From: Clostridia bacterium
GTDB lineage: Bacteria > Bacillota > Clostridia > Peptostreptococcales > Anaerovoracaceae
Length of the DNA: 64,000 nucleotides
Direction: 5' to 3'
NCBI GenBank assembly: GCA_030537495.1
Contig: JAUNMH010000003.1
Location: 1 to 64,000 of the forward strand
Part shown: in pieces, positions 1 to 64,000 of the stretch
How positions within the stretch are numbered: the stretch's first letter is position 1
How the letters are laid out: every line of letters begins with the position of its first letter
Notes under the pieces: model-generated
The model's database searches: none
Seen by the model: the letters and a program-made list of their open reading frames with translations, nothing else
Told to the model about the DNA's origin: nothing
Translations under genes and position numbers: made by a program

Positions 1-53
1 GCAACCGGCTGTTAACCGGTAGGCTGTGGGTTCGAGCCCCACCCTCGGAGCCA
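1..53 (+). tRNA. tRNA-Asn (GTT), 3' part only
   Basis: The window opens inside a tRNA. The anticodon loop CTGTTAACC gives anticodon GTT (Asn). The T-arm GGTTCGAGCCC and an encoded CCA at 51-53 follow. The 5' third lies outside the window. It is the first of three closely spaced tRNA genes. Confidence 0.85.
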
Positions 54-66
54 ATATTTATAGTGT

Positions 67-155
67 GCCGGAGTGGCGGAATTGGCAGACGCACAGGACT
101 TAAAATCCTGCGATCCTTACCGATCGTACCGGTTCGACCCCGGTCTCCGGCACCA
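67..155 (+). tRNA. tRNA-Leu (TAA)
   Basis: Acceptor arm GCCGGAG (67-73) pairs with CTCCGGC (145-151), followed by A152 and an encoded CCA at 153-155. The anticodon loop ACTTAAAAT gives TAA. The long variable arm and 89-nt length fit a class II leucine tRNA. Confidence 0.95.
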
Positions 156-179
156 ACATAAATTAATTAAATAAGATAT

Positions 180-255
180 CGCGGGGTAGAGCAGTTGGTA
201 GCTCGTCGGGCTCATAACCCGGAGGCCGCAGGTTCAAGTCCTGCCTCCGCAACCA
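180..255 (+). tRNA. Initiator tRNA-fMet (CAT)
   Basis: The anticodon is CAT within CTCATAA, and the anticodon stem carries the three G:C pairs (GGG/CCC) typical of initiators. The first base, C180, faces A251 and so leaves the unpaired 1-72 position of bacterial initiator tRNA. CCA is encoded at 253-255. Confidence 0.92.
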
Positions 256-265
256 AGATTATTCA

Positions 266-294
266 ACGGTTTCCATTTGGGGCCGTTTTTTTTA
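266..294 (+). terminator. Intrinsic terminator of the tRNA cluster
   Basis: ACGGTTTC pairs with GGGGCCGT (several G:T pairs) around a short loop and is followed by a run of eight T. It lies just after the last tRNA. Confidence 0.65.
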
Positions 295-339
295 TGTGCT
301 TATGTGGAGAGTGCGGTTTCACCTAGGTGCACGATGATC

Positions 340-422
340 GCTCATATGCATTGCCATGCAACACCGCGCAACATCGCGCCGCGCAGCGTAATGCAACACC
401 ACACAGCGCCATGCAGCGCCAA
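340..422. repeat. GC-rich degenerate short-repeat patch
   Basis: About 80 bases rich in GCA, GCGC and CACC words sit between AT-rich flanks. ATGCAACACC occurs at 357-366 and 391-400, and GCAGCG and GCGCC recur between and after. No ORF or regular period is visible. It occupies most of the gap between the tRNA terminator and the lipoprotein gene. Confidence 0.5.
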
Positions 423-513
423 TGTGAGAGACTTGTAATTTTATAAATTTCGGTGTAAAACGAAATGTTAATAAAAAAATTTATAAAAATAATGTATAGG
501 GATGGGCGATTCG

Positions 514-1350
514 ATGAAAATTATGGGAAAGAAAATTGCATATTTCGGCGCGCTGGCGGTTTTGATATTGGTGGTGGCACTAATTGCGACTGGATGCAAT
601 GGGAAAAACGACAAGGATGATGTTAATACTGCAACTAAGGGCACAATTATTGTGGGCAGTGACGATTATCCACCGTTTAATTATGAGGATACTAATGGGA
701 ATCTAACTGGCATAGATGTGGATTTGGCTAAGGAGGCTTTTGGGCGCCTAGGCTACGAGATTGAGTTTAAGGCCATTGATTGGGAGAAAAAGAAGGAGCT
801 TGTTGATGCTGGAAAGATTGACTGCATTTGGGGAAGTTTCTCCATTGACGGACGCGAGAAGGACTACAAGTGGACGGATGCCTACATGTACAGCCGCCAG
901 GTGGTTGCAGTTCGAAAGGATAGCGGTATTAACAGTCTGACAGATCTTGCAGGCAAGACCGTAGCGGTCCAGTCAACAACAAAACCAGAAGAGATTTTTC
1001 TGACACGCAAGGACCCGAGAATTCCACAGGTTAAGGAAGTTTTCTCCCTTCAGAATAGAGAATTAGTTTATCCATATTTAAGTGAGGGCTATGCGGATGC
1101 TATTGCAGCCCATGAAACGTCCATTATTCAGTATATGAAGGACTACGAACTGGAGTATAAGATTATAGAGGATCCTTTGCAGGTTGTAGGTCTGGGTGTA
1201 GCTTTTTCTAAGAAAGATAAGCGAGGTCTGGAGAAACAACTGTCGGAAGCATTTGAAGAAATGAGACAGGACGGATCTATGAAACGTATAATTGGAAAGT
1301 ATCTGGAGAATCCGGAAAAGTATATGGAGGGCTGGAACGATGAAGAATAA
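514..1350 (+). CDS. Extracellular solute-binding lipoprotein (SBP family 3)
   Basis: This is a type-3 periplasmic-binding-protein-like lipoprotein, the family that binds polar amino acids and similar small ligands outside the cell. Residues 1-25 are a signal peptide ending in a lipobox (ATGC), so it should be lipid-anchored. The mature part has the family pattern: an opening GSDDYPPFNY, then GIDVDLAKEAFGRLGY, and a second lobe beginning LAGKTVAVQ. No ABC permease or ATPase follows. Instead the stop overlaps the start of a hybrid histidine kinase by 11 bases, so it more likely presents ligand to that kinase than feeds a transporter. An ATG four codons upstream (502) is possible. The start at 514 has GGG-rich sequence at better spacing. 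Confidence 0.8.
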   Translation: MKIMGKKIAYFGALAVLILVVALIATGCNGKNDKDDVNTATKGTIIVGSDDYPPFNYEDTNGNLTGIDVDLAKEAFGRLGYEIEFKAIDWEKKKELVDAGKIDCIWGSFSIDGREKDYKWTDAYMYSRQVVAVRKDSGINSLTDLAGKTVAVQSTTKPEEIFLTRKDPRIPQVKEVFSLQNRELVYPYLSEGYADAIAAHETSIIQYMKDYELEYKIIEDPLQVVGLGVAFSKKDKRGLEKQLSEAFEEMRQDGSMKRIIGKYLENPEKYMEGWNDEE

Positions 1351-3541
1351 GAGAGGCCAGTCGCCATTAACGAGGAAGCAGATAGCTCTGCAGGTTTTGG
1401 TCGGTGTTGTTGTGGTTGTTGTTTTTTTTGCAGGATCAGCAAGGTGGAGCGTATCCCTTGCTCGGGATAATATGGCTAACACTGCGGAGAACGTTAAGGA
1501 GCAGTGCAACCGTTACGTTAGGGTAGAACTGGCATCAGAAACAAAGAGTCTGATGAGAATTATAGAAGGTTGCAATTTAATTTCTCAGGCTATACAGGAT
1601 AATTATGGCGAGATAGACGAAGGCTTATTGAGAAATACAACTATAGACAGCCATCTTTCTGGGATATTGCTTTTAGACAATGAGGGTAAAATAAATGAGC
1701 AGTACAATTTAGAGGGTGAGGCTCCGGAAGCTTTGATAGAAAACCTGAAATCGCCAGCACTTTTAGACACGTACCAGTATGAGAATAAAAAGTATACTGC
1801 TAGATACGCCTGTCCGGACGGCAGCGAAGTGGATATGGCTGCTAAAGCTATGGCTGACGGAAAGGGGATTATAGTGGCATATTACCATACGCCTGAGGAG
1901 TACATTAGCTCATTCCGCTTATCCGTACCTACTATGCTTACAGGCTATGTTTCGGATAGGAATAGCACCATTGTGGTCACTGACGGCGACAGAGTCATTG
2001 CTAGCAATGAGGAGTCTTACATTGGCTTAAGTGTTAAGGATATAAAGATGCTTGAGTTCATCCGCACTGCATCAAAAAGAGCATCTAAAGCTAATCCATT
2101 ATTTCATTACAGAAATGACAACGATACAGTCTTTGGTTATTGTGGTCTTATGGAAAAGGGCAGGGATGAGTACGTTTATGTTTATATGCCAGCTTTTAAG
2201 GTTATTTATAGTGCTCTTATAATAACCTTTGGAGCATTAATCATCTACATTGTTATTATTTCCGTAATGAATTCTCTAAAACGGAGGACGGCTCAGCGTT
2301 ATAGAGAAGAAAAGGAGCAGACGCTTAAAGAATACACACAGCAGCTCCATGAAAAAAACACTGAGCTGGTAGCTGCTCTTGAGGAAGCTGACCGCGCCAA
2401 TGCTGCAAAAACAGGATTCTTATCGAGAATGAGTCATGATATGAGAACTCCGCTTAATGGAATTATCGGTCTTATGGAAATAAATGATGCCCATCCAGAT
2501 GATGATAAACTTATTGAAAAAAACCATAAAAAAATGAGAATTGCGGCAGATCATTTACTTTCTCTTATTAATGATACGCTTCAGATGAGCAAGTTGGAAA
2601 GTGGAGAAGTCAATTTAGCTCATGACGTTATAAACTTAGATTTGATTTCGCAGGATATTATTAAAATTGTAGAGCAACGCGCTGCGGAAGCTGGTGTGAC
2701 TATGGAGTATGACAATAGTTCTGATGCTATGAGCATCAAAAATGTGTACGGAAGTCCGTTGCATTTGAGACAGATTTTCCTTAATATTTATACTAACTGT
2801 ATAAAATATAATAAGGTTGGAGGAAAAGTTAGAACTCATATTGACTTTCTCGGCGTAGAGGGCAATACTGTAACATATAGGTGGATAATTTCAGACACAG
2901 GAAGAGGCATCAGTGAAGAGTTCCTGAAGCACATTTTTGACCCGTTTACTCAGGAAAAATCAGATGCAAGAAGTGTGTATCATGGCACAGGACTAGGCAT
3001 GTCCATAGTTAAAGGACTTCTGAAAAAAATGAATGGAACAATTGAAATTACCAGTAAAGAAGGCATCGGAACCACATTTGATGTAACTATTCCTTTTGAA
3101 ATTGGTGAGGAAGAAGCTGCTAAGCGAAGCAAAATCAACGAAAACAATAATGCTAATGTGGACATAAGCGGATTGAACATTCTTCTCGTTGAGGATAATG
3201 AACTTAATATGGAAATTGCTAAGGTAATTCTTTCAGACGAGGGTGCTTCAATTACTACGGCTGAAAACGGAATGGTAGCAATAGACAAATTTAAGAATAG
3301 CGAGGAAGGAAGCCTGGATATAATTCTTATGGACGTAATGATGCCGGAAGTTGACGGGCTGGCTGCAACGAGGGCTATACGAGCCTTGGATAGAGCTGAC
3401 GCCAAGACCATTCCTATTATTGCTATGACGGCTAATGCCTTTGACGAAGACGTGAAAAAATGCCTAGAGGCTGGAATGAATGCTCACATACCGAAGCCTT
3501 TTAACCTGGATTACGTAAGAAAAAAATCTTCGAAAATGTAA
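1340..3541 (+). CDS. Hybrid sensor histidine kinase with receiver domain
   Basis: A membrane-bound signalling kinase. A valine-rich membrane segment near residues 14-32 is followed by an extracellular region of about 260 residues, possibly Cache-like. A second membrane segment lies near 290-312, then a coiled linker, HisKA with phosphoacceptor His in MSHDMRTPLNG, a HATPase domain (DTGRGIS, GTGLGMS), and a C-terminal receiver (VEDNELN, phosphorylated Asp in LMDVMMPEVDG, Lys in PKPFN). GGAGG at 1326-1330 lies nine bases before ATG 1340; an ATG at 1292 inside the upstream gene is unlikely. No DNA-binding partner or HPt domain is adjacent. The receiver's last helix is short and follows a run of seven A. 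Removing one A would extend the frame about 20 codons, so a frameshift or sequencing slip is possible. Confidence 0.85.
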   Translation: MKNKRGQSPLTRKQIALQVLVGVVVVVVFFAGSARWSVSLARDNMANTAENVKEQCNRYVRVELASETKSLMRIIEGCNLISQAIQDNYGEIDEGLLRNTTIDSHLSGILLLDNEGKINEQYNLEGEAPEALIENLKSPALLDTYQYENKKYTARYACPDGSEVDMAAKAMADGKGIIVAYYHTPEEYISSFRLSVPTMLTGYVSDRNSTIVVTDGDRVIASNEESYIGLSVKDIKMLEFIRTASKRASKANPLFHYRNDNDTVFGYCGLMEKGRDEYVYVYMPAFKVIYSALIITFGALIIYIVIISVMNSLKRRTAQRYREEKEQTLKEYTQQLHEKNTELVAALEEADRANAAKTGFLSRMSHDMRTPLNGIIGLMEINDAHPDDDKLIEKNHKKMRIAADHLLSLINDTLQMSKLESGEVNLAHDVINLDLISQDIIKIVEQRAAEAGVTMEYDNSSDAMSIKNVYGSPLHLRQIFLNIYTNCIKYNKVGGKVRTHIDFLGVEGNTVTYRWIISDTGRGISEEFLKHIFDPFTQEKSDARSVYHGTGLGMSIVKGLLKKMNGTIEITSKEGIGTTFDVTIPFEIGEEEAAKRSKINENNNANVDISGLNILLVEDNELNMEIAKVILSDEGASITTAENGMVAIDKFKNSEEGSLDIILMDVMMPEVDGLAATRAIRALDRADAKTIPIIAMTANAFDEDVKKCLEAGMNAHIPKPFNLDYVRKKSSKM

Positions 3542-3591
3542 GAAAATCAAAAATGTAAATCAAGAAAAAGAATGGAAGTGTGTAGGAAAGA

Positions 3592-4953
3592 ATGAATGAG
3601 AAGAATAAGGACATTTCGGAAAACAGAGTTGACATGTTGAACGGGCCTGTGGCCCTAAAAATTCTGATGTTTGCTCTGCCTATAGCAGTGAGCGGAATTT
3701 TGCAGCAACTGTTCAATGCAGCAGACGTTGCAGTTGTGGGAAAGTTTGCTGGCGGTAACGCTCTTGCAGCTGTTGGCGGAAATTCGCCGGTAATAAATCT
3801 GTTCATAGGTGCTTTTACCGGCCTTTCTGTCGGAACAAATATTGTAATTGCTCAAATGCTTGGGCGAAAGGACGTGAAGGGCGTAGAGCGAGCTGTTCAT
3901 ACATCTATGCTTTTTGCTGTGTACAGCGGAATTATTCTTATGATTGTAGGTATGATTCTAGCGCCTAAGCTGCTCCTTGTCATCGGAGTGCCTGAGGACA
4001 TTATCAGGCCGGCGTCTTTGTATTTGAGAATATATTTCCTAGGAGCACCTTTTGCCATTGTATATAACTTTGGTGCGGCAGTGCTTCGAAGCGTAGGCGA
4101 CACCAAGAGGCCGATGATATGCCTTTTTTGTACAGGTATCGTGAACCTTTTCCTGAATCTTCTGTTTGTAATACAGTTTAATCTAGGCGTTGCTGGTGTA
4201 GGTATTTCAACAACTGTAGCCAATATACTCAGTGCTGGAGCCATCGTCGTGCTTCTGTGCAAGGAGAAATCTGCCGTCAAGCTGGAAATATCAAAACTCA
4301 AAATGCACAGAAGCATTTTAATCAAGATTATTCAAATCGGCGGTCCGGCCGCAATTCAGTCCATGGTTTTCTCCATTGCTAACGTGAGTATTCAAGGCGG
4401 AATTAACAGTTTCGGCAGCAAAACCATTGCAGGCAGCGCGGCTGCGTTGAACTTTGAAGTTTTTGACTTCTATATGATTACGGCTTTCAATCAAGCTACT
4501 GTAACTTTTATCGGTCAAAACTATGCAGCGGGCAAGACTGAACGTTGCAGAAAGATTACCTATATTTGTGTTGCAGAAGCAGTTGTGGGAGTTTTGATGA
4601 TGATTGCAACTTTCTTTGCGGCGAAAACCTTCTGGATCGGTCTGTTTACCTCAGAAGATGGAATCATGAGTTTTGCTTTCACAAGAATGAAATATGTTCT
4701 TACAGTTCATTTCCTTTGTGCAATATATGAAATTCTTGGATCATCCTTGAGAGGAAAGGGCTATGCCATGACACCTACGGTTATTACTGTCATTGGATCC
4801 GTTGTATTCAGAGTTTTCTGGCTTATGACTATATTTAAGGTAAGCCATACTTATGTTACCTTATTGCTTGTATATCCTGCGTCATGGATGATTACAAATA
4901 TTATGATGATAACTGCATCTGCTATAGTTCATAAAAAATCCCTGAAGGCTTAG
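3592..4953 (+). CDS. MATE family efflux transporter
   Basis: Multidrug and toxin extrusion family protein, about 12 membrane helices, 453 residues (the usual size). The N-terminal pattern (GPVALKILMFALPIAVSG, then a helix with DAAVVGKF-like DVAVVGKFAG) and the repeated second half are typical of Na+- or H+-coupled drug or metabolite exporters in the NorM/DinF superfamily. A weak AGGAAAG lies just before the ATG. It starts 50 bases after the hybrid kinase gene on the same strand and may be read from the same message. The substrate cannot be told from sequence. Its stop codon overlaps that of the convergent small Fe-S gene. Confidence 0.88.
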   Translation: MNEKNKDISENRVDMLNGPVALKILMFALPIAVSGILQQLFNAADVAVVGKFAGGNALAAVGGNSPVINLFIGAFTGLSVGTNIVIAQMLGRKDVKGVERAVHTSMLFAVYSGIILMIVGMILAPKLLLVIGVPEDIIRPASLYLRIYFLGAPFAIVYNFGAAVLRSVGDTKRPMICLFCTGIVNLFLNLLFVIQFNLGVAGVGISTTVANILSAGAIVVLLCKEKSAVKLEISKLKMHRSILIKIIQIGGPAAIQSMVFSIANVSIQGGINSFGSKTIAGSAAALNFEVFDFYMITAFNQATVTFIGQNYAAGKTERCRKITYICVAEAVVGVLMMIATFFAAKTFWIGLFTSEDGIMSFAFTRMKYVLTVHFLCAIYEILGSSLRGKGYAMTPTVITVIGSVVFRVFWLMTIFKVSHTYVTLLLVYPASWMITNIMMITASAIVHKKSLKA

Positions 4954-4967
4954 TCCTCCAGGGATTT
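4936..4967. terminator. Hairpin across two overlapping convergent stop codons
   Basis: AAATCCCTG (4936-4944) pairs perfectly with CAGGGATTT (4959-4967). The hairpin has A-runs on its left and TTT on its right. The stop codons of the MATE gene (4951-4953) and the minus-strand gene (4950-4952) both lie in its loop, so it probably serves as a bidirectional terminator. Confidence 0.55.
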
Positions 4968-5153
4968 GTAGTACAGCATGCAATGGCAGAAGCCTTCGAA
5001 ATTTGGGTCTTTGATCTGGTTGCGGAATTCTTTGCACATACACTTGTTTTCTTCAGTTTTCTGAAATCTGCATGGACAGTAGCCGCCGGTTCTTTCAAGG
5101 CCTTCTTTGATTGCTTTTACCATTTCTTCATCTGGGTTTAGTGTGATTTTCAT
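4950..5153 (-). CDS. Ferredoxin-thioredoxin reductase catalytic-domain protein, stand-alone
   Basis: A 67-residue protein with the cysteine pattern of the ferredoxin-thioredoxin reductase catalytic chain: CPC, then CMC, then CHC. In the plant and cyanobacterial enzyme these Cys hold a [4Fe-4S] cluster beside a redox-active disulfide. Stand-alone versions occur in anaerobes and are presumed to move electrons to thioredoxin-like partners. The start at 5153 is set by a strong GGAGGG Shine-Dalgarno eight to nine bases upstream and by the family start. A longer open frame reaching 5330 runs through hairpin and repeat DNA and is not credible coding. No thioredoxin or ferredoxin gene is adjacent. 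A LysR gene is divergent. Confidence 0.8.
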   Translation of the reverse strand: MKITLNPDEEMVKAIKEGLERTGGYCPCRFQKTEENKCMCKEFRNQIKDPNFEGFCHCMLYYKSLED

Positions 5154-5154
5154 A

Positions 5155-5213
5155 GGTCCCTCCTTACCGCCTGCGATAAGGGATCCTCCCAAAGGGTCCC
5201 TCCTTACCGCCTG
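5155..5213 (-). repeat. Direct repeat duplicating the ribosome-binding site
   Basis: The 19-mer GGTCCCTCCTTACCGCCTG occurs at 5155-5173 and again at 5195-5213. Read on the minus strand each copy contains AAGGAGGGACC, a strong Shine-Dalgarno. Only the proximal copy precedes the ATG of the ferredoxin-thioredoxin reductase-like gene. Confidence 0.85.
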
Positions 5214-5264
5214 TAAAGAAACCAGCCCTCCGGATTTTGCGCTAATGTCCGGAGGGCTGGTTTC
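5214..5264 (-). promoter_or_regulatory. Perfect 17-bp leader hairpin
   Basis: Bases 5218-5234 and 5248-5264 are perfect inverted repeats with a 13-base loop, rich in G+C. On the minus strand the hairpin is followed by TTTCTTTAC, so it may be an attenuator. One arm contains CCCTCC, which could also pair with the GGAGGG of either downstream ribosome-binding site, giving a competing structure. It matches no riboswitch class I recognise. Confidence 0.6.
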
Positions 5265-5505
5265 TACTCGTGGTAAATTTTTTAAATAAGTAAAGGCCCT
5301 CTGCATTAACTGGATGTACAAACAAAACAATTAATTGGAAGAAGATATGTTTAAAAAACATCAGTAACGCAGTACCATTAATTTGCCTTTATTGATATTT
5401 CTAATTATAACACAAAGAAAGTCTCTTTTTAATCAGAAATTTAAATGTTATAATTGTATTTACTTATAATGTGTGGGATAATGGACTTGTAAAGGAGTGA
5501 ATACT
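5265..5505. promoter_or_regulatory. Divergent intergenic region upstream of the Fe-S protein and LysR genes
   Basis: AT-rich DNA with no coding signal. A minus-strand TATAAT-like -10 lies near 5405-5415 in the sequence complementary to ATTATAACAC. A plus-strand TATAAT at 5465-5470 sits about 36 bases before the LysR start. Both -35 boxes are weak. Divergent LysR control of the Fe-S gene is plausible but not shown. Confidence 0.4.
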
Positions 5506-6384
5506 ATGAATCAAACTCAACTAGAATACTTTATAAGCGTAGCTGAGCTGGGGAGTTTCACAAAGGCAGCCAAGAGGCATTATGTGTCTCAGACGGCTAT
5601 AACCCAGCAGATTCAGTGCCTTGAAGATACTTTAAATACTAAGCTTTTCAACAGAAAGAGAAGGCCTGTAAGTCTTACTGATGAAGGAGCAGCTTTTCTG
5701 GTAGATGCCAAGGCAATACTTGAAAGAATGGACAGTGCTGTTTCTAAAATTGCCATAATGTCGGGCAGTGACGGAGGAACTTTAAAATTGGGATATACCA
5801 GAGGATATGAGTATAGCCGACTGTCAAAAACCTTAAGGAATTTTAGACATGAGCATCCTAACGCATTTATCACATGCAGAAGATGTAACTGCGGAGAAAT
5901 GGCTCAGGCGCTATTAAATGAGGATTTGGATATTATTTTTACTTGGGATCACGATGAAATCATAGAGTACGAGGGACTAGAATGGAAGAAGGTTGAAGAA
6001 TCACCTTTAGATGTGGTCATATATAATACCCATCCTTTTGTAAACAGAACTCAGCTTAAGCGAAACGATTTAAAAGAAGAAGAACTTCTTTATCTGGCGC
6101 CTTCGGGTTCCTATCTTATGGACGCCTATTTGCAACGCTATATTGATGCGGGCTTCCAACCTAAGGTTATTTTCCATACTGACGATATCGACAGCATACT
6201 TATGATGGTAGCTGCAGAAGAGGGAATATCGGTAATGCCCCAGTACATAACGAGAAAAATCAACGGACTTGAGGGAATCCACTGCATACCACTTGTGGGA
6301 ACAGGAGAAAACGCCTCTGTAGTAGCAGTATGGAGAACAGATAGCGACAGCAAGGTTCTACAGGCTTTTATAGATAATATATAG
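5506..6384 (+). CDS. LysR-family transcriptional regulator
   Basis: A 292-residue LysR-type regulator. The N-terminal winged helix-turn-helix (residues 1-60) has the family pattern LEYFISVAELGSFTKAAKR, then SQTAITQQI and LFNRKRRPVSLTDEG. The C-terminal effector domain (about 90-290) has the substrate-binding fold, with GTLKLGYTRGY at its start and EEGISVMPQY near the end. The ATG at 5506 has AAAGGAG eight bases upstream; a GTG at 5497 lies inside that site and is rejected. LysR proteins usually bind small-molecule co-inducers and often control a divergent gene, here the Fe-S protein at 4950-5153. The effector is unknown. Confidence 0.9.
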   Translation: MNQTQLEYFISVAELGSFTKAAKRHYVSQTAITQQIQCLEDTLNTKLFNRKRRPVSLTDEGAAFLVDAKAILERMDSAVSKIAIMSGSDGGTLKLGYTRGYEYSRLSKTLRNFRHEHPNAFITCRRCNCGEMAQALLNEDLDIIFTWDHDEIIEYEGLEWKKVEESPLDVVIYNTHPFVNRTQLKRNDLKEEELLYLAPSGSYLMDAYLQRYIDAGFQPKVIFHTDDIDSILMMVAAEEGISVMPQYITRKINGLEGIHCIPLVGTGENASVVAVWRTDSDSKVLQAFIDNI

Positions 6385-6514
6385 AGCGATAGCCCTAAAA
6401 CTAGGCTAACAAAGATTTAGGATAATATTGAACATTTCGCAAAAAATGTGATACAATTCTACCTGCGAACAACCGAAAGAATTAACACTAGATTGATAAT
6501 ATAAGGAGAAATTT

Positions 6515-8758
6515 ATGACAGAATTATTAGCTCCAGCTGGAAATATGGAAGCTTTGATAGCGGCAATTGCCAACGGGTGCGATGCTGTATACCTTGGTAT
6601 GCAAAAGTTCGGAGCTCGTGCCTACTCAGAAAACTTTGATATTGAAGCCCTTAAGGAGGCTGTGGATTACGCACACCTTAGGGATGTGAAAATATATGTG
6701 ACCATGAACACTATCGTTTTTGAGAACGAAATGGAAGAAATGAAATCTCAGATTGATGCTCTAAATGAAATAGGGGTAGATGGTGTCATTGTTCAGGACC
6801 TGGCTGTTTTTGACTATATTGTGGAGAATTTCATGGATATGGAGGCCCATTGCTCAACGCAGATGGGAATTGACGACCTGGAGGGCACTCTCTTGCTGAA
6901 GAAAATGGGGGCTAAGAGAGTGGTTCTATCCCGTGAGGTGGAAATAGATAAGGTAAAGAAAATCAGAAAGGAAGCGGGAGTTCCCATTGAAATCTTCGTT
7001 CACGGCGCTCTTTGCGTGTCATATTCTGGAAATTGCCTTATGTCAGGCCTCATAGGTTACAGGAGCGGAAATCGTGGTAGATGCGTAGGTTCTTGCCGAA
7101 AGGAATATGAGCTAATTGACACAAGCGCAGGCGAATCTCTGGGGCGTAGCTATATTCTGTCCACTAAGGACCTGAATACCATTGAGAATATTGACGAACT
7201 TAAGGGAATAGATTCGCTGAAAATTGAGGGACGAATGAAGGAGCCGGCTTATGTTTCTAACGTTGTGGCGCAGTACCGCAAAGCCTTGGATGGTGAGGCG
7301 ACGGCTGAAGATAAGGACAATCTTAAGAAGACTTTCAACCGAACTTTTACCAAAGGTTATCTTTTTAATGAGGACAGGAAAGACATTGCCAATATCGAAA
7401 GACCCAATAACTTCGGTTACGAAATCGGCAGAATTTCCAGGTGTATGGGGAATCGCTACGAAATCACACTCTCAGACAGATTAAATCAAAACGACATTAT
7501 AAGAATTGCCCACGGTAGCGAGGATGTGAACCTGTCAGTGGTTCGTCTTTACGACGACAAGGACAATTTGATTAACAAAGCCGACAAAGTCTGCTACATC
7601 AAGATTAAAGAAAAATTGTCTCGTGGCGACAAGGTCTACAAGACAAAGGATTACAACTATTATAAGAAACTGGACACCATGGCAGATGGGGAGTTCAGAC
7701 GTTTCGACTTGAACCTTAACATTTATGCCTACCCCGGATCAAAACTAGTAGTGGATGCTGCAGGCTTAGGCGTAAATTATCTATATGAAAGCGAAGATGT
7801 TCTTGGCGAGGCAATAAATAATCCGACTTCTAAGGAGCAGGTGGAAAAGCAGTTCGGAAGACTTAATGATACTGTGTTCCAGCTGGGAAGAGTTGAGTTT
7901 GAGGAATGCAATGCATTCATTCCAGCAAGCCTAATGAACAATGCCAGAAGGAAAATTGTTAGCAAGCTTTATGAGTTGAAACTTGAAAGCAAGAAGAGAA
8001 GAAGAAAAGCAGCCCCTGAAAGGGAAGCTGTTAGTTTTGACAGGAAATCACCTTATATAACTGCATGTGTAAGAACACAGGAACAGTACGATGCTTGTGT
8101 GGACAGCGGCATTAAGGAAATTTACTTTGAGAACGTGGTGCGCAGAAATGCAGTGAAGTATGGGGAAAGAGCTGGCGAGCTGCTCATTGGCGGTTATGGC
8201 GGAGTCTACAAATACGCAGGCACAAACCCTTTTGTTACGGATTATTCTATGAATGTGGTCAATTCTGAGAGTTGCTACAAACTGCATAGCTTAGGGGCTA
8301 AGCGCGTGACACTGTCTTATGAGATTAATAAGAGACAGCTGGCAGATCTGAGAGATGCATATTTAGAGGCTAACGGCGGATATCCTGCTCTAGAAATGAT
8401 TGTTTATGGAAAGGCGCCTCTGTTATTTACCAAATACTGCCCGCTGAAGACTATGAATCAATGCGGAAAGTGCAAGAATCATAGTTACGAGATTCGTGAT
8501 GAGCATGGATCATTTCCGGTAATTCCAAATGGTGATTGCACCACAACTATTTTAAATGGTAAAACCTTAAATTTACTAGATGAGATGCCAGATATTGAAG
8601 GAGTTGAGGCCTTCCGTCTAAACTTTACCATAGAGACGCCTGAAGAGGTAAAAGCTGTGGCTGATGCCACTCAGAAGAAACTGGCAGGGCAGCTAAACGA
8701 GTCTCTATTCAACCAAGGAACTGACACGAGAGGACATTTTAATAAGGAAATTTTATAG
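6515..8758 (+). CDS. Peptidase U32 family protein (RlhA-like, long form)
   Basis: The 747-residue protein opens with MTELLAPAGNMEALIAAI, the start of the U32 TIM-barrel domain, and carries the U32 signature with conserved Cys (SGNCLMSGLIGYRSGNRG, then CVGSC). A C-terminal U32/DUF3656-type extension has a second Cys cluster (YCPLKTMNQCGKC). Members include E. coli RlhA, involved in 23S rRNA C2501 hydroxylation, and TrhP/YegQ for tRNA hydroxylation. These Cys clusters are thought to hold Fe-S or substrate. RNA hydroxylation is therefore more likely than proteolysis, but the exact substrate is not determined. The ATG is preceded by AAGGAG. The D,D-carboxypeptidase gene follows 17 bases downstream. 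Confidence 0.85.
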   Translation: MTELLAPAGNMEALIAAIANGCDAVYLGMQKFGARAYSENFDIEALKEAVDYAHLRDVKIYVTMNTIVFENEMEEMKSQIDALNEIGVDGVIVQDLAVFDYIVENFMDMEAHCSTQMGIDDLEGTLLLKKMGAKRVVLSREVEIDKVKKIRKEAGVPIEIFVHGALCVSYSGNCLMSGLIGYRSGNRGRCVGSCRKEYELIDTSAGESLGRSYILSTKDLNTIENIDELKGIDSLKIEGRMKEPAYVSNVVAQYRKALDGEATAEDKDNLKKTFNRTFTKGYLFNEDRKDIANIERPNNFGYEIGRISRCMGNRYEITLSDRLNQNDIIRIAHGSEDVNLSVVRLYDDKDNLINKADKVCYIKIKEKLSRGDKVYKTKDYNYYKKLDTMADGEFRRFDLNLNIYAYPGSKLVVDAAGLGVNYLYESEDVLGEAINNPTSKEQVEKQFGRLNDTVFQLGRVEFEECNAFIPASLMNNARRKIVSKLYELKLESKKRRRKAAPEREAVSFDRKSPYITACVRTQEQYDACVDSGIKEIYFENVVRRNAVKYGERAGELLIGGYGGVYKYAGTNPFVTDYSMNVVNSESCYKLHSLGAKRVTLSYEINKRQLADLRDAYLEANGGYPALEMIVYGKAPLLFTKYCPLKTMNQCGKCKNHSYEIRDEHGSFPVIPNGDCTTTILNGKTLNLLDEMPDIEGVEAFRLNFTIETPEEVKAVADATQKKLAGQLNESLFNQGTDTRGHFNKEIL

Positions 8759-8775
8759 AAAAGAAGGAATTGTTA

Positions 8776-9945
8776 ATGAGGAAAATTATTCCCATAGTGC
8801 TGGCAGTTATGGTGGTGGCAGTAGGTTTTAATGGTGTCTTTGCGCAGGCCGAAGATAGGGCGGGCCGTGTGAAGACGCAGGAAACTAAAATTGAAAAGGT
8901 CATAACTGTGAGAAATCGCCCGGCTACGGCTAAATTGACTGACACCGTTGAAATTACCGGCGGTGAGGGTCGCACGGTGCGCCTGGAGAGGTGGAACAAG
9001 ACTCAAGAAAGGTGGATTGTGAGAAAAACTTACAATCTTAAGGATACTGAAAAAACGCAGAGAATTAAAATTGAATATCCTGAGAATTGGAGCTCAACGA
9101 CTTATGCAACCTGGAGAATTCACGTGCCAGAGGGAATGAGCGACGATGGAAAGATAAAATATGAGGGCGCTGAAACTAAGGTCCAAACCATTGCGTATAA
9201 CCGTTATAAGGTGCCACTTAAGGCTAGAGCGGCGTGCATCATGGACGAAGAAGGCCACATTTTATATAGTAAAAACTCCACGATGAAGAGGGCTATGGCC
9301 AGTACAACTAAGATGATGACGGCCACTTTGGTCATTGAAAGAGGCATGATGAACAGCAAGGTCACTGTCTCTAAATGGGCAGCTGACACGCCTTGGGGGA
9401 TTTTGTTCCTTAGGGGCGGTGAAGAATTTACCATGAGAGGCATGATGAACGCCATGTTAATTGGATCTAGCAACGAGTCGGCTAATGCCATTGCCCAGAA
9501 AGTTGGTGGCAGCAAGACCAATTTTGTTGCCATGATGAATCGTCGTGCGGCGAGCCTGGGGCTGAAGAATACCCACTATAATAATCCTCACGGCCTTGAC
9601 AGCAATGGGCATTATTCTACGGCTCGCGATGTAACTAAGTTGCTTATGCATGTGTCTAAGTATGAGGATTTTAGAAATATCGCAAGCAAACAGTCATATA
9701 TTTTGCGCGACGTGAACCGCACAGACCGTTGGAAGATCAAAACCACCAACCCCTTGCTGGGCAAGGTAGATGGAGTGCTTTATGGCAAAACTGGTTTTGA
9801 GGACAACGCGGGATATTGCCTGGCAGTAGTCTATAAGCCCGGTCAAAAGAAGTATTATGTTACGACCCTTGGAAACTTTACATACGAGGGTAGAAGTACA
9901 GACCAAAAAAAGCTTTACAGGTATGCAAGACAGATTAAGATTTAA
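8776..9945 (+). CDS. Secreted D-alanyl-D-alanine carboxypeptidase (S11, PBP5-like)
   Basis: A 389-residue penicillin-binding carboxypeptidase that trims the terminal D-Ala from peptidoglycan stem peptides outside the cell. It has a signal peptide (MRKIIPIVLAVMVVAVG, then a cut near FAQA), then a beta-rich segment of about 110 residues not typical of minimal S11 enzymes, then the catalytic domain. The three active-site motifs are present: STTK (Ser about 176), SSN (about 231) and KTG (about 338). No C-terminal amphipathic anchor is obvious; the N-terminal segment may keep it at the surface. ATG 8776 has AAGGA seven bases upstream; a TTG at 8770 is rejected. Confidence 0.9.
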   Translation: MRKIIPIVLAVMVVAVGFNGVFAQAEDRAGRVKTQETKIEKVITVRNRPATAKLTDTVEITGGEGRTVRLERWNKTQERWIVRKTYNLKDTEKTQRIKIEYPENWSSTTYATWRIHVPEGMSDDGKIKYEGAETKVQTIAYNRYKVPLKARAACIMDEEGHILYSKNSTMKRAMASTTKMMTATLVIERGMMNSKVTVSKWAADTPWGILFLRGGEEFTMRGMMNAMLIGSSNESANAIAQKVGGSKTNFVAMMNRRAASLGLKNTHYNNPHGLDSNGHYSTARDVTKLLMHVSKYEDFRNIASKQSYILRDVNRTDRWKIKTTNPLLGKVDGVLYGKTGFEDNAGYCLAVVYKPGQKKYYVTTLGNFTYEGRSTDQKKLYRYARQIKI

Positions 9946-10047
9946 GTATTAGGGCAGGAAGGCTCTTAATTTTCTAAAGTTAGAGGGGGCTTTAACTTAT
10001 AGATTAAAGGAATTTGAAATCTTTTCGTGAAGGACATTCATATGACC

Positions 10048-10076
10048 TTGAAGTTTTATATAAAGTGGCATATAAT
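10048..10076 (+). promoter_or_regulatory. Predicted pckA promoter
   Basis: TTGAAG (10048-10053) and TATAAT (10071-10076) are separated by 17 bases. They lie 55 bases before the pckA start, with GGAGG in between. Confidence 0.6.
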
Positions 10077-10130
10077 CAAAGAGATTGTTGATTAAAATTA
10101 AAGTATCTTAGATACATGGAGGTAACTATT

Positions 10131-11852
10131 ATGTCAACTAAAGCATTTTATAAGTTAGAAGAAATCGGTGCAGGAAAAGTCGGCTTCCCTAAGACTGGTG
10201 AAGCTGTATCAAATACACGTGCTATTATTGAAGCCGCATTTTACGGAAACAATGTAGTAAAGGTAAACACTCTAAAGGAAGCGTACAATCTTGCTAAGAA
10301 TTCACCAGGAACTATCGTAACAGATATGCCTGTTTACAGAGGTGAAGAATTTGGTTTGGATTCTGATGCTAAGGTTCTTTTATTCAATGATGGAGCAGTA
10401 ACAGGACGTTATGCACAGGCTCGTCGTATTAAGGGAGAACCAGGAGTAGACGTTGGTAAGCTGGACAAAGTAGTAATGGACGCTGTTTATAAGACTCGTT
10501 TCAGAAAACTATATCATGCACAGGTATTCGTAGGTCTGGATCCAGAATTCATGGTTAAGGCTCACCTTCTAATTCCAGAAGGAGAAGAAAACCTTCTTTA
10601 CAACTGGATGATTAACTTCCAGTACATGTCAGACGAATACGTTAAGATGTACAAGGCATCCAAGCCTGTTGGAGATGGAAAAGAAGCTGATATCTACATC
10701 TTCTCAGATCCTCAGTGGGCACCTACACCAAGCCCTGACGTTGACTACAGCTGCTTAAGCGATGAAAGAACATTATGCTACTTTGATACTAATCAGAACT
10801 GCGCAGCAATTCTTGGTATGAAGTACTTTGGTGAACATAAGAAGGGAACTCTTACTATGGCATGGGCTATTGCTAACCGTAACGGATATGCAAGCTGCCA
10901 CGGAGGACAGAAGGAATACTCACTTCCAGATGGAAGAAAATACGTTGCTTCTGTATTCGGTCTATCCGGTTCAGGTAAGTCAACTCTTACTCATGCTAAG
11001 CACAACAACAAGTACGGTGACAAGGCTATTACAGTACTTCACGACGACGCATTCATCATTAACTCAGATACATGCTCATCCATCGCACTTGAACCCACAT
11101 ATTTCGACAAGACTGCAGACTATCCTACAGGATGCCCTGATAACAAGTATCTACTTTCTGCACAGAACTGCTCAGCAACTATGGACGAAGAAGGAAAGAT
11201 TCAGCTTGTTACAGAAGATGTCCGTAATGGTAACGGTCGTGCACTTAAATCAAAGCTTTGGTCACCAAACAGAGTGGACAAGATTGAAAGCCCAGTAAAT
11301 GCAATTATCTGGATCATGAAGGACCCTTGCATTCCTCCAGTAGTAAAACTTAAGGGATCAGCTTTAGCGGCAGTAATGGGAGCTACTCTTGCTACTAAGA
11401 CTTCAACTGCAGAACGTGTAAAGGCTGGAACAGACCTTAACGCTCTACGTATCGTACCTTATGCAAACCCATTCAGAACTTATCCGCTAGTTAACGACTA
11501 CGAAAAGTTCAAGAAGCTAGTTGAAGAAAAGAATGTAGACTGCTACATTGTAAATACAGGAGATTTCATGGGCAAGAAGGTTCAGCCTAAGGATACTCTT
11601 GGAATCTTGGAATCCATCGTAGAAGGAACTGCTAAGTTTGAAAAGTGGGGACCTTTCGAAGATATCGAAATCATGGATTGGGAAGGATTCACTCCTGATT
11701 TAGGAGATGCTGATTACAAGGCTGCTTTAAGAAATGCAATGCAGAACCGTGTAGACGCTGTTGAAGGTTTCGCAACTAAGAAGGACGGATACGACAAGCT
11801 TCCTGATGAAGCATTATCTGCTCTTCAGAAGTTAGTTGACGCACTTGCATAA
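10131..11852 (+). CDS. pckA: Phosphoenolpyruvate carboxykinase (ATP)
   Basis: Interconverts oxaloacetate + ATP and PEP + CO2 + ADP. In fermenters it often runs toward oxaloacetate to conserve ATP. The 573-residue protein has the kinase-type P-loop GLSGSGKSTLTHAK (about 277-290), the following LHDDAF metal-binding element, and the preceding family stretch GMKYFGEHKKGTLTM. It is slightly longer than the roughly 530-540-residue proteobacterial enzyme, as in other clostridial forms. ATG 10131 has GGAGG eight bases upstream; an ATG at 10116 overlaps that site and is rejected. The gene is monocistronic, with its own promoter and a strong terminator. Its even, optimised codon use suggests high expression. 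Confidence 0.93.
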   Translation: MSTKAFYKLEEIGAGKVGFPKTGEAVSNTRAIIEAAFYGNNVVKVNTLKEAYNLAKNSPGTIVTDMPVYRGEEFGLDSDAKVLLFNDGAVTGRYAQARRIKGEPGVDVGKLDKVVMDAVYKTRFRKLYHAQVFVGLDPEFMVKAHLLIPEGEENLLYNWMINFQYMSDEYVKMYKASKPVGDGKEADIYIFSDPQWAPTPSPDVDYSCLSDERTLCYFDTNQNCAAILGMKYFGEHKKGTLTMAWAIANRNGYASCHGGQKEYSLPDGRKYVASVFGLSGSGKSTLTHAKHNNKYGDKAITVLHDDAFIINSDTCSSIALEPTYFDKTADYPTGCPDNKYLLSAQNCSATMDEEGKIQLVTEDVRNGNGRALKSKLWSPNRVDKIESPVNAIIWIMKDPCIPPVVKLKGSALAAVMGATLATKTSTAERVKAGTDLNALRIVPYANPFRTYPLVNDYEKFKKLVEEKNVDCYIVNTGDFMGKKVQPKDTLGILESIVEGTAKFEKWGPFEDIEIMDWEGFTPDLGDADYKAALRNAMQNRVDAVEGFATKKDGYDKLPDEALSALQKLVDALA

Positions 11853-11888
11853 TGACACAACTTCAAATATAATCTAAAAAAACTAAAT

Positions 11889-11946
11889 AAAAAAACTGCC
11901 ACATAGTTGTTCAATTGAACTTACAGTGTGGCAGTCTTAATTTTTT
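11889..11946. terminator. Bidirectional terminator between pckA and the C39-like gene
   Basis: ACTGCCACA (11895-11903) pairs with TGTGGCAGT (11927-11935). An A-run lies before and a T-run after, so it can stop pckA on the plus strand and the convergent gene on the minus strand. Confidence 0.8.
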
Positions 11947-11964
11947 GATAAACGCTTCTAATCT

Positions 11965-12876
11965 CTAAAGTTTCCAGTCCTTTGCTGCTGACCAGTCGCC
12001 ATACACCACGTTAGTGTGTTTGCTTCCCATCCAGTCAGTGTAGGTGAACTTGTTGACACCGCGAATCTTATAATAATAGGTTGTACCAGTAGCAGGCGCT
12101 AAAACAGCCGAAGTAGCCGTGTTGCCCTGGATAGTCTTTGCAATATACGTTTTGTCAGAAGACTTGGTCTTGGAAATCTGATAGCGGTTAGGCCCTTTAA
12201 TAGATTTCCAATTCACCTTGATTTCCCCCTTGCCCGCATTTTCTATGCTGTCGATTTTAGCCTTAGAAGTGAGTCTTACAGAGGATATGTAGAAATATGC
12301 GCTGCAGTATTTTATGCTGAACATTATGGAGCCTGCCCAGGAAGTAATGCCCTCATTGTTGCCGTTGTAGTTGTTGGCAGAATCCGCCACATAAAGATAG
12401 CTTTTCTCCGGATTATAGTTGGTGACCAGGACGCCGTGAGGACCCGCATAAGAAGTGTCAGGCTCGCCACCCCATACAACGATTCCTTCAGGATGCTCCA
12501 AAAGCATGGTTCGAAGAAATTCACACTTCTGAGCTACAGTTCCGCTGAGAGATCCTCTACTAACGGTATACTCAATGCCTCCCTTTGTGTAGGTGAAATT
12601 GCTTTTTACCGTATTCACCCCATCCACAGTAGCCGTTTTGCGCAAGGCGTCATTGCTAATTGAAGCATAGGAATCCGAACCCATGAGCATAGCCATTCGC
12701 TTTATCATGTATGCGTTGGAAGAAAGAAGACAGTCTCCCGAAACGTAATTCTTTATGCTGTACAAAGAGTCATCATCTAGGTTTATCGTCGCGGCCCACG
12801 CCGATGTGGCCGTAGACACCGTTAAGGTTGTGACAGTTATCAAAACCATCAGTGTTTTATAAATACTTTTCCTCAT
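11965..12876 (-). CDS. Secreted C39-like papain-fold protein with C-terminal FnIII domain
   Basis: A 303-residue exported protein. A signal peptide ends near residue 28 (SAWAA). The next roughly 170 residues look like a C39-type cysteine peptidase: Cys in SGDCLLSSNAYMI, His in GPHGVLVTNY and the third residue in VADSANN, in papain-like order. The C-terminal 100 residues form one fibronectin type III-like domain (IKVNWKSIKGPNRYQISK, then TTYYYKIRGVN). This part resembles the FnIII repeats of the L,D-transpeptidase at 52189. Possible roles are cell-wall remodelling or processing of a secreted peptide. No bacteriocin precursor or ABC exporter is adjacent, so it is not a typical leader peptidase. 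The substrate is unknown. Confidence 0.7.
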   Translation of the reverse strand: MRKSIYKTLMVLITVTTLTVSTATSAWAATINLDDDSLYSIKNYVSGDCLLSSNAYMIKRMAMLMGSDSYASISNDALRKTATVDGVNTVKSNFTYTKGGIEYTVSRGSLSGTVAQKCEFLRTMLLEHPEGIVVWGGEPDTSYAGPHGVLVTNYNPEKSYLYVADSANNYNGNNEGITSWAGSIMFSIKYCSAYFYISSVRLTSKAKIDSIENAGKGEIKVNWKSIKGPNRYQISKTKSSDKTYIAKTIQGNTATSAVLAPATGTTYYYKIRGVNKFTYTDWMGSKHTNVVYGDWSAAKDWKL

Positions 12877-13025
12877 AAATTTCCCCTTATGTTTTCATAT
12901 TCCATAATTATAAATCAATAATTAGCTTGTGAAAACTATTTTTGCTAAGGATTTCAAAAAGAAATCATAAAATTTGAGGGTTTGTAAGAATTTTGATAAT
13001 TTTTTGAGCGAAAATGAAATATTTT

Positions 13026-13055
13026 GATTGACTTTGAAAGGGTTGGTGTTATAAT
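13026..13055 (+). promoter_or_regulatory. Promoter of gap, near-duplicate of the fru promoter
   Basis: TTGACT (13028-13033) and TATAAT (13050-13055) are 16 bases apart. GATTGACTTTG, nine variable bases, then GTGTTATAAT occur in identical arrangement at 14309-14338, upstream of the fructose operon. Confidence 0.8.
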
Positions 13056-13108
13056 ACAGGTAAAGAAACAGATAGTGAGTATAATAAATTGTACAGGAGG
13101 CACATATT

Positions 13109-14125
13109 ATGAGCATTAAAATCGCAATCAATGGATTTGGTAGAATCGGTAGACTTTCATTCAGAACAATTATGAATGACCCTGAATTTGAAGTTGTAGC
13201 AATCAATGACTTGACTAAGCCGGAGATGCTTGCTTACTTGCTGAAATATGATAGCGTACAGGGAATGTTAAAAGAAGAGGTAACTAACGATGATTCTTCC
13301 ATTACAGTAGGAGGAAAGAAGATTCCGGTATTTGCTCAGGCAGATCCGATCAATCTTCCTTGGAAAGAATTGGGTGTAGATATTGTGCTTGAATGCACGG
13401 GATTCTTTGCTGGAAAGGATAAGGCAAAAGTTCATTTAGACGCAGGCGCTAAGAAAGTACTTATTTCTGCACCAGCAGGAAATGATCTTCCAACAATTGT
13501 TTACAACGTTAACCATGATAAGCTGACTAAGGATGATAACATCGTTTCAGCTGCAAGCTGTACAACTAACTGCCTAGCACCAATGGCTAAGGCTCTTAAT
13601 GATTACAGAGAAGTTAGAACAGGCTTCATGACTACAATTCACGCATATACAGGAGACCAGATGCTTCTAGATGGACCTCACAGAAAAGGTAATTTCCGTC
13701 GTGCAAGAGCAGCTGCAATTAATATTGTTCCTAACAGTACAGGTGCAGCTAAGGCTATCGGCCTAGTAATTCCAGAACTAGACGGAAAGCTAGTAGGTTC
13801 AGCACAGAGAGTTCCTGTAGCAACAGGTTCAATTACAATTCTTGATGCTGTTGTTGCTGACCTTACAGACTCAACTACTGTAGAAGGCGTAAATGCAGCT
13901 ATGAAGGCAGCCGCTAATGAGACATTCGGATACACTGAGGACCAGATCGTATCAAGTGACGTAATTGGAATGTCCTATGGTTCGTTATTTGATGCAACTC
14001 AGACAGTTGTTGAAAAGTGCGGCACTAACAAGTATGAAGTAAGAGTAGTATCCTGGTATGATAATGAAATGAGCTACACTAACCAGATGATTAGAACTTT
14101 GAAGCACTTGGGAACATTACTATAA
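13109..14125 (+). CDS. gap: Glyceraldehyde-3-phosphate dehydrogenase
   Basis: NAD-dependent glycolytic enzyme converting glyceraldehyde 3-phosphate to 1,3-bisphosphoglycerate. The 338-residue protein has the Rossmann start [12 protein letters not shown], the catalytic Cys in [12 protein letters not shown] (about residue 150) and the closing [19 protein letters not shown] precedes the ATG by nine bases. Unlike the usual clostridial gap-pgk-tpi cluster, it stands alone between a strong promoter and a strong terminator. Its promoter is nearly the same as that of the fructose PTS operon downstream, which hints at shared control of sugar uptake and lower glycolysis. Codon use is strongly biased, as expected for an abundant enzyme. 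Confidence 0.97.
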
Positions 14126-14196
14126 AAACAAAATATAACTTTATATAAACCAACAATAAGCGAAGGGGATAAGTGCTTAGAGATTAGGGGGGAATG

Positions 14197-14226
14197 ACGG
14201 ATATCTGACGATATCCGTTTTTTCAT
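14197..14226 (+). terminator. Intrinsic terminator after gap
   Basis: ACGGATATC and GATATCCGT form a perfect 9-bp stem with loop TGAC, followed by six T. Confidence 0.9.
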
Positions 14227-14308
14227 GCGCAAAATCAATCAAAGAATGCTGAATATGAGTGAGTTTTGATTGTGGCGTGAAATAATTTGAAAGAATTTGA
14301 AAAAATAT

Positions 14309-14338
14309 GATTGACTTTGCTTGAATGAGTGTTATAAT
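14309..14338 (+). promoter_or_regulatory. Promoter of the fructose PTS operon
   Basis: TTGACT (14311-14316) and TATAAT (14333-14338) are 16 bases apart. The block matches the gap promoter at 21 fixed positions out of 30. TTTGAAAGAATTTGAAAAAA just upstream gives a TTTGAAA direct repeat that could be part of an operator. Confidence 0.8.
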
Positions 14339-14361
14339 AATAACAACAGGAGGACGAAACG

Positions 14362-15108
14362 ATGTTACAGGATGAAAGACATAGCCGAATTTTAGGAAAA
14401 CTAAAAAAGAACGGATCCGTTAAGGTTACGGTGTTGGCCAGAGAACTGAACACTAGCGAGTCTACAATAAGAAGAGATATTAATGAGCTGGACAGCAAGG
14501 GAAGACTTAGAAAGGTCTTCGGCGGAGCTGTTGCAATTAAGGGCGATATTGATTCAATTGAAAGAGACGTAGCTCAGAGAAATCAGATTAATGTAGAGGA
14601 AAAAGAGGAAATTGCCAGATATGCGGCATCCCTAATTTCAGATAGAGATTTCGTTTACATCGATGCAGGAACTACAACAGAGAGAATGATAGATTACTTG
14701 GATAAGAAGAACGTTACCTATGTGACCAACGGAATCACTCACGCAAAGAAATTAATTCAAAAGGGGTTTGGCGTATATATGGTAGGAGGTCTTCTAAGAC
14801 CGTCTACTGAGGCGGCCATAGGTTCAACAGCAATCGATATTATACAGAAATGTAATTTTACCAAATGCTTCATGGGAACTAACGGAGTAGATGTGGAAAG
14901 AGGCTTTACTACACCAGATATTGGGGAAGCTGGAGTAAAGAGCGCAGTTATCAAGCAGTCCTATGAAACATTTGTACTGGCAGACAATTCGAAATTTGGA
15001 ACGATTTCATCTGTAAGTTTTGCTGACATAAATGAGGCGTGCATAATTACAGACATACCTGCAGAAGAAAAATACTGCAAGGCGACAGAAATCAGGGAGG
15101 CGAAGTAA
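14362..15108 (+). CDS. fruR: DeoR-family regulator of the fructose operon
   Basis: A 248-residue DeoR/GlpR-type repressor. Residues 1-57 form the helix-turn-helix (LQDERHSRILGKLKKNGSV, then TSESTIRRDINEL). The C-terminal effector domain has the sugar-phosphate isomerase-like pattern, with YIDAGTTTERMI and the conserved ending DNSKFG. Family members bind phosphorylated sugars; those in this position (FruR) respond to fructose 1-phosphate and repress fruRKA. Its stop and the fruK start overlap by one base (TAATG), so it is co-translated with the operon it should control, giving autoregulation. The function call rests on context and family. Confidence 0.88.
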   Translation: MLQDERHSRILGKLKKNGSVKVTVLARELNTSESTIRRDINELDSKGRLRKVFGGAVAIKGDIDSIERDVAQRNQINVEEKEEIARYAASLISDRDFVYIDAGTTTERMIDYLDKKNVTYVTNGITHAKKLIQKGFGVYMVGGLLRPSTEAAIGSTAIDIIQKCNFTKCFMGTNGVDVERGFTTPDIGEAGVKSAVIKQSYETFVLADNSKFGTISSVSFADINEACIITDIPAEEKYCKATEIREAK

Positions 15109-16034
15109 TGATTTACACGGTAACTTTCAGCCCGGCTATAGATTATGTGGTACTAATGGATGAGCTGAAAATCGGTGTTACTAATCGCACAAAAGCGGAG
15201 TATTACAACTTTGGGGGTAAAGGGATAAATGTCTCTCGTGTGCTTACTGAACTGGGAGTGGATAATACCGCTCTCGGCTTTGTAAGCGGTTTTACCGGAG
15301 AAGCTTTAGAGAAAGGTCTGAAGGAAAAGGGGATTAGAACAGACTTTGTAAAGCTTGATAACGGTATCACAAGAATCAATGTAAAAATTAAAGGGAACCA
15401 GGAAACTGAAATTAATGCTCAGGGACCTTCAATTTCCCAGGATCATATAGAAGAGCTTATAAAGAAGCTGGATCGAATGGGAAAAGGTGATTGCCTGATT
15501 ATTTCCGGAAATGTTCCTAACACTTTACCGGATGATATGTATGAGATTATCTTAAAAAGACTATCAGGGAGAGGAATTGGATTCGTAATAGATGCAACGG
15601 GAGAACTTCTCGTTAACGTTTTGAAATATAAGCCATTTCTTATTAAACCCAACAAGAAAGAGCTTGAGGATATTACAGGCTTACCAATAATCACAGGTGA
15701 AGATTTGCGTAGCAGTGCAGAATACCTTCAGAGGAAGGGTGCAAGAAATGTATTGGTATCTTTGGGTGCGGATGGAGCATATTTGTTAAGTGAGAGCGGA
15801 AAAGAATATAAGGAAGATGCAATACATCTTGAGGTACGTAATACTGTAGGCTCAGGGGATTCAATGGTTGCAGGATTCCTAGCAGGCTATGCTAAAGATC
15901 AAAACCCAGAATATGCACTTAAACTTGGAATTGCTGCAGGATCGGCTACAGCCGCTAGTAGTGGTACAGCGGATAGAGATAAAATTAATGAGTTTTTACA
16001 ACTGATGAGGGGGCAAAAAAATGAAAACCAGTGA
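15108..16034 (+). CDS. fruK: 1-phosphofructokinase
   Basis: PfkB-family kinase converting fructose 1-phosphate to fructose 1,6-bisphosphate, the step after PTS uptake. The 308-residue protein starts MIYTVTFSPAIDYVV, typical of FruK/LacC, with the GGKGINVSRVL sugar-binding region and the C-terminal ATP/catalytic motif NTVGSGDSMVAGFLAGY (catalytic Asp in GSGDS). AGGGAGG lies eight bases before ATG 15108; a longer frame from 15039 overlaps the regulator and is rejected. It overlaps fruR by one base and fruA by 14 bases, indicating translational coupling. Confidence 0.93.
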   Translation: MIYTVTFSPAIDYVVLMDELKIGVTNRTKAEYYNFGGKGINVSRVLTELGVDNTALGFVSGFTGEALEKGLKEKGIRTDFVKLDNGITRINVKIKGNQETEINAQGPSISQDHIEELIKKLDRMGKGDCLIISGNVPNTLPDDMYEIILKRLSGRGIGFVIDATGELLVNVLKYKPFLIKPNKKELEDITGLPIITGEDLRSSAEYLQRKGARNVLVSLGADGAYLLSESGKEYKEDAIHLEVRNTVGSGDSMVAGFLAGYAKDQNPEYALKLGIAAGSATAASSGTADRDKINEFLQLMRGQKNENQ

Positions 16035-17937
16035 TTTGTTAAAGAAAGAATCAATTATGATCGGAGTGAAAATTGATTCAAAGGAAGCAGCAATTGATAC
16101 CTTAGTTGACCTACAGGACAAATCTGGAAATCTAAGTGACAAGGATGCATACAAGAAAGGCATTCTTGCAAGAGAAGCTTTAGGTTCAACTGCAATTGGA
16201 GAGGGAATTGCTATTCCTCATGCAAAAAGTGATGCTGTAAAGCAGGCAGGACTTGTTGCAATTACAGTACCTGATGGCGTGGATTACGATGCACCTGACG
16301 GAATGCCGTCCAAACTTTTGTTTATGATTGCAGCTCCTAAAGATGGCGATTTGCATCTGGAAGTTTTGTCGAAACTTATGACTCTTCTAATGGACGAAGA
16401 ACTAAGAAGGGAACTTCTTCAGGCAAAGACACCAGAAGAATTCCTTGCAGCAATTGATCGTAAGGAAGCCGCAAAAGATGAAGAGAAGAGTGCTAAGAAA
16501 GCCGATGAAGACGAGGGTTACAGAATTCTAGCTGTAACAGCATGTCCAACAGGTATAGCGCATACCTATATGGCAGCTGAAGCTCTTGAGAAAAAGGCTG
16601 AGGAAATGGGAATCAGATTGAAGGCTGAAACTAATGGCTCAGGCGGAGCAAAGAATGTACTTACACCTGAGGAAATAGAAGCGGCTGACGGAATTATCGT
16701 TGCGGCAGACAAAAATGTTGAAATGGTGAGATTTGATGGTAAGAGAGTTTGTAAAACTAACGTATCTGCAGGCATCAACAGACCAGAAGAACTTATTAAT
16801 ACAATTATCGAAGGAACGGCTCCAATTTACTATTACGAAGGTGACAAGACAACTTCTACAGAGTCAATTGGAGGAGAGGGAGTAGGTCACAAAATCTACA
16901 AGCATCTGATGAACGGTGTATCCTACATGTTGCCATTTGTAATCGGTGGAGGAATTATGATTGCGTTGGCATTCTTAATCGATACCATTGCAGGTGCTCC
17001 ACGTGATGCTAACTTTGGTACTTACACTCAGGCAGCAGCTTTCTTTAAGACAGTCGGTGGTGTGGCATTTAGCTTCATGTTACCAGTTCTGGCAGGTTAT
17101 ATTTCAAGAAGTATAGCTGACAGGCCTGGACTGGCTATAGGTTTTGTTGGCGGATATTTGGCAACAATCGGCACAACCTTTAAATCAATTGGCGGTGACT
17201 CATCAGCAGTATCCGGATTTATCGGAGCACTTATTGCTGGTTTCGTTGGTGGATTTATCGTATTGCTTTTGAAGAAGGTATTCTCCTTCTTACCAGAAAG
17301 CCTAGAACGCATGATGCCAGTTCTTGTTCTTCCACTTCTTGGAACTATTTTAATGGGCTTGTTCATGTGCTTTATCAATCCATTCGTTGGAATTCTTAAT
17401 ACAGCAATTTCCAATGGCCTAGAGTCAATGGGTAGCACAAGCCAGATTCTGCTTGGATGTCTTCTTGCAGGAATGATGGCAATAGATATGGGTGGTCCTT
17501 TCAACAAGGCAGCATACGTTTTCGGTACTGCGGCAATTGCATCAGGTGGATTCAACATTATGGCTGCAGTTATGATCGGAGGTATGGTACCACCGATTGC
17601 AATAGCACTGGCTACTACACTATTTAAACATAAATTCACTGAAGAGGAGCGTAAGGCAGGTACAGTCAATTACATTATGGGACTTTGCTTCATTACAGAA
17701 GGAGCAATTCCTTTTGCAGCAGCTGACCCGCTAAGAGTTATTCCATCTTGCGTTATTGGTTCTGCCATTGCAGGTGGTATATCAATGGCAATGGGCTGTA
17801 CGCTGAGAGCTCCTCATGGTGGAATCTTCGTATTCCCTGTAGTTGGAAATGTAGGAGGCTATCTACTAGCATTAGCAGTGGGATCTCTGGTAGGTATGGT
17901 TTTACTAGGACTATTAAAAAAGAACGTTAATAAATAA
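16021..17937 (+). CDS. fruA: Fructose PTS permease, fused EIIABC
   Basis: Membrane transporter that phosphorylates fructose to fructose 1-phosphate during uptake. Domain order is IIA, IIB, IIC in 638 residues. IIA (about 1-145) carries its phosphorylated His in IAIPHAKSD (His67). A charged linker (about 148-165) leads to IIB, with Cys in VTACPTGIAHTY (Cys175). IIC follows from about residue 290, with eight or more membrane helices and the substrate-site region ITEGAIPFAAADP. The substrate is inferred from the fruK partner and family. HPr and enzyme I follow at once, so the whole phosphoryl chain is encoded in one run. Confidence 0.93.
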   Translation: MKTSDLLKKESIMIGVKIDSKEAAIDTLVDLQDKSGNLSDKDAYKKGILAREALGSTAIGEGIAIPHAKSDAVKQAGLVAITVPDGVDYDAPDGMPSKLLFMIAAPKDGDLHLEVLSKLMTLLMDEELRRELLQAKTPEEFLAAIDRKEAAKDEEKSAKKADEDEGYRILAVTACPTGIAHTYMAAEALEKKAEEMGIRLKAETNGSGGAKNVLTPEEIEAADGIIVAADKNVEMVRFDGKRVCKTNVSAGINRPEELINTIIEGTAPIYYYEGDKTTSTESIGGEGVGHKIYKHLMNGVSYMLPFVIGGGIMIALAFLIDTIAGAPRDANFGTYTQAAAFFKTVGGVAFSFMLPVLAGYISRSIADRPGLAIGFVGGYLATIGTTFKSIGGDSSAVSGFIGALIAGFVGGFIVLLLKKVFSFLPESLERMMPVLVLPLLGTILMGLFMCFINPFVGILNTAISNGLESMGSTSQILLGCLLAGMMAIDMGGPFNKAAYVFGTAAIASGGFNIMAAVMIGGMVPPIAIALATTLFKHKFTEEERKAGTVNYIMGLCFITEGAIPFAAADPLRVIPSCVIGSAIAGGISMAMGCTLRAPHGGIFVFPVVGNVGGYLLALAVGSLVGMVLLGLLKKNVNK

Positions 17938-17978
17938 ATCGAAGTACATAGTTAAGATAAGAGCAGGAGGGTTTGGCT

Positions 17979-18245
17979 ATGGTATCTAAGAATGTAAAAA
18001 TCGTGAACTCAGAAGGCTTCCACATGAGACCAGTATCGGCTTTCGTTAAGGAAATGAGTCAGTTTACGTCAGATGTAAAGATTGAAGCAGGCGACAAGGT
18101 CGTTAATGGTAAAAGTGTGATGAATCTTATGGCAGCAGGCATCAGATGTGGCGCTGAAATCAATGTTGTATGCACTGGTGACGATGAAGAGGCAGCACTT
18201 AATGCAGCAATCGCAATGATTGAATCCGGATTCGGTGAAAAGTAA
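17979..18245 (+). CDS. ptsH: PTS phosphocarrier protein HPr
   Basis: Small cytosolic phosphocarrier passing phosphate from enzyme I to the IIA domains. It has 88 residues. His15 lies in GFHMRPVSAF, where the more usual sequence is GLHARPA, so the position after the active His is Met rather than Ala. Ser46 in NGKSVMNLM is at the exact HPr-kinase site, consistent with Gram-positive CcpA-type catabolite control. AGGAGG precedes ATG 17979 by eight bases. A TTG two codons upstream is rejected. It lies 41 bases after fruA and 14 before ptsI. Confidence 0.92.
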   Translation: MVSKNVKIVNSEGFHMRPVSAFVKEMSQFTSDVKIEAGDKVVNGKSVMNLMAAGIRCGAEINVVCTGDDEEAALNAAIAMIESGFGEK

Positions 18246-18259
18246 TCGAGGTGAGACAG

Positions 18260-19978
18260 GTGTTTAGAGGTATACCAGTATCAGAAGGGATCGGAATAGG
18301 CAAAGCTTATGTAATCAGTGGAAAAAAACTGGAGTATGAGAAGAGAAATGTAAAAAACACTACCGCTGAAAAAGAAAGATTTCGTATGGCAGTAAAGACT
18401 TTCTGTGAAGAAAGAGAAAATATGGCTGCAAAGCTAGAGGCTGAAGGTAGCCTTGCACAAGCTGATATTTTAAGAGGTCACATTATGATGATTCAGGATC
18501 CTTTTATGACCTCTCAGATTGAAGATCAGATTGATACAGGCATCTGCGCTGAGCAGGCCTGTGAGGAGGAACTTGGTATTTACCGCGAAATGTTCCTGTC
18601 TGTAGGCGATGAAATTACTGAACAGAGAGCGGCAGACGTGGACGATATCTGCTGTGGCGTAATTGGAATTCTCACAGGTTGTTCTGCAGGAAGTGTTGCT
18701 GATATTCCGCCAGGAAGCGTAATTGTAGTTGAGGAACTTACTCCTTCTATGACTGCAGAAATGAATAAGGCGAACGTAGTCGGAATTGTGGCTGAAAAGG
18801 GAGGAATGACATCTCACTCAGCAATAATCGCAAGATCACTAGGCATTCCAGCAGTACTAAGCGTACCAGGAGCTATGTCCGAATTTGTAAACCAGCTTAA
18901 TGTAATTGTAGATGGAAATGATGGAATTGTATTTCCAGATCCATGCGAGGATACATTAAATGATTACAGAGCCCAGAAGAAATTCCTTGATGAAGAAAGA
19001 GAAGGTCTGAAGGCTTATGAAAACCGTCCTACAGAAACCGCTGATGGCACAAAGCATGAGCTATGTTGCAACGTTGGAAACCTTAATGATGCAACAGATG
19101 CAGCAGAAAGTGGTGGAGATGGAATTGGACTCTTTAGAACAGAATTCCTGTTTATGAGTAGAGACTCTATGCCGGATGAAGAACTTCAGTTTGAGACCTA
19201 TAAAAAGGCCGCTGAACTTTTCAAAGATAAAGAGCCAGGAAACATAATCATTAGAACTCTAGATATTGGCGGAGATAAAGCCGTTCCTTATCTGGAAATG
19301 AAAGAAGAAGATAACCCGTTCCTAGGCTTTAGAGCAATTAGATATTGCCTGGAAAACACAGAGCTTTTCAAGACTCAGCTTAGGGCAATTCTAAGAGCTA
19401 GCGCTTTTGGAAACATCAAGATTATGGTACCGCTGGTAACAGAGGTTACCGAGATGGTCAAGGTTCGCCAGCTGGTAGACAACATCAAAACAGACTTAGA
19501 TGAAGAAAAAATTGATTATGATAAAAATATCCAAGTAGGAGCCATGATAGAAACACCATCGGCAAGCTTAATTGCTGATCTCCTTGCAAAGGAATGTGAT
19601 TTCTTCAGCATTGGAACCAATGATCTGACACAGTATACTATGGCTGCTGACAGAGGCAATTCCAAGGTGACATATTTAAATAATTACTTGGAACCTTCCG
19701 TAATCAGATCCATAAAACATATCATTGAATGCGCAAAGTGCGCAGATATTCCTGTGGGAATGTGCGGAGAAGCAGCAGCTGATCCGTTGATGATACCTTT
19801 GTTAATTGCTTTTGGGCTGGACGAATTCAGTGTCAGCCCGAAGGCAGTGCTGAAAACAAGATACAATATCTCAAGATGGTCTGTTGCAGACGCTAAAGAT
19901 ATTGCAGAACATGTTCTTACGCTGAGTACTGCAGGAGAAATCCAACGGTACCTGAGAAGAACAGTATATAATAAATAG
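18260..19978 (+). CDS. ptsI: PTS enzyme I (PEP-protein phosphotransferase)
   Basis: Cytosolic enzyme that takes phosphate from PEP to HPr, the first step of all PTS transport. The 572-residue protein has the HPr-binding N-terminal domain, the phosphorylated His in GGMTSHSAIIARSLGIP, and the C-terminal PEP-binding barrel with GDGIGLFRTEFLFM, IGTNDLTQYTMAADRG and the catalytic Cys region VGMCGEAAADP. I place the start at GTG 18260, which has GAGG exactly eight bases upstream in a 7-base match to the anti-Shine-Dalgarno and fits the family N-terminus. A GTG at 18251 would lie inside that site. A strong terminator follows the gene, ending the fru-pts operon. Confidence 0.94.
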   Translation: MFRGIPVSEGIGIGKAYVISGKKLEYEKRNVKNTTAEKERFRMAVKTFCEERENMAAKLEAEGSLAQADILRGHIMMIQDPFMTSQIEDQIDTGICAEQACEEELGIYREMFLSVGDEITEQRAADVDDICCGVIGILTGCSAGSVADIPPGSVIVVEELTPSMTAEMNKANVVGIVAEKGGMTSHSAIIARSLGIPAVLSVPGAMSEFVNQLNVIVDGNDGIVFPDPCEDTLNDYRAQKKFLDEEREGLKAYENRPTETADGTKHELCCNVGNLNDATDAAESGGDGIGLFRTEFLFMSRDSMPDEELQFETYKKAAELFKDKEPGNIIIRTLDIGGDKAVPYLEMKEEDNPFLGFRAIRYCLENTELFKTQLRAILRASAFGNIKIMVPLVTEVTEMVKVRQLVDNIKTDLDEEKIDYDKNIQVGAMIETPSASLIADLLAKECDFFSIGTNDLTQYTMAADRGNSKVTYLNNYLEPSVIRSIKHIIECAKCADIPVGMCGEAAADPLMIPLLIAFGLDEFSVSPKAVLKTRYNISRWSVADAKDIAEHVLTLSTAGEIQRYLRRTVYNK

Positions 19979-20016
19979 GCTCTCCTAAAAATAATATAAA
20001 CAATAATCTTATCACG

Positions 20017-20064
20017 AAAAAGGCTGTCAGCCCTGTGAAATTCACAGGCTTGACAGCCTTTTTC
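20017..20064 (+). terminator. Intrinsic terminator of the fru-pts operon
   Basis: AAAAAGGCTGTCA pairs with TGACAGCCTTTTT. Inside, GCCCTGTGAA and TTCACAGGC form a second stem. The long stem ends in five T and could act in both directions. Confidence 0.88.
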
Positions 20065-20084
20065 GGTTAGGTCATGTTGTCTTT

Positions 20085-20181
20085 GACTAGTATTTTTTTC
20101 GAAGTAGCTTTTTGTCTCGAAAATTCGATCGCAGTAATCAAGAATGTGCGCTATTATGCGCTGGTCTTTGTTCCCTTGCAT
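20085..20181 (-). pseudogene. Truncated HepT toxin remnant
   Basis: Directly after the MntA antitoxin, and overlapping its end by 44 bases, the minus strand has an ATG followed by about 32 codons reading like the start of a HepT/DUF86 toxin: DQRIIAHILDYCDRIFETKS. The family then continues with an RNase segment including the RX4-6H motif. Here the similarity stops near KNTS, and the frame runs through the ptsI terminator into antisense of ptsI. The catalytic part is absent, so no active toxin is expected. This fits a deletion whose endpoint lies close to the terminator. Confidence 0.7.
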
Positions 20182-20461
20182 ACAATAGTTTCTCCTCTCC
20201 CCTTATTTCATCTAAAAACTTTGGACTTAGGCTACCTGTTGTAACTAGGTCAACATGAAGTCCAAGGTCATCCTCAAGGTCAAGGAGCAATCCTGCAAGC
20301 GCAACTCCACCTATTATACTCCCTTTATCTATTCTTAAGTCCACATCACTATTCTCAGTAGCTTCGCCTCTTGCATACGAGCCAAAAAGGAATACATTCT
20401 CAGCTCCATATTCTTTTGCACGAATTGATACTATCTTTTGTATATCTTTGATATTAAGCAT
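20138..20461 (-). CDS. mntA: MntA-type minimal nucleotidyltransferase antitoxin
   Basis: A 107-residue minimal nucleotidyltransferase. The signature GSYARGEATENSDVDLRID supplies the GSX10DXD active site, and a third acidic residue lies in HVDLVT. In HepT-MntA pairs this enzyme transfers AMP groups from ATP to a Tyr of the HepT RNase and silences it. ATG 20461 has GAGG eight bases upstream; a GTG three codons earlier is rejected. The expected hepT follows but is truncated, so the antitoxin appears orphaned. The motif is intact, so the gene may still make protein. It lies between the fru-pts operon and UPF0210, with no mobile-element sequence nearby. Confidence 0.85.
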   Translation of the reverse strand: MLNIKDIQKIVSIRAKEYGAENVFLFGSYARGEATENSDVDLRIDKGSIIGGVALAGLLLDLEDDLGLHVDLVTTGSLSPKFLDEIRGEEKLLYAREQRPAHNSAHS

Positions 20462-20626
20462 ATCTATCACCTCATCTACATTATCACATTAATTTTGACC
20501 TTTGTAAATAATAAAATTGCTCACATTATAAAGCATGTTCATGAATTCATATGTATTACGATAACTTGTAATCAATGTGTATCTAGAATAAAGTGGCTAT
20601 AGACGGGATAATCACACCGCACTTAC

Positions 20627-21985
20627 TTAGTTCTTCAGACTCTGAAGCGGCGCAGGAATTCTTCCTCCGCGATTAATCATCTTAGCAGGAGACTGCTTGC
20701 GTACTGGCATAACAGGTCCATAGCCTAAAAGTCCTCCAAAGTCAAGTTCCTCACCTTCATTTAGGCCAATAGCAGGGATTACACGAACGGCTGTAGTCTT
20801 TGAGTTTACCATTCCGATAGCCGCTTCGTCAGCTATAATGGCTGAAATAACTTCAGAAGGAGTATCTCCAGGAATTACAATCATATCAAGTCCAACAGAG
20901 CATACTGCAGTCATAGCTTCTAGCTTTTCCAAAGAAAGAACTCCCTTTCTTGCTGCATCAATCATTCCAGCATCTTCGCTGACAGGAATGAAAGCACCTG
21001 AAAGTCCGCCCACACTTGAACTTGCCATTACGCCGCCTTTCTTAACTGCATCGTTAAGCATTGCTAGGGCAGCGGTCGTTCCGTGAGCACCACATTTTTC
21101 TAGGCCGATTTCTTCCAGAATGTGAGCAACTGAGTCGCCTATAGCAGGAGTTGGAGCCAGAGATAAATCGATGATTCCAAACTGTACACCCAACATTTCA
21201 GCAGCTTCTGTACCAACTAGCTGGCCCATTCTTGTGATTTTAAATGCAGTTTTCTTGATTGCCTCAGCAACTTCGTTCATAGACGCATCATCTGGCATTT
21301 TGGATAGGACTGAGCGTACTACGCCTGGTCCGGAAACACCTACGCTAAGTACGCAGTCAGCTTCACCGACGCCGTGGAATGCACCTGCCATAAAAGGATT
21401 ATCTTCTACGGCATTACAGAAAACAACTAACTTAGCAGCTCCGATGCATTGCTTGTCCTTTGTTTCTTCAGAAGCCTTGCGCACAGTCTCTCCCATGAGT
21501 TTAACTGCGTCCATATTGATTCCGGCCTTTGTGGAACCAACGTTGACTGATGAGCAAACTAAATCAGTTTCAGCTAGGGCGTGAGGAATTGCCTGAATCA
21601 GTTCCTTGTCACCTGCACTGAAGCCTTTTTGAACAAGGGCAGAGAAACCACCTATAAAGTTTACTCCCACTGCCTTTGCAACCTTGTCCAATGTTTTGGC
21701 ATATTTAACCGGGTCGCCGCCGGAAACACCTACAAGCATGGAAATAGGTGTAACGGATATTCTCTTATTGACGATTGGAATACCATATTTTTTTTCAATT
21801 GATTCGCCTGTAGCAACCAGGTCTTTTGCGTATCTGTAAGTCTTATTGTAGACTTTCTCGCAAGACTTATCGATGTCGCTGTCCGCGCAGTCTATAAGGG
21901 AAATTCCCATTGTAATTGTTCTAATATCAAGATTTTCATCTTGTATCATGGTAATAGTTTCCATGATGTCATGTGTGTTAAGCAT
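20627..21985 (-). CDS. UPF0210 / PFL-family (DUF711) protein
   Basis: A 452-residue cytosolic protein of the conserved UPF0210 (DUF711) family, a relative of the pyruvate formate-lyase fold with no proven reaction. The N-terminus ([17 protein letters not shown]) and the Gly-rich C-terminal region ([18 protein letters not shown]) are characteristic. It sits 60 bases downstream of the UPF0237 ACT-domain gene, and this pairing recurs in many Firmicutes and some archaea, suggesting the ACT protein regulates it or binds the same ligand. A G-rich GAGGGGG lies about 11 bases before the ATG. The function is unknown, and I do not assign one. Confidence 0.88.
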
Positions 21986-22045
21986 TGTATCAAAACCCCC
22001 TCAGCTTATATCATTTTCAGAATTCTAGGTATTTGTTTGTTACTT

Positions 22046-22321
22046 CTAGATTCTATGCATGGAATTGAAAATATTTTCATGCATTACATGAACCTTCATA
22101 TCAGGAACACTTTCTGAAATTGAGCGCTGAAGTTCATCTACCTGAGCTGTTGCATGTTCGATGTCAATAATCATAATCATACAGAAGAATTCTTCAAGTA
22201 CTGACTGAGTTACATCTATAACGTTAGCCTGTGCTTCTGCACATGCAGCGGATACCTTAGCAAGGATACCTACCATATCTTTTCCTACAACAGTTACTAC
22301 TGCCTTTGCATTTTTATTCAT
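22046..22321 (-). CDS. UPF0237 ACT-domain protein
   Basis: A 91-residue protein consisting of one ACT domain, the small ligand-binding fold that usually senses amino acids. The pattern VVTVVGKDMVGILAKVSAAC is typical of the GcvR-like UPF0237 group. It is the first gene of a two-gene minus-strand operon with the UPF0210 gene. AGGGG lies upstream at slightly long spacing. It is probably a sensor or regulatory partner of UPF0210. Ligand unknown. Confidence 0.88.
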   Translation of the reverse strand: MNKNAKAVVTVVGKDMVGILAKVSAACAEAQANVIDVTQSVLEEFFCMIMIIDIEHATAQVDELQRSISESVPDMKVHVMHENIFNSMHRI

Positions 22322-22428
22322 AACTTGTTCGTCCCCTTTCTTTAGTTAACATATATACCAATATAATAAGTTATTTTACTACAAAATATCAAGAGGAAAT
22401 TAGAGAAAATAGAGAAGGGCTGTTTTTC

Positions 22429-22458
22429 TTTACATTGCAAGGTTTGTCATGATAAAAT
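22429..22458 (+). promoter_or_regulatory. Predicted promoter of the seven-gene glycan-type operon
   Basis: TTTACA (22429-22434) and TAAAAT (22453-22458) are 18 bases apart. They lie about 25 bases before the first gene and back to back with the UPF0237 gene. Confidence 0.5.
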
Positions 22459-22482
22459 GTAATGGGCTATAGGAAAGGGGAG

Positions 22483-23184
22483 ATGTCAGTGAGAGAAGTT
22501 CTCAGAGAAGAAAAAAAGTTTCTGATTAGCGTAGATGAATTTATTTTTCTATCTCATAAACTCGATCAGGTAATGCAGGGCGACCCTCATAACGGTACTC
22601 ATGGGTACATGATAAGATCCCTGTATTTCGATACTATATATGATACTGATTATTACGAAAAGCTAAGCGGTGTAGAAACCCGGCGAAAGATAAGACTTAG
22701 ATGCTATGATCCAAACAGCGATTTCGCTATGCTTGAGATGAAACAAAAGCAAGGATCAAATCAAATGAAAAGATCTCTTAAGGTAGTAAGAGCAGATGCA
22801 GAAGAAATGGCAAGAGGTAATTACTCACCGCTGCTGAAGTACCCCGAACCCTTTGCAGCAGAGTGTTATGGCCTTATGAACTATCGATGTTATAGGCCGA
22901 AAACAATCGTAGAATACAACAGGAAGGCATATATTGCAAAGGAAAACAGAATAAGAGTAACCTTTGATAATAATATAGCTTCTACGGAGAGTAGCTTCGA
23001 CCTTTTCAATCCGAAGCTTAATATGAATCCGGTTCTTGATAAGTATGATGTGGTACTTGAGGTAAAATTCAATGGATTTTTGCTTGACTATATCAGACAA
23101 CTAATAAATCCAGTAAATCGCAGCGAACTATCTGTGAGTAAATATGTTCTGGCGCTTCAGAACAGTTATAAAACCAGACTATAA
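22483..23184 (+). CDS. VTC-domain (polyphosphate polymerase-type) protein
   Basis: A soluble VTC domain of about 233 residues. In yeast Vtc4 this tunnel-shaped fold makes polyphosphate from ATP. Matching basic and acidic tunnel residues are visible in EKKFLIS, RSLYFDT, RRKIRLRCY, LEMKQKQGSNQMKRS and VLEVKF. No membrane segment is present. The next gene encodes the DUF4956 membrane protein that nearly always accompanies bacterial VTC domains. AAAGGGG precedes ATG 22483 closely, and GTG 22489 is an alternative start. It is the first gene of an operon with CotH, a hydrolase-like protein, HEAT, GT2 and EAL genes. Whether it makes polyphosphate or uses the fold for something else cannot be told. 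Confidence 0.82.
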   Translation: MSVREVLREEKKFLISVDEFIFLSHKLDQVMQGDPHNGTHGYMIRSLYFDTIYDTDYYEKLSGVETRRKIRLRCYDPNSDFAMLEMKQKQGSNQMKRSLKVVRADAEEMARGNYSPLLKYPEPFAAECYGLMNYRCYRPKTIVEYNRKAYIAKENRIRVTFDNNIASTESSFDLFNPKLNMNPVLDKYDVVLEVKFNGFLLDYIRQLINPVNRSELSVSKYVLALQNSYKTRL

Positions 23185-23215
23185 GGTGAATAACAATTTG
23201 TAGGAGACAACTTAA

Positions 23216-23893
23216 ATGAGAGAACAAATTTTTAATCTAATCGAAAATCCAAGTAATATGACATGGCAGGAGATTCTTCTGAATCTTACTATGGCAGCTA
23301 TTCTTGGATTCTTTATTTTTATTTCGTATTTTATTTCCCACAGAGGAACCATATACAGCAAGAAATTCAATGCTTCCCTAGTGATGCTTACAGTACTTAC
23401 AGGAACGGTAATGACTGTAATCGGCAATAATATAGCATTGTCTCTAGGTATGGTCGGTGCATTGTCCATTGTACGTTTCAGAACTGCAATTAAGGATTCT
23501 AGAGATACTGTTTATATTTTCTGGACAATTATCGTAGGAATTTGCTGTGGTGTAGGAGATTATGTTGTTGCAGCCATAGGAAGCGGAATTGTTTTTGTGA
23601 TTATTCTTATTCTTGGATGCATAAAAAATGATAACAGAATGTTATTCATAATGAGAGCTGACCGCGCTAAGCAGCCTATGATTAAGGCTCAGGTATATAA
23701 GCTCTTTGATGGAAAGGCAATTCTTAGAGTAGAAAATACCACAGAAAACTCAGTAGAACTTATTTACGAACTGACACAGAAAATGGTTCAGAAGGCTGAG
23801 AAAACAGAGCCTGATATTTCAGACAGCATATACAGAATAGGTAATGTGGAATATGTAAACCTTGTTATGCAAAATGACGAGATATCCAATTAG
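23216..23893 (+). CDS. DUF4956 membrane protein
   Basis: A 225-residue membrane protein with about four helices in its first 140 residues (for example MAAILGFFIFISYFIS and VGALSIVRFRTAIKDSRDT) and a cytosolic C-terminal domain of about 80 residues. The SIVRFRTAIKD stretch is the hallmark of DUF4956 and resembles a MgtC-like loop. Bacterial VTC-domain proteins are usually encoded beside DUF4956, and the pair may form a membrane complex. AGGAG is nine bases upstream of the ATG. The gene lies 31 bases after the VTC gene and 14 before cotH. No reaction is known. Confidence 0.85.
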   Translation: MREQIFNLIENPSNMTWQEILLNLTMAAILGFFIFISYFISHRGTIYSKKFNASLVMLTVLTGTVMTVIGNNIALSLGMVGALSIVRFRTAIKDSRDTVYIFWTIIVGICCGVGDYVVAAIGSGIVFVIILILGCIKNDNRMLFIMRADRAKQPMIKAQVYKLFDGKAILRVENTTENSVELIYELTQKMVQKAEKTEPDISDSIYRIGNVEYVNLVMQNDEISN

Positions 23894-23907
23894 GAGAGGA
23901 AAAATCT

Positions 23908-25404
23908 ATGAAGCATAAGGCAGTTGGAATAATCGGCTGCGTTGTTATTCTCATCGTCGGGATAATTAACTGGCCGGGAATATTTCACACGGAGGATAAT
24001 CAGAGATATCATCAGCATCTGGATGCGCCAAAGAAAGAGGCGTGTACTAAGGTTCATAGCCCTAGTGAGCTTTGTTCCCACCTTCCTCTGATAGAAATAG
24101 ACACGGAAGGAAAGAAAATCCCTGGGGCAAGGAGAACTGAGGCCGAGAGAAAGCAGTTCCTCAAGGACGCGCAAAACCCAGGTGTTACAGATAGAATTAC
24201 CGCACATATGGAGATTGATGACAGCGAAAAAGAATACAATCATATAAGTGATGAGCCGGCTGTATCTAGCGATATAGTTATTCATGTAAGGGGATACTCA
24301 TCTAGACGTTTTGATAAACTTGGATACAGAATTAAGCTTGTCGATGAAAAAGGAGAGAACAACCCGCAGAGCCTTATGGGTATGGATGCTCACGACGAGT
24401 GGGCTCTTCATGGACCCTTTTTGGACAAGACTTTGCTCAGAAACTACATGATGTACAATATTGCCGGTGAGATTATGGACTATTCGCCAAATGTAAGATT
24501 TTGCGAGCTGGTGCTCAATGGTGAATATATGGGCGTGTATGTTTTGACGGAGCTTATTAGCGAGGGCAAAGACGGTTCTAGGTTGCAGTTGTCCGTGAAC
24601 GAGAAGAATGAGACCTATACCGGCTATCTGCTCAGATTAGATAGAAAAAACAATGATATTTCGGACTGGTTACCGAGCCTTACAACTTACAGTCTAAGAA
24701 ATGACACCGACTTGAAGCTGGATGTTGAGTTTCCTTCTCAGAGAAAGCTGACGGAGAAAATGCGAAAGTCCATAAACGACGATTTCTCACAGTTTGAGAA
24801 GGCCTTGTACTCTTATGATTACGATAACAAGAAATTCGGATATAAGAACTATATAGATATGGACTCTTTTGCTGAATATTTTATCATCAATGAAGCAACG
24901 GTCAACTACGATGCGGGAAGCTACTCGACATATATATACAAGGATGTTGACCGTAAACTGAAAATGTGCGTATGGGACTTTAACAACGCCTGTGACAACT
25001 ATCAGGAGCAGTCACTTATGGACGTACAGCATTTTAATACACATACGAAGCTGTGGTTTGAGATGCTTATAAAGGACGAAGATTTCGTGGGCTGCGTGAT
25101 ACAGAAATACAGATATCTTCGCAAAGATGTTCTAAGCGAGGAATATTTGGATTCTTATATAGACGATGTTGTTGAATATCTAGGCCCTGCCATAGATAGA
25201 AACTTCGAGAAGTGGGGATACACATTTAATGACAATACTCTACTTGATCCGGCAAGCAGAAATATTCATTCCTATGACGAAGCTATAAATCAGCTGAAGT
25301 CCTTCTTCCATGTGCGCCTAAACTGGATGGATGACAACATTGAATCTTTGAAGCAGTACTGTGCAGAGTCAAAAATAAAGAAATATAACGAAGTTAATGA
25401 ATAG
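23908..25404 (+). CDS. CotH-like protein kinase-fold protein, exported
   Basis: A 498-residue CotH family protein with an N-terminal signal anchor (GIIGCVVILIVGIINWPG). CotH of Bacillus is an atypical kinase that phosphorylates spore-coat proteins. Family features here are IVIHVRGYSSRRFDKLGYRI, the lobe around LHGPFLDKTLLRNYM, FAEYFIINEATVNYD and the metal-binding CVWDFNNACDN. The signal anchor places it outside or on the outer face of the membrane, where it might phosphorylate an exported protein or glycan. CotH is often encoded with VTC/DUF4956, as here. No spore-coat genes are nearby, so a spore role is not supported. Confidence 0.85.
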   Translation: MKHKAVGIIGCVVILIVGIINWPGIFHTEDNQRYHQHLDAPKKEACTKVHSPSELCSHLPLIEIDTEGKKIPGARRTEAERKQFLKDAQNPGVTDRITAHMEIDDSEKEYNHISDEPAVSSDIVIHVRGYSSRRFDKLGYRIKLVDEKGENNPQSLMGMDAHDEWALHGPFLDKTLLRNYMMYNIAGEIMDYSPNVRFCELVLNGEYMGVYVLTELISEGKDGSRLQLSVNEKNETYTGYLLRLDRKNNDISDWLPSLTTYSLRNDTDLKLDVEFPSQRKLTEKMRKSINDDFSQFEKALYSYDYDNKKFGYKNYIDMDSFAEYFIINEATVNYDAGSYSTYIYKDVDRKLKMCVWDFNNACDNYQEQSLMDVQHFNTHTKLWFEMLIKDEDFVGCVIQKYRYLRKDVLSEEYLDSYIDDVVEYLGPAIDRNFEKWGYTFNDNTLLDPASRNIHSYDEAINQLKSFFHVRLNWMDDNIESLKQYCAESKIKKYNEVNE

Positions 25405-25418
25405 AAGGGAGGCGGAGC

Positions 25419-27608
25419 ATGAAAAAATTTATAGCAGTTTTGGTATGCATTGCTGTAGTGGCAATATCCGCCGACATTCTTTATTACAGAATCGGAGTAT
25501 ATGTAGATCTGCATCCGGACAAGAAGGTGGAAACTTTTGTAAAAACCCAAGGAGACAAGGTTTTAATGAACAAAGGCAATGGCTATGAAGAGTTCGAAAT
25601 CAAGGGCGTTAACATGGGTTCGGGCATACCTGGCAAGTGGTCTACAGACTTTGCCATAGACGAAGACACATATTTGAGATGGTTCGGATACATAAAAGAA
25701 ATGGGCGCAAACACCATAAGAGTGTACACAATTCAGAATAGCGAATTCTACGATGCCTTCTACAAATACAACGAAAACAATCCAGACCCTCTCTACATGA
25801 TTCACGGCGTCTGGGTCAACGACTACGTTCAAAATTCCCATAGGGACGCCTACGACAAAGATTTTTTTGACACCTTCCAAAAGGACTGTCTGTCCATGAT
25901 CGACGTAATCCATGGGAAAAAGAAAATCCACCCTGGAGAAATTAACAGCGCCGGATCCGGAAAATATTTGAAGGACATATCCCCTTGGGTGATTGGCTAT
26001 ATTTTAGGCGTAGAATGGGAGGATATTACCGTAGCCTACACCGATGACAAGTATGGTGATAACGAGAAATATAAAGGCTATCATGGAAAATATTTAGAGA
26101 CCACTGATGATGCCACTGTCTTTGAAACCCTCCTTGCCAAAGTCGGCGACAGCGTAATGAAATACGAATCCAAGAGATACAAGGTGCAAAAGCTTTTGGC
26201 ATTTTCCAACTGGCCGACTACAGACCCTTTCACATATTCAGAAGAAATTGAGGATTTGTATATGAAGTGCGCCTGTGTAGACACGGAGCATATCAAAACC
26301 ACCAAGGACGTAATATCCGGTCAGTTTGCGTCCTACCACGTGTACCCTTATTATCCTGATTATCTTACATGGACAGATGACTGGAAGTCTTATGGAGTAA
26401 GTAAGAAAGATTATATGGAGAAGGGAGAGACTAACACCTACAGAGCCTATTTAAGTATGCTGACAAAGCATCACTCCATGCCTGTGGTTATTTCAGAATT
26501 TGGTGTGTCAACAGGTAGAGGAATGGCTCATCAGGATTTGAATACCAATAGAAACCAGGGTCATATGTCGGAGCAGGACCAGGGCGATGCATTGAGAGAA
26601 TGTTATGAGGATATTAAGTCTTCAGGGTGTGCGGGGTCTTGTATTTTCTCATGGCAGGATGAGTGGTTCAAACGTACATGGAATACTATGTATGCTGTTG
26701 ATATGACTAGAAATCCGTATTGGTCAGATTACCAGACCAATGAGCAGTATTTTGGACTCCTCTCTTTTGACCCTGGAGATAAAAAGTCTGTCTGCTATGT
26801 AGACGGCGACGTCTCTGAATGGAGGGACAAGGACCTTGTTGTGGACAATGGGGATATGCAACTTTCAACTAAGTACGATGAGAGATTTGTATATTTCTTA
26901 ATAAAAAAGAAAAATCTGAATTTTGAAAAAGATACTATTTATGTGCCTATGGATATAACACCGAAGTCAGGCAGCAGCTATTGTAGCAACTTCGACCTTA
27001 AGTTTGACAGAGGTGCAGATTTTGTTATGAAAATTGATGGCAGAGATAACAGCAGGGTAATGGTACAGGAAAGATATGAGGTTTTACGCTCTACTTACTC
27101 CCAAAACCTTGATGGTTTTGATACTTATCTTAAAGATAATCTGCCGGCAAAAGATGCACCTGGGTTCACCAATATAGATATGATTCTTGAAATAATTAAC
27201 CCTGACAAGAAGATGCACCCGAAGAAGGCATTAGATGACTTTGATGCGTCTTTTGAGACAGGAAAACTGCGTTATGGGAATGCTAACCCGGAAGCGGAGA
27301 ACTTTGACTCCCTAGCAGACTTTATTTGTAATGGGGATTATGTTGAGGTTAAAATCCCTTGGCAGATCCTTAACTTTGCAGACCCGTCAACTATGGAAAT
27401 TCACGATGATTATTATGACGGAAACTATGGGATTAAATACATCAATATTAATAAGATGTACCTGGGAATCACTGAAGGCGGAAAAGAAAGATGTAAGCTG
27501 GAGCCTATGGAACTTAAGGGCTGGGACCGAAAGGTTACCTACCATGAGAGATTGAAGAAATCATATTACACGATGCAAAAGGTATGGGGAGGAAAGAGCG
27601 CAGGATGA
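25419..27608 (+). CDS. Exported TIM-barrel glycoside hydrolase-like protein with beta-sandwich tail
   Basis: A 729-residue protein with an N-terminal signal anchor (residues 5-25). Residues about 45-450 look like a clan GH-A (GH2/GH5-like) TIM barrel: IKGVNMGSG at the start, MGANTIRVYTIQ in an early strand, a candidate acid/base Glu in LGVEWED and the strand-7-type nucleophile motif VISEFGVS. Residues about 465-729 begin DGDVSEW and resemble a CBM9/DOMON-type beta-sandwich. In synthase-dependent exopolysaccharide systems, such a hydrolase trims or releases the growing polymer. The gene overlaps the HEAT-repeat gene by four bases (ATGA). GGGAGG precedes the ATG. The sugar specificity is unknown. 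Confidence 0.7.
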   Translation: MKKFIAVLVCIAVVAISADILYYRIGVYVDLHPDKKVETFVKTQGDKVLMNKGNGYEEFEIKGVNMGSGIPGKWSTDFAIDEDTYLRWFGYIKEMGANTIRVYTIQNSEFYDAFYKYNENNPDPLYMIHGVWVNDYVQNSHRDAYDKDFFDTFQKDCLSMIDVIHGKKKIHPGEINSAGSGKYLKDISPWVIGYILGVEWEDITVAYTDDKYGDNEKYKGYHGKYLETTDDATVFETLLAKVGDSVMKYESKRYKVQKLLAFSNWPTTDPFTYSEEIEDLYMKCACVDTEHIKTTKDVISGQFASYHVYPYYPDYLTWTDDWKSYGVSKKDYMEKGETNTYRAYLSMLTKHHSMPVVISEFGVSTGRGMAHQDLNTNRNQGHMSEQDQGDALRECYEDIKSSGCAGSCIFSWQDEWFKRTWNTMYAVDMTRNPYWSDYQTNEQYFGLLSFDPGDKKSVCYVDGDVSEWRDKDLVVDNGDMQLSTKYDERFVYFLIKKKNLNFEKDTIYVPMDITPKSGSSYCSNFDLKFDRGADFVMKIDGRDNSRVMVQERYEVLRSTYSQNLDGFDTYLKDNLPAKDAPGFTNIDMILEIINPDKKMHPKKALDDFDASFETGKLRYGNANPEAENFDSLADFICNGDYVEVKIPWQILNFADPSTMEIHDDYYDGNYGIKYININKMYLGITEGGKERCKLEPMELKGWDRKVTYHERLKKSYYTMQKVWGGKSAG

Positions 27609-28729
27609 ACATAGAAAGAATGCTATATGTGTATTTGTTTATCTGTCTTGGCATGATTTTCTTCGACGTGGCTATGGCAGTGTCTTTTAGGCGTAGAGAA
27701 AAAAGGACCGTGAAAGTCAGCAGTGAATTTCGGGATAAAGTAAGCCGGGAACTTGAAAATATTGAAAAAGGCGGCAAGGTAGACGAAGCACATAAGCAGT
27801 TTATGGAAAAGAAGCTGAAGAAAATTAATAATATGATTGCCTTTGACGGAATGCTTGAGGAGATTTTTGACGAGAAGGAAGAACTTGTAAAGGAATACCT
27901 GTCTCAGCTTGAGTCTGTTTTTGCGGATCTTACTTCTTACTACTGTAAGCGAAATCAGCTGGAGTCGGCCTATTACCCGTATATTATAAAAAAATACAGG
28001 CTCATTGAAGGAAACCCCAATTCAAGTATAGTTGAGGCCATGTATCGGATGCTTAATATAGACTATCTTTATGGCAGGGAAAATGCTATGCAGGCTATAT
28101 ACACCACTGGTGACAGCCACTGTGTGGTTAAGGCTGTAAAGATATTAGACAGAAGCAATATATTTTTTAATAGCAAGCTATTGACTGATGGACTGCTGAA
28201 TTTCACAGGCGATAGAGCAGAGCTTGACAGGCAGTTTACTCATGATTTTGAGAATTTTTCACCTGAGATGCAGGTGACATTACTTAATTTTCTTAGATTT
28301 TCATCGGGGGATCATCAGGAGTTTGCTTGTTCGCTTCTTTCTGATGAGCACCGCGATAATGAACTGAGATATTCGGCTATAAGATATTTGGCAAAATATC
28401 CTTATGAAAAAGCTGGAGAATTGATTAGCAAAATGGCGGTGAGTGGAAGTGATGCCAGCTGGCAGTACGCCGCTATCGCATCTACAGCTCTTGCATCCTA
28501 TCCTTCGGCGGAAAATATTGAGATTCTTAAGAATAATTTATATAGCTCCAATTGGTATGTCAGATTCAACTCTGCTGACAGCCTGGAAAAGCTGGGAATT
28601 ACTTATTTAGAACTTGTTGAGGTTATCGACGGTGAAGACAGATACGCATCGGAGATACTTAGATATAGAATGAAAGCAGACAAAATGAAGACTGATAATA
28701 TGAGAAAAAAGGAGACTCAAGGCGCATGA
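27605..28729 (+). CDS. Membrane-anchored HEAT-repeat protein
   Basis: A 374-residue protein with one N-terminal membrane helix (LYVYLFICLGMIFFDVAMAV) and a cytosolic helical solenoid. Repeats such as RYSAIRYLAKYPYEKAGELI, WQYAAIASTALASYPSAENI and WYVRFNSADSLEKLG fit HEAT/PBS-lyase-like repeats. Such proteins act as scaffolds. Start and stop overlap both neighbours by four bases (ATGA), so it is tightly coupled to the hydrolase-like and glycosyltransferase genes. A structural role in the glycosyltransferase complex is the natural guess. An ATG at 27584 lies inside the upstream gene and is rejected. Confidence 0.75.
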   Translation: MNIERMLYVYLFICLGMIFFDVAMAVSFRRREKRTVKVSSEFRDKVSRELENIEKGGKVDEAHKQFMEKKLKKINNMIAFDGMLEEIFDEKEELVKEYLSQLESVFADLTSYYCKRNQLESAYYPYIIKKYRLIEGNPNSSIVEAMYRMLNIDYLYGRENAMQAIYTTGDSHCVVKAVKILDRSNIFFNSKLLTDGLLNFTGDRAELDRQFTHDFENFSPEMQVTLLNFLRFSSGDHQEFACSLLSDEHRDNELRYSAIRYLAKYPYEKAGELISKMAVSGSDASWQYAAIASTALASYPSAENIEILKNNLYSSNWYVRFNSADSLEKLGITYLELVEVIDGEDRYASEILRYRMKADKMKTDNMRKKETQGA

Positions 28730-30129
28730 TTGACGGAATAGATTTGTTTCTTAAAATAGTGGGAGTATTTTTCATAATCTATCTTATTGGGTACTCAACT
28801 TTTCTGTTTTTATCTGTCGTCGTAGGCTCGTCAGAGCTTTACAAGATTCATAGGCAGAAGACATTACAGAATTTCCTGCCCAATGATTATTTTATACCTA
28901 TTTCCATAATAGTTCCTGCGTACAATGAAGAAGTTACTGTTGTGGAAACGGTGAAATCCCTATTAGGACTTGAGTATAAACTATATGAAATTATAGTGGT
29001 TGATGATGGCTCAAAAGATAATACAACTCTGGAATTAATAAACGCCTTTTCTATGTATCCGGTGCAGAAACCTATAAGAATGCAGGTGGATTGCAAGCCT
29101 ATTGAATATGTGTACGAAACCAATGACTACAAGGTTCCTATAACTGTAATACGAAAGGAAAACGGGGGAAAAGCAGACGCTTTGAATATGGGGATAAATG
29201 CTTCAAGTTATCCATACTTCATCTGTATGGATGCTGACTCAGTTCTTCAGTATGACTCACTTCGAAACATCGTTGAGCCTATATTGACTAGGGATAATGT
29301 AGTTGCAGTGGGAGGCCTCATAAGAATTTCTAACGATGTGGAACTGGAAAGAGGACGAGTGAAGCGTTACAGACTGCCAAAAAAACTTATACCATGTATG
29401 CAGGTTTTAGAATATGACAGGTCTTTTCTTGCTTCAAGAATATTATTTGATAAGTTTAATGGTTCCCTTATTATATCTGGGGCATTTGGATTATTCCGAA
29501 AGGACGTAGTCATAGATTCAGGCGGTTATGACAGAGAGACTATGGGTGAGGACATGGAACTTGTTGTAAAGCTTCATGAATACTGTACTGTAAATAATAT
29601 AGACTACAACATATGTTATGCAACGGATGCAATTTGCTGGACGCAGGCACCGGAAACCCTGAAGGACCTGAAAAAACAGAGGAAAAGATGGCACCTGGGT
29701 CTGTTCCAGAGCATGTACAAACACAGGCAAATCCTCTTTAATCCAAAGTTTGGTGCAGTCAGCTTCATTTCGTATATGTACTTTTTAGTATATGAGCTAC
29801 TGTCACCGTATATTGAAATATTCGGCGTGCTTACTATGATTTTGGCGGCCATGTTCAACCTTATTAATATACCGTTTATGATAATGTTCTTTATGATCTA
29901 CGCTGTTTTTGGAAGCATATTGTCGCTTACAGCCTTCTTCTCGAGAATGTACACCTCAGATCTAGAGCTATCTGTAGGAGACGGGCTGAAAGCATGCCTC
30001 CTTTGCATTTTTGAAATTACCATATTGCGTTTTATTTTGGCATGGGTAAGAGGAACTGCATTTAGAGGGTATAGTGATAAGAAACTGCATTGGGAAAAGG
30101 TTGAAAGAAAGAAGATTAACTTCAAGTAG
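28726..30129 (+). CDS. Processive family-2 glycosyltransferase (membrane synthase)
   Basis: A 467-residue GT2 synthase of the cellulose/poly-GlcNAc/hyaluronan synthase type. There is an N-terminal membrane helix (FLKIVGVFFIIYLIGYS). The cytosolic GT domain has VVDDGSKDNT (UDP-binding Asp), MDADSV (metal-binding DXD), GEDMEL (catalytic TED/GED) and QRKRW (the QxxRW that holds the acceptor). Three to four helices near the C-terminus would form the export channel. No PilZ domain is visible, so any c-di-GMP effect must act through another protein, such as the EAL protein encoded next. The polymer cannot be identified from sequence. The four-base overlap with the HEAT gene implies translational coupling. 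Confidence 0.88.
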   Translation: MIDGIDLFLKIVGVFFIIYLIGYSTFLFLSVVVGSSELYKIHRQKTLQNFLPNDYFIPISIIVPAYNEEVTVVETVKSLLGLEYKLYEIIVVDDGSKDNTTLELINAFSMYPVQKPIRMQVDCKPIEYVYETNDYKVPITVIRKENGGKADALNMGINASSYPYFICMDADSVLQYDSLRNIVEPILTRDNVVAVGGLIRISNDVELERGRVKRYRLPKKLIPCMQVLEYDRSFLASRILFDKFNGSLIISGAFGLFRKDVVIDSGGYDRETMGEDMELVVKLHEYCTVNNIDYNICYATDAICWTQAPETLKDLKKQRKRWHLGLFQSMYKHRQILFNPKFGAVSFISYMYFLVYELLSPYIEIFGVLTMILAAMFNLINIPFMIMFFMIYAVFGSILSLTAFFSRMYTSDLELSVGDGLKACLLCIFEITILRFILAWVRGTAFRGYSDKKLHWEKVERKKINFK

Positions 30130-30148
30130 AGGGGAGGCAAGAGAAGGC

Positions 30149-32110
30149 ATGAGGTCTTTGAAGAAAATTCACACTATTTTAATAGTGACAGCGAGCCTGT
30201 GGCTCGCCTTTACTGGTTTTGTTTATGGTGACGTAACAACAGCAGAATCTCAAACCGGCAGAGCAGACACTGTCTACGTAGCAGGAAATCCCGACGCTTA
30301 TCCTATAGAGTACTATGACTCAGAAGCGGGAGAATACAAGGGCCTGATACCAAAACTCCTAGAAGAGATTTCGGATGAAACAGGCATTTCTTTCACCTAT
30401 GTATCCGCAGGGAAAGACAACGTTCAGAGTGACCTGGCGCGAAATAAGCAGGTGGACATGGTTACTGCCATTACATCCAAAGGCATTAAGGCATGCAGGC
30501 TGACAGACGATCTCAGCACTCGGGTTATAACCACCAAGGAAAAAGGCCATACAAAAACCTACTACATAGGTTTTACGGATATAGCAGATAAAAAGGAGGC
30601 TGCATCCATTAAGGCTGCTCTTTCAAAAATAACGGAAGAGGAAAAAACGGGAATACTTCTTTCCATTGCCAATGAAGGCAGAGGATTCTCCAGCAGGACC
30701 TTGTATGTCTATGCAACCCTTGCTTTTGCAGTGGCAGCAGTTGCTGTTGCAGTATTAGCTTTGTTCATAAGTAAAAAAAGGCGTAAGAGAGAGGAACGAA
30801 TTGAGCTTGTAGATCCTGAAACGGGACTAGGAAATGCTCGGTACTACCAATATATCTTCGATAATTTTATTGGAGACGGCAGACGAAATATTTACAACGG
30901 AGCGTATTTTTCCTTTGACGGCGAAAGGGTGGAAAACCTTTGGGGAGAGCATATTCGTAAGGGAATCCAGGGCATAGCAGCAGAATATTTAAATAGTATT
31001 ACGGAAAAGGATGAATATATTTCGCGGGTTGATAAGGATTCTTTCGTGCTTCTATTTACAGGTGGTAACCATGAGGAGTCCTATAATCGAGCGAGAAAGA
31101 TGATTACAGGATTAACTGAAAAACTGACAAGCAGCAACGCTCAATGGAGAAATCTTTTCCACGAGGGTGTGTGCTACCTAAGCCAGTATCCTGACTCAGG
31201 CAGCGAATCATTTCTATATAATATGAGGCAGGCCTATCTCCACGCAGAGGATAAGGAGCTTTCTTTCTATTTAGGAAGTGGAAAACAGACAAGAGATAAG
31301 AGGAAAAGGGAAAAACTCTGCCGTCAGCTTAATGATAGCATAGAAAAGGGCGAATTTGAGCTTTATATGCAGTTTATAGCAGAAAGCAGCGGCGGTAATA
31401 TCTGTGGTGCGGAAGTTCTTTCCCGCTGGCAAAACCGCGAATACGGCCTTCTGAAGCCAAATGAATATATTGAGCTGCTTAGAGAAACTGGCAATATTTT
31501 AGAGCATGACTTCTATATATTCGAGCAGGTATGCAGGTTACTTGAAAAATGGAATGAGCCACCATATGAGCATCTATTTCTCACATGTAACTCTACGAGA
31601 ACCTCTGCATCTAAAGAGGGCTTCGCAGACCGCATAAGGGAAATAGCTGAGAGATATACTTTTGACAGAGGCAGATTGATTCTGGAAGTTACAGAGGACT
31701 CTGTGGCAGGCGATGAGGAGTGCATAAATGAAAATATAAAGGAAATCCGAAACCTGGGCTTTAACGTTGCCATCGACGATATGGGAGCTGGATTCTCTGC
31801 TTTGGCTGACTTATACGACAATGAAATAGAAATTGTTAAACTGGAAAGAGAACTTCTCGTAACTTGTAAAAAAGCGAGACAGAAGCAGATGCTCCGCGAC
31901 CTCATCCTTATGATTCATGACCTGGGAGCCAGGGTTATTTGTGAGGGCGTGGAAACCAAGAAGCAGATGGATTTCATGGCTAGCTTGGACTGCGACTTCC
32001 TTCAGGGATACTATTTCTCCAGGCCACTGCCAAGTGACCAGTGGGACAACTTCCTAGCATCAAAACCAACAGTTAGCGCCCTTCCACTGAGGTCGCTGAA
32101 GGAAAGCTAA
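30149..32110 (+). CDS. Membrane receptor with SBP-like sensor, degenerate GGDEF and EAL phosphodiesterase domain
   Basis: A 653-residue signalling protein. A signal segment is followed by an extracellular SBP-3-like sensor (about 45-195, with the binding-protein phrase EYYDSEAGEYKGLIPKLLEE). A membrane helix follows (about 205-230), then a GGDEF-like domain (about 240-400) whose signature is replaced by RVDKDSFVLLF, so cyclase activity is not expected. The EAL domain (about 405-640) keeps the catalytic set: Glu in GAEVLSRW, Asn in LTCNST, Glu in LEVTED, Asp-Asp in AIDDMGAGFS, Lys in EIVKLERELL, Glu in CEGVET. It should hydrolyse c-di-GMP in response to an outside ligand. As last gene of the operon it is the probable regulator of the glycosyltransferase. 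The ATG at 30074 lies within the GT gene; 30149 has GGGGAGG upstream. Confidence 0.85.
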   Translation: MRSLKKIHTILIVTASLWLAFTGFVYGDVTTAESQTGRADTVYVAGNPDAYPIEYYDSEAGEYKGLIPKLLEEISDETGISFTYVSAGKDNVQSDLARNKQVDMVTAITSKGIKACRLTDDLSTRVITTKEKGHTKTYYIGFTDIADKKEAASIKAALSKITEEEKTGILLSIANEGRGFSSRTLYVYATLAFAVAAVAVAVLALFISKKRRKREERIELVDPETGLGNARYYQYIFDNFIGDGRRNIYNGAYFSFDGERVENLWGEHIRKGIQGIAAEYLNSITEKDEYISRVDKDSFVLLFTGGNHEESYNRARKMITGLTEKLTSSNAQWRNLFHEGVCYLSQYPDSGSESFLYNMRQAYLHAEDKELSFYLGSGKQTRDKRKREKLCRQLNDSIEKGEFELYMQFIAESSGGNICGAEVLSRWQNREYGLLKPNEYIELLRETGNILEHDFYIFEQVCRLLEKWNEPPYEHLFLTCNSTRTSASKEGFADRIREIAERYTFDRGRLILEVTEDSVAGDEECINENIKEIRNLGFNVAIDDMGAGFSALADLYDNEIEIVKLERELLVTCKKARQKQMLRDLILMIHDLGARVICEGVETKKQMDFMASLDCDFLQGYYFSRPLPSDQWDNFLASKPTVSALPLRSLKES

Positions 32111-32112
32111 GG

Positions 32113-32149
32113 AAAACGGGACCATCTCAAGTTGAGGTGATCCCGTTTT
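32113..32149. terminator. Bidirectional terminator between convergent glycan-type operons
   Basis: AAAACGGGAxCATCTCA and TGAGGTGxTCCCGTTTT form a stem of about 17 bp with one mismatch and a three-base loop. A and T runs are at the two ends. Confidence 0.85.
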
Positions 32150-32150
32150 A

Positions 32151-33023
32151 TCAATTATCAATTGTATCCTCAATAACCGTATTATCTCTTATCCATCCAC
32201 ACCAGTCTCTATAATACTTTGCAAGAAGGTGGGCATTGTCGGCAGAGTATTTCTCAGCTAATGCACCATTAGCATCATCAAACTTGCTGTTAGCTTCTAT
32301 ATAGAAGACGTGAATGTTGTCAGCCAGTCTCTCAGTGAATCTGTTAATAGTGTTGATTCTAGCATTGTTAAAGTACTCGTCTGAATCTGAGCGTTCCTTA
32401 GTTATATGAAGATTACCTTGAATATATATCATGGCATCAGGCTGAGCCTTGCGGATATAGTGAATCAAGGACTTATATGCTGCTTTTATGGATTCCTTAG
32501 GATATCCAAGTTCATTGATTCCTAGCATTACATATATCTTGCCGTATTTCTTCTGACCCAGAAGCTCCTTAAGTGTTACATTTCCAACTCCTTCAACATC
32601 TACGGAATCTTTGAAAATATCAATAGTTGTCATACCTGTTGAGCAGAAGAAGTCGGACTTATTAAAGTCTCCATATTCCCAAATTCCGACAGTTCTTGAG
32701 TCACCTATGAATAGAGCATCTTCAAAGTAGCCCTTAGGTGCCTTTCCAAATTCTGGCGGATTAGCCTTGTGAGGACCATTTTTATTAGCCTCCGGAAGGA
32801 AAGGAATTGGAACTGGCTTCTCAGGCAATTTAATACCGAAGTCAGGTCTAGGTACAACTGAAGGTATACGCAGGCTTTCCTCTGTTGGATAATAAATTGC
32901 AGGCGTTTCAGCCGGCTCATCAGGAGTATTAAGAGCACTGTAAATTGTGTGTACAATAGGCACCACAATGCAAGTCAGTAAGAATACTAGTACGAATATT
33001 GCTGAATATTTCTTTTCTCTCAT
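32151..33023 (-). CDS. Membrane-anchored SGNH/GDSL hydrolase, MBOAT partner
   Basis: A 290-residue protein with an N-terminal membrane anchor (FVLVFLLTCIVVPIVHTIYS), a proline-rich spacer, and an extracellular SGNH domain. The catalytic Ser is in LFIGDSRTVG, block III is VMLGINELG, and the Asp/His pair is in SADNAHL. Enzymes of this fold encoded beside an MBOAT protein (such as AlgJ/AlgX or PatB partners) transfer or remove O-acetyl groups on surface polysaccharides. The MBOAT gene ends 18 bases upstream on the same strand, so the two likely work together. Possible acceptors are the polymer of the convergent operon or a wall glycan. Confidence 0.85.
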   Translation of the reverse strand: MREKKYSAIFVLVFLLTCIVVPIVHTIYSALNTPDEPAETPAIYYPTEESLRIPSVVPRPDFGIKLPEKPVPIPFLPEANKNGPHKANPPEFGKAPKGYFEDALFIGDSRTVGIWEYGDFNKSDFFCSTGMTTIDIFKDSVDVEGVGNVTLKELLGQKKYGKIYVMLGINELGYPKESIKAAYKSLIHYIRKAQPDAMIYIQGNLHITKERSDSDEYFNNARINTINRFTERLADNIHVFYIEANSKFDDANGALAEKYSADNAHLLAKYYRDWCGWIRDNTVIEDTIDN

Positions 33024-33041
33024 CTCTTATCACCCCCACAA

Positions 33042-34409
33042 CTAAAATCTGAAATACAAGAACGGATCGTTCATGCCAATATACAAGCAGTATACGGAAC
33101 CCCAGAAAATAGCCAAATATATTGGAATTTCAATATAGTGGGTTTTGATAGCGGTGAAGAACTTTTCAGGCAGTCTCGTCGAGAACAGCAGACCTGCCAC
33201 AAGTACGTACTTGAAGTCTAACAGGTTCTTTAGGAAGTCTCCCTCGAAGACGTTTACCGGACCGTTTCCAAAAATTGGGAACAGTCTGGTGAAGTAGACT
33301 CCTAACTGGCTGAAATCGGTGATGGCGAAGATGCACCAAGTCAGCGGAATCAGGAATATCATGTAGATATGTCCTGCAAGGTGATGGCTGTTCATGAAGT
33401 CGCCGATAAACAGCTTTTCTACCAACATAATTACGAATAACAAAACTCCCCAAAGCACGAAGTTCCATGCAGCGCCGTGCCATAATCCTGTCAGAGCCCA
33501 AACTGCAAATAGGTTGAATATCCATCTTCCTGTGCTTACTCTGTTACCGCCAAGGGGGATATATACGTATTCTCTGAACCAGCTTCCCAAAGTCATATGC
33601 CAACGACGCCAGAATTCTGTCATTGTCAGTGATGTATACGGGTGGTTGAAGTTCTTTGGAATGTTGATTCCAAGCATTTTACCAAGGCCGATTGCCATTA
33701 GGGAATAGCCCCAGAAGTCAAAGTACAGCTGGAAAGAGTATGCTACGATACCAAGCCATGCTAGTTTTGTTGAAATGCTGTCGTAACCGATGGTGGAAAG
33801 CTGAGTCCACAGATTGCCTACCTGGTTGGCGATGAGAACTTTCAGACCCAGGCCGTAAACAAAGTTTCTGATCCCTTCAGCGAAAACTATATAGGAGAAA
33901 GAACGCTGTCTCTCAAGCTGAAGGCTTACATCCCTATATTTTACAATAGGCCCAGCGATTAGCTGTACGAACATGCTGACATATGCACCGAAGGTGATAA
34001 ATGAAAGCTCGGCTCTGATATCGTCTCTGTACACGTCAATCAGATAAGAAACCATCTGGAAGGTGTAGAAACTTATACCTAGAGGCAAAATCAGTCCCAA
34101 ATTGGTGTTCAGAATGAAGTCGGCGTACTTAAATAGGAAAAGCCAGCCGAAGTCATAGACGAGACCAATTATAAGGGGAAGTTTTTTACCATACTTTCCG
34201 GTATGAATAAGAAGACCCAGTATGTAATTGACCCCAATTGAGAACACAAACAGCAAGATGTAAGACGGCTGTGAAACAGCTCCTACTGAGTAAAATATAA
34301 TGCTGCTTACGAAAATAATTGTATTCTGATATTTTTTTGGTGCAAGGTAATACACCAGTAGCACAATAGGCAAAAACTTAAATATAAAATCAATGCTTGA
34401 AAAAACCAT
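33042..34409 (-). CDS. MBOAT O-acyltransferase (DltB/AlgI-like)
   Basis: A 455-residue membrane-bound O-acyltransferase with about ten helices. It starts in the family manner (MVFSSIDFIFKFLPIVLL) and has the conserved NFNHPY-type loop (IPKNFNHPYTSLTMTEFWRR) and the catalytic His in LTGLWHGAAWNF. These proteins move an acyl group, usually acetyl, across the membrane to an extracellular acceptor. DltB works with DltA/C/D in D-alanylation, but none of those are here. With an SGNH partner gene following at once, AlgI/PatA-type glycan O-acetylation fits better. Its position in an envelope-gene run after murT/gatD-like genes supports a surface-glycan role. Confidence 0.9.
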   Translation of the reverse strand: MVFSSIDFIFKFLPIVLLVYYLAPKKYQNTIIFVSSIIFYSVGAVSQPSYILLFVFSIGVNYILGLLIHTGKYGKKLPLIIGLVYDFGWLFLFKYADFILNTNLGLILPLGISFYTFQMVSYLIDVYRDDIRAELSFITFGAYVSMFVQLIAGPIVKYRDVSLQLERQRSFSYIVFAEGIRNFVYGLGLKVLIANQVGNLWTQLSTIGYDSISTKLAWLGIVAYSFQLYFDFWGYSLMAIGLGKMLGINIPKNFNHPYTSLTMTEFWRRWHMTLGSWFREYVYIPLGGNRVSTGRWIFNLFAVWALTGLWHGAAWNFVLWGVLLFVIMLVEKLFIGDFMNSHHLAGHIYMIFLIPLTWCIFAITDFSQLGVYFTRLFPIFGNGPVNVFEGDFLKNLLDFKYVLVAGLLFSTRLPEKFFTAIKTHYIEIPIYLAIFWGSVYCLYIGMNDPFLYFRF

Positions 34410-34456
34410 CTCTAATTCGTATTAATCCTTTCTTCTAGTATTAATGAAAACCCCTG

Positions 34457-35215
34457 TTAGTAGTAAAATCCCGTGTGCTCATCTGAGTATTCTGATACTC
34501 TCGCGTCGTATGCATCGTAGGCAGCATCTCGGAACGTGATTTCCTCTGCCTTACCTGAACATTCTGACATAAGATATTCAGCAAAAGGCGGATTGAGCAC
34601 AAGAAGCGGTCCGATAACATAGGTAGCCATGAAATTGTTTACTCTGATCCCTTCACCCTTTATGTCAGGATTTAGTCCTGGTCCTCTTAATGTTTCAAAG
34701 AGTGGGGCAAGAGTTTCTGCATTTTCTTTCCAATATGAATGTGTGAACTGACTCTTGAAGCCGACCATTTTCATTGATTCGTCTGAGTCTGGACTATCTG
34801 AGTCAGGTCTTACGCTAAATTCTCCTAAGTAGAGAGAATTGAAGCGGTTCATCATGTCCCTCTTAGTTGTGAAAGGGAACATACCTAGGCCGGCAACAAC
34901 AGTTCCGTCCTTATCTTCGATTTTTTCCCCAAAGATTTCAAGGGCATTTCCTGTAATGAGGAAGTGGGCGTCACTAGCAATTAGCTGACTGATTCTGTCT
35001 TTGTATGGGGAAAGCTTTTCTATAACCATTTCCTGCGATTTTTCTGACATGGTTCCCATGTAGATTAAGTCAGGAGTTTCTGATGCGAAGAGAGGTTCAT
35101 CATTTAAGTTAGTCTCTGTAATTTCTGCATCAGGGCAAGATTTCTTTATTAGTTCAATATTAAATAGCTCTCCGTAAAGATTACATATTTCAGGAAAAAG
35201 TACTTCTATTCTCAT
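34457..35215 (-). CDS. GatD-like glutamine amidotransferase homologue lacking catalytic Cys and His
   Basis: A 252-residue protein in the position and frame of GatD, the glutaminase subunit that supplies ammonia to MurT for amidating lipid II D-Glu. Family landmarks can be aligned: LYGELFNIELI near the start, GLGMFPFTT, and TYVIGPLLVLNPPFAEYL near the end. The nucleophile motif, usually ICGGYQLLG, reads ITGNALEIFG, with Thr88 in place of Cys. The His of the usual TYLHGPLL is Ile201. The GGGQD segment is also lost (YMGTMSEKSQ). Glutamine hydrolysis by the normal mechanism is therefore not expected. The start overlaps the murT-like stop by four bases (ATGA). It may be structural or serve a different reaction. 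The family call comes from motif alignment by eye. Confidence 0.75.
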   Translation of the reverse strand: MRIEVLFPEICNLYGELFNIELIKKSCPDAEITETNLNDEPLFASETPDLIYMGTMSEKSQEMVIEKLSPYKDRISQLIASDAHFLITGNALEIFGEKIEDKDGTVVAGLGMFPFTTKRDMMNRFNSLYLGEFSVRPDSDSPDSDESMKMVGFKSQFTHSYWKENAETLAPLFETLRGPGLNPDIKGEGIRVNNFMATYVIGPLLVLNPPFAEYLMSECSGKAEEITFRDAAYDAYDARVSEYSDEHTGFYY

Positions 35216-36582
35216 TTGATGCTCCTTTCTATGCGCTCAGCCACCTTGTAGCCCAAGGTTATGGAATCTGTACCGTAGAGAACGAAAATATTATCGTTAT
35301 CCAGGTATTTCAGCTGATCCGGTGCATCTATTTCTTTATCTGTATAGGATATTTTGCTGTCCGGAATTCCGGCAAGAAGCAATCTGTATCTGTAGTCCTT
35401 AACTCTAGGTCCACAGACTACGATGTTTTCTATGCTGTCATTATTCAGAAACTCGAAGTCACAGTCATAAAGCCAGCATATATTTTCTGACCAATGGACA
35501 GCGTCATCCTGACAGCTGTTCATAATGATTATTTCCTTAGTTCCCGGAGTCTGAGCGATGTACTCAAAGACACGGGAGCCTGCAAAGGCATTTTTATCCT
35601 TGGCAAGCATCATATGAATCTTCTTATCCTTAACTTCCTTAATGTCATATCGTGTTCCTACGATGTTCATCTTGCTGAAGAATTCCTGAATCTTTTCTCT
35701 GGAATATCCCAGTTGTCTGAATAGTGCCACTGCTGAAACAACGTTGTATATATTGTAGACGCTGTCGTTAAGCAGCTTGTAAGAAGCCTCTTCGCCATTG
35801 TGGCAGTTTTCCTTTATGGTAATGGTCATGTCATCTAGATTTACATTGCAGCCTGCGTAATCATATTTCGGCGCTGTAAATCCGCAGTGAGGGCAGTAAG
35901 CTCTTCCAATATGACTGTATCTTACATATTCGTATGCCAGCTTATGCTTGCACTTAGGACAAATCTGGTAATCCTGAATCAGATTGTTACACTTTTCAGT
36001 ATCTCCAGGCATTTTCTCAATTCCGAAGTAAACTCGTTCATTTTCTGGGGAAACTCCTGAACAGATTAAGTCATCTGCATTAAGAACAAGCTTGGTTTCC
36101 TTTGGAATGTATTTGGTTAAAATTCCCTGAATATACTCGGGATGACCATTTCTCATAATTGAGTCACGGGAAAGGTTGGTAATCAGCATATAGTCAGGCT
36201 TCAGGTAAGGGAAGATTCTAAGGGCTGAACGCTCATCTACCTCAAAAACTCCCATATCCAGTTTGCATTTTCCTGTTAAAGTAGCATTCTGAATAAGACT
36301 TGTAGCGATACCTGAATTAATGTTTGATCCCATTCTGTTGTTGACAACTTGTTTTCCATCCATTGTCAAAGCATCCAGAATCATATTACAAGTCGTTGTC
36401 TTACCGTTAGTTCCTGAAACGGCAATTACCTTACCAGGTTTGCCTATGTATTTAATAAAATCCGGGCAGATTCTAAGTGCTAGAACACCCGGGAAATTTG
36501 TTCCGTTGTGGTGAGTTATTTTCAGAGCCACAATTGAAAGCTTGGCTGCAGCTAGAGCCACTAAAAATCTAAGTTTAGACAT
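35212..36582 (-). CDS. MurT-like Mur ligase with zinc ribbon, diverged C-terminal site
   Basis: A 456-residue Mur ligase homologue. The central domain has the ATP P-loop VIAVSGTNGKTTTCNM. An inserted four-Cys zinc ribbon (CPKCKHKL, then YCPHCGF) is diagnostic of MurT. MurT with GatD amidates the D-Glu of lipid II in many Gram-positives. In the C-terminal domain, the family stretches normally reading like KNPAGF and NDNxADGxDVSW are here AKDKNAFAG and MNSCQDDAVHWSEN, so the amidation site is altered along with its GatD partner. WLYDCDFEFL still matches the next element. ATG 36582 follows AAGGAAG at long spacing; upstream ATGs lack sites and run into a hairpin. The first gene of the run is an ATP-grasp protein. 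Confidence 0.82.
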   Translation of the reverse strand: MSKLRFLVALAAAKLSIVALKITHHNGTNFPGVLALRICPDFIKYIGKPGKVIAVSGTNGKTTTCNMILDALTMDGKQVVNNRMGSNINSGIATSLIQNATLTGKCKLDMGVFEVDERSALRIFPYLKPDYMLITNLSRDSIMRNGHPEYIQGILTKYIPKETKLVLNADDLICSGVSPENERVYFGIEKMPGDTEKCNNLIQDYQICPKCKHKLAYEYVRYSHIGRAYCPHCGFTAPKYDYAGCNVNLDDMTITIKENCHNGEEASYKLLNDSVYNIYNVVSAVALFRQLGYSREKIQEFFSKMNIVGTRYDIKEVKDKKIHMMLAKDKNAFAGSRVFEYIAQTPGTKEIIIMNSCQDDAVHWSENICWLYDCDFEFLNNDSIENIVVCGPRVKDYRYRLLLAGIPDSKISYTDKEIDAPDQLKYLDNDNIFVLYGTDSITLGYKVAERIERSIK

Positions 36583-36622
36583 TGTCTCTTGATTACTTCC
36601 TTTCCTGTAAATTTGCATTAAT

Positions 36623-36643
36623 AATGCCGGACTTGCCGGCATT
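36623..36643 (-). other. Small hairpin between the ATP-grasp and murT-like genes
   Basis: AATGCCGG and CCGGCATT form a perfect 8-bp stem with a five-base loop, just after the ATP-grasp stop on the minus strand. The following TATTAAT is a poor T-run, so it could be a weak terminator or an mRNA-stabilising or processing element that lowers expression of the downstream genes. Confidence 0.5.
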
Positions 36644-36649
36644 AAAATC

Positions 36650-37672
36650 TTAGTACTCGAATTCCGGAATGTATTTCTTAATAGTTGGCATGATGCCTAT
36701 GCCACCAGGAGTCTGTCCAGGTAGCTGCCAGAAGTCGTGAGCACAGTAGTTATTTCCTTCTATAATTGCAGGACCCTTAGGCGTAAGTGCAACGTCCCAT
36801 CCCACATATCTCATCTGAGGAACTACAAGAGCCGCTTTTTCAGCAAAACGTAAGGCCTCTACGGCGTAAGGAACCTTCATTCCAACTAGCGGTGTATGGC
36901 TGTAAGGATGTTCTGTATAGTGACGTCCCGCAGTTGTATCACCAGAATGGGCAGGGTACATGAATACGCCTGTTTCCAAATCAACTGGACCGTGAAGACC
37001 GTAGTTGTCTACAACTCTTCCGTTGATTCCCATCTTGAATACTCCGTAAATAGCATGTGCTTCGCCCTTGGCATCAACCAAAGTAATTATTCTCATTGTG
37101 TTTGTTGAGAAAGGATAAATTTTATCGATGTCAGGGTGGTTTTCAATTACATCTTCAATTGTAGTGAATCCCTTTTCTGTAACGTATTTATAGAACTCTT
37201 CACCATCTTTGAAATCAGCTGCCAAAAGCTTTTCCGCGCCGATTCCGCAAGTCAGGTCTTTCATCTTGCAGAAAAACTTATCTCTTGTATTGAAGAAATT
37301 AATTACATCTTCCTTAGCAGCTGTCTCTAAGTCCAGACATTCTCTTCCGATAAAATCCTTAAATTTCTCATTAAACTCGTTCTTATTGTCGAAGTAATGT
37401 GCATAATTATGGTCATTCATGAACATAATGAACTTCTTACTTCTGAAACGAGTCATATAGGTGTCACGCTGCTCAGGAGTCAGATTCCAAAACTCGAAAA
37501 TGACATAATCGTTATAGCCTGCCCCATATTTTCTCATGCAGCCTAAAATGTCAAAAAAGAGAGAAACCTTATTCTTTCCTGAACGTTCATGTGCGGTGTC
37601 CAAAACCTTAAAAAACTTACTGAAACTAGCCTGTCTGAACACTCTTAAGTAATACTGAAATTTATTTTCCAC
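36650..37672 (-). CDS. Sugar-transfer-associated ATP-grasp protein
   Basis: A 340-residue protein matching the ATP-grasp family often encoded among polysaccharide genes (ATPgrasp_ST type). The C-terminal half has VVDNYGLHGPVDLETGVF, then YVGWDVALTPKGPAIIEGN, where Glu and Asn should bind Mg-ATP. The N-terminal 130 residues are helical, with a YMTRFRSKKFIMFMNDHNY segment. ATP-grasp enzymes join a carboxylate to an amine or thiol through an acyl phosphate. The substrate here is unknown. A GTG start is supported by GGAGG nine bases upstream. It heads a minus-strand run with the murT/gatD-like, MBOAT and SGNH genes. A paralogue lies at 44337. Confidence 0.8.
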   Translation of the reverse strand: MENKFQYYLRVFRQASFSKFFKVLDTAHERSGKNKVSLFFDILGCMRKYGAGYNDYVIFEFWNLTPEQRDTYMTRFRSKKFIMFMNDHNYAHYFDNKNEFNEKFKDFIGRECLDLETAAKEDVINFFNTRDKFFCKMKDLTCGIGAEKLLAADFKDGEEFYKYVTEKGFTTIEDVIENHPDIDKIYPFSTNTMRIITLVDAKGEAHAIYGVFKMGINGRVVDNYGLHGPVDLETGVFMYPAHSGDTTAGRHYTEHPYSHTPLVGMKVPYAVEALRFAEKAALVVPQMRYVGWDVALTPKGPAIIEGNNYCAHDFWQLPGQTPGGIGIMPTIKKYIPEFEY

Positions 37673-37841
37673 TGTTAGTTACCTCCAATCTTATCAACTA
37701 TATATGATATCTTTTTTGCGCCCTAATGTCAATGCGCAAGGCCTACTTCCAGGCAAAAATGGGAGGCAATTTTTAACACCTATATATAGACGTGGGGCAG
37801 GGCAAAAAGGTGACGAAAAAAATAAGAAAATTCAAAATGGG

Positions 37842-37873
37842 CAAAAAACCTGCCACCTAAAAAAGTGACAGGT
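37842..37873 (-). terminator. Terminator of the ior-paaK-ACT operon
   Basis: On the minus strand ACCTGTCAC and GTGGCAGGT form a stem with one mismatch around a T-rich loop, followed by TTTTTTG. It lies nine bases after the ACT-domain gene. Confidence 0.82.
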
Positions 37874-37881
37874 CATAAATT

Positions 37882-38310
37882 TTATTCCATAAAGTCTGCA
37901 ATTGTTACAAGCTTGATTCCGTTAGAAGTAAGGACTTCGATGGCTCTTTCCGGTTCGGCAGTTTTCATAACGATTACGGCATTGTCTCCGGCGGTTTTGA
38001 CCGTGGAGTAGATGTACTTTACGGCAATCTGTGCTTCAGCAAGCTCCGCCAGAACCACATCAAAACCTCCAACCTTGTCCTCTATTGAAACTGCTATAAC
38101 GTCCGTCAGGCTGGCATTGAATCCTTTTGACTTAAGAAGTTCAACTCCTGCCTGAGGATCAGGAAGAATGCAACGGAGAATTCCGAAATCAGTAGTTTCG
38201 GCAATTGTTGCTGCAATAATATCGATATTTGCATCTGCAAGAATTTTAGCTAGCTTATGCAATCTGCCTGTTGTATTCTCAACGAATACTGATACCTGTT
38301 TAATTAACAT
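37882..38310 (-). CDS. Tandem ACT-domain protein of the ior operon
   Basis: A 142-residue protein made of two ACT domains: residues 1-70 (VSVFVENTTGRLHKLAKILA) and 72-142 (GGFDVVLAELAEAQIAVKYIY). ACT domains bind amino acids. Proteins of this type are commonly encoded after iorAB and paaK in anaerobes and probably sense an aromatic or branched amino acid. The ATG is 12 bases after the paaK stop on the minus strand, with a GGAGG site overlapping. It is the last gene of the operon, followed by a terminator. The exact ligand is not known. Confidence 0.87.
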   Translation of the reverse strand: MLIKQVSVFVENTTGRLHKLAKILADANIDIIAATIAETTDFGILRCILPDPQAGVELLKSKGFNASLTDVIAVSIEDKVGGFDVVLAELAEAQIAVKYIYSTVKTAGDNAVIVMKTAEPERAIEVLTSNGIKLVTIADFME

Positions 38311-38322
38311 TTTTCCAGCCTC

Positions 38323-39633
38323 CTATTTTCCTTCCATTAGTTTTCTTGAATCCTTAACTCTTACAGCCTTGCCTTCACTTCTTGGAAGAGTGTCAGCGTT
38401 AAGGAATCTTACATTACATCCGATTCCCAGCATGTCACGAAGCGAGTGATCCAGCTTTCTTCTCAGACCTTCAACGAAGGCGATGTCGTCTATTTCAAGA
38501 CCAGGTGCAAGTTCGACTTCAAGATCGAAGGTATCCTTGTTGTTCTCTCTTCCCACATAAATCATGTAGTTCAAGGTTAACTCGCTAAACTTAGATAGAA
38601 CTTCCTCAATCTGTGAAGGGAATACGTTAACCCCTCTGATAATAAGCATATCGTCAGTTCTACCAAGAATTTTACCCATTCTTACAGTAGTTCTTCCGCA
38701 TTCACACTTGTCTCTCATAAGATAGCAAAGGTCCCTGGTTCTATATCTGATCATTGGGAAACCTTCCTTACCTAAAGTGGTGAAAACTAGCTCACCGATT
38801 TCTCCATCAGGAAGTGGCTCTAAAGTATCTGGGTCGATAATTTCAGGATAGAACCAATCCTCCTGGATATGCATACCGCTATGAGCATCACAGCTAACAG
38901 CAACTCCAGGACCCATAATTTCAGTAAGACCGTAAATATCATAAGCCTTGATTCCAAGACCCTTCTCGATATTTTCCCTCATACCTTCAGTCCAAGGCTC
39001 AGCCCCAAAGATACCAGCTCTCAAAGAAAGCTCAGATGGATCGACACCTTCTTTTGCAAGTCCTTCAGCAACGGTCAAAGCATAGGATGGCGTGCAGCAG
39101 AAAGCTGTACTCTTCATGTCCTTCATAAACATAATCTGCTTCTTTGTGTTGCCACTGCTCATAGGGATTGTTGTAGCTCCAATGGTTTCGGCCCCCATGT
39201 GGACACCAATTCCACCGGTGAACAGTCCGTAACCGTAAGCAATCTGAATTACGGAATTCTTATCCTGTCCTGCGCATGCAAAAGCCCTTGCTACGCATTC
39301 TCCCCAAAGCTTTAAGTCATTTCTTGTATAGCCAACGATTTTCGGTTTACCCGTAGTTCCAGATGAAGAGTGAACTCTTACGATATCCTCATCCTTTGCT
39401 GCAAACATTCCCTTTGGATAATTCTGTGCCAGGTCTTCTTTAGTCGTAAAAGGTAGCTTGCTAATATCCTCAAGAGTCTTAATGTCCTCAGGCTTTACAC
39501 CCGCCTCATCCATTTTCTTTCTGTATGGAGCAACATTATCGTACTCATGTTTTACAGTTTTCTGCAACCTCTCTAGCTGAATCGCACGCATAGTTTCGCG
39601 ATCAGCACACTCAATTTCCCTGTTCCAAATCAT
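38323..39633 (-). CDS. paaK: Phenylacetate-CoA ligase family protein
   Basis: A 436-residue adenylate-forming ligase. It has the phosphate-binding loop VHSSSGTTGKPKIVGYT, the acyl-site motif YDIYGLTEIMGPG, the hinge region TRDLCYLM, and a C-terminal domain with GRTDDMLIIRGVNVFPSQIEE. It activates aryl acids such as phenylacetate or indoleacetate with CoA and ATP; in this operon it may run in the ATP-yielding direction on the CoA esters made by IorAB. A four-Cys metal-site-like stretch (DKCECGRTTV region) is also present. It lies four bases downstream of iorB. The exact substrate is inferred from context. Confidence 0.9.
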   Translation of the reverse strand: MIWNREIECADRETMRAIQLERLQKTVKHEYDNVAPYRKKMDEAGVKPEDIKTLEDISKLPFTTKEDLAQNYPKGMFAAKDEDIVRVHSSSGTTGKPKIVGYTRNDLKLWGECVARAFACAGQDKNSVIQIAYGYGLFTGGIGVHMGAETIGATTIPMSSGNTKKQIMFMKDMKSTAFCCTPSYALTVAEGLAKEGVDPSELSLRAGIFGAEPWTEGMRENIEKGLGIKAYDIYGLTEIMGPGVAVSCDAHSGMHIQEDWFYPEIIDPDTLEPLPDGEIGELVFTTLGKEGFPMIRYRTRDLCYLMRDKCECGRTTVRMGKILGRTDDMLIIRGVNVFPSQIEEVLSKFSELTLNYMIYVGRENNKDTFDLEVELAPGLEIDDIAFVEGLRRKLDHSLRDMLGIGCNVRFLNADTLPRSEGKAVRVKDSRKLMEGK

Positions 39634-39637
39634 TGGA

Positions 39638-40216
39638 TTAAACTTCCTTTCCTAATTTGAATGCTTTCTTGTTAAGCTCAACGAACTTCGGCTTAACATT
39701 TTCTTCAATTACCTTATACCATTCCTCGTCGGTAAAAGGCATGCTGTTTGACGCTGCACCAAGTAATACAACGTTTACAGCCTTTACGCTGCCGCATTCT
39801 TCAGCGATTTTGTGAGCATCGAAGCTCTTTAAGCTGGCCGCATTTTTCTCCAGTACACCTTCAATGTCTTCTGGATAAGCAGCCTGGCCTAAGATTACAG
39901 GCATAGGCACGATGCTCTGAGTGTTCACATACATAGTGCCGCCTTCCCTAAGGTAAGGCAACCATCTGTACGCTTCCAATTTTTCGAAGGCGATAATAAC
40001 GTCAGCATCTCCCTTTTCGATAAGAGGTGAGCTTACACCGTCTTCGTCAATTTTTACATGTGTAACTACGCTTCCTCCGCGCTGTGACATTCCGTGCACC
40101 TCGGAAAGCTTTACATCAAAACCCCTAGAGAGGGCCAAATTCCCAAGTAGTACGCTGGCCAGCAGTGTTCCCTGACCGCCAACTCCTACGATTAAAATAT
40201 TTTTCTTAGCTTTCAT
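39638..40216 (-). CDS. iorB: Indolepyruvate:ferredoxin oxidoreductase, beta subunit
   Basis: A 192-residue gamma-domain subunit of the 2-oxoacid:ferredoxin oxidoreductase superfamily. It opens with KNILIVGVGGQGTLLASVLL and contains EVHGMSQRGGSVVTHVKI, both diagnostic. With IorA it oxidatively decarboxylates aryl pyruvates (from Trp, Phe and Tyr transamination) to aryl-acetyl-CoA, reducing ferredoxin. The start codon directly follows the iorA stop, so the two are co-translated. Its length is normal. Cytosolic. Confidence 0.93.
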   Translation of the reverse strand: MKAKKNILIVGVGGQGTLLASVLLGNLALSRGFDVKLSEVHGMSQRGGSVVTHVKIDEDGVSSPLIEKGDADVIIAFEKLEAYRWLPYLREGGTMYVNTQSIVPMPVILGQAAYPEDIEGVLEKNAASLKSFDAHKIAEECGSVKAVNVVLLGAASNSMPFTDEEWYKVIEENVKPKFVELNKKAFKLGKEV

Positions 40217-41950
40217 TTAGTTGGCCTCCTTTCTGCAAGTTTTGATAACGTCGAATTTGCAAACCTGAGAGCACAGACCACAGCCGATGCAGCTGTCTTT
40301 GATAATGAAAGGCTTGCCGTCTCTGATTTCAATGGCAGGGCAGCCAATCTTCATGCACTGTTTGCAATTCTTGCAGTCCGGACCGATTTCGCAAGGAGAG
40401 CCTGTCTGCTTAACAATCATAACGCAAGGCCTCTTGGTGATGATTACAGAAAGTTCTTCTCTCGCTGTTTCTTCTTTCACAGCTTTTTCTACTGCTTCAA
40501 TATCAAGAGGGTCAACTTCTACCACATTCTTGATTCCGATTGCCTGACATAGGGCCTTAATGTCAATGGCAGGGGCTTCCTCACCCATGGCGTTTTTGCC
40601 GCTGGCTGGGTTTTGTTGGTGGCCGGTCATTCCTGTGATTCTGTTGTCAAGGATGATTACTGTGCCTTTGCTGCCGTTGTAGAACATGTTAACCAGACCT
40701 GTCATTCCGGAGTGGAAGAAAGTTGAGTCGCCGAGAACTGCCACAACGTCTTTGCAGTTTCCTGTTGCCATTTCGAAGCCGTGGGCCATGGTAATTGATG
40801 CGCCCATGCACAGACATGAATCTATTGCCGCCATAGGAGGAAGGGCTGAAAGAGTGTAGCAGCCGATGTCTCCCATAACTGTTTTGTTAAGTTTGTTAAG
40901 TACGTGGAAGAGGCCTCTGTGAGGACATCCTGCGCATAGTAGGGGAGGTCTTCCTGGTGCGTCTTCAATTGCAGTATGTTCAGGAACTGGGCGGCCGAAG
41001 GCAGCCTTGATCATGTTGGCGCTGTATTCGCCCTGGATTGTGAACATATCCTTACCGCCTGCCAGGTTGATTCCCAAAGCTCTAATCTGTTCCTCAAAGA
41101 ATGGATCGCCTTCTTCGATTACATAAAGCTTTTCAACCTTAGCTGCGAAGTCTTCGATCATTTTCTTTGGAAGTGGATTTGTCATTCCCATTTTTAGAAC
41201 GCTTGCTTCTGGAAGTGCTTCCTTAACGTACTGATAGCAGATTCCGCTTGTAATGATACCAATTTCTGTGCTATTCATTTCCTCGCGGTTGAATCCTAGC
41301 TTGTCTGCATCGGCTTCAATCTGCTTCAGGCGTTCTTCCTGTGCTACGTGAAGTTTTCTTGCCATTGCAGGCATAGCTACACGCTTCTGAACGTCTTTCT
41401 CATAAGGAATTATTTCCTTTTCTTCTCTTTCTCCAATAGTTACAATTCCTCTTGAGTGAGAAATTCTAGTATTTGATCTCATCAAAACGACGGTGTCATA
41501 TTTTTCGCTCAGGTCGTAAGCCTTTTTCATAAAGTCCTTACATTCTGAAGCGTCGGCGGGTTCAAGGACTGGGACTCCTGCACTTTTACCATAGTAGCGT
41601 GAATCCTGTTCGTTTTGACTGGAATGACATCCGTTATCGTCGGCAACCAGAATTACCGCACCACCTGTAACACCAGTGTATGCCGCTGTAAAGAACGGGT
41701 CTGCTGCTACGTTAAGTCCAACGTGCTTCATTGTTGAAAGTGAGCGCACACCGCCAACTGATGCACCGATAGCAACTTCTACTCCACACTTTTCGTTAGG
41801 AGCCCATTCTGTATGCACATCCTTGTATTTTGCCATAGTTTCTGTTACCTCAGTACTCGGTGTACCGGGGTAAGAGGAAACAACCTTCACGCCGGCTTCA
41901 TAAGCGCCTCTGGCGAAAGCTTCGTTTCCCAACATAATCTTCTTCTCCAT
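40217..41950 (-). CDS. iorA: Indolepyruvate:ferredoxin oxidoreductase, alpha subunit
   Basis: A 577-residue catalytic subunit. The N-terminal pyrimidine-binding domain has GVKVVSSYPGTPSTEV. The central TPP-binding domain has LCAGCPHRGLFH, MGDIGCYTL and VLGDSTFFHSGMTGL. The C-terminal ferredoxin domain has eight Cys in two groups (CKNCKQCMKIGCP, CIGCGLCSQVCKF) for two [4Fe-4S] clusters. It oxidises aryl pyruvates with CoA, a step in energy-yielding amino acid fermentation. It is the first gene of the four-gene iorA-iorB-paaK-ACT operon, divergent from the LexA-controlled polymerase gene. AAAGG lies upstream at long spacing. Confidence 0.95.
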   Translation of the reverse strand: MEKKIMLGNEAFARGAYEAGVKVVSSYPGTPSTEVTETMAKYKDVHTEWAPNEKCGVEVAIGASVGGVRSLSTMKHVGLNVAADPFFTAAYTGVTGGAVILVADDNGCHSSQNEQDSRYYGKSAGVPVLEPADASECKDFMKKAYDLSEKYDTVVLMRSNTRISHSRGIVTIGEREEKEIIPYEKDVQKRVAMPAMARKLHVAQEERLKQIEADADKLGFNREEMNSTEIGIITSGICYQYVKEALPEASVLKMGMTNPLPKKMIEDFAAKVEKLYVIEEGDPFFEEQIRALGINLAGGKDMFTIQGEYSANMIKAAFGRPVPEHTAIEDAPGRPPLLCAGCPHRGLFHVLNKLNKTVMGDIGCYTLSALPPMAAIDSCLCMGASITMAHGFEMATGNCKDVVAVLGDSTFFHSGMTGLVNMFYNGSKGTVIILDNRITGMTGHQQNPASGKNAMGEEAPAIDIKALCQAIGIKNVVEVDPLDIEAVEKAVKEETAREELSVIITKRPCVMIVKQTGSPCEIGPDCKNCKQCMKIGCPAIEIRDGKPFIIKDSCIGCGLCSQVCKFDVIKTCRKEAN

Positions 41951-42130
41951 GTTGTCTTGTCAACCTTTCTATTTAATTTAGATACTTTAATTACCATTCT
42001 ACCACAAATAATTGGTAAATAATATGGTTTTTTTACACAATTTTTTAAGGTAAAACGGTGAAAGTTAACAAGAAGAATTTTTTACATTTGTCTGGGTGAA
42101 ATTTTGCACCTCCACTAGCTCAAATTTTTC

Positions 42131-42159
42131 TTGCTATATATGGCAGCAGGATGTATAAT
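42131..42159 (+). promoter_or_regulatory. Promoter of the error-prone polymerase operon
   Basis: TTGCTA (42131-42136) and TATAAT (42154-42159) are 17 bases apart. The predicted transcription start near 42166 is at the edge of the LexA box. Confidence 0.7.
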
Positions 42160-42166
42160 GGAGCTG

Positions 42167-42180
42167 AGAACGAGTGTTCG
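42167..42180 (+). promoter_or_regulatory. LexA (SOS) operator
   Basis: AGAACGAGTGTTCG matches the Gram-positive LexA consensus CGAACRNRYGTTCG at all but the first base. It covers the start of transcription, so LexA bound here would block initiation until DNA damage. Confidence 0.88.
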
Positions 42181-42227
42181 TAAAACGTGGGTGTTATGAA
42201 AGATAATGATGAAAGGGGGAATCCGGT

Positions 42228-43787
42228 TTGAGCAATAAAAAGGAAAGAATATACATTGCCATAGATTTGAAATCCTTCTTTGCATCTGTTGAGTGCGTGG
42301 ACCGTGGGCTGGATCCTCTGACTACAAATTTAGTCGTTGCCGATGACAGCAGAACTACTAAGACTATTTGTCTTGCGGTTTCACCATCGCTGAAGGCATA
42401 TGGCGTGTCAGGCCGAGCAAGGCTCTTTGAAGTTGTTCAAAGGGTTAAGGAAGTTAATGCAGGCAGAGCAAACAGAGTGCCAGGTGGAAGGCTCAGTGGT
42501 GAGTCTTATGATGATAATGAACTGAAGTCTGATTCATCCCTTGGGGTTTCATATATTGTGGCTAGACCCAGGATGGCTCAGTATATGAAATATAGCACTA
42601 TGATTCATGGAGTTTATTTGAATTACATTGCGCCAGAAGACATTCATGTATATTCTATAGACGAAGTTTTCATAGACGCAACTGATTACTTGAATACCTA
42701 TCATATGACGGCTCATGAGCTGGCTATGACAATGATAAAGGATGTTCTTTCTCGAACAGGAATAACTGCAACGGCAGGAATAGGAACTAATTTATATTTA
42801 TGCAAAATTGCCATGGACGTTGTGGCTAAGCATGCTGATCCTGACGAGGATGGTGTGAGAATTGCAGAGTTAGATGAAATGACGTATAGGAGGCTTCTTT
42901 GGAATCACAGGCCTTTGACGGATTTCTGGAGAGTCGGAAAAGGAATCGCTCGTAAATTGGAGAAAAATGGGCTATACACCATGGGGGATGTTGCCAGGTG
43001 TTCTATGGGGAAGAAGTCGGATTATTACAATGAAGACTTATTATATAAGCTCTTTGGAGTTAATGCGGAACTTCTCATTGACCACGCATGGGGATGGGAG
43101 CCTGTTACCCTGGCTGACATCAGAGGGTACAAGCCCCAGAGCAATAGCCTAAGCTCCGGGCAGGTTCTTATGGATCCATATGATTGGGAGAAAACTAGGC
43201 TTATTGTAAAGGAAATGACGGAACTTATGACCCTTGATTTAGTAAGAAAGGGCCTCGTTACTGACCAGATAACTCTCACAATTGGATACGATATAGAAAA
43301 TTTAACAAGGCCGGAAATTGCTTCGATATATAAGGGACCTATAACTGTAGATGGTTATGGAAGAAAGGTTCCTAAGCATGCTCATGGAACGGGTAATTTG
43401 GGAAGATACACCTCGTCGACAAAGCTGATTATGGATGAAATGCTCAGACTTTATGACAGAATCACAGACAAGAGGCTTTTGAGTAGGAGGGTAACAGTTG
43501 TCGCAGCTAATCTGATTTCCGAAGCAGAAATAAAGGCAGAGGAGCAAGTTGAACAGCTTAACTTATTTGCCGACTTTGGGACTTCTGAAGGCGGAGTTGA
43601 TTATGAGCAGGCAGGAAAACTAAAGAAAGAGGAAGAAGCTGAACTTGAAAGGGAAAGAAAGGCTCAGCAAGTCATCCTTGATATAAAAAAGAAGTTTGGG
43701 AAAAATGCTGCTCTTAAGGGGATGAATCTTGAAGAGGGCGGAACCACTATAAGTAGAAATAAGCAGATAGGAGGGCACAAGGCGTAA
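42228..43787 (+). CDS. Y-family DNA polymerase (UmuC/UvrX type)
   Basis: A 519-residue translesion DNA polymerase. The palm has the metal-binding Asp in YIAIDLKSFFASVEC and the catalytic SIDEVFID. Helix-hairpin-helix and little-finger regions follow (FWRVGKGIARKLEKNGLYTMGD; then a C-terminal DNA-binding domain around SNSLSSGQVLM). It is longer than Pol IV and matches the UvrX/UmuC group, including the insert that carries the template-guiding region. The start is TTG 42228, with a GGGGG-rich site about eight bases upstream. A LexA box and promoter lie just before, and a YolD-like gene follows by one base. It is therefore a DNA-damage-induced mutagenesis cassette. Confidence 0.93.
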   Translation: MSNKKERIYIAIDLKSFFASVECVDRGLDPLTTNLVVADDSRTTKTICLAVSPSLKAYGVSGRARLFEVVQRVKEVNAGRANRVPGGRLSGESYDDNELKSDSSLGVSYIVARPRMAQYMKYSTMIHGVYLNYIAPEDIHVYSIDEVFIDATDYLNTYHMTAHELAMTMIKDVLSRTGITATAGIGTNLYLCKIAMDVVAKHADPDEDGVRIAELDEMTYRRLLWNHRPLTDFWRVGKGIARKLEKNGLYTMGDVARCSMGKKSDYYNEDLLYKLFGVNAELLIDHAWGWEPVTLADIRGYKPQSNSLSSGQVLMDPYDWEKTRLIVKEMTELMTLDLVRKGLVTDQITLTIGYDIENLTRPEIASIYKGPITVDGYGRKVPKHAHGTGNLGRYTSSTKLIMDEMLRLYDRITDKRLLSRRVTVVAANLISEAEIKAEEQVEQLNLFADFGTSEGGVDYEQAGKLKKEEEAELERERKAQQVILDIKKKFGKNAALKGMNLEEGGTTISRNKQIGGHKA

Positions 43788-43788
43788 G

Positions 43789-44229
43789 ATGGCAGTTAAA
43801 CTGGAACCTACACACAAATATGATGACATAATTGATTTGACTCATTATCAGTCAAGAACCAGAGCACATATGTCATTGACTGATAGGGCGGCTCAGTTCG
43901 GATCCTTTGCAGCTCTCACAGGTCATAAGGAAGCTGTAGCTGAAACGGAAAGGTTTACTGATAAATGGATTGAACTAGATGAAACTGAGAAAATTGCTTT
44001 AGACCGTGGAATTGCAACTATACGTGAGGCCTTGCACACTGTAGAGTTGACGGGAGTATTGCCTTCTGTCTGCATAATATATTTTCAACCGGATGAATAC
44101 AAAGAAGGTGGACGCTATCTGAGATATGAGGGATGCGTGAGAAAAATAAGAGATTTCGAGAGAAGACTTGTATTTGAAGATGGTACGGAGATAGAAATCG
44201 ACAAGATTGTAAGCATTGGGGAAATCTGA
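43789..44229 (+). CDS. YolD-like protein, partner of the Y-family polymerase
   Basis: A 146-residue YolD-family protein. The signature region YDDIIDLTHYQSRTRAHMSLTDRAAQF, followed by FAALTGHKEA, is the classic YolD N-terminus (quoted in parts here: DDIIDLTHYQS, then MSLTDRAAQFGSF). YolD proteins are encoded next to UvrX/DinB-type polymerases in Firmicutes and are thought to play a UmuD-like accessory role. The start codon is one base after the polymerase stop, giving a two-gene SOS operon under the LexA box. Confidence 0.88.
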   Translation: MAVKLEPTHKYDDIIDLTHYQSRTRAHMSLTDRAAQFGSFAALTGHKEAVAETERFTDKWIELDETEKIALDRGIATIREALHTVELTGVLPSVCIIYFQPDEYKEGGRYLRYEGCVRKIRDFERRLVFEDGTEIEIDKIVSIGEI

Positions 44230-44267
44230 AGGCAGGGTAAACTATAGGAGAAAATTCTCTGAATTTA

Positions 44268-44296
44268 TTGAATTTCCCTGCAAAAAAATGTATACT
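44268..44296 (+). promoter_or_regulatory. Predicted promoter of the ATP-grasp/HPt/ECF group
   Basis: TTGAAT (44268-44273) and TATACT (44291-44296) are 17 bases apart, about 40 bases upstream of the start at 44337. Confidence 0.6.
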
Positions 44297-44336
44297 TATT
44301 TCGGTGAAAGCTGAGAGAGAAAGGAACGAAATAGAA

Positions 44337-45842
44337 ATGGGAATATTAGATATATTTAAAAGCAATAAGAACACCGGTAATAAAGCAAATATCGAGGCAT
44401 TAAAAGAACTAGGCTATAGCGAGAACTATATTGTAAAAAACAAAATGGAAAGTCTTAGCCATGAAGATGTGGAATTGCTAAAGGCCGATGAGGAAATCAG
44501 ACTAGTTTCAGAGGTTCTAGTCAAGGCCAAGAAAATGAACTTTGTCGAAGCTTTTGCAAAAGTAAGAAATGCTCAGGAAAACTTTGGACTGAAACCATCT
44601 ATATATGCGTTTAACGGGTTATATCGTAAGAATGATGAAGTTGTTAGAGAATTTGTGGAAAAGAGAGAAGCAAAGCAGAAGAGAGCCGTTAAGAGAATTG
44701 CTCAAGTTGCTGGCTGGACTCTAGAGAAATCAAAAGAAGAAACTGAGAGAGCATATGAAAAGTTCGGCGTTCTTCCAATGGAATACTACACAGAGTTATA
44801 TTACAATCTGACAGATGATGAAATAGCCGCAAAGAAAGAAGAGGAAGAAAAAGAACTTCAGAGATGCATCGACTGGGTAAAGAGCGAGACTGGTTGGACA
44901 GATTATGAGGTAAAACTGCATAGGTACTATTGTAGACTTGCTTTTGGAATTGTAGCTCACGCATATTTCCCTACAAGATGTTGGCAGATGGATGATAAAA
45001 CCCTGAAAACCTTTGCAAGACAGCGCGACAGTAAAAAGCTTAGAGATAAGTACAATGACAACAAACATAATGCACTTCTTGCAAACAAGGTTAAGTTCAA
45101 TATGAACTTTGGGGAGCTTACGGGCAGAAAATTCTGGCTTAACAGAGACACAAGTTACGAAGAATTCCTGGAATTTGTTGACGGACTTGATGTTCTGTTC
45201 TGCAAGCCTGTAAACCTAAGCCATGCAGCAGGGACTAGAAAGGTTAAGGTTGAAGGAGATTTAAGAGCACTTTATGAAGATCTTATTTCACAGCCTAAGA
45301 CTTTAGTAGAAGAATGCGTGAAGCAGCACCATGAGATGAATGAGTTCTATGACAACTCTGTAAATACAGTAAGAATCTTCTGCGTATTAGACAATGATAA
45401 GTTTGTGCCGCTTGCTGGTTTTGTTCGATTTGGCGCTAACGGCGTTGCGGACAATATTGTTGCTGGCGGTGTAGGCTGCGGTCTCGATGTTGAAACCGGA
45501 ACTATCGACACTATGGCTATTGATAAATGGCATGATCTTCATGAAACTCATCCTGTATCAGGCAAGAAATTCGAAGGATTCAAAATCCCTAACTGGGACC
45601 TTGTTCTAGAGGCTGCTGAAAGAGGATTGAGACACATAGAAGGCATCAATTATGTGGGATGGGATATTGCTGTATGCGAGGACAAGGCAGTTCTTATTGA
45701 AGGAAATACACTGCCATCAATTTCTACGTACCAGATGTTCTATGGTTACAAACACGAAGGAAAGAGATACAGATTTAAGAAATATCTTGACAGCGTAGGC
45801 AAGGAAGTTTTGAAGTCGGCTGTTAAGGAAGCGAAAAAATAG
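44337..45842 (+). CDS. Long sugar-transfer-associated ATP-grasp protein
   Basis: A 501-residue paralogue of the protein at 36650. The C-terminal 270 residues carry the ATP-grasp features: NTVRIFCVLDNDKFVPLAGF, DNIVAGGVGCGLDVETG, and YVGWDIAVCEDKAVLIEGN with Glu and Asn for Mg-ATP. The N-terminal 230 residues are a helical, charged extension unique to this copy, with repeated segments starting GYSENYIV, GWTLEKSKEE and GWTDYEVK. These look like short helix-turn repeats. The substrate is unknown. No glycosyltransferase is adjacent. Instead an HPt gene starts ten bases downstream. ATG 44337 is preceded by AAAGGA at longish spacing; a start at 44268 would lie in the promoter. Confidence 0.78.
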   Translation: MGILDIFKSNKNTGNKANIEALKELGYSENYIVKNKMESLSHEDVELLKADEEIRLVSEVLVKAKKMNFVEAFAKVRNAQENFGLKPSIYAFNGLYRKNDEVVREFVEKREAKQKRAVKRIAQVAGWTLEKSKEETERAYEKFGVLPMEYYTELYYNLTDDEIAAKKEEEEKELQRCIDWVKSETGWTDYEVKLHRYYCRLAFGIVAHAYFPTRCWQMDDKTLKTFARQRDSKKLRDKYNDNKHNALLANKVKFNMNFGELTGRKFWLNRDTSYEEFLEFVDGLDVLFCKPVNLSHAAGTRKVKVEGDLRALYEDLISQPKTLVEECVKQHHEMNEFYDNSVNTVRIFCVLDNDKFVPLAGFVRFGANGVADNIVAGGVGCGLDVETGTIDTMAIDKWHDLHETHPVSGKKFEGFKIPNWDLVLEAAERGLRHIEGINYVGWDIAVCEDKAVLIEGNTLPSISTYQMFYGYKHEGKRYRFKKYLDSVGKEVLKSAVKEAKK

Positions 45843-45851
45843 GAGGCTTTA

Positions 45852-46202
45852 ATGAATATACAAGAGTGCTATGAAGCAATTGGCGGAAGCTATGAGGAAG
45901 CAAAGGGCAGGCTACAGATGGACGCACTTATAGAAAAATTCGCACGCATGTTTATTAGCGATGAGAGCTATTCACAGTTAGTTGATGCTATGGAGAAAAA
46001 GGATGTGGATGCAGCATTTCGTGCAGCTCATACAATGAAGGGTGTCTGTCAGAACTTAAGCTTTACTGAACTCGGGAAAGTTTCTTCAGATGTTACGGAA
46101 TTTTTACGCAGTGGAAATATGGAAGATGCAGGAAAGCTTATGCCTGAGCTTGTAAGCTCATATAAGAAGACAATTTCAGCATTGAAAGAACTGGGGGAAT
46201 AG
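45852..46202 (+). CDS. Stand-alone HPt phosphotransfer protein
   Basis: A 116-residue four-helix phosphotransfer domain. The phosphorylated His is His60 in RAAHTMKGVCQNL, matching the HxxKG signature. HPt proteins shuttle phosphate between the receiver of a hybrid kinase and a final response regulator. None is encoded here. The only hybrid kinase in the window (1340-3541) lacks its own HPt and is 42 kb away, so a link is possible but speculative. GGAGG precedes the ATG. The ECF S-component gene starts one base after its stop. Confidence 0.9.
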   Translation: MNIQECYEAIGGSYEEAKGRLQMDALIEKFARMFISDESYSQLVDAMEKKDVDAAFRAAHTMKGVCQNLSFTELGKVSSDVTEFLRSGNMEDAGKLMPELVSSYKKTISALKELGE

Positions 46203-46203
46203 T

Positions 46204-47046
46204 ATGCGAAATCAGAAAACTCTTGAATTAGTCCTAACGGCTATATTTTCTGCCATTATTGTACTTATGGCATTTACGCCTCTTGGATATATTCCGCTAG
46301 TCGTAATTAATGCGACTATTATACATGTGCCTGTAATTATTGGTTCCCTATTTTGCGGACCTAAGAAGGGCGCTTTTATGGGTTTTGTTTTTGGCTTGAC
46401 GAGCTTTATTAAGAATACTATTATGCCGTCTTCACTTTCGGCTTTTGTGTTCTCTCCAGTTCTTGCATCAAGCATGATTGGTGTTTCGGGAATTTTTAAG
46501 AGTGCAGCAATATGCTTTATTCCAAGAATCCTTGTTGGCGTAGTTCCTTACTTTGTATTCCTAGGTGTTAGAAAGCTTCTTGGAAATAGCAAGGAAAATA
46601 AGAGCGGAGCTCTCATATTAAATATTGTAATTTCAGTTCTTCTAGGATTCGGACTTGAAAAGTTCATGCTTAAATCTGCGGGAGAAAATGCTTCAGCTAC
46701 TGTATTCATTGTGATTGCAGTTGTTGTAGCTGCCGCCTTGTTCTTTGTTCTGAATAAGGTTGTAGGATCAAGCAAACCTGCCCTAATCGCATTCATATAT
46801 GCGGGAATTTCAGGAGCTTTTGTAAATACATTACTTGTAATGTCGGGAATCTATATTTTCTACAAGGACGCCTATGCAAATGCTTTAAGTGTTAATCCAG
46901 CTGAAGTTATCGGAATCATCGGTGGAGTTATCAGCTTTAACGGAGTAATTGAAGCTATAGTTGCAGCTGTAATTGTTGCCGGGGTGGGAGTAGTCCTTCA
47001 GAAGGTTAAACCTATTGACTTTCCTAAGGTAAAAACTCAGAAGTAA
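46204..47046 (+). CDS. ECF transporter S component
   Basis: A 280-residue membrane protein with eight or so helices and the ECF substrate-binding pattern: LVLTAIFSAIIVLMAFTPLG, then INATIIHVPVIIGSLFCGPK. It binds a vitamin or similar micronutrient and works with a shared EcfAA'T energising module encoded elsewhere. Features such as GPKKGAFMGFVFGLTSF and VNPAEVIGIIGG resemble S components of unassigned or pantothenate-like type. The substrate is not determined. It is longer than average because of an inserted helical pair in the middle. It is translationally adjacent to the HPt gene. Confidence 0.82.
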   Translation: MRNQKTLELVLTAIFSAIIVLMAFTPLGYIPLVVINATIIHVPVIIGSLFCGPKKGAFMGFVFGLTSFIKNTIMPSSLSAFVFSPVLASSMIGVSGIFKSAAICFIPRILVGVVPYFVFLGVRKLLGNSKENKSGALILNIVISVLLGFGLEKFMLKSAGENASATVFIVIAVVVAAALFFVLNKVVGSSKPALIAFIYAGISGAFVNTLLVMSGIYIFYKDAYANALSVNPAEVIGIIGGVISFNGVIEAIVAAVIVAGVGVVLQKVKPIDFPKVKTQK

Positions 47047-47087
47047 AAAGTCAAAAGTAAAGTTGAATTTTATATTGATTTTGTAAG

Positions 47088-47115
47088 GTCTGCCTGTGTA
47101 TTCGGGCAGGCTTTT
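47088..47115 (+). terminator. Probable terminator after the ECF gene
   Basis: GTCTGCC and GGCAGGC form a 7-bp stem with a ten-base loop, followed by TTTTGTG. It lies only 20 bases before the MocR start. Confidence 0.5.
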
Positions 47116-47131
47116 GTGTTATTATAAGACT

Positions 47132-48622
47132 ATGAAACAAAGTATATATATTAGTGTAGATCACAATTTAAAAACACCTATTTATCTGCAGATTGCAACA
47201 GGAGTCAGGAACCTTATCCTTAGTGGGACTTTGCCACCAGGATGTACGCTTCCTTCAGAGAGAACTTTAGCACAGCAGCTTTCTGTTCACAGAAACACTG
47301 TGGTAAAAGCCTATAACGAACTTAAAGCTGATGGAGTCATTACATCCTCGCAGGGCAGAGGCTATACTGTAGAGGGAAGTCTTAAGGCGGAAAATTTTCA
47401 AGGAAGTAAGAGTAAGGCTGTAAACTGGACATCACAGATTAAAAATGAGTTTCAGGACATGGAGGTGACCTTTGACAGGCTCTATGAAAAGTCCAGTGAT
47501 ACTAAATCCATTTCCCTTGGAAGTGGTATAGCTAGTCCTGACATATTTAATGTTGAGCGAGTGGCAGAGGATATTGCTAATATTCTTAATTCCAAAGACA
47601 GTGGCCTGTATTTTTATAGTACTCATAAGGGTGACCGGGAACTGAGAAAGCAATTAGGGTTTTTCCTTGCATCTAAAGGGATAGACGCAGGAACTTCTGA
47701 GATTCAGGTGCTTAAGGAAACTAATCAGGCCATGGACTATATTGTAACCCTGCTTTTATCGCCGGGAGATTATGTAATTATGGAAGAACCTGTTTCTCCT
47801 GATGTGTTCAGAGCCGTGGAGCTGGCAGGAGGAAAAATATTAACTCTTCCTGTCGATGAAGAAGGAATTAGAGTTGATATGCTTGAGCCTTTAGTCATTC
47901 AGTATAAGCCAAGGTTCATCTTCGTCAATGCAAGCTTCCACGACCCGACAGGAGCATTGCTCAGTGAAAAACGAAAGAAAAAGATTCTGGAGATTTCCTA
48001 TAAGTATAGAGTTCCTGTTGTTGAAGAGGACGCTGCGTCAGAACTTGTATATGAGGGAGACCGAGTTTTGCCTATAAAGGCATATGATTATCTCAACAAT
48101 GTAATATACATATATTCATTCCAACTGACCTTTATGCCTGGAGTTTCTCTGACTTTTGTAGTAGCAGATAAGATGCTCATAGAAAATCTGGGAGCTTTGG
48201 TATCTGTGCGAATGGTAGCCAATGACTGGTTGCCACAGAAACTACTGGCTGGTTACCTGAAGGATGGAAGTTACTATACTATGATGGACAAGCTAAGAGA
48301 GGATTATGGAACTAAACAGGCTTTGATGTGCAGAAAGCTGGACAAGATGAAAGATTTGGGCATTGAGTACAGCAGGCCAAAGGGCGGAGTGTACATATGG
48401 TGTAAGCTGCCAGACGGAGTGGACAGCAGGGAATTGACACAGGTTGCTAGGCGCAGAGGAATTGTTTTACTTCCTGGCCATGTTTTTTTCCCAAAGAAAA
48501 ACGGAGGAAGGAATTATTTAAGACTGAATTATTCATTTGAACCATTGGAAAGACTGGATTCTGGCATGGACATTCTCAAGGAATCCATCGAGGAAATACT
48601 GGCACACGAAAAGTCAAAGTAA
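47132..48622 (+). CDS. MocR/GntR-type PLP-dependent transcriptional regulator
   Basis: A 496-residue protein. Residues 1-80 form a GntR winged helix (TPIYLQIATGVRNLILSG, then PPGCTLPSERTLAQQLSVHR). Residues about 110-496 form an aminotransferase class I-like domain with KETNQAMDYIVTLLL and NASFHDPTGALLSEKRK. The PLP-binding Lys is usually in a SFSKxxxPG-type motif; here the region reads YIYSFQLTFMPGVSLTF, with Gln where Lys is expected, so covalent PLP binding is doubtful. MocR proteins regulate vitamin B6, amino acid or osmolyte genes. The start ATG has no Shine-Dalgarno and lies about seven bases after a TATTAT box, so it may be leaderless. Confidence 0.82.
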   Translation: MKQSIYISVDHNLKTPIYLQIATGVRNLILSGTLPPGCTLPSERTLAQQLSVHRNTVVKAYNELKADGVITSSQGRGYTVEGSLKAENFQGSKSKAVNWTSQIKNEFQDMEVTFDRLYEKSSDTKSISLGSGIASPDIFNVERVAEDIANILNSKDSGLYFYSTHKGDRELRKQLGFFLASKGIDAGTSEIQVLKETNQAMDYIVTLLLSPGDYVIMEEPVSPDVFRAVELAGGKILTLPVDEEGIRVDMLEPLVIQYKPRFIFVNASFHDPTGALLSEKRKKKILEISYKYRVPVVEEDAASELVYEGDRVLPIKAYDYLNNVIYIYSFQLTFMPGVSLTFVVADKMLIENLGALVSVRMVANDWLPQKLLAGYLKDGSYYTMMDKLREDYGTKQALMCRKLDKMKDLGIEYSRPKGGVYIWCKLPDGVDSRELTQVARRRGIVLLPGHVFFPKKNGGRNYLRLNYSFEPLERLDSGMDILKESIEEILAHEKSK

Positions 48623-48732
48623 CTGGTACTTTAGTTTTTGAATTAGTGTAGTAAAATGAGGGCAAGAGAAAACGTAAAAGAATCTGTTTTCATAAAAAAA
48701 GAGAGACAGAGAAATTAAAGGAGGACAAAAAA

Positions 48733-49728
48733 ATGGCTGTAAATTTAAAAGGTAGAAGTTTCTTAACACTAATGGATTTCACTCCTGAAGAAATCAGATA
48801 CATGCTTGACTTAGCTCACGATCTTAAGTCAAAGAAAAGAGCAGGAATCCATAACAAGGTATTAGATGGAAAGAACATCGTTCTTTTATTCGAAAAGACT
48901 TCAACTAGAACTAGATGTGCTTTCGAAGTAGCTGCTATGGATGAAGGCGCTGGCGTTACTTTCTTAGATTCAGGAAGCTCACAGATGGGTAAAAAAGAAT
49001 CCATGGAAGATACAGCTAAGGTTCTTGGAAGATTCTACGATGGTATCGAATACAGAGGTTTCGATCAGGAAGTTGTAGAAGGATTAGCTAAGTACGCAGG
49101 AGTTCCTGTATGGAACGGTCTTACTGACGTTGACCACCCAACTCAGATTCTTGCTGACCTTATGACAATCGAAGAACACTGCGCTAAACCTTTAAACAGA
49201 GTTAAGGTTGTATTCAGCGGAGACATCAGAAACAACATGAGCTACGCTTGGATGTATGGATGCGCTAAGATGGGTATGCACTATGTAGCATACGGTCCTG
49301 ATGAATTAATGGCTGAATTAGACCAGGATGTAATCGCAAAGGTACAGGAAGTTGCTAAGACAACTGGAGCAGTTATCGAAGTATCCTCAGACCCTAAGAG
49401 CCTTGAAGGTGCAGATGTAATCTACGCTGACGTTTGGGCTTCAATGGGTGAAGAAGCTGAAATTCCTGAAAGAGTAAGACTTCTAACTCCATTTAAGGTA
49501 ACTGAAGAATTAATGGCTTCAACTGGTAACCCTGATTGCTTATTCATGCACTGCTTACCTTCATTCCATGACTTTGAAACTAAGATGGCAAAGAGCCAGA
49601 TGGAATTAGGATTCGACATCCGTGAAGTAACTGATGAAGTATTCAGAAGCAAGAACTCAGTAGTATTCGACGAAGCAGAAAACAGAATGCACACAATTAA
49701 GGCAGTAATCGTTGCTACTATCGCTTAA
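48733..49728 (+). CDS. arcB: Ornithine carbamoyltransferase, catabolic context
   Basis: A 331-residue enzyme. The carbamoyl-phosphate loop is EKTSTRTRCAFEVAA. HPTQILAD and the ornithine-binding motif HCLPSFHD are present. It interconverts citrulline + phosphate and ornithine + carbamoyl phosphate. Being first in a run with arginine deiminase and carbamate kinase, it is most likely the catabolic enzyme of the arginine deiminase pathway, although sequence alone does not separate it from biosynthetic ArgF. GGAGG is nine bases upstream. The order is B-A-C rather than the more common A-B-C, and no arcD antiporter is present. Codon use suggests high expression. Confidence 0.93.
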   Translation: MAVNLKGRSFLTLMDFTPEEIRYMLDLAHDLKSKKRAGIHNKVLDGKNIVLLFEKTSTRTRCAFEVAAMDEGAGVTFLDSGSSQMGKKESMEDTAKVLGRFYDGIEYRGFDQEVVEGLAKYAGVPVWNGLTDVDHPTQILADLMTIEEHCAKPLNRVKVVFSGDIRNNMSYAWMYGCAKMGMHYVAYGPDELMAELDQDVIAKVQEVAKTTGAVIEVSSDPKSLEGADVIYADVWASMGEEAEIPERVRLLTPFKVTEELMASTGNPDCLFMHCLPSFHDFETKMAKSQMELGFDIREVTDEVFRSKNSVVFDEAENRMHTIKAVIVATIA

Positions 49729-49783
49729 TTAGATCGACAATAGAATATAGAATAGACTGTAAAATAGAGAGACATAAAGAATG

Positions 49784-49822
49784 AAGAGATTTATCTCTTT
49801 CGCGTAATGCGCGAGAAGGAGG
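49784..49822 (+). promoter_or_regulatory. Two competing hairpins at the arcA ribosome-binding site
   Basis: AAGAG (49784-49788) pairs with CTCTT (49795-49799). TTTCGCG (49798-49804) pairs with CGCGAGA (49810-49816). The two stems share 49798-49799, so full forms exclude each other. The second touches the AAGGAGG site at 49816-49822. Confidence 0.5.
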
Positions 49823-49830
49823 ATTATATA

Positions 49831-51054
49831 ATGTATCCTGGAATTCATAATTTTTCCGAAATCGGAAAATTGAACAAGGTTCTGTTGCACAGACCGGGCA
49901 GAGAATTAGAAAAGCTTACACCGAGCAACTTCGAAAGATTGTTGTTCGATGATATTCCGTACTTAAAGGTTGCTCAGGAAGAACATGATCACTTTGCACA
50001 GGTTCTTCGCGATAATGGCGTTGAAGTATGCTACTATCAGACAGAAACTGCAAAGGCACTAGCAGATGCTAAGATTAGAGAAAACTTTGTTAAGGAATTT
50101 GTAGAGCTTAGCCCTATCCACTCTGATGCACGCAGAGAAGAAATCACACAGTATCTTCTTTCCAAGGATCCTGAAGCATTGGTTGAATCATGTATCGCAG
50201 GTATCTTCAATGAAGAAATTCAGCACTTATCCAAGCGTTCACTTATTGACGCTGTTGGCAGTGATGAAGAAGAATTTGCAAGCGATCCTATGCCTAACCT
50301 ATACTTCACAAGAGACCCAGGTGCTTGCGTAGGTAATGGTATTAACATTCACCATATGAGCACACCGGCAAGAAGAAGAGAAGCTTTACTTCTTAAGTAC
50401 ATGACAATGTACAACAGAGATTTTGCAGTTGAAGATACACCAATGTGGTACGATGTATATGGCAACTACTCAATTGAAGGTGGAGACGTTCTTGTGCTTT
50501 CAAAGGACATCGTTGCAGTAGGATTCTCACAGAGAACTACATTAGCTGGAATCGAATGCTTTGCTAACAATCTACTTAGAAATTCAGACTTCAAGAAGGT
50601 TCTTGTATTTGAAATTCCTAAGTGCAGAGCTTTCATGCACCTTGATACAGTATTCACAATGGTTGACTACGATAAGTTTACTATTCACCCTGAAATCGAA
50701 GGACCTTTAGGAGTATATGAAATTACTCTTGGAAGCGACGGAGAACTTAAGTTTAATGCAATGAAGGACGAACTTCATAAGGTTCTTGCTCTTGAACTAG
50801 GATTACCTGCAGTTGAACTTCTTCGTTGTGGTGGCGGCGATCTTATTGCTGCACAGAGAGAACAGTGGAATGACGGTTCAAATACACTGTGTATCGCTCC
50901 AGGAACAGTAGTAACTTACGAAAGAAACTACGTAACTAACGACCTACTTGATAAGAAGGGAATCAAAGTACTTCAGATTCCAAGTGCGGAATTATCAAGA
51001 GGTAGAGGCGGCCCAAGATGTATGTCATGCCCTGTTAACAGAGATGACCTGTAA
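49831..51054 (+). CDS. arcA: Arginine deiminase
   Basis: A 407-residue enzyme hydrolysing arginine to citrulline and ammonia. Motifs include the N-terminal KVLLHRPGRELEKLTP, FTRDPGACVG, EGGDVLVLS, HLDTVFTMVD and the catalytic Cys at the C-terminus in RGGPRCMSCPVNRD. The length is normal. ATG 49831 has GAAGGAGG nine bases upstream; a start at 49807 lies in a hairpin and is rejected. It is the middle gene of arcB-arcA-arcC. Together these yield one ATP per arginine and raise pH. The 102-base gap before it holds two competing hairpins, which may set its translation or mark an RNA processing site. Confidence 0.96.
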   Translation: MYPGIHNFSEIGKLNKVLLHRPGRELEKLTPSNFERLLFDDIPYLKVAQEEHDHFAQVLRDNGVEVCYYQTETAKALADAKIRENFVKEFVELSPIHSDARREEITQYLLSKDPEALVESCIAGIFNEEIQHLSKRSLIDAVGSDEEEFASDPMPNLYFTRDPGACVGNGINIHHMSTPARRREALLLKYMTMYNRDFAVEDTPMWYDVYGNYSIEGGDVLVLSKDIVAVGFSQRTTLAGIECFANNLLRNSDFKKVLVFEIPKCRAFMHLDTVFTMVDYDKFTIHPEIEGPLGVYEITLGSDGELKFNAMKDELHKVLALELGLPAVELLRCGGGDLIAAQREQWNDGSNTLCIAPGTVVTYERNYVTNDLLDKKGIKVLQIPSAELSRGRGGPRCMSCPVNRDDL

Positions 51055-51099
51055 GGCAGCCTAACGTAAATGATTTGATTTAAGAGAGGATTAAACAAT

Positions 51100-52044
51100 A
51101 TGTCACAGAAAATAGTAATCGCTTTAGGCGGAAATGCTCTTCAGTCCGGCAAAAGTGAGCCTACAGCTGAAGCTCAGTTAGAAGTTGTAAGAAAAACTTG
51201 CGAACACATTGCAGACATCAGCTGCAAGGACTATGAAATTGCTTTAGTTCACGGAAATGGACCTCAGGTAGGAAGAATCCTTCTTGCATCAGAAACTGCT
51301 AAGGATGTAACTCCTGCTATGCCATTTGACGTATGCGGAGCTATGTCACAGGGATATATCGGATATCACTTACAGCAGTGCATGAAATATGCTCTAAACA
51401 AGAGAGACAAGAACGTTCCGGTTCTTACAATCGCTACTCAGATGGTTGTAGAAAAGGAAGACCCTGGATTCAAAAACCCTACTAAACCAATTGGACCATT
51501 CTATTCAGAAGAAGAAGCTAAGGCTTTAGAAGCTGAAAAAGGATATACAATGAAGGAAGATGCCGGCAGAGGCTGGAGAAGAGTTGTTGCATCTCCAATT
51601 CCTAGAAAAATTGTTGAAATCGACGCTGTTAAGAAGCTATGGGATTCTTCAATCGTAATCTCGTGCGGAGGTGGCGGAATTCCTGTAATCGAAAACAAAG
51701 ATGGCACATTAGAAGGTGTTGCTGCTGTTATCGATAAGGACTTTGCTGCAGAACTTCTTGCAGAACAGGTTGAAGCTGACGTTCTTATGATTCTTACAGA
51801 AGTTGAAAAGGTTGCTATTAACTTCAATAAGCCAAACCAGGAAAACTTATCAAACCTAAACTTAGCAGATGCAGCTAAGTACATTGAAGAGGGACAGTTC
51901 GCTCCTGGAAGCATGCTGCCAAAGGTAGAAGCTGCTATGAAGTTCGTAAGAGCATATCCTGAAAAGAAAGCGATTATCACTTCTCTTGACAAGGCAATCG
52001 ATGCTTTAGAAGGAAAGACTGGAACAGTAATTTCTTTCGCATAA
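51100..52044 (+). CDS. arcC: Carbamate kinase
   Basis: A 314-residue amino acid kinase family enzyme that makes ATP from carbamoyl phosphate and ADP, the energy-yielding step of arginine fermentation. Motifs include the start IVIALGGNALQ, VHGNGPQVGRI, VISCGGGGIPVI, VIDKDFAAELLA and the closing SLDKAIDALEGKTGT. GAGG lies upstream of the ATG, 45 bases after arcA. A clear terminator follows, ending the operon. Confidence 0.96.
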   Translation: MSQKIVIALGGNALQSGKSEPTAEAQLEVVRKTCEHIADISCKDYEIALVHGNGPQVGRILLASETAKDVTPAMPFDVCGAMSQGYIGYHLQQCMKYALNKRDKNVPVLTIATQMVVEKEDPGFKNPTKPIGPFYSEEEAKALEAEKGYTMKEDAGRGWRRVVASPIPRKIVEIDAVKKLWDSSIVISCGGGGIPVIENKDGTLEGVAAVIDKDFAAELLAEQVEADVLMILTEVEKVAINFNKPNQENLSNLNLADAAKYIEEGQFAPGSMLPKVEAAMKFVRAYPEKKAIITSLDKAIDALEGKTGTVISFA

Positions 52045-52079
52045 GAGAATCTTTATCAGATATTAGAAACATTAAATTA

Positions 52080-52112
52080 GGGTTGAATTGCAATGCGGTT
52101 CAACCCTTTTTT
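52080..52112 (+). terminator. Terminator of the arc operon
   Basis: GGGTTGAA and TTCAACCC form a perfect 8-bp stem with an 11-base loop, followed by six T. Confidence 0.9.
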
Positions 52113-52117
52113 GCATA

Positions 52118-52146
52118 TTGAATGTTTGAGCAGATTGACATATAAT
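52118..52146 (+). promoter_or_regulatory. Promoter of the L,D-transpeptidase gene
   Basis: TTGAAT (52118-52123) and TATAAT (52141-52146) are 17 bases apart. A TTGACA directly abutting the TATAAT is too close to serve as its -35. Confidence 0.65.
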
Positions 52147-52188
52147 TAAAAGAAGTAATAATTTTGGAAGAGGAGTTATTTTGTTAGA

Positions 52189-53646
52189 ATGACAAGAGTA
52201 GAAAAATTAATTTCGCAGCTTATAATTATTTTTATGATAGTGGTATTTCCAGCAGCTGCTTTTGCAGCAGATGAAGGAAGTAGCGTCTATGGGAGTTTTG
52301 ATCGAAATAATATATCGGTGAAACTGATGAAGACCGAATTCGTTTACGATGGCAATGCGCACAAGCCGAAGGTGGTAGTGTCCACCCTCAACCCAGCAGG
52401 CGAAACAGCAGAGGATCTGGCAGAGGGGAGAGACTACAAGGTAAGGTACGAAAACAACAAGTATCCGGGAACAGGACGCGCTGTAGTTGAAGGCATGGGC
52501 CTCTACAGTGGCAAAATTGAGGTTATTTTTAAGATAAACATGAGTAAGGTCACTGGCCTTAAAGTGAAAAAACAGTATAAGAAGAGTGTGAAGCTTTCAT
52601 GGGATAAGGCCGAGGGAGTTTCGGGATACAGAATATATCAGATTAAGTCAGGCGTGTGGCAGCGCATCGATGATGTGGAGGGGAGAAATCACAACTACTA
52701 CACTGTGGACGGACTTAAGCCTGCAACGGCGTACACTTTTGCGGTGAAGGCATATGTTAACGGGAACAAGTATGTGAGCTTAAGCCCTATGTCTGAGAGG
52801 GTTTTGGCCGGAACTAGACCTGAGGCTACAAAGATTACGGATAAGACGGGATTAGTTTGTGCTCTTAAGGTAAAGTGGAACAAGAAGAACTGCAGCGGAT
52901 ATGAAGTGTGGGTTTCTAGGAATTCCTCATTTAGCAAGCTTGCAGGGAGAAAGACGGTAAGCAGCAAGTACAACCAGGCGTATATTTATGACCTTGCTAA
53001 GAGCGAAAAATATTATGTGAAGGTTAGACCATATTTTACTCGTAATGGAAAGAAAATCTACGGAAATTGGAGTTATTATAAGACAGTAACAACTAAGCCG
53101 ATAAGCGCAGGCTGGAATAATATTAAGGGCTATAAGTACTATTATTCTATGGGTTACGCTCTGACAGGAAGCCAGTACATTAACGGAAATCCATATTATT
53201 TTGACAGCCATGGAAGACTGATGGGCTCATCATATAAGATGTGGCAGAAGGCAAAGAATGCTAGTAGTAGCACTAACTGGCTTCTGGTTACAGATACACA
53301 TACTAATGCAACAGGAGTTTACCATTGGAACGGCAAGTGGGTTTTGAAAAGATATATGAGATGTTCAACGGGAGCATATAAGACGCCGACGATTAAGGGA
53401 AATTTCTATGTCTGCTCTAAGGGATATTCCTTCAGTGATGAGGATTACACTTGCTATTATTGGACAGGGTTCTATGGCTCAGAGTATCTTTACCATACAG
53501 TTCCTTATGTAAGAGGAAGTAAGAAGTACATTCTAGATGGCAGTCTGGGAGTGAATATTTCACACGGCTGCGTGAGACTGGCTACGGCCAACGCAAAGTG
53601 GATTTACAATAACATTCCATATTACACAAGAGTAATAACTTTCTAG
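52189..53646 (+). CDS. Secreted L,D-transpeptidase with bacterial Ig-like and two FnIII domains
   Basis: A 485-residue exported enzyme. It has a signal peptide (cut near AFAAD, about residue 26). A bacterial Ig-like domain follows (about 40-120, with EGRDYKVRYENNKYPGTGRA), then two fibronectin III domains (about 125-210, SWDKAEGVSGYRIYQ; and 210-300). A choline-binding-like YYF-rich segment lies near 305-345. The C-terminal YkuD catalytic domain has the Cys motif NISHGCVRLATANAKW. It forms 3-3 peptidoglycan crosslinks or anchors proteins, as in other clostridia. The start ATG follows AGGAG at long spacing (13 bases). It has its own promoter. Confidence 0.85.
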   Translation: MTRVEKLISQLIIIFMIVVFPAAAFAADEGSSVYGSFDRNNISVKLMKTEFVYDGNAHKPKVVVSTLNPAGETAEDLAEGRDYKVRYENNKYPGTGRAVVEGMGLYSGKIEVIFKINMSKVTGLKVKKQYKKSVKLSWDKAEGVSGYRIYQIKSGVWQRIDDVEGRNHNYYTVDGLKPATAYTFAVKAYVNGNKYVSLSPMSERVLAGTRPEATKITDKTGLVCALKVKWNKKNCSGYEVWVSRNSSFSKLAGRKTVSSKYNQAYIYDLAKSEKYYVKVRPYFTRNGKKIYGNWSYYKTVTTKPISAGWNNIKGYKYYYSMGYALTGSQYINGNPYYFDSHGRLMGSSYKMWQKAKNASSSTNWLLVTDTHTNATGVYHWNGKWVLKRYMRCSTGAYKTPTIKGNFYVCSKGYSFSDEDYTCYYWTGFYGSEYLYHTVPYVRGSKKYILDGSLGVNISHGCVRLATANAKWIYNNIPYYTRVITF

Positions 53647-53653
53647 AGGAGAT

Positions 53654-54391
53654 ATGGGAAATCATATGGAAAAAACAGTTTTAGTCACTGGCGGCTCTCG
53701 GGGTATCGGCGCCGCTACAGTTAAGAAATTTGCAAAAGATGGCTGGCAGGTTGCCTTCCTCTACAAAGAACAGGACGAGGCTGCTGCCGCAGTTGCAGAA
53801 GAGACGGGTGCACTTCCCATAAAGTGCGATGTCATAGACAGAGAACAGCTCCGCCAAAGTATCAAAGCTGCCAGAGTCTATTTTGGCGCAAGAAGTCTGG
53901 ATGCCGTGATCTGCAATGCAGGAATAAGCAGTAGCGGATTGTTTACGGATTTGACAGATGAAGATTGGGAGCTTCTTATGAAAACCAATCTTGAGGGAGC
54001 AATGTATACTGCTAAATATGCTTTGCCGGAAATGATAAGTGAGGGTAAGGGAAGCATTATCCTAGTTTCCTCTATGTGGGGTGAAACCGGGGGCTCTTAC
54101 GAGGTAGCGTATTCGGCCACTAAGGCCGCCCTTGTGGGTTTTGGTAAAGCGCTGGCGAAAGAAGTTGGACCTTCAGGGGTGAGAATCAACGTGGTTACAC
54201 CGGGAGTCATTGATACTGACATGTGTAGGGGTTATGACAGTCAGATTATCGATGGACTTATTGAGGAAGTGCCACTTGGAAGAATTGGTATGGGAGAGGA
54301 TATTGCGAGGGCAATAGCCTTCCTTGCAGGGGATGAATCCTCATATATTACAGGACAGGTTCTTGGGGTAAACGGAGGATTCTATATTTAG
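53654..54391 (+). CDS. Short-chain dehydrogenase/reductase (FabG-like)
   Basis: A 245-residue SDR. It has the NADP(H)-binding TGGSRGIG, the NAG of the core (AVICNAGIS), the catalytic Ser in SSMWGETGG and YSATK (YxxxK). The C-terminal GQVLGVNGGFYI is typical of 3-oxoacyl-ACP reductases. No other fatty-acid gene is adjacent. It lies between an L,D-transpeptidase and an FtsW-like gene, so its substrate could be an unrelated carbonyl. The start is uncertain: ATG 53654 lies only two bases after GGAG, and ATG 53666 gives the more canonical N-terminus. Confidence 0.8.
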   Translation: MGNHMEKTVLVTGGSRGIGAATVKKFAKDGWQVAFLYKEQDEAAAAVAEETGALPIKCDVIDREQLRQSIKAARVYFGARSLDAVICNAGISSSGLFTDLTDEDWELLMKTNLEGAMYTAKYALPEMISEGKGSIILVSSMWGETGGSYEVAYSATKAALVGFGKALAKEVGPSGVRINVVTPGVIDTDMCRGYDSQIIDGLIEEVPLGRIGMGEDIARAIAFLAGDESSYITGQVLGVNGGFYI

Positions 54392-54402
54392 AAAGGTGAT
54401 TT

Positions 54403-56289
54403 ATGGAAAGCATTATCACAAACATTTTTACAAGTATCAAACAATTTATAGCGGGAATTACATATGATGTGGCAGCTATAAATGAGGCGGACAACACGGG
54501 AGGACTGCTGTTTACTGCTGTTGCCAGGTGGGTTTTTATCGCCTTAGCCTTGTTTATTTTAGTGAAGTCAATTTGGTCATTACTTAGATCCAGCAGCCCA
54601 TCGGAGGTTTTTGCTTATCTTCACGTGGAACCGGATACAAATGTGCCTATTAATCATTGGGAAAATATTATTGGGCGCGGCAAGAAAAGCGACATAATTA
54701 TTGATAATTCCAGTGTCTCTAGATTGCACGGAACATTGTCTAGAGACGACAATGGACAGTGGACGTATCGCGATTTAGGCTCAAAAAATGGAGCCATGAT
54801 TAACGGCAGAGAAATCGTGGCAGATGAAAGGGTAGAAGTGAACCCTGGCGATAGCCTTATGTTGGGATCAGCTAACTGTACAATTTTCCCTATGAGTTTG
54901 GAAGAACGAAGAAATAATATGGAGATGCGAAAGATGGACACACTTATGTTGTCGCCTTGGACATCTCTAATTGCATTGTCTATATTTCAAATACTGACTC
55001 TGATGCAGCTGAAGATTTCTCTAGGAGAGGATTTTGTTTCAGGAATAGCAATTTCTTTTATAGGATTATGTGCCCTAATGTGGGGATATGTTATTTCATT
55101 AGAAATGATGAAGCGTAAGGGTTTCGAAATGGAGACCATTGCCTTCTTCTTATCTACCTTGAGTCTGGCTGTAACAGCTACTAAATATCCGGAAGGTGTA
55201 CTTAAGCAATTCGTTGCAATCGTAATGGGGCTATCACTTTTCTTATTTATGTGCACTATGCTGAGAAATCTAAATCGTGCGAAGTCTTTGAGAAATGCCA
55301 TGTACATTGGAGCAGCTGTGCTACTTATCTTCAACCTTGTCTTTGCAACGGAAAGATTCGGAGCAAACAACTGGGTTAGTCTAGGCGGTCTAACTTTCCA
55401 GCCGTCAGAATTTGTAAAACTTGCCTTTATATGGGCAGGTGCAGCATCTTTAGATGAATTGCTGGAAAAGAGAAACACCATAGTGTTTATGTTATTTTCC
55501 GGTTTCTGCTTCTGTTGTTTAGCTTTAATGGGCGACTTTGGTACAGCGATTATCTTCTTTGTAACCTTCCTTGTAATCTCATTCCTTAGAAGTGGAGATT
55601 TTACAAAACTTATATTAATCGTAGGCGTTGCCTTTGTTGGCGGCCTCATGGTACTGAAATATAAGTCCTATATTGCAAAGAGATTTGCGGTCTGGGGCCA
55701 TGTATGGGATTTTGCTGATGGCGATGGATTTCAGCAGACCAGAACCATGTCAGCTGCGTCCAGCGGTGGTTTTGTTGGCGTGGGAGCCGGAAACGGCTGG
55801 CTCAAAGATGTGCCTGCATCGGAAACCGACCTTGTATTTGGACTTCTTTCTGAAGAATGGGGATTGATTATCGCTTTGTTTGCTGTAATCGCCATAATCA
55901 CCCTTTCGGTTTTTGCGGTAAAATCAGTGTGGGCAGGACGCTCCACTTACTATACAATTGCGGCATGCTCAGCCATGTCCATGTTCCTTTTCCAGACAAT
56001 ATTAAATGTCTTTGGATCAGTTGATTTGTTCCCTTTAACAGGGGTAACCTTCCCATTTGTATCTGCAGGAGGAACCAGTATGATTGCATCCTGGGGACTT
56101 CTGGCCTTCCTGAAAGCAGCGGATACAAGGCAAAATGCAAGCTTTGCAATTAGCCTCACTGATAAAAGCCTGAAAAAGGCTCAGGCTGAGGAAAGAGCGT
56201 CGGAAAAAGCGGCAGCTAAGGCTGAAAAGATAGCCGCTAAGGAAGAACGAAAAGCTATGAGGGGAAGAAAGAAAGGGGGCAAACACTAG
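54403..56289 (+). CDS. FHA-FtsW/RodA fusion (SEDS peptidoglycan polymerase)
   Basis: A 628-residue SEDS protein with an N-terminal signalling domain. A first helix (about 38-60) is followed by a cytosolic FHA domain (about 75-160) with the phosphopeptide-binding residues in IIGRGKKSD, SVSRLHG and SKNGAMINGRE. The SEDS part (about 185-585, ten helices) has FVATERFGANNWVSLGG-type WxxxG near LTFQPSEFVKLAFI and the catalytic Asp region MGDFGTAIIFF. A Lys/Ala/Glu-rich charged tail ends the protein. SEDS proteins polymerise lipid II with a class B PBP, encoded next with a one-base stop-start overlap. FHA domains read phosphothreonine, so a Ser/Thr kinase probably controls this pair. Confidence 0.88.
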   Translation: MESIITNIFTSIKQFIAGITYDVAAINEADNTGGLLFTAVARWVFIALALFILVKSIWSLLRSSSPSEVFAYLHVEPDTNVPINHWENIIGRGKKSDIIIDNSSVSRLHGTLSRDDNGQWTYRDLGSKNGAMINGREIVADERVEVNPGDSLMLGSANCTIFPMSLEERRNNMEMRKMDTLMLSPWTSLIALSIFQILTLMQLKISLGEDFVSGIAISFIGLCALMWGYVISLEMMKRKGFEMETIAFFLSTLSLAVTATKYPEGVLKQFVAIVMGLSLFLFMCTMLRNLNRAKSLRNAMYIGAAVLLIFNLVFATERFGANNWVSLGGLTFQPSEFVKLAFIWAGAASLDELLEKRNTIVFMLFSGFCFCCLALMGDFGTAIIFFVTFLVISFLRSGDFTKLILIVGVAFVGGLMVLKYKSYIAKRFAVWGHVWDFADGDGFQQTRTMSAASSGGFVGVGAGNGWLKDVPASETDLVFGLLSEEWGLIIALFAVIAIITLSVFAVKSVWAGRSTYYTIAACSAMSMFLFQTILNVFGSVDLFPLTGVTFPFVSAGGTSMIASWGLLAFLKAADTRQNASFAISLTDKSLKKAQAEERASEKAAAKAEKIAAKEERKAMRGRKKGGKH

Positions 56290-57611
56290 TGAAGAGGTTA
56301 GAGAAAAGAGCGATTATATGTCTGACATTAGCAGCAGTTCTTTTTATAGGACTAGGAGTTTTTGTCTTCAGATTTGTGGTTCATGGTCACGATTGGGCAA
56401 CATACTATGCTAATCAGAGCATATTTTCAGATGGCAGACTTAAGGTGGGCCGTATTCTTGATGTAAACGGAACTGTCCTCTGCGATAATACCAATGAGGA
56501 TTCCAGATATAATGAGGATTCAGAGATAAGAAGGGCTACAGTCCATGCTGTAGGTGATATGGATGGAAATATTTCAACAGGTGCCCTTAGCGCCTACGCC
56601 GATAAAATAGTGGGCTACAGCCTGCTGACAGGTACATACAGCCTGACTGGAAAGGGGCCTGACGTTACTCTTACCATTGATGCAGAAGTGAGCAAGGCGG
56701 CTTATGAGGCCCTTGCAGGCAGAAATGGAACGGTGGGCGTGTATAATTACAAGACAGGAGAAATTGTCTGCATGGTCAGCAGTCCAACCTTCGACCCTGA
56801 AAATTACGACAAGGAAACAGACGCTGTATCAGGAATGTACATTAATAAATTCCTGTCCTCTAGAATAGTTCCAGGTTCCATTTTTAAGACTGTTACGGCA
56901 GCTGCAGCCATTGAAAATATGGATAGTTTGGATTCCTGGTCATATACCTGCTCGGGAGTTTCATACATAAACGGTGAGGCAATTACCTGCGTAAGCGCCC
57001 ACGGAACAGTGGATTTCGAAGGCGCCTTGGCACAGTCATGTAACTGTGGTTTCGCGGACCTGACACAGAAGGTCGGCCCTACAATTATGCGTGAATACGT
57101 CAAAAAACTCGGTCTGACCAAGGAGTACGACATCGACGGCATCAGCAACATAAAGGGTAAGTTCAGATTTCCGAAAAACGTGCCTCTCAATTTGGCCTGG
57201 GCAGGCATCGGCCAGTATGAGGATTTGATAAACCCTTGCTCCATGATGGTTTACATGGGTGCCATTGCCAACGACGGTGTGGCAGTGACTCCAAAGGTTC
57301 TGCACAAGCTAATCAGTGGCACGCAGACCGAGCGTCTCATCGAGTCCGAGACTGCATCAAAACTCACAGAGATGATGAAAAACAATGTAGAGGTATCCTA
57401 CGGTGAGGCCAACTTCCCAGGGCTGGATATATACGCAAAATCCGGTACGGCAGAAGTAGCAGGCCATGAACCACATGCGTGGTTTACTGGTTTTATAAAG
57501 AACGAAGATAATCCTTATGCATTTATTGTCTGCGTAGAGAACGGTGGATTCGGAAGTCAGGTTGCTGCACCGGTTGCAAACCAGGTGCTTCAGGCAATCG
57601 TAAACAGATAA
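56289..57611 (+). CDS. Class B-like penicillin-binding transpeptidase, partner of the SEDS gene
   Basis: A 440-residue transpeptidase with an N-terminal membrane helix (ICLTLAAVLFIGLGVFVFRF). The catalytic motifs are SIFK (in VPGSIFKTVTAA), SCN (in AQSCNCGF) and KSGTAE. It resembles actinobacterial PbpA/PBP2-type enzymes. The dimerisation (pedestal) region is short, about 120 residues. It crosslinks strands made by the FHA-SEDS protein, whose stop it overlaps by one base. The GTG start has GGGGG nine bases upstream. The arrangement is like the fhaB-rodA-pbpA cluster of actinobacteria, but with FHA fused to the SEDS protein. Confidence 0.88.
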   Translation: MKRLEKRAIICLTLAAVLFIGLGVFVFRFVVHGHDWATYYANQSIFSDGRLKVGRILDVNGTVLCDNTNEDSRYNEDSEIRRATVHAVGDMDGNISTGALSAYADKIVGYSLLTGTYSLTGKGPDVTLTIDAEVSKAAYEALAGRNGTVGVYNYKTGEIVCMVSSPTFDPENYDKETDAVSGMYINKFLSSRIVPGSIFKTVTAAAAIENMDSLDSWSYTCSGVSYINGEAITCVSAHGTVDFEGALAQSCNCGFADLTQKVGPTIMREYVKKLGLTKEYDIDGISNIKGKFRFPKNVPLNLAWAGIGQYEDLINPCSMMVYMGAIANDGVAVTPKVLHKLISGTQTERLIESETASKLTEMMKNNVEVSYGEANFPGLDIYAKSGTAEVAGHEPHAWFTGFIKNEDNPYAFIVCVENGGFGSQVAAPVANQVLQAIVNR

Positions 57612-57635
57612 ACATAGCAATATAATCCAGTTTAT

Positions 57636-57688
57636 AATGGGTTTCTTCGAATATTTAAGAATTTCGTAAGAAACCCATTAATTTATTT
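57636..57688 (+). terminator. Terminator after the PBP gene
   Basis: AATGGGTTTCTT pairs with AAGAAACCCATT, with further CGAA/TTCG pairing inside the loop. The following AATTTATTTG is a loose T-run. Confidence 0.75.
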
Positions 57689-57737
57689 GTAAGAAATAGA
57701 GGGTATTATAGAGCATGAAAAGGGAAAGGAGTCTAAT

Positions 57738-58427
57738 GTGAATATTCTTGTATGTGATGATGATAAAGAAATAGCAGGTGCTATAGAAACCTATCTTAAA
57801 AACGAGGGGTATGAGGTTTTTAAGGCCTATGATGGGGTGCAGGCACTAGAGATTGCAAGGAATGAACAGATCCATCTGATTATTATGGACATTATGATGC
57901 CAAATATGGATGGCATTCAGGCAACTATGAAAATCAGAGAGGAGAAGAACATTCCGATTATAATGCTTTCGGCTAAATCTGAGGATTATGACAAGGTTAC
58001 AGGTCTGAATGTGGGGGCTGATGACTATGTAACCAAGCCCTTTAGTCCACTGGAACTTATTGCCAGAGTAAAATCTCAGCTGAGACGTTATATGAATCTG
58101 GGAAGTATGGAGAATAAGAAAAGCGGTGTTTTCAAGACAGGGGGGCTTGAAGTAGATGATACGGAGAAAACGGTTAAAATGGATGGGGAATATGTGACTG
58201 TTACTCCTATTGAATTCGGAATTCTTAAGCTTCTTACGGAAAACGCAGGAAAGGTTTTTTCCATGGAGCAGATTTACGAGGCTGTGTGGAATGAGCCTGC
58301 CTACAATCCCGAAAATACGGTGGCTGTTCACATAAGACGAATTAGAGAGAAAATAGAAATTAATCCTAAAAATCCAAGATATTTAAAGGTGGTGTGGGGA
58401 ATTGGATACAAAATTGAAAAATACTAG
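57738..58427 (+). CDS. OmpR-family response regulator
   Basis: A 229-residue DNA-binding response regulator. The receiver has the acidic pair in VCDDDKE, the phosphorylated Asp in IIMDIMMPNMDG and the conserved Lys in VTKPFSP. The C-terminal winged helix (about 130-229) has VTPIEFGILKLL and VAVHIRRIREKIE. The start is GTG 57738 with AAAGGAG six bases upstream. It overlaps the start of the sensor kinase gene by 26 bases. Its position after cell-wall genes suggests an envelope-stress role, but that is inference. Confidence 0.93.
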   Translation: MNILVCDDDKEIAGAIETYLKNEGYEVFKAYDGVQALEIARNEQIHLIIMDIMMPNMDGIQATMKIREEKNIPIIMLSAKSEDYDKVTGLNVGADDYVTKPFSPLELIARVKSQLRRYMNLGSMENKKSGVFKTGGLEVDDTEKTVKMDGEYVTVTPIEFGILKLLTENAGKVFSMEQIYEAVWNEPAYNPENTVAVHIRRIREKIEINPKNPRYLKVVWGIGYKIEKY

Positions 58428-60069
58428 TTGGGACACAAGAAGAATATTATGTATTGCGTTTGTAATTCTATTCGTAGTGACAGCTTCAATAATGGTTATG
58501 ACGGCCATACAGCTGACTAGAGCATATGAAATTGAAGGGGGATCAATAACTGCCAGCGACAGTTCAGAGTATTTTGTTGGAGAGTTAAGCAATAAGGAAA
58601 GCTTCCATTCAGAGTTAAGAGATTACATGAGAACAATGTGGAGGATAGAAGTCGTTTCAGGTTTCACTGCATTTATAGCCATGATTATGGCATTTGTCAC
58701 AGTAGGAAAAAAGGATGCAGATGGGGCTGTAAGGATGAGCTGGTTTGACCGCTGGTTTACTGAAATTCAGCTTGTACTTAGCGGCTGCGCTGTGGGCGGA
58801 GCCATTGGACTAGGTATGGTCTATTATGAAATGATTCCTATGATTCAAGGGCAGTATAGCCGTTTAGCTAGTTTGGCGCTAGATGGAGCAAAAGATTTTC
58901 ATCAGACCTGGAGTGGCAATTATTCTGATAGCTATATTCCTACAGATTCAATAGTAATTATATGCATTTTAGGTCTTGCTGTTTGCTTTGGCGTGCTTCT
59001 CTTATGCATGAACTCCATAATTAAGAAGATAAAGGGAAAGGCGTTCTGGAAAAATACGCTTCTGGGAGCTTTGATAATCGCCCTTTGGAATGCTTTCAAG
59101 GAAAACGACGACGTTACTGTTAAGGTTATGGGACTTTGCCTGGCTGCATGTATATTGTCAGCATCCTGGATCGGCTTCATACCGGTAATTATATTAATAT
59201 TAATATTTGTACCTAAGTGGCTTAAAAAATACAGGAAGATAAAAACAGGAATCCGGGAACTGAAAAAGGGTAATCTGGAGTACAAAATAGAAGTTGACGA
59301 CAATGGTGAACTGGATCGCTTGGCAGCCGACGTAAATGAAATAACTAAGGCAACTAAAATCGCTGTAGAAAACGAAAATAAGAGCAGCAGAATGAAGACT
59401 GACCTTATATCTAATGTTTCTCACGATATTAAGACACCACTGACTTCTATGATTACATATGTAGACTTGCTGAAAGTGGAGGGTCTGGATAGCCCTAAAG
59501 CTCCTGAATATTTGAAAATTGTCGATGAAAAGACTCAGAGACTAAAAAAGCTTACTGAAGATCTATTCGAGGCAGCGAAGGCGAGCAGCGGGGCTATTCC
59601 GGTAGATATGCAGCGAATCGAAATGGTTTCCCTGATTAATCAGGCTTTGGCAGAAACAGAGGAAAAGTTTGAAAAGAGAAACCTTCAGGTTATTTTCAGC
59701 AATAAGGCAGAGAGTCTCCATGTAATGGCTGACGGTCAGCTTCTGTGGAGAGTTATGGAAAATATTTTTGTTAATGCAAGCAAATATGCCCTTGAAGGTA
59801 GTAGAGTTTATGTGGACATCTTAGAAAAGGACAAGTACCTGACTGTTGAAGTTAAGAACATGAGTGAGGCTCAGCTTAATATTACAGCTGATGAGCTTAT
59901 GGAAAGATTCCAGAGAGGTGATGACTCAAGAAATACAGAGGGCAGCGGATTGGGACTGTCAATTGCTAAGGACCTTACTGAGCTAATGAATGGCAAATTC
60001 GAAATAAATATAGACGGAGATTTGTTTAAGGCATCAGTTACACTTGAAAAAAACGAGGAAATAGCTTAA
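58402..60069 (+). CDS. Membrane sensor histidine kinase, six-helix type
   Basis: A 555-residue kinase partner of the upstream regulator. About six membrane helices fill residues 14-275 (for example RILCIAFVILFVVTASIM, FTAFIAMIMAFVTVG and IVIICILGLAVCFGVLLL), with one extracellular loop near 145-185. A HAMP-like linker follows (LKKGNLEYKIEVDDNGELD). HisKA has the phosphorylated His in VSHDIKTPLTSM. HATPase has VMENIFVNASKYA and GSGLGLSIAKDL. The start is TTG 58402, with AAGGTGG nine bases upstream, inside the regulator gene. The multi-helix input domain resembles intramembrane-sensing kinases, often tied to cell-wall stress. Confidence 0.88.
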   Translation: MDTKLKNTSWDTRRILCIAFVILFVVTASIMVMTAIQLTRAYEIEGGSITASDSSEYFVGELSNKESFHSELRDYMRTMWRIEVVSGFTAFIAMIMAFVTVGKKDADGAVRMSWFDRWFTEIQLVLSGCAVGGAIGLGMVYYEMIPMIQGQYSRLASLALDGAKDFHQTWSGNYSDSYIPTDSIVIICILGLAVCFGVLLLCMNSIIKKIKGKAFWKNTLLGALIIALWNAFKENDDVTVKVMGLCLAACILSASWIGFIPVIILILIFVPKWLKKYRKIKTGIRELKKGNLEYKIEVDDNGELDRLAADVNEITKATKIAVENENKSSRMKTDLISNVSHDIKTPLTSMITYVDLLKVEGLDSPKAPEYLKIVDEKTQRLKKLTEDLFEAAKASSGAIPVDMQRIEMVSLINQALAETEEKFEKRNLQVIFSNKAESLHVMADGQLLWRVMENIFVNASKYALEGSRVYVDILEKDKYLTVEVKNMSEAQLNITADELMERFQRGDDSRNTEGSGLGLSIAKDLTELMNGKFEINIDGDLFKASVTLEKNEEIA

Positions 60070-60103
60070 AATTTCATTACGAGAAAAATTTGGAGGATGA
60101 AAG

Positions 60104-61030
60104 ATGAAAGCTAGACCTATTATTTTTGATACAGATCCAGGGATTGATGACGCAGCGGCCATTGTCATTGCCATCAAGGACCCTGACTTAGATGTTAAAC
60201 TTTTAAGTACAGTAGGTGCTAATGTAGAAGTTGAAAAAACTTGCATGAACGCTCTTAGACTTGCAGAGTTTATGGATGTAGACATTCCAGTTGCCAAGGG
60301 ATGCGGAGAGCCTCTTATGAGAAAACTTCGCCCATGCCCTGAAGTACACGGAGTTACAGGTATGGACGGATATGACTTCCCGCCTGTAACAAGAAAACCA
60401 TTAGACAAGCATGCTGTAGTTGCCATGAGAGACATTATTATGAGCAGTGAAGAAAAAATCACTCTTGTAGTAATTGGAACCCATACAAACGTTGCAATTA
60501 TGCTGAAGATGTATCCTGAAGTAAAGGAAAAGATAGAGGAAATCGTTACAATGGGCGGTGCTTTGGCAGGCGGAAACACAAACTCAACTGCAGAGTTCAA
60601 TATTTACAACGACCCACATGCAGCTGACATTGTTTTCAAGTCAGGAATTCCTATTACAATGCTGGGACTTAATGTAACAAATTACGCTCTTATTTACAGA
60701 AAAGAAGCTGAGGCTATTAAGGCAAGAGGCGGAAAAGCAGGCGAAATGATTTGCTCACTTCTTGAGCATTATCGCAGTGGCTCTCTAGATGCAGGCGTAA
60801 GAGTTCATGATGCTGTTGCAGTTGCATATATGGTTCGTCCTGATTTGTTTAAGACAGAAATGATGCCTGTGGAAATCGCCCTAGATGGACCTGCAGCAGG
60901 AACTACTGTATCGGACTTTCGCGCTATGGAAAGTGGTGAAAAAAAGCCTAATGTCAAGGTTGTAACAGAGGTTGACCAGGAAGGCTATACTCAGTGGTTT
61001 GTAGATGAATTCTGCAGAGGTGAAGAATAA
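60104..61030 (+). CDS. Nucleoside hydrolase (IunH-like)
   Basis: A 308-residue N-ribohydrolase. The calcium-binding motif is near the N-terminus, FDTDPGIDDAAA. IGTHTNVAIML, MGGALAGGNTNSTAEFN and the active-site His region (RVHDAVAVAYM) follow. It cleaves nucleosides to base and ribose. GGAGG is upstream of the ATG. The PfkB sugar kinase gene starts on its last base, so the ribose released could be phosphorylated at once. The base specificity cannot be told from sequence. Confidence 0.92.
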   Translation: MKARPIIFDTDPGIDDAAAIVIAIKDPDLDVKLLSTVGANVEVEKTCMNALRLAEFMDVDIPVAKGCGEPLMRKLRPCPEVHGVTGMDGYDFPPVTRKPLDKHAVVAMRDIIMSSEEKITLVVIGTHTNVAIMLKMYPEVKEKIEEIVTMGGALAGGNTNSTAEFNIYNDPHAADIVFKSGIPITMLGLNVTNYALIYRKEAEAIKARGGKAGEMICSLLEHYRSGSLDAGVRVHDAVAVAYMVRPDLFKTEMMPVEIALDGPAAGTTVSDFRAMESGEKKPNVKVVTEVDQEGYTQWFVDEFCRGEE

Positions 61031-61911
61031 TGAAGGTTCTTAATTTCGGTTCACTGAATCTTGATTATGTTTACAGCGTTGACCATATGGTTCAGCCCGG
61101 AGAAACTCTAACCTCTAAAGAACGAAATGTTTTCTGTGGCGGAAAGGGCTTGAATCAGTCCATAGCCCTTGCAAAGGCTGGCGTGTCCGTGTGCCATGCA
61201 GGTCAAATTGGAGCAGAAGGCAGCGTTTTAACAGATGCTCTCATAGAGCAAGGCGTTGACACTAAGCTTGTTCAAAAGGTTGACGTTCCAACGGGCCACA
61301 CAGTTATACAAGTTGACAAAAGCGGTCAAAACTGTATTCTCCTATTTGGCGGAGCCAATAGGGAGATGACAAAGGACTACGTAGACTTCGTATTTGAGGA
61401 ATTCAGTGATGAAGATGTTCTGCTTCTTCAGAATGAAATCAATCTGCTGGATTATATAATCGATAAAGCCTATGAAAAGGACATGAAAATCGTGCTGAAC
61501 CCATCTCCTTTTGACAGCAATTTAGACAGCTGCGATTTATCAAAGATATCTATGTTCCTTTTAAATGAAATTGAGGGAGCTCAGATATCAGGAGAGACAG
61601 AACCGGGAAAAATTCTTCAGGTAATGAGAGAAAAGTATCCTGGGGCCAAGGTGGTTTTGACCTTGGGGTGTGACGGGTCAGTATATCAGGACGGAGAGAC
61701 TCGCATCAGACAGGATATTTATGCAGTAGAGGCAGTAGATACCACGGCGGCAGGAGACACTTTCACCGGATACTTTATGGCGGCAATTCTTTCGGGCAGC
61801 GAGCCAAAGGAAGCTCTGGACCTGGCATCGAAGGCTTCAGCCATTGCTGTTACAAGGCAGGGAGCGGCACCGTCAATCCCTATGAGAGAAGAAATCGATT
61901 TCCTCATTTAA
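61030..61911 (+). CDS. PfkB-family sugar kinase (ribokinase-like)
   Basis: A 293-residue carbohydrate kinase. It starts MKVLNFGSLNLDYVY and has the sugar-site GGKGLNQSIALAKAG, the C-terminal catalytic and anion-hole motif DTTAAGDTFTGYFMA, and closing family residues VTRQGAAPSIP. Ribokinase is the likely activity because of the coupled nucleoside hydrolase: ribose from nucleosides would enter the pentose phosphate pathway as ribose 5-phosphate. The start codon overlaps the upstream stop by one base. A terminator follows. Confidence 0.88.
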   Translation: MKVLNFGSLNLDYVYSVDHMVQPGETLTSKERNVFCGGKGLNQSIALAKAGVSVCHAGQIGAEGSVLTDALIEQGVDTKLVQKVDVPTGHTVIQVDKSGQNCILLFGGANREMTKDYVDFVFEEFSDEDVLLLQNEINLLDYIIDKAYEKDMKIVLNPSPFDSNLDSCDLSKISMFLLNEIEGAQISGETEPGKILQVMREKYPGAKVVLTLGCDGSVYQDGETRIRQDIYAVEAVDTTAAGDTFTGYFMAAILSGSEPKEALDLASKASAIAVTRQGAAPSIPMREEIDFLI

Positions 61912-61933
61912 AGTGGCAAATTAAAGACATAAT

Positions 61934-61985
61934 ATAACTATACTTTTTTGTAAAAATACGGTACAATAAAGTATAGTTATTTTTT
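61934..61985 (+). terminator. Long-stem terminator after the PfkB kinase
   Basis: ATAACTATACTTT (61934-61946) and AAAGTATAGTTAT (61968-61980) are perfect 13-base inverted repeats around a 21-base loop, followed by a T-run. The AT-rich stem is long and ends only 18 bases before the next start codon. Confidence 0.75.
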
Positions 61986-61998
61986 GTAAGGAGAAAAA

Positions 61999-62961
61999 AT
62001 GAAGCAATTTTACGTTGAGAATATTAAGAACTATCCAGAAGTCGTAGACTTCTTTATGATTAAAAGCGCTGGCATTAAGGTGGGCGCTAACAAGAAGCAG
62101 TATCTAGATATATTACTAGGAGATAAAACAGGAGAAATCAATGCCAAGAAGTGGGATGTTTCTGAAACTGAAGCTGCGGAACTGGCCACTTACAAGGAAG
62201 GTGACCTTATTAAGGTTAAGGCTCAGGTAACTGACTGGCAGGGGCAGACACAGCTGCGAATTACTAGAATTCGCAAGTCTAACGAGGCAGATAACCTTGA
62301 AATAGAAGATTATATAAAGGCGGCGCCGGAAAAGTCAGAAGAAATGTTTGACTACATTTATGGAGTTGCTGAAAGCATGGAAGATGAGGATTTAAAGAAG
62401 CTTTGCACTAAGGTTTTAAATGACAATAAGGATAGACTTATGTATTATCCTGCAGCTTCTAAGAATCACCACGCAGAGTACGGCGGACTTCTTTATCACG
62501 TGAAGAGAATGCTTATGACAGGAATTGCTGTCTGCCAGATTTACACGGATCTGAATAGAGATTTGGTATGCGCAGGAGTTATTCTTCATGATATTGAGAA
62601 GCTAAATGAAATTGAGTCAAATGAATACGGTGTTTCACCGGGATATTCCTTTGAGGGACAGCTTCTTGGACATATTGTTCAGGGAATCAGCTTCCTTGAT
62701 AGAGAGACAAGAGCTCTTGGATTCAGCAGAGAGAAAGCAATTATGCTAGAACATATGATACTTTCACATCATTACGAACCAGAATTTGGAAGCCCGAAAA
62801 AGCCATTGTTCCCTGAAGCAGAATTGCTTCACTACCTGGACATTTTAGATGCAAGAATGTTTGATATGGAAGATGCCCTGAGAGGCGTGGAACCAGGCGA
62901 ATTTACAGATAGAGTGTGGGTTCTAGATAACAGAAGACTATACAAGCCTACTGGAATGTAG
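61999..62961 (+). CDS. yhaM: 3'-5' exoribonuclease, YhaM-like (OB fold + HD domain)
   Basis: A 320-residue protein. The N-terminal 95 residues form an OB-fold nucleic-acid-binding domain (KKQYLDILLGDKTGEINAKK). Residues about 150-290 form an HD-type phosphohydrolase domain with HHAEYGGLLYHVKRML and the HD pair in VILHDIEKL, plus a further His pair in LSHHYEPEFG. This matches YhaM of Firmicutes, an exoribonuclease that trims a few 3' nucleotides from mRNA. AAGGAG precedes the ATG. A CCA-transferase-like gene follows 39 bases later, keeping RNA 3'-end functions together. Confidence 0.88.
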   Translation: MKQFYVENIKNYPEVVDFFMIKSAGIKVGANKKQYLDILLGDKTGEINAKKWDVSETEAAELATYKEGDLIKVKAQVTDWQGQTQLRITRIRKSNEADNLEIEDYIKAAPEKSEEMFDYIYGVAESMEDEDLKKLCTKVLNDNKDRLMYYPAASKNHHAEYGGLLYHVKRMLMTGIAVCQIYTDLNRDLVCAGVILHDIEKLNEIESNEYGVSPGYSFEGQLLGHIVQGISFLDRETRALGFSREKAIMLEHMILSHHYEPEFGSPKKPLFPEAELLHYLDILDARMFDMEDALRGVEPGEFTDRVWVLDNRRLYKPTGM

Positions 62962-63000
62962 GAGTATATATACTACAGAAATGTAGAGGGGGAAAGCCAT

Positions 63001-64000
63001 ATGATTAAGTTTAACAAGGACGTAATGCAGGCGTTACACACGCTGGAAGAGAAGAAAATAGAATGTTATGCAGTTGGAGACTGTGTGAGATGGGCACTAG
63101 CAGGAACCAGAACTTATGACTGGGACCTAGTTGCTTTCTGCACGCCAGAGCAGCTTAAGGAAACTTTCCCAGAGGGAGAAGTTCTAAGCAAATCACAGGA
63201 TGTAATTAGACTGGATTATTCTGTGGAAAATGAAGAAGAGGGATCGATTATTGATATCAGATCCGTAGACGGCAACCTTGAGGAACTACTAGAAAAACGC
63301 GGATTTACAATTGACGCGGTGGCAGACAACCCGGAGAAAAATTTAGTTGATCCTTTCAATGGAAGAGAGGACATTAAGAAAAAACTTGTTAGGACCATTG
63401 GCCCAGCAAGTGAACTTTTCAAAAAAGATCCTATAAAAATGCTTACTGCAGTAAGATTTGTTGCGGAAATGGACTTCGACCTTCACAAGGAAGTTTTCCA
63501 GGCAATTTCAGAAAACAGCAGAGCATTGGTAAATTACAATATTTCTGAAATAAGAGCAGAAATAGATAGACTTCTTGTGGGTATAAGCGCAGGAAAGGCC
63601 CTTTCTATTATGGCGGAAAGCGGACTTATGGCCTCAGTGTTTGGAGAAGATGTGGCAAAACGAATGAACCACACTGAAATGAAGGATTTCTCCATGCTCT
63701 GCGACAATATTGACAAAACTCATCAGGTTAGATTGAGAAGATGGGGACTTCTTTTCACTGTACTTGGAAAGAGAAAAGCCCTAAAGGCTGTAGAACGCAT
63801 GAGTTTTGATGAAAAAACAGACAAGTATATGACTGACGCTGTTAAGCAGATGCACGCCATTAACTTTCTTGGCGACCCAACGGCATTCAAGAAGTTCCTG
63901 TACACCTATGGAGAAGAGGAGTATCACTTCCTTCACAACCTCTCCAAGGCCCAGAGAATTATCTACGACCAGCCTTCACACAAGATTGAAGGTAGAAATT
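63001..64000 (+). CDS. Diverged CCA tRNA nucleotidyltransferase-like protein (3' end cut by window)
   Basis: The frame starts at ATG 63001, after GAGGGGG, and stays open to the window edge (333 codons seen). The head domain resembles class II poly(A)/CCA polymerases: CYAVGDCVRWALAG with the metal-binding DWD (TYDWDLV). However, several usual signature residues differ. GG of the first motif is GD. RRDFTINAMA reads KRGFTIDAVA. EDPLRMLRAVRF reads KDPIKMLTAVRF, replacing the Glu and Arg that choose CTP or ATP. A helical neck and body follow. It could be an altered nucleotidyltransferase rather than a standard CCA enzyme. It lies next to yhaM. Confidence 0.72.
   Translation, partial: MIKFNKDVMQALHTLEEKKIECYAVGDCVRWALAGTRTYDWDLVAFCTPEQLKETFPEGEVLSKSQDVIRLDYSVENEEEGSIIDIRSVDGNLEELLEKRGFTIDAVADNPEKNLVDPFNGREDIKKKLVRTIGPASELFKKDPIKMLTAVRFVAEMDFDLHKEVFQAISENSRALVNYNISEIRAEIDRLLVGISAGKALSIMAESGLMASVFGEDVAKRMNHTEMKDFSMLCDNIDKTHQVRLRRWGLLFTVLGKRKALKAVERMSFDEKTDKYMTDAVKQMHAINFLGDPTAFKKFLYTYGEEEYHFLHNLSKAQRIIYDQPSHKIEGRN

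Follow-up and report, generated by a model that had tools for sequence, protein, structure and literature searches.

A conserved operon joining a VTC–DUF4956–CotH cassette to a GT2 synthase and an EAL protein: a candidate exopolysaccharide locus of Bacillota and Actinomycetota

Results

The operon and its boundaries

The window, by which we mean the whole stretch of DNA analysed (64,000 nucleotides of contig JAUNMH010000003.1 from a Clostridia bacterium), contains seven co-directional genes on the + strand at 22489–32110, which encode, in order, VTC, DUF4956, CotH, TIM-barrel hydrolase-like, HEAT, GT2 and SBP-GGDEF-EAL proteins. The features of the region are as follows.

22429–22458, + strand: promoter-like site TTTACA-18-TAAAAT with TG ahead of the second hexamer (consensus scan only; weak)
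22489–23184, + strand: VTC, or polyphosphate-polymerase-like, protein of the TTM fold, predicted cytosolic (PF09359, 4.8e-40)
23216–23893, + strand: DUF4956, predicted MgtC-like membrane protein with a C-terminal ACT-like domain (PF16316, 1.4e-12; model)
23908–25404, + strand: CotH-family kinase with a predicted N-terminal signal anchor (PF08757, 5.3e-58)
25419–27608, + strand: predicted clan GH-A hydrolase-like TIM-barrel protein, membrane-anchored and ending in a beta domain (model and Foldseek)
27605–28729, + strand: HEAT-repeat protein with a single predicted N-terminal membrane segment (PF13646, 1.1e-6)
28726–30129, + strand: GT2, predicted processive polysaccharide synthase (PF00535, 1.1e-29)
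30149–32110, + strand: predicted transmembrane sensor phosphodiesterase with an SBP-type extracellular domain, a degenerate GGDEF and an EAL domain (SBP_bac_3, GGDEF-like and EAL, 1.4e-54)
32113–32149, no strand assigned: bidirectional intrinsic terminator that separates the operon from the convergent SGNH/MBOAT genes (16-pair hairpin, A and U tracts)

An earlier note, made from the sequence of this DNA, had described seven tightly packed open reading frames here, and their place and strand stand with corrected starts for the VTC, HEAT and EAL genes. For the HEAT gene the start is 27605, and for the EAL gene it is about 30149. The VTC reading frame opens at ATG 22462, and GTG 22489 (RBS AGGAAAGGGGAG) is a more likely start than either 22462 or 22429, the latter being the −35 box of the promoter-like site. 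Matches of this kind number 26 across the region in the consensus scan against 27.7 in shuffled sequence, that is, there is no excess. From the coordinates, the intergenic gaps from the first to the seventh gene are 31, 14, 14, −4 (ATGA), −4 (ATGA) and 19 bases; the limit of 31 bases given earlier is thus correct, and the overlaps, which had been called several, number two.

The operon is closed by the terminator directly 3′ of the EAL gene, whose hairpin has a folding energy of −21.4 kcal/mol (z −5.45) and was equalled in stability by none of 200 shuffles. The MBOAT/SGNH genes at 32151–34409 were considered as members of the system and rejected: they are convergent, lie beyond the terminator and are unmatched in every related locus. 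Neither a sugar-nucleotide gene nor a deacetylase gene was found within the operon.

Conservation of the gene order

We scanned GTDB contigs with an alignment of the TIM-barrel protein and obtained at least 501 relatives. From these, the 80 highest-ranking, picked by their likeness to the protein of the window, were read, and the proportions given here therefore describe close relatives and not all bacteria; they include Lachnospiraceae, Oscillospiraceae, Erysipelotrichaceae and Eggerthellaceae among others. Of the 59 relatives with enough DNA on either side, which belong to Bacillota and Actinomycetota, 57 have the first six genes in the same order, and VTC, DUF4956 and CotH are present in all 59 when all reading frames are counted. 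In the conserved six-gene loci the genes overlap or nearly touch. A Planococcus plasmid carries the exact six-gene operon, independently annotated as polyphosphate polymerase, DUF4956, CotH, hypothetical protein, HEAT and glycosyltransferase. Within the family of the window's organism, 16 of 198 genomes encode the TIM-barrel protein, mostly with the same gene order, and these represent 11 of the 92 genera. The seven-gene run is therefore real and widely conserved and, since the first six genes are ordered in 57/59 relatives, its order is beyond chance.

The seventh gene is less constant. An EAL gene lies within 1 kb downstream in 34 of 47 loci, compared with 8 EAL matches in 475 kb of flanking DNA, and as the other 13 have none next to GT2 it is a recurrent but not a fixed part of the operon. 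A c-di-GMP input is thus linked to the synthase operon, though not universally. In 24 loci the GT2 and EAL genes have a gene for a DivIVA-like coiled-coil protein between them; 12 of 16 members of this family match Pfam DivIVA, and a PDB sequence search with its alignment returned coiled-coil noise only. Separately, an exported family of about 300 residues (‘FSW’) is present in 19 loci, and the member tested had no Pfam match.

A core module and a movable cassette

In one relative the HEAT and GT2 proteins are naturally fused in a single chain of 1010 residues, whose gene adjoins one encoding an ODP-GGDEF-receiver protein. This fusion argues strongly for joint action of HEAT and GT2 and, with the six-gene order, bears out the earlier proposal of one functional unit. 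The TIM, HEAT and GT2 genes are found without VTC, DUF4956 and CotH on a Deinococcus plasmid and also in one further genome. Because of the Deinococcus occurrence, we regard the operon as a core synthase module (TIM-HEAT-GT2) with an accessory cassette (VTC/DUF4956/CotH).

The VTC–DUF4956 pair is far more widespread. VTC is adjacent to DUF4956 in 58 of the 60 DUF4956 loci fetched from the phylum, and the neighbour in these 60 is CotH in 27, a Cthe_2159 carbohydrate-binding protein in 22 and neither in 11, so that neither CotH nor a synthase is an obligatory companion of the pair. The closest relatives of the window's CotH, VTC and DUF4956 at L158, L196 and L197 stand beside a PilZ cellulose-type synthase, an MBOAT and an AlgX-type protein, with a GH5 also present at L158 and L196 and none in view at L197. 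At two other loci, relatives of the cassette lie beside a GT2 that is accompanied by bactofilin-like and DHHW genes, and at a further two, CotH, VTC and DUF4956 occur together with PelG. The window-type, cellulose-type and GT2/bactofilin loci share one clade of the DUF4956 tree (99/98). Within it, the window-type operons form one subclade (98/93), and they form one clade in the VTC tree (96/87); the cassette found at Pel loci belongs to a neighbouring clade and not to the window's subfamily. In a class-wide CotH search (a sample of 392 genomes) the synthase-linked subfamily scored at least 380 bits over nearly the full length and all others at most 238, and most full-length matches to the subfamily were at TIM-type loci, two being beside a cellulose-type synthase. 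VTC–DUF4956–CotH thus looks like an add-on that can move between polymer machines, and it stands beside at least four kinds of them.

The synthase, HEAT, hydrolase and EAL proteins

The GT2 motifs DDGS, DAD, GED and QRKRW are invariant or nearly so, the residues D94, D169/D171, E275/D276 and Q318-R319-R321-W322 being conserved in at least 95% of 70 sequences, and hydrophobic segments are found at 1–36 and 358–443. By its D, D, D, QxxRW signature and C-terminal membrane helices it is predicted to be a membrane synthase of the processive type. The closest NCBIfam model is PgaC_IcaA at 152.6 bits, far below the cut-off of 422.3, and the CelA model gives 39.8 bits with a cut-off of 699.1. A search for viral relatives of the HEAT protein found none.

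The fourth protein has no sequence match in Pfam, NCBIfam or PDB. Its model (pLDDT 76) contains a TIM barrel resembling GH-clan-A hydrolases. The best Foldseek match is the GH157 structure 9fz9 (1.5e-11), followed by GH2, a GH5-type mannanase and the GH72 protein Gel4, all of which we take to belong to clan GH-A. E199 is kept in 71 of 76 sequences (changed in the other 5) and E360 in 74 of 76; these two are likely to be the acid/base and nucleophile. The predicted fold thus points to a linked, membrane-anchored glycoside hydrolase of clan GH-A.

In the last protein, E422, N481, E513, D543, D544, K564, E599, E602 and Q619, which we take to be the nine catalytic positions of EAL domains, are all present with the expected spacing when aligned to MorA (4rnh), and it is predicted to be an EAL phosphodiesterase with a full catalytic set. 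The degenerate GGDEF motif reads DKDSF, with no RxxD ahead of it. The genome gave no match to a PilZ domain, the window gave no Rfam match to a c-di-GMP riboswitch, and several other genes of the genome match GGDEF.

The domain calls made earlier from motifs hold when judged by Pfam matches and, for the TIM barrel, by the model and Foldseek. This applies equally to the processive type of the GT2, to the hydrolase-like protein, now placed by model and Foldseek in clan GH-A with a membrane anchor, and to the linked c-di-GMP phosphodiesterase.

The cassette proteins

With the VTC profile, the first match is yeast Vtc4 (3g3q, E 6.5e-5). The tunnel residues R6, K10, R69, R71, R145, R156, E191, K193 and K218 are invariant in 71 sequences. 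Vtc4 has basic exit residues in its tunnel where TTM phosphatases carry four Glu. Of the three such positions mapped against the published comparison (PMC4641920), R6 and K193 share the basic character of Vtc4 and E8 is acidic as in TTM phosphatases; the correspondence of E191/K193 to Vtc4 rests on the motif and not on alignment. The tunnel therefore appears mostly polymerase-like, with one phosphatase-like residue (E8). The DUF4956 model (pLDDT 77) shows helices followed by a beta-alpha fold, and its best PDB match is the C-terminal domain of MgtC (2lqj). In CotH, K137, R178 and D357 are invariant in 74 of 74 sequences and there is one N-terminal hydrophobic segment; the protein is predicted to have the CotH kinase fold with a conserved lysine (K137) and a metal-binding aspartate (D357).

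Genes for purple-acid-type (PAP) phosphoesterases are found in or beside the operon at four of the related loci. The genome of the window also encodes an exported protein of 2665 residues in which a phosphodiester glycosidase (NAGPA), a PAP phosphoesterase and CotH are fused. The PAP genes and the NAGPA-PAP-CotH fusion point to extracellular phosphate chemistry on glycans, none of them being decisive.

Comparison with known systems

The operon has been partly described before under other names, its parts being published but unlinked. The earlier note, which had observed that VTC, DUF4956 and CotH genes often occur together, missed two such precedents. One is NELoc-2 of C. perfringens (CP4_0458-0468; PMC2879425, PMC11677781), which by annotation has the same six-gene order. 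It is listed as VTC, a membrane protein of about 226 residues, CotH (497), a conserved hypothetical protein (685), HEAT (377) and a GT2 ‘chitin synthase’ (466) (PMC2879425), and the window's lengths of 231, 225, 498, 729, 374 and 467 residues are almost equal, the comparison being one of published order and lengths alone. NELoc-2 has in addition a duplicated VTC/membrane protein pair with a resolvase, genes for a SigI-type sigma and an anti-sigma factor, and a polysaccharide deacetylase, and, unlike the window operon, its listing shows no EAL gene. Later surveys (PMC11677781, PMC5964661) name the glycosyltransferase, polyphosphate polymerase, HEAT and CotH genes of this locus, and neither they nor the original report interpret it functionally.

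The other precedent is the Gram-positive Pel operon (PMC7112168, PMC12345266), which carries CotH/PPP/DUF4956/DUF4832 genes, so that the same trio together with a TIM-barrel hydrolase stands next to the machinery of a synthase-dependent polymer; the bifidobacterial examples carry a DGC/PDE gene. These operons differ from the window in their synthase (PelF/PelG) and in their VTC clade. Mutant data exist for the S. intermedius pel locus, where deletion of the DUF4956 or CotH gene alters the amount of Pel and aggregation (PMC12345266). The authors of that 2025 study did not find the trio outside Pel (PMC12345266). The loci described here contradict this as a general statement, showing the trio outside Pel many times.

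Other synthase systems are related less closely. At L158 and L196, VTC-DUF4956-CotH is followed directly by the MBOAT, AlgX-type, PilZ GT2 and GH5 genes of a Ccs-like system (PMC7710045), whereas the GT2 of the window is without PilZ and the MBOAT/SGNH pair adjoining it is unconserved in related loci. The PNAG synthases PgaC/IcaA share the single-chain QxxRW architecture of the window GT2, but the operon is without a PgaB/IcaB or PgaD/IcaD partner. The Listeria Pss operon (PMC4125290) is likewise a GT2 operon whose last gene has a degenerate GGDEF for c-di-GMP control; PssE is, however, a GGDEF I-site receptor, while the last protein of the window has an intact EAL. Identity with PNAG (Pga/Ica) was rejected on the PgaC/IcaA score and identity with Bcs/Ccs cellulose on the CelA score and the absence of PilZ from the genome. 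Pel was rejected since the PelG exporter is absent (no PF16933 match in the genome).

Discussion

The locus is best explained, with a probability of about 0.7, as a synthase-dependent exopolysaccharide operon with three parts: a core of synthase, HEAT partner and trimming hydrolase, an accessory cassette, and a c-di-GMP phosphodiesterase sensor for control. The anatomy of the operon supports polymer production well; that a polymer is made at all, its nature, the phosphate step and the direction of control are matters that we infer. The changes in Pel amount and aggregation published for the S. intermedius mutants also speak for this reading. Against it weigh the lack of a sugar-nucleotide or deacetylase gene in the operon, the negative searches for two possible routes from c-di-GMP to the synthase (PilZ in the genome, a riboswitch in the window), the 13 of 47 loci with no EAL gene adjoining GT2, the loss of E199 from 5 of 76 hydrolase sequences and the occurrence of the VTC–DUF4956 pair apart from CotH and synthases. 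The GT2 would polymerise a sugar nucleotide and thread the chain out via its own membrane channel, with the membrane-tethered HEAT protein as its cytosolic partner, and the anchored TIM-barrel hydrolase may trim or remodel the chain outside. VTC in the cytosol, DUF4956 in the membrane and CotH, an extracytoplasmic kinase fold, would act as a set. Their most likely role would be to phosphorylate, outside the cell, the emerging polymer or a partner at the surface, and so to tune the amount and stickiness of the polymer. c-di-GMP would raise polymer output, and the last protein, when its outer SBP-like domain binds a ligand, would degrade c-di-GMP through its EAL domain and so probably lower output.

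It is very improbable that VTC/DUF4956/CotH and HEAT/GT2/EAL are unrelated neighbours on one transcript. Each half does occur without the other, but 57/59 loci from two phyla have them joined in order, their genes overlapping or closely spaced, and in both the VTC and the DUF4956 tree the proteins of these operons fall in a single supported clade (96/87 and 98/93, respectively). The halves thus co-occur widely, which decisively defeats the refutation that the earlier note had set for its own reading, namely that they never do so elsewhere. We also consider it unlikely that the product is a cell-wall or spore-associated glycan in place of a free exopolysaccharide, with CotH and DivIVA-like genes marking a role at the septum, pole or spore surface. 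The DivIVA-like gene that 24 loci carry at the GT2–EAL junction and the origin of the CotH name in spore coats would fit such a role, but neither Eggerthellaceae, which have the operon, nor Deinococcus, which has its core, sporulate, and the cassette is found in streptococci, which do not sporulate either.

A possible, though doubtful, alternative is that the cassette is regulatory and does not modify the polymer, VTC being a small-molecule phosphohydrolase or energy sensor, DUF4956 an MgtC-like sensor and CotH a kinase of a surface protein (e.g. the hydrolase) that sets synthase activity. DUF4956 is MgtC-like with an ACT-like domain, a sensory fold, and the known CotH kinases act on proteins. 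These kinases phosphorylate the spore coat proteins CotB/CotG. The Pel output of S. intermedius rises when the DUF4956 gene is lost and falls when the CotH gene is lost, with no such change reported for a VTC-type mutant (PMC12345266), in keeping with a regulatory role. Against it, VTC retains the Vtc4-type E191-x-K193 and the invariant basic tunnel residues, and the recurrence of PAP genes at the four loci together with the NAGPA-PAP-CotH fusion fits glycan phosphate better.

A further form of the phosphate reading is that VTC makes polyphosphate from ATP in the cytosol, DUF4956 exports it and CotH uses it as donor to phosphorylate the emerging polysaccharide outside the cell, polyphosphate being invoked as donor because there is no ATP outside the cell. 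We think this full scheme quite unlikely; if true, it would be a polyphosphate-powered extracellular glycan kinase, portable across several exopolysaccharide synthases.

The results point to a candidate exopolysaccharide operon that is widespread in Bacillota and Actinomycetota and has no name as yet, and they bring NELoc-2, which had gone uninterpreted, and the accessory genes of Gram-positive Pel operons, which had gone unexplained, into one testable picture. Cultured carriers of the six genes exist, for instance Planococcus maritimus XJ11, Blautia parvula and Clostridium fessum, and so the role of bacterial VTC and of CotH outside spores is directly testable.

Other genes in the window

Two features lie outside the operon in the window:
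20138–20470 (−), small Polβ-type nucleotidyltransferase, flanked by the genes for PtsI and UPF0210
32151–34409 (−), SGNH hydrolase and MBOAT genes, convergent with and immediately behind the operon

The latter are a typical O-acylation pair, and no match to them was found adjoining the operon in relatives. The nucleotidyltransferase is possibly an MNT-like toxin–antitoxin or defence gene.

Additional genes and partial forms at other loci

A family of exported proteins of ~300 residues carrying an FSW motif was found at loci of operon relatives (L072:3526–4410, L074:6200–7108, L079:17178–18116 and 16 more), its genes lying mostly immediately 5′ of VTC or 3′ of the EAL gene; the single member searched gave no Pfam match. 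Between GT2 and EAL, a gene for a DivIVA-like coiled-coil protein of ~170 residues is seen at L079:14874–15374 and 23 other loci, and its recurrence there suggests that the synthase is placed at the pole or septum.

The three-gene core of TIM, HEAT and GT2 is found without the phosphate cassette on plasmid pRadio2 of Deinococcus radiophilus (L204), where the TIM protein is annotated as a TPR protein. In the phylum-wide DUF4956 survey, the gene after a VTC–DUF4956 pair often encodes a carbohydrate-binding lipoprotein of the Cthe_2159 type rather than CotH (for example, L125, L134 and L143).

The window's own genome also encodes an exported protein of 2665 residues (L201:7802–15799 (−), G000:C1), in which a NAGPA phosphodiester glycosidase and a metallophosphoesterase of the purple-acid type share one chain with fn3 and a CotH kinase domain. 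This natural fusion hints at sugar-phosphate chemistry for CotH.
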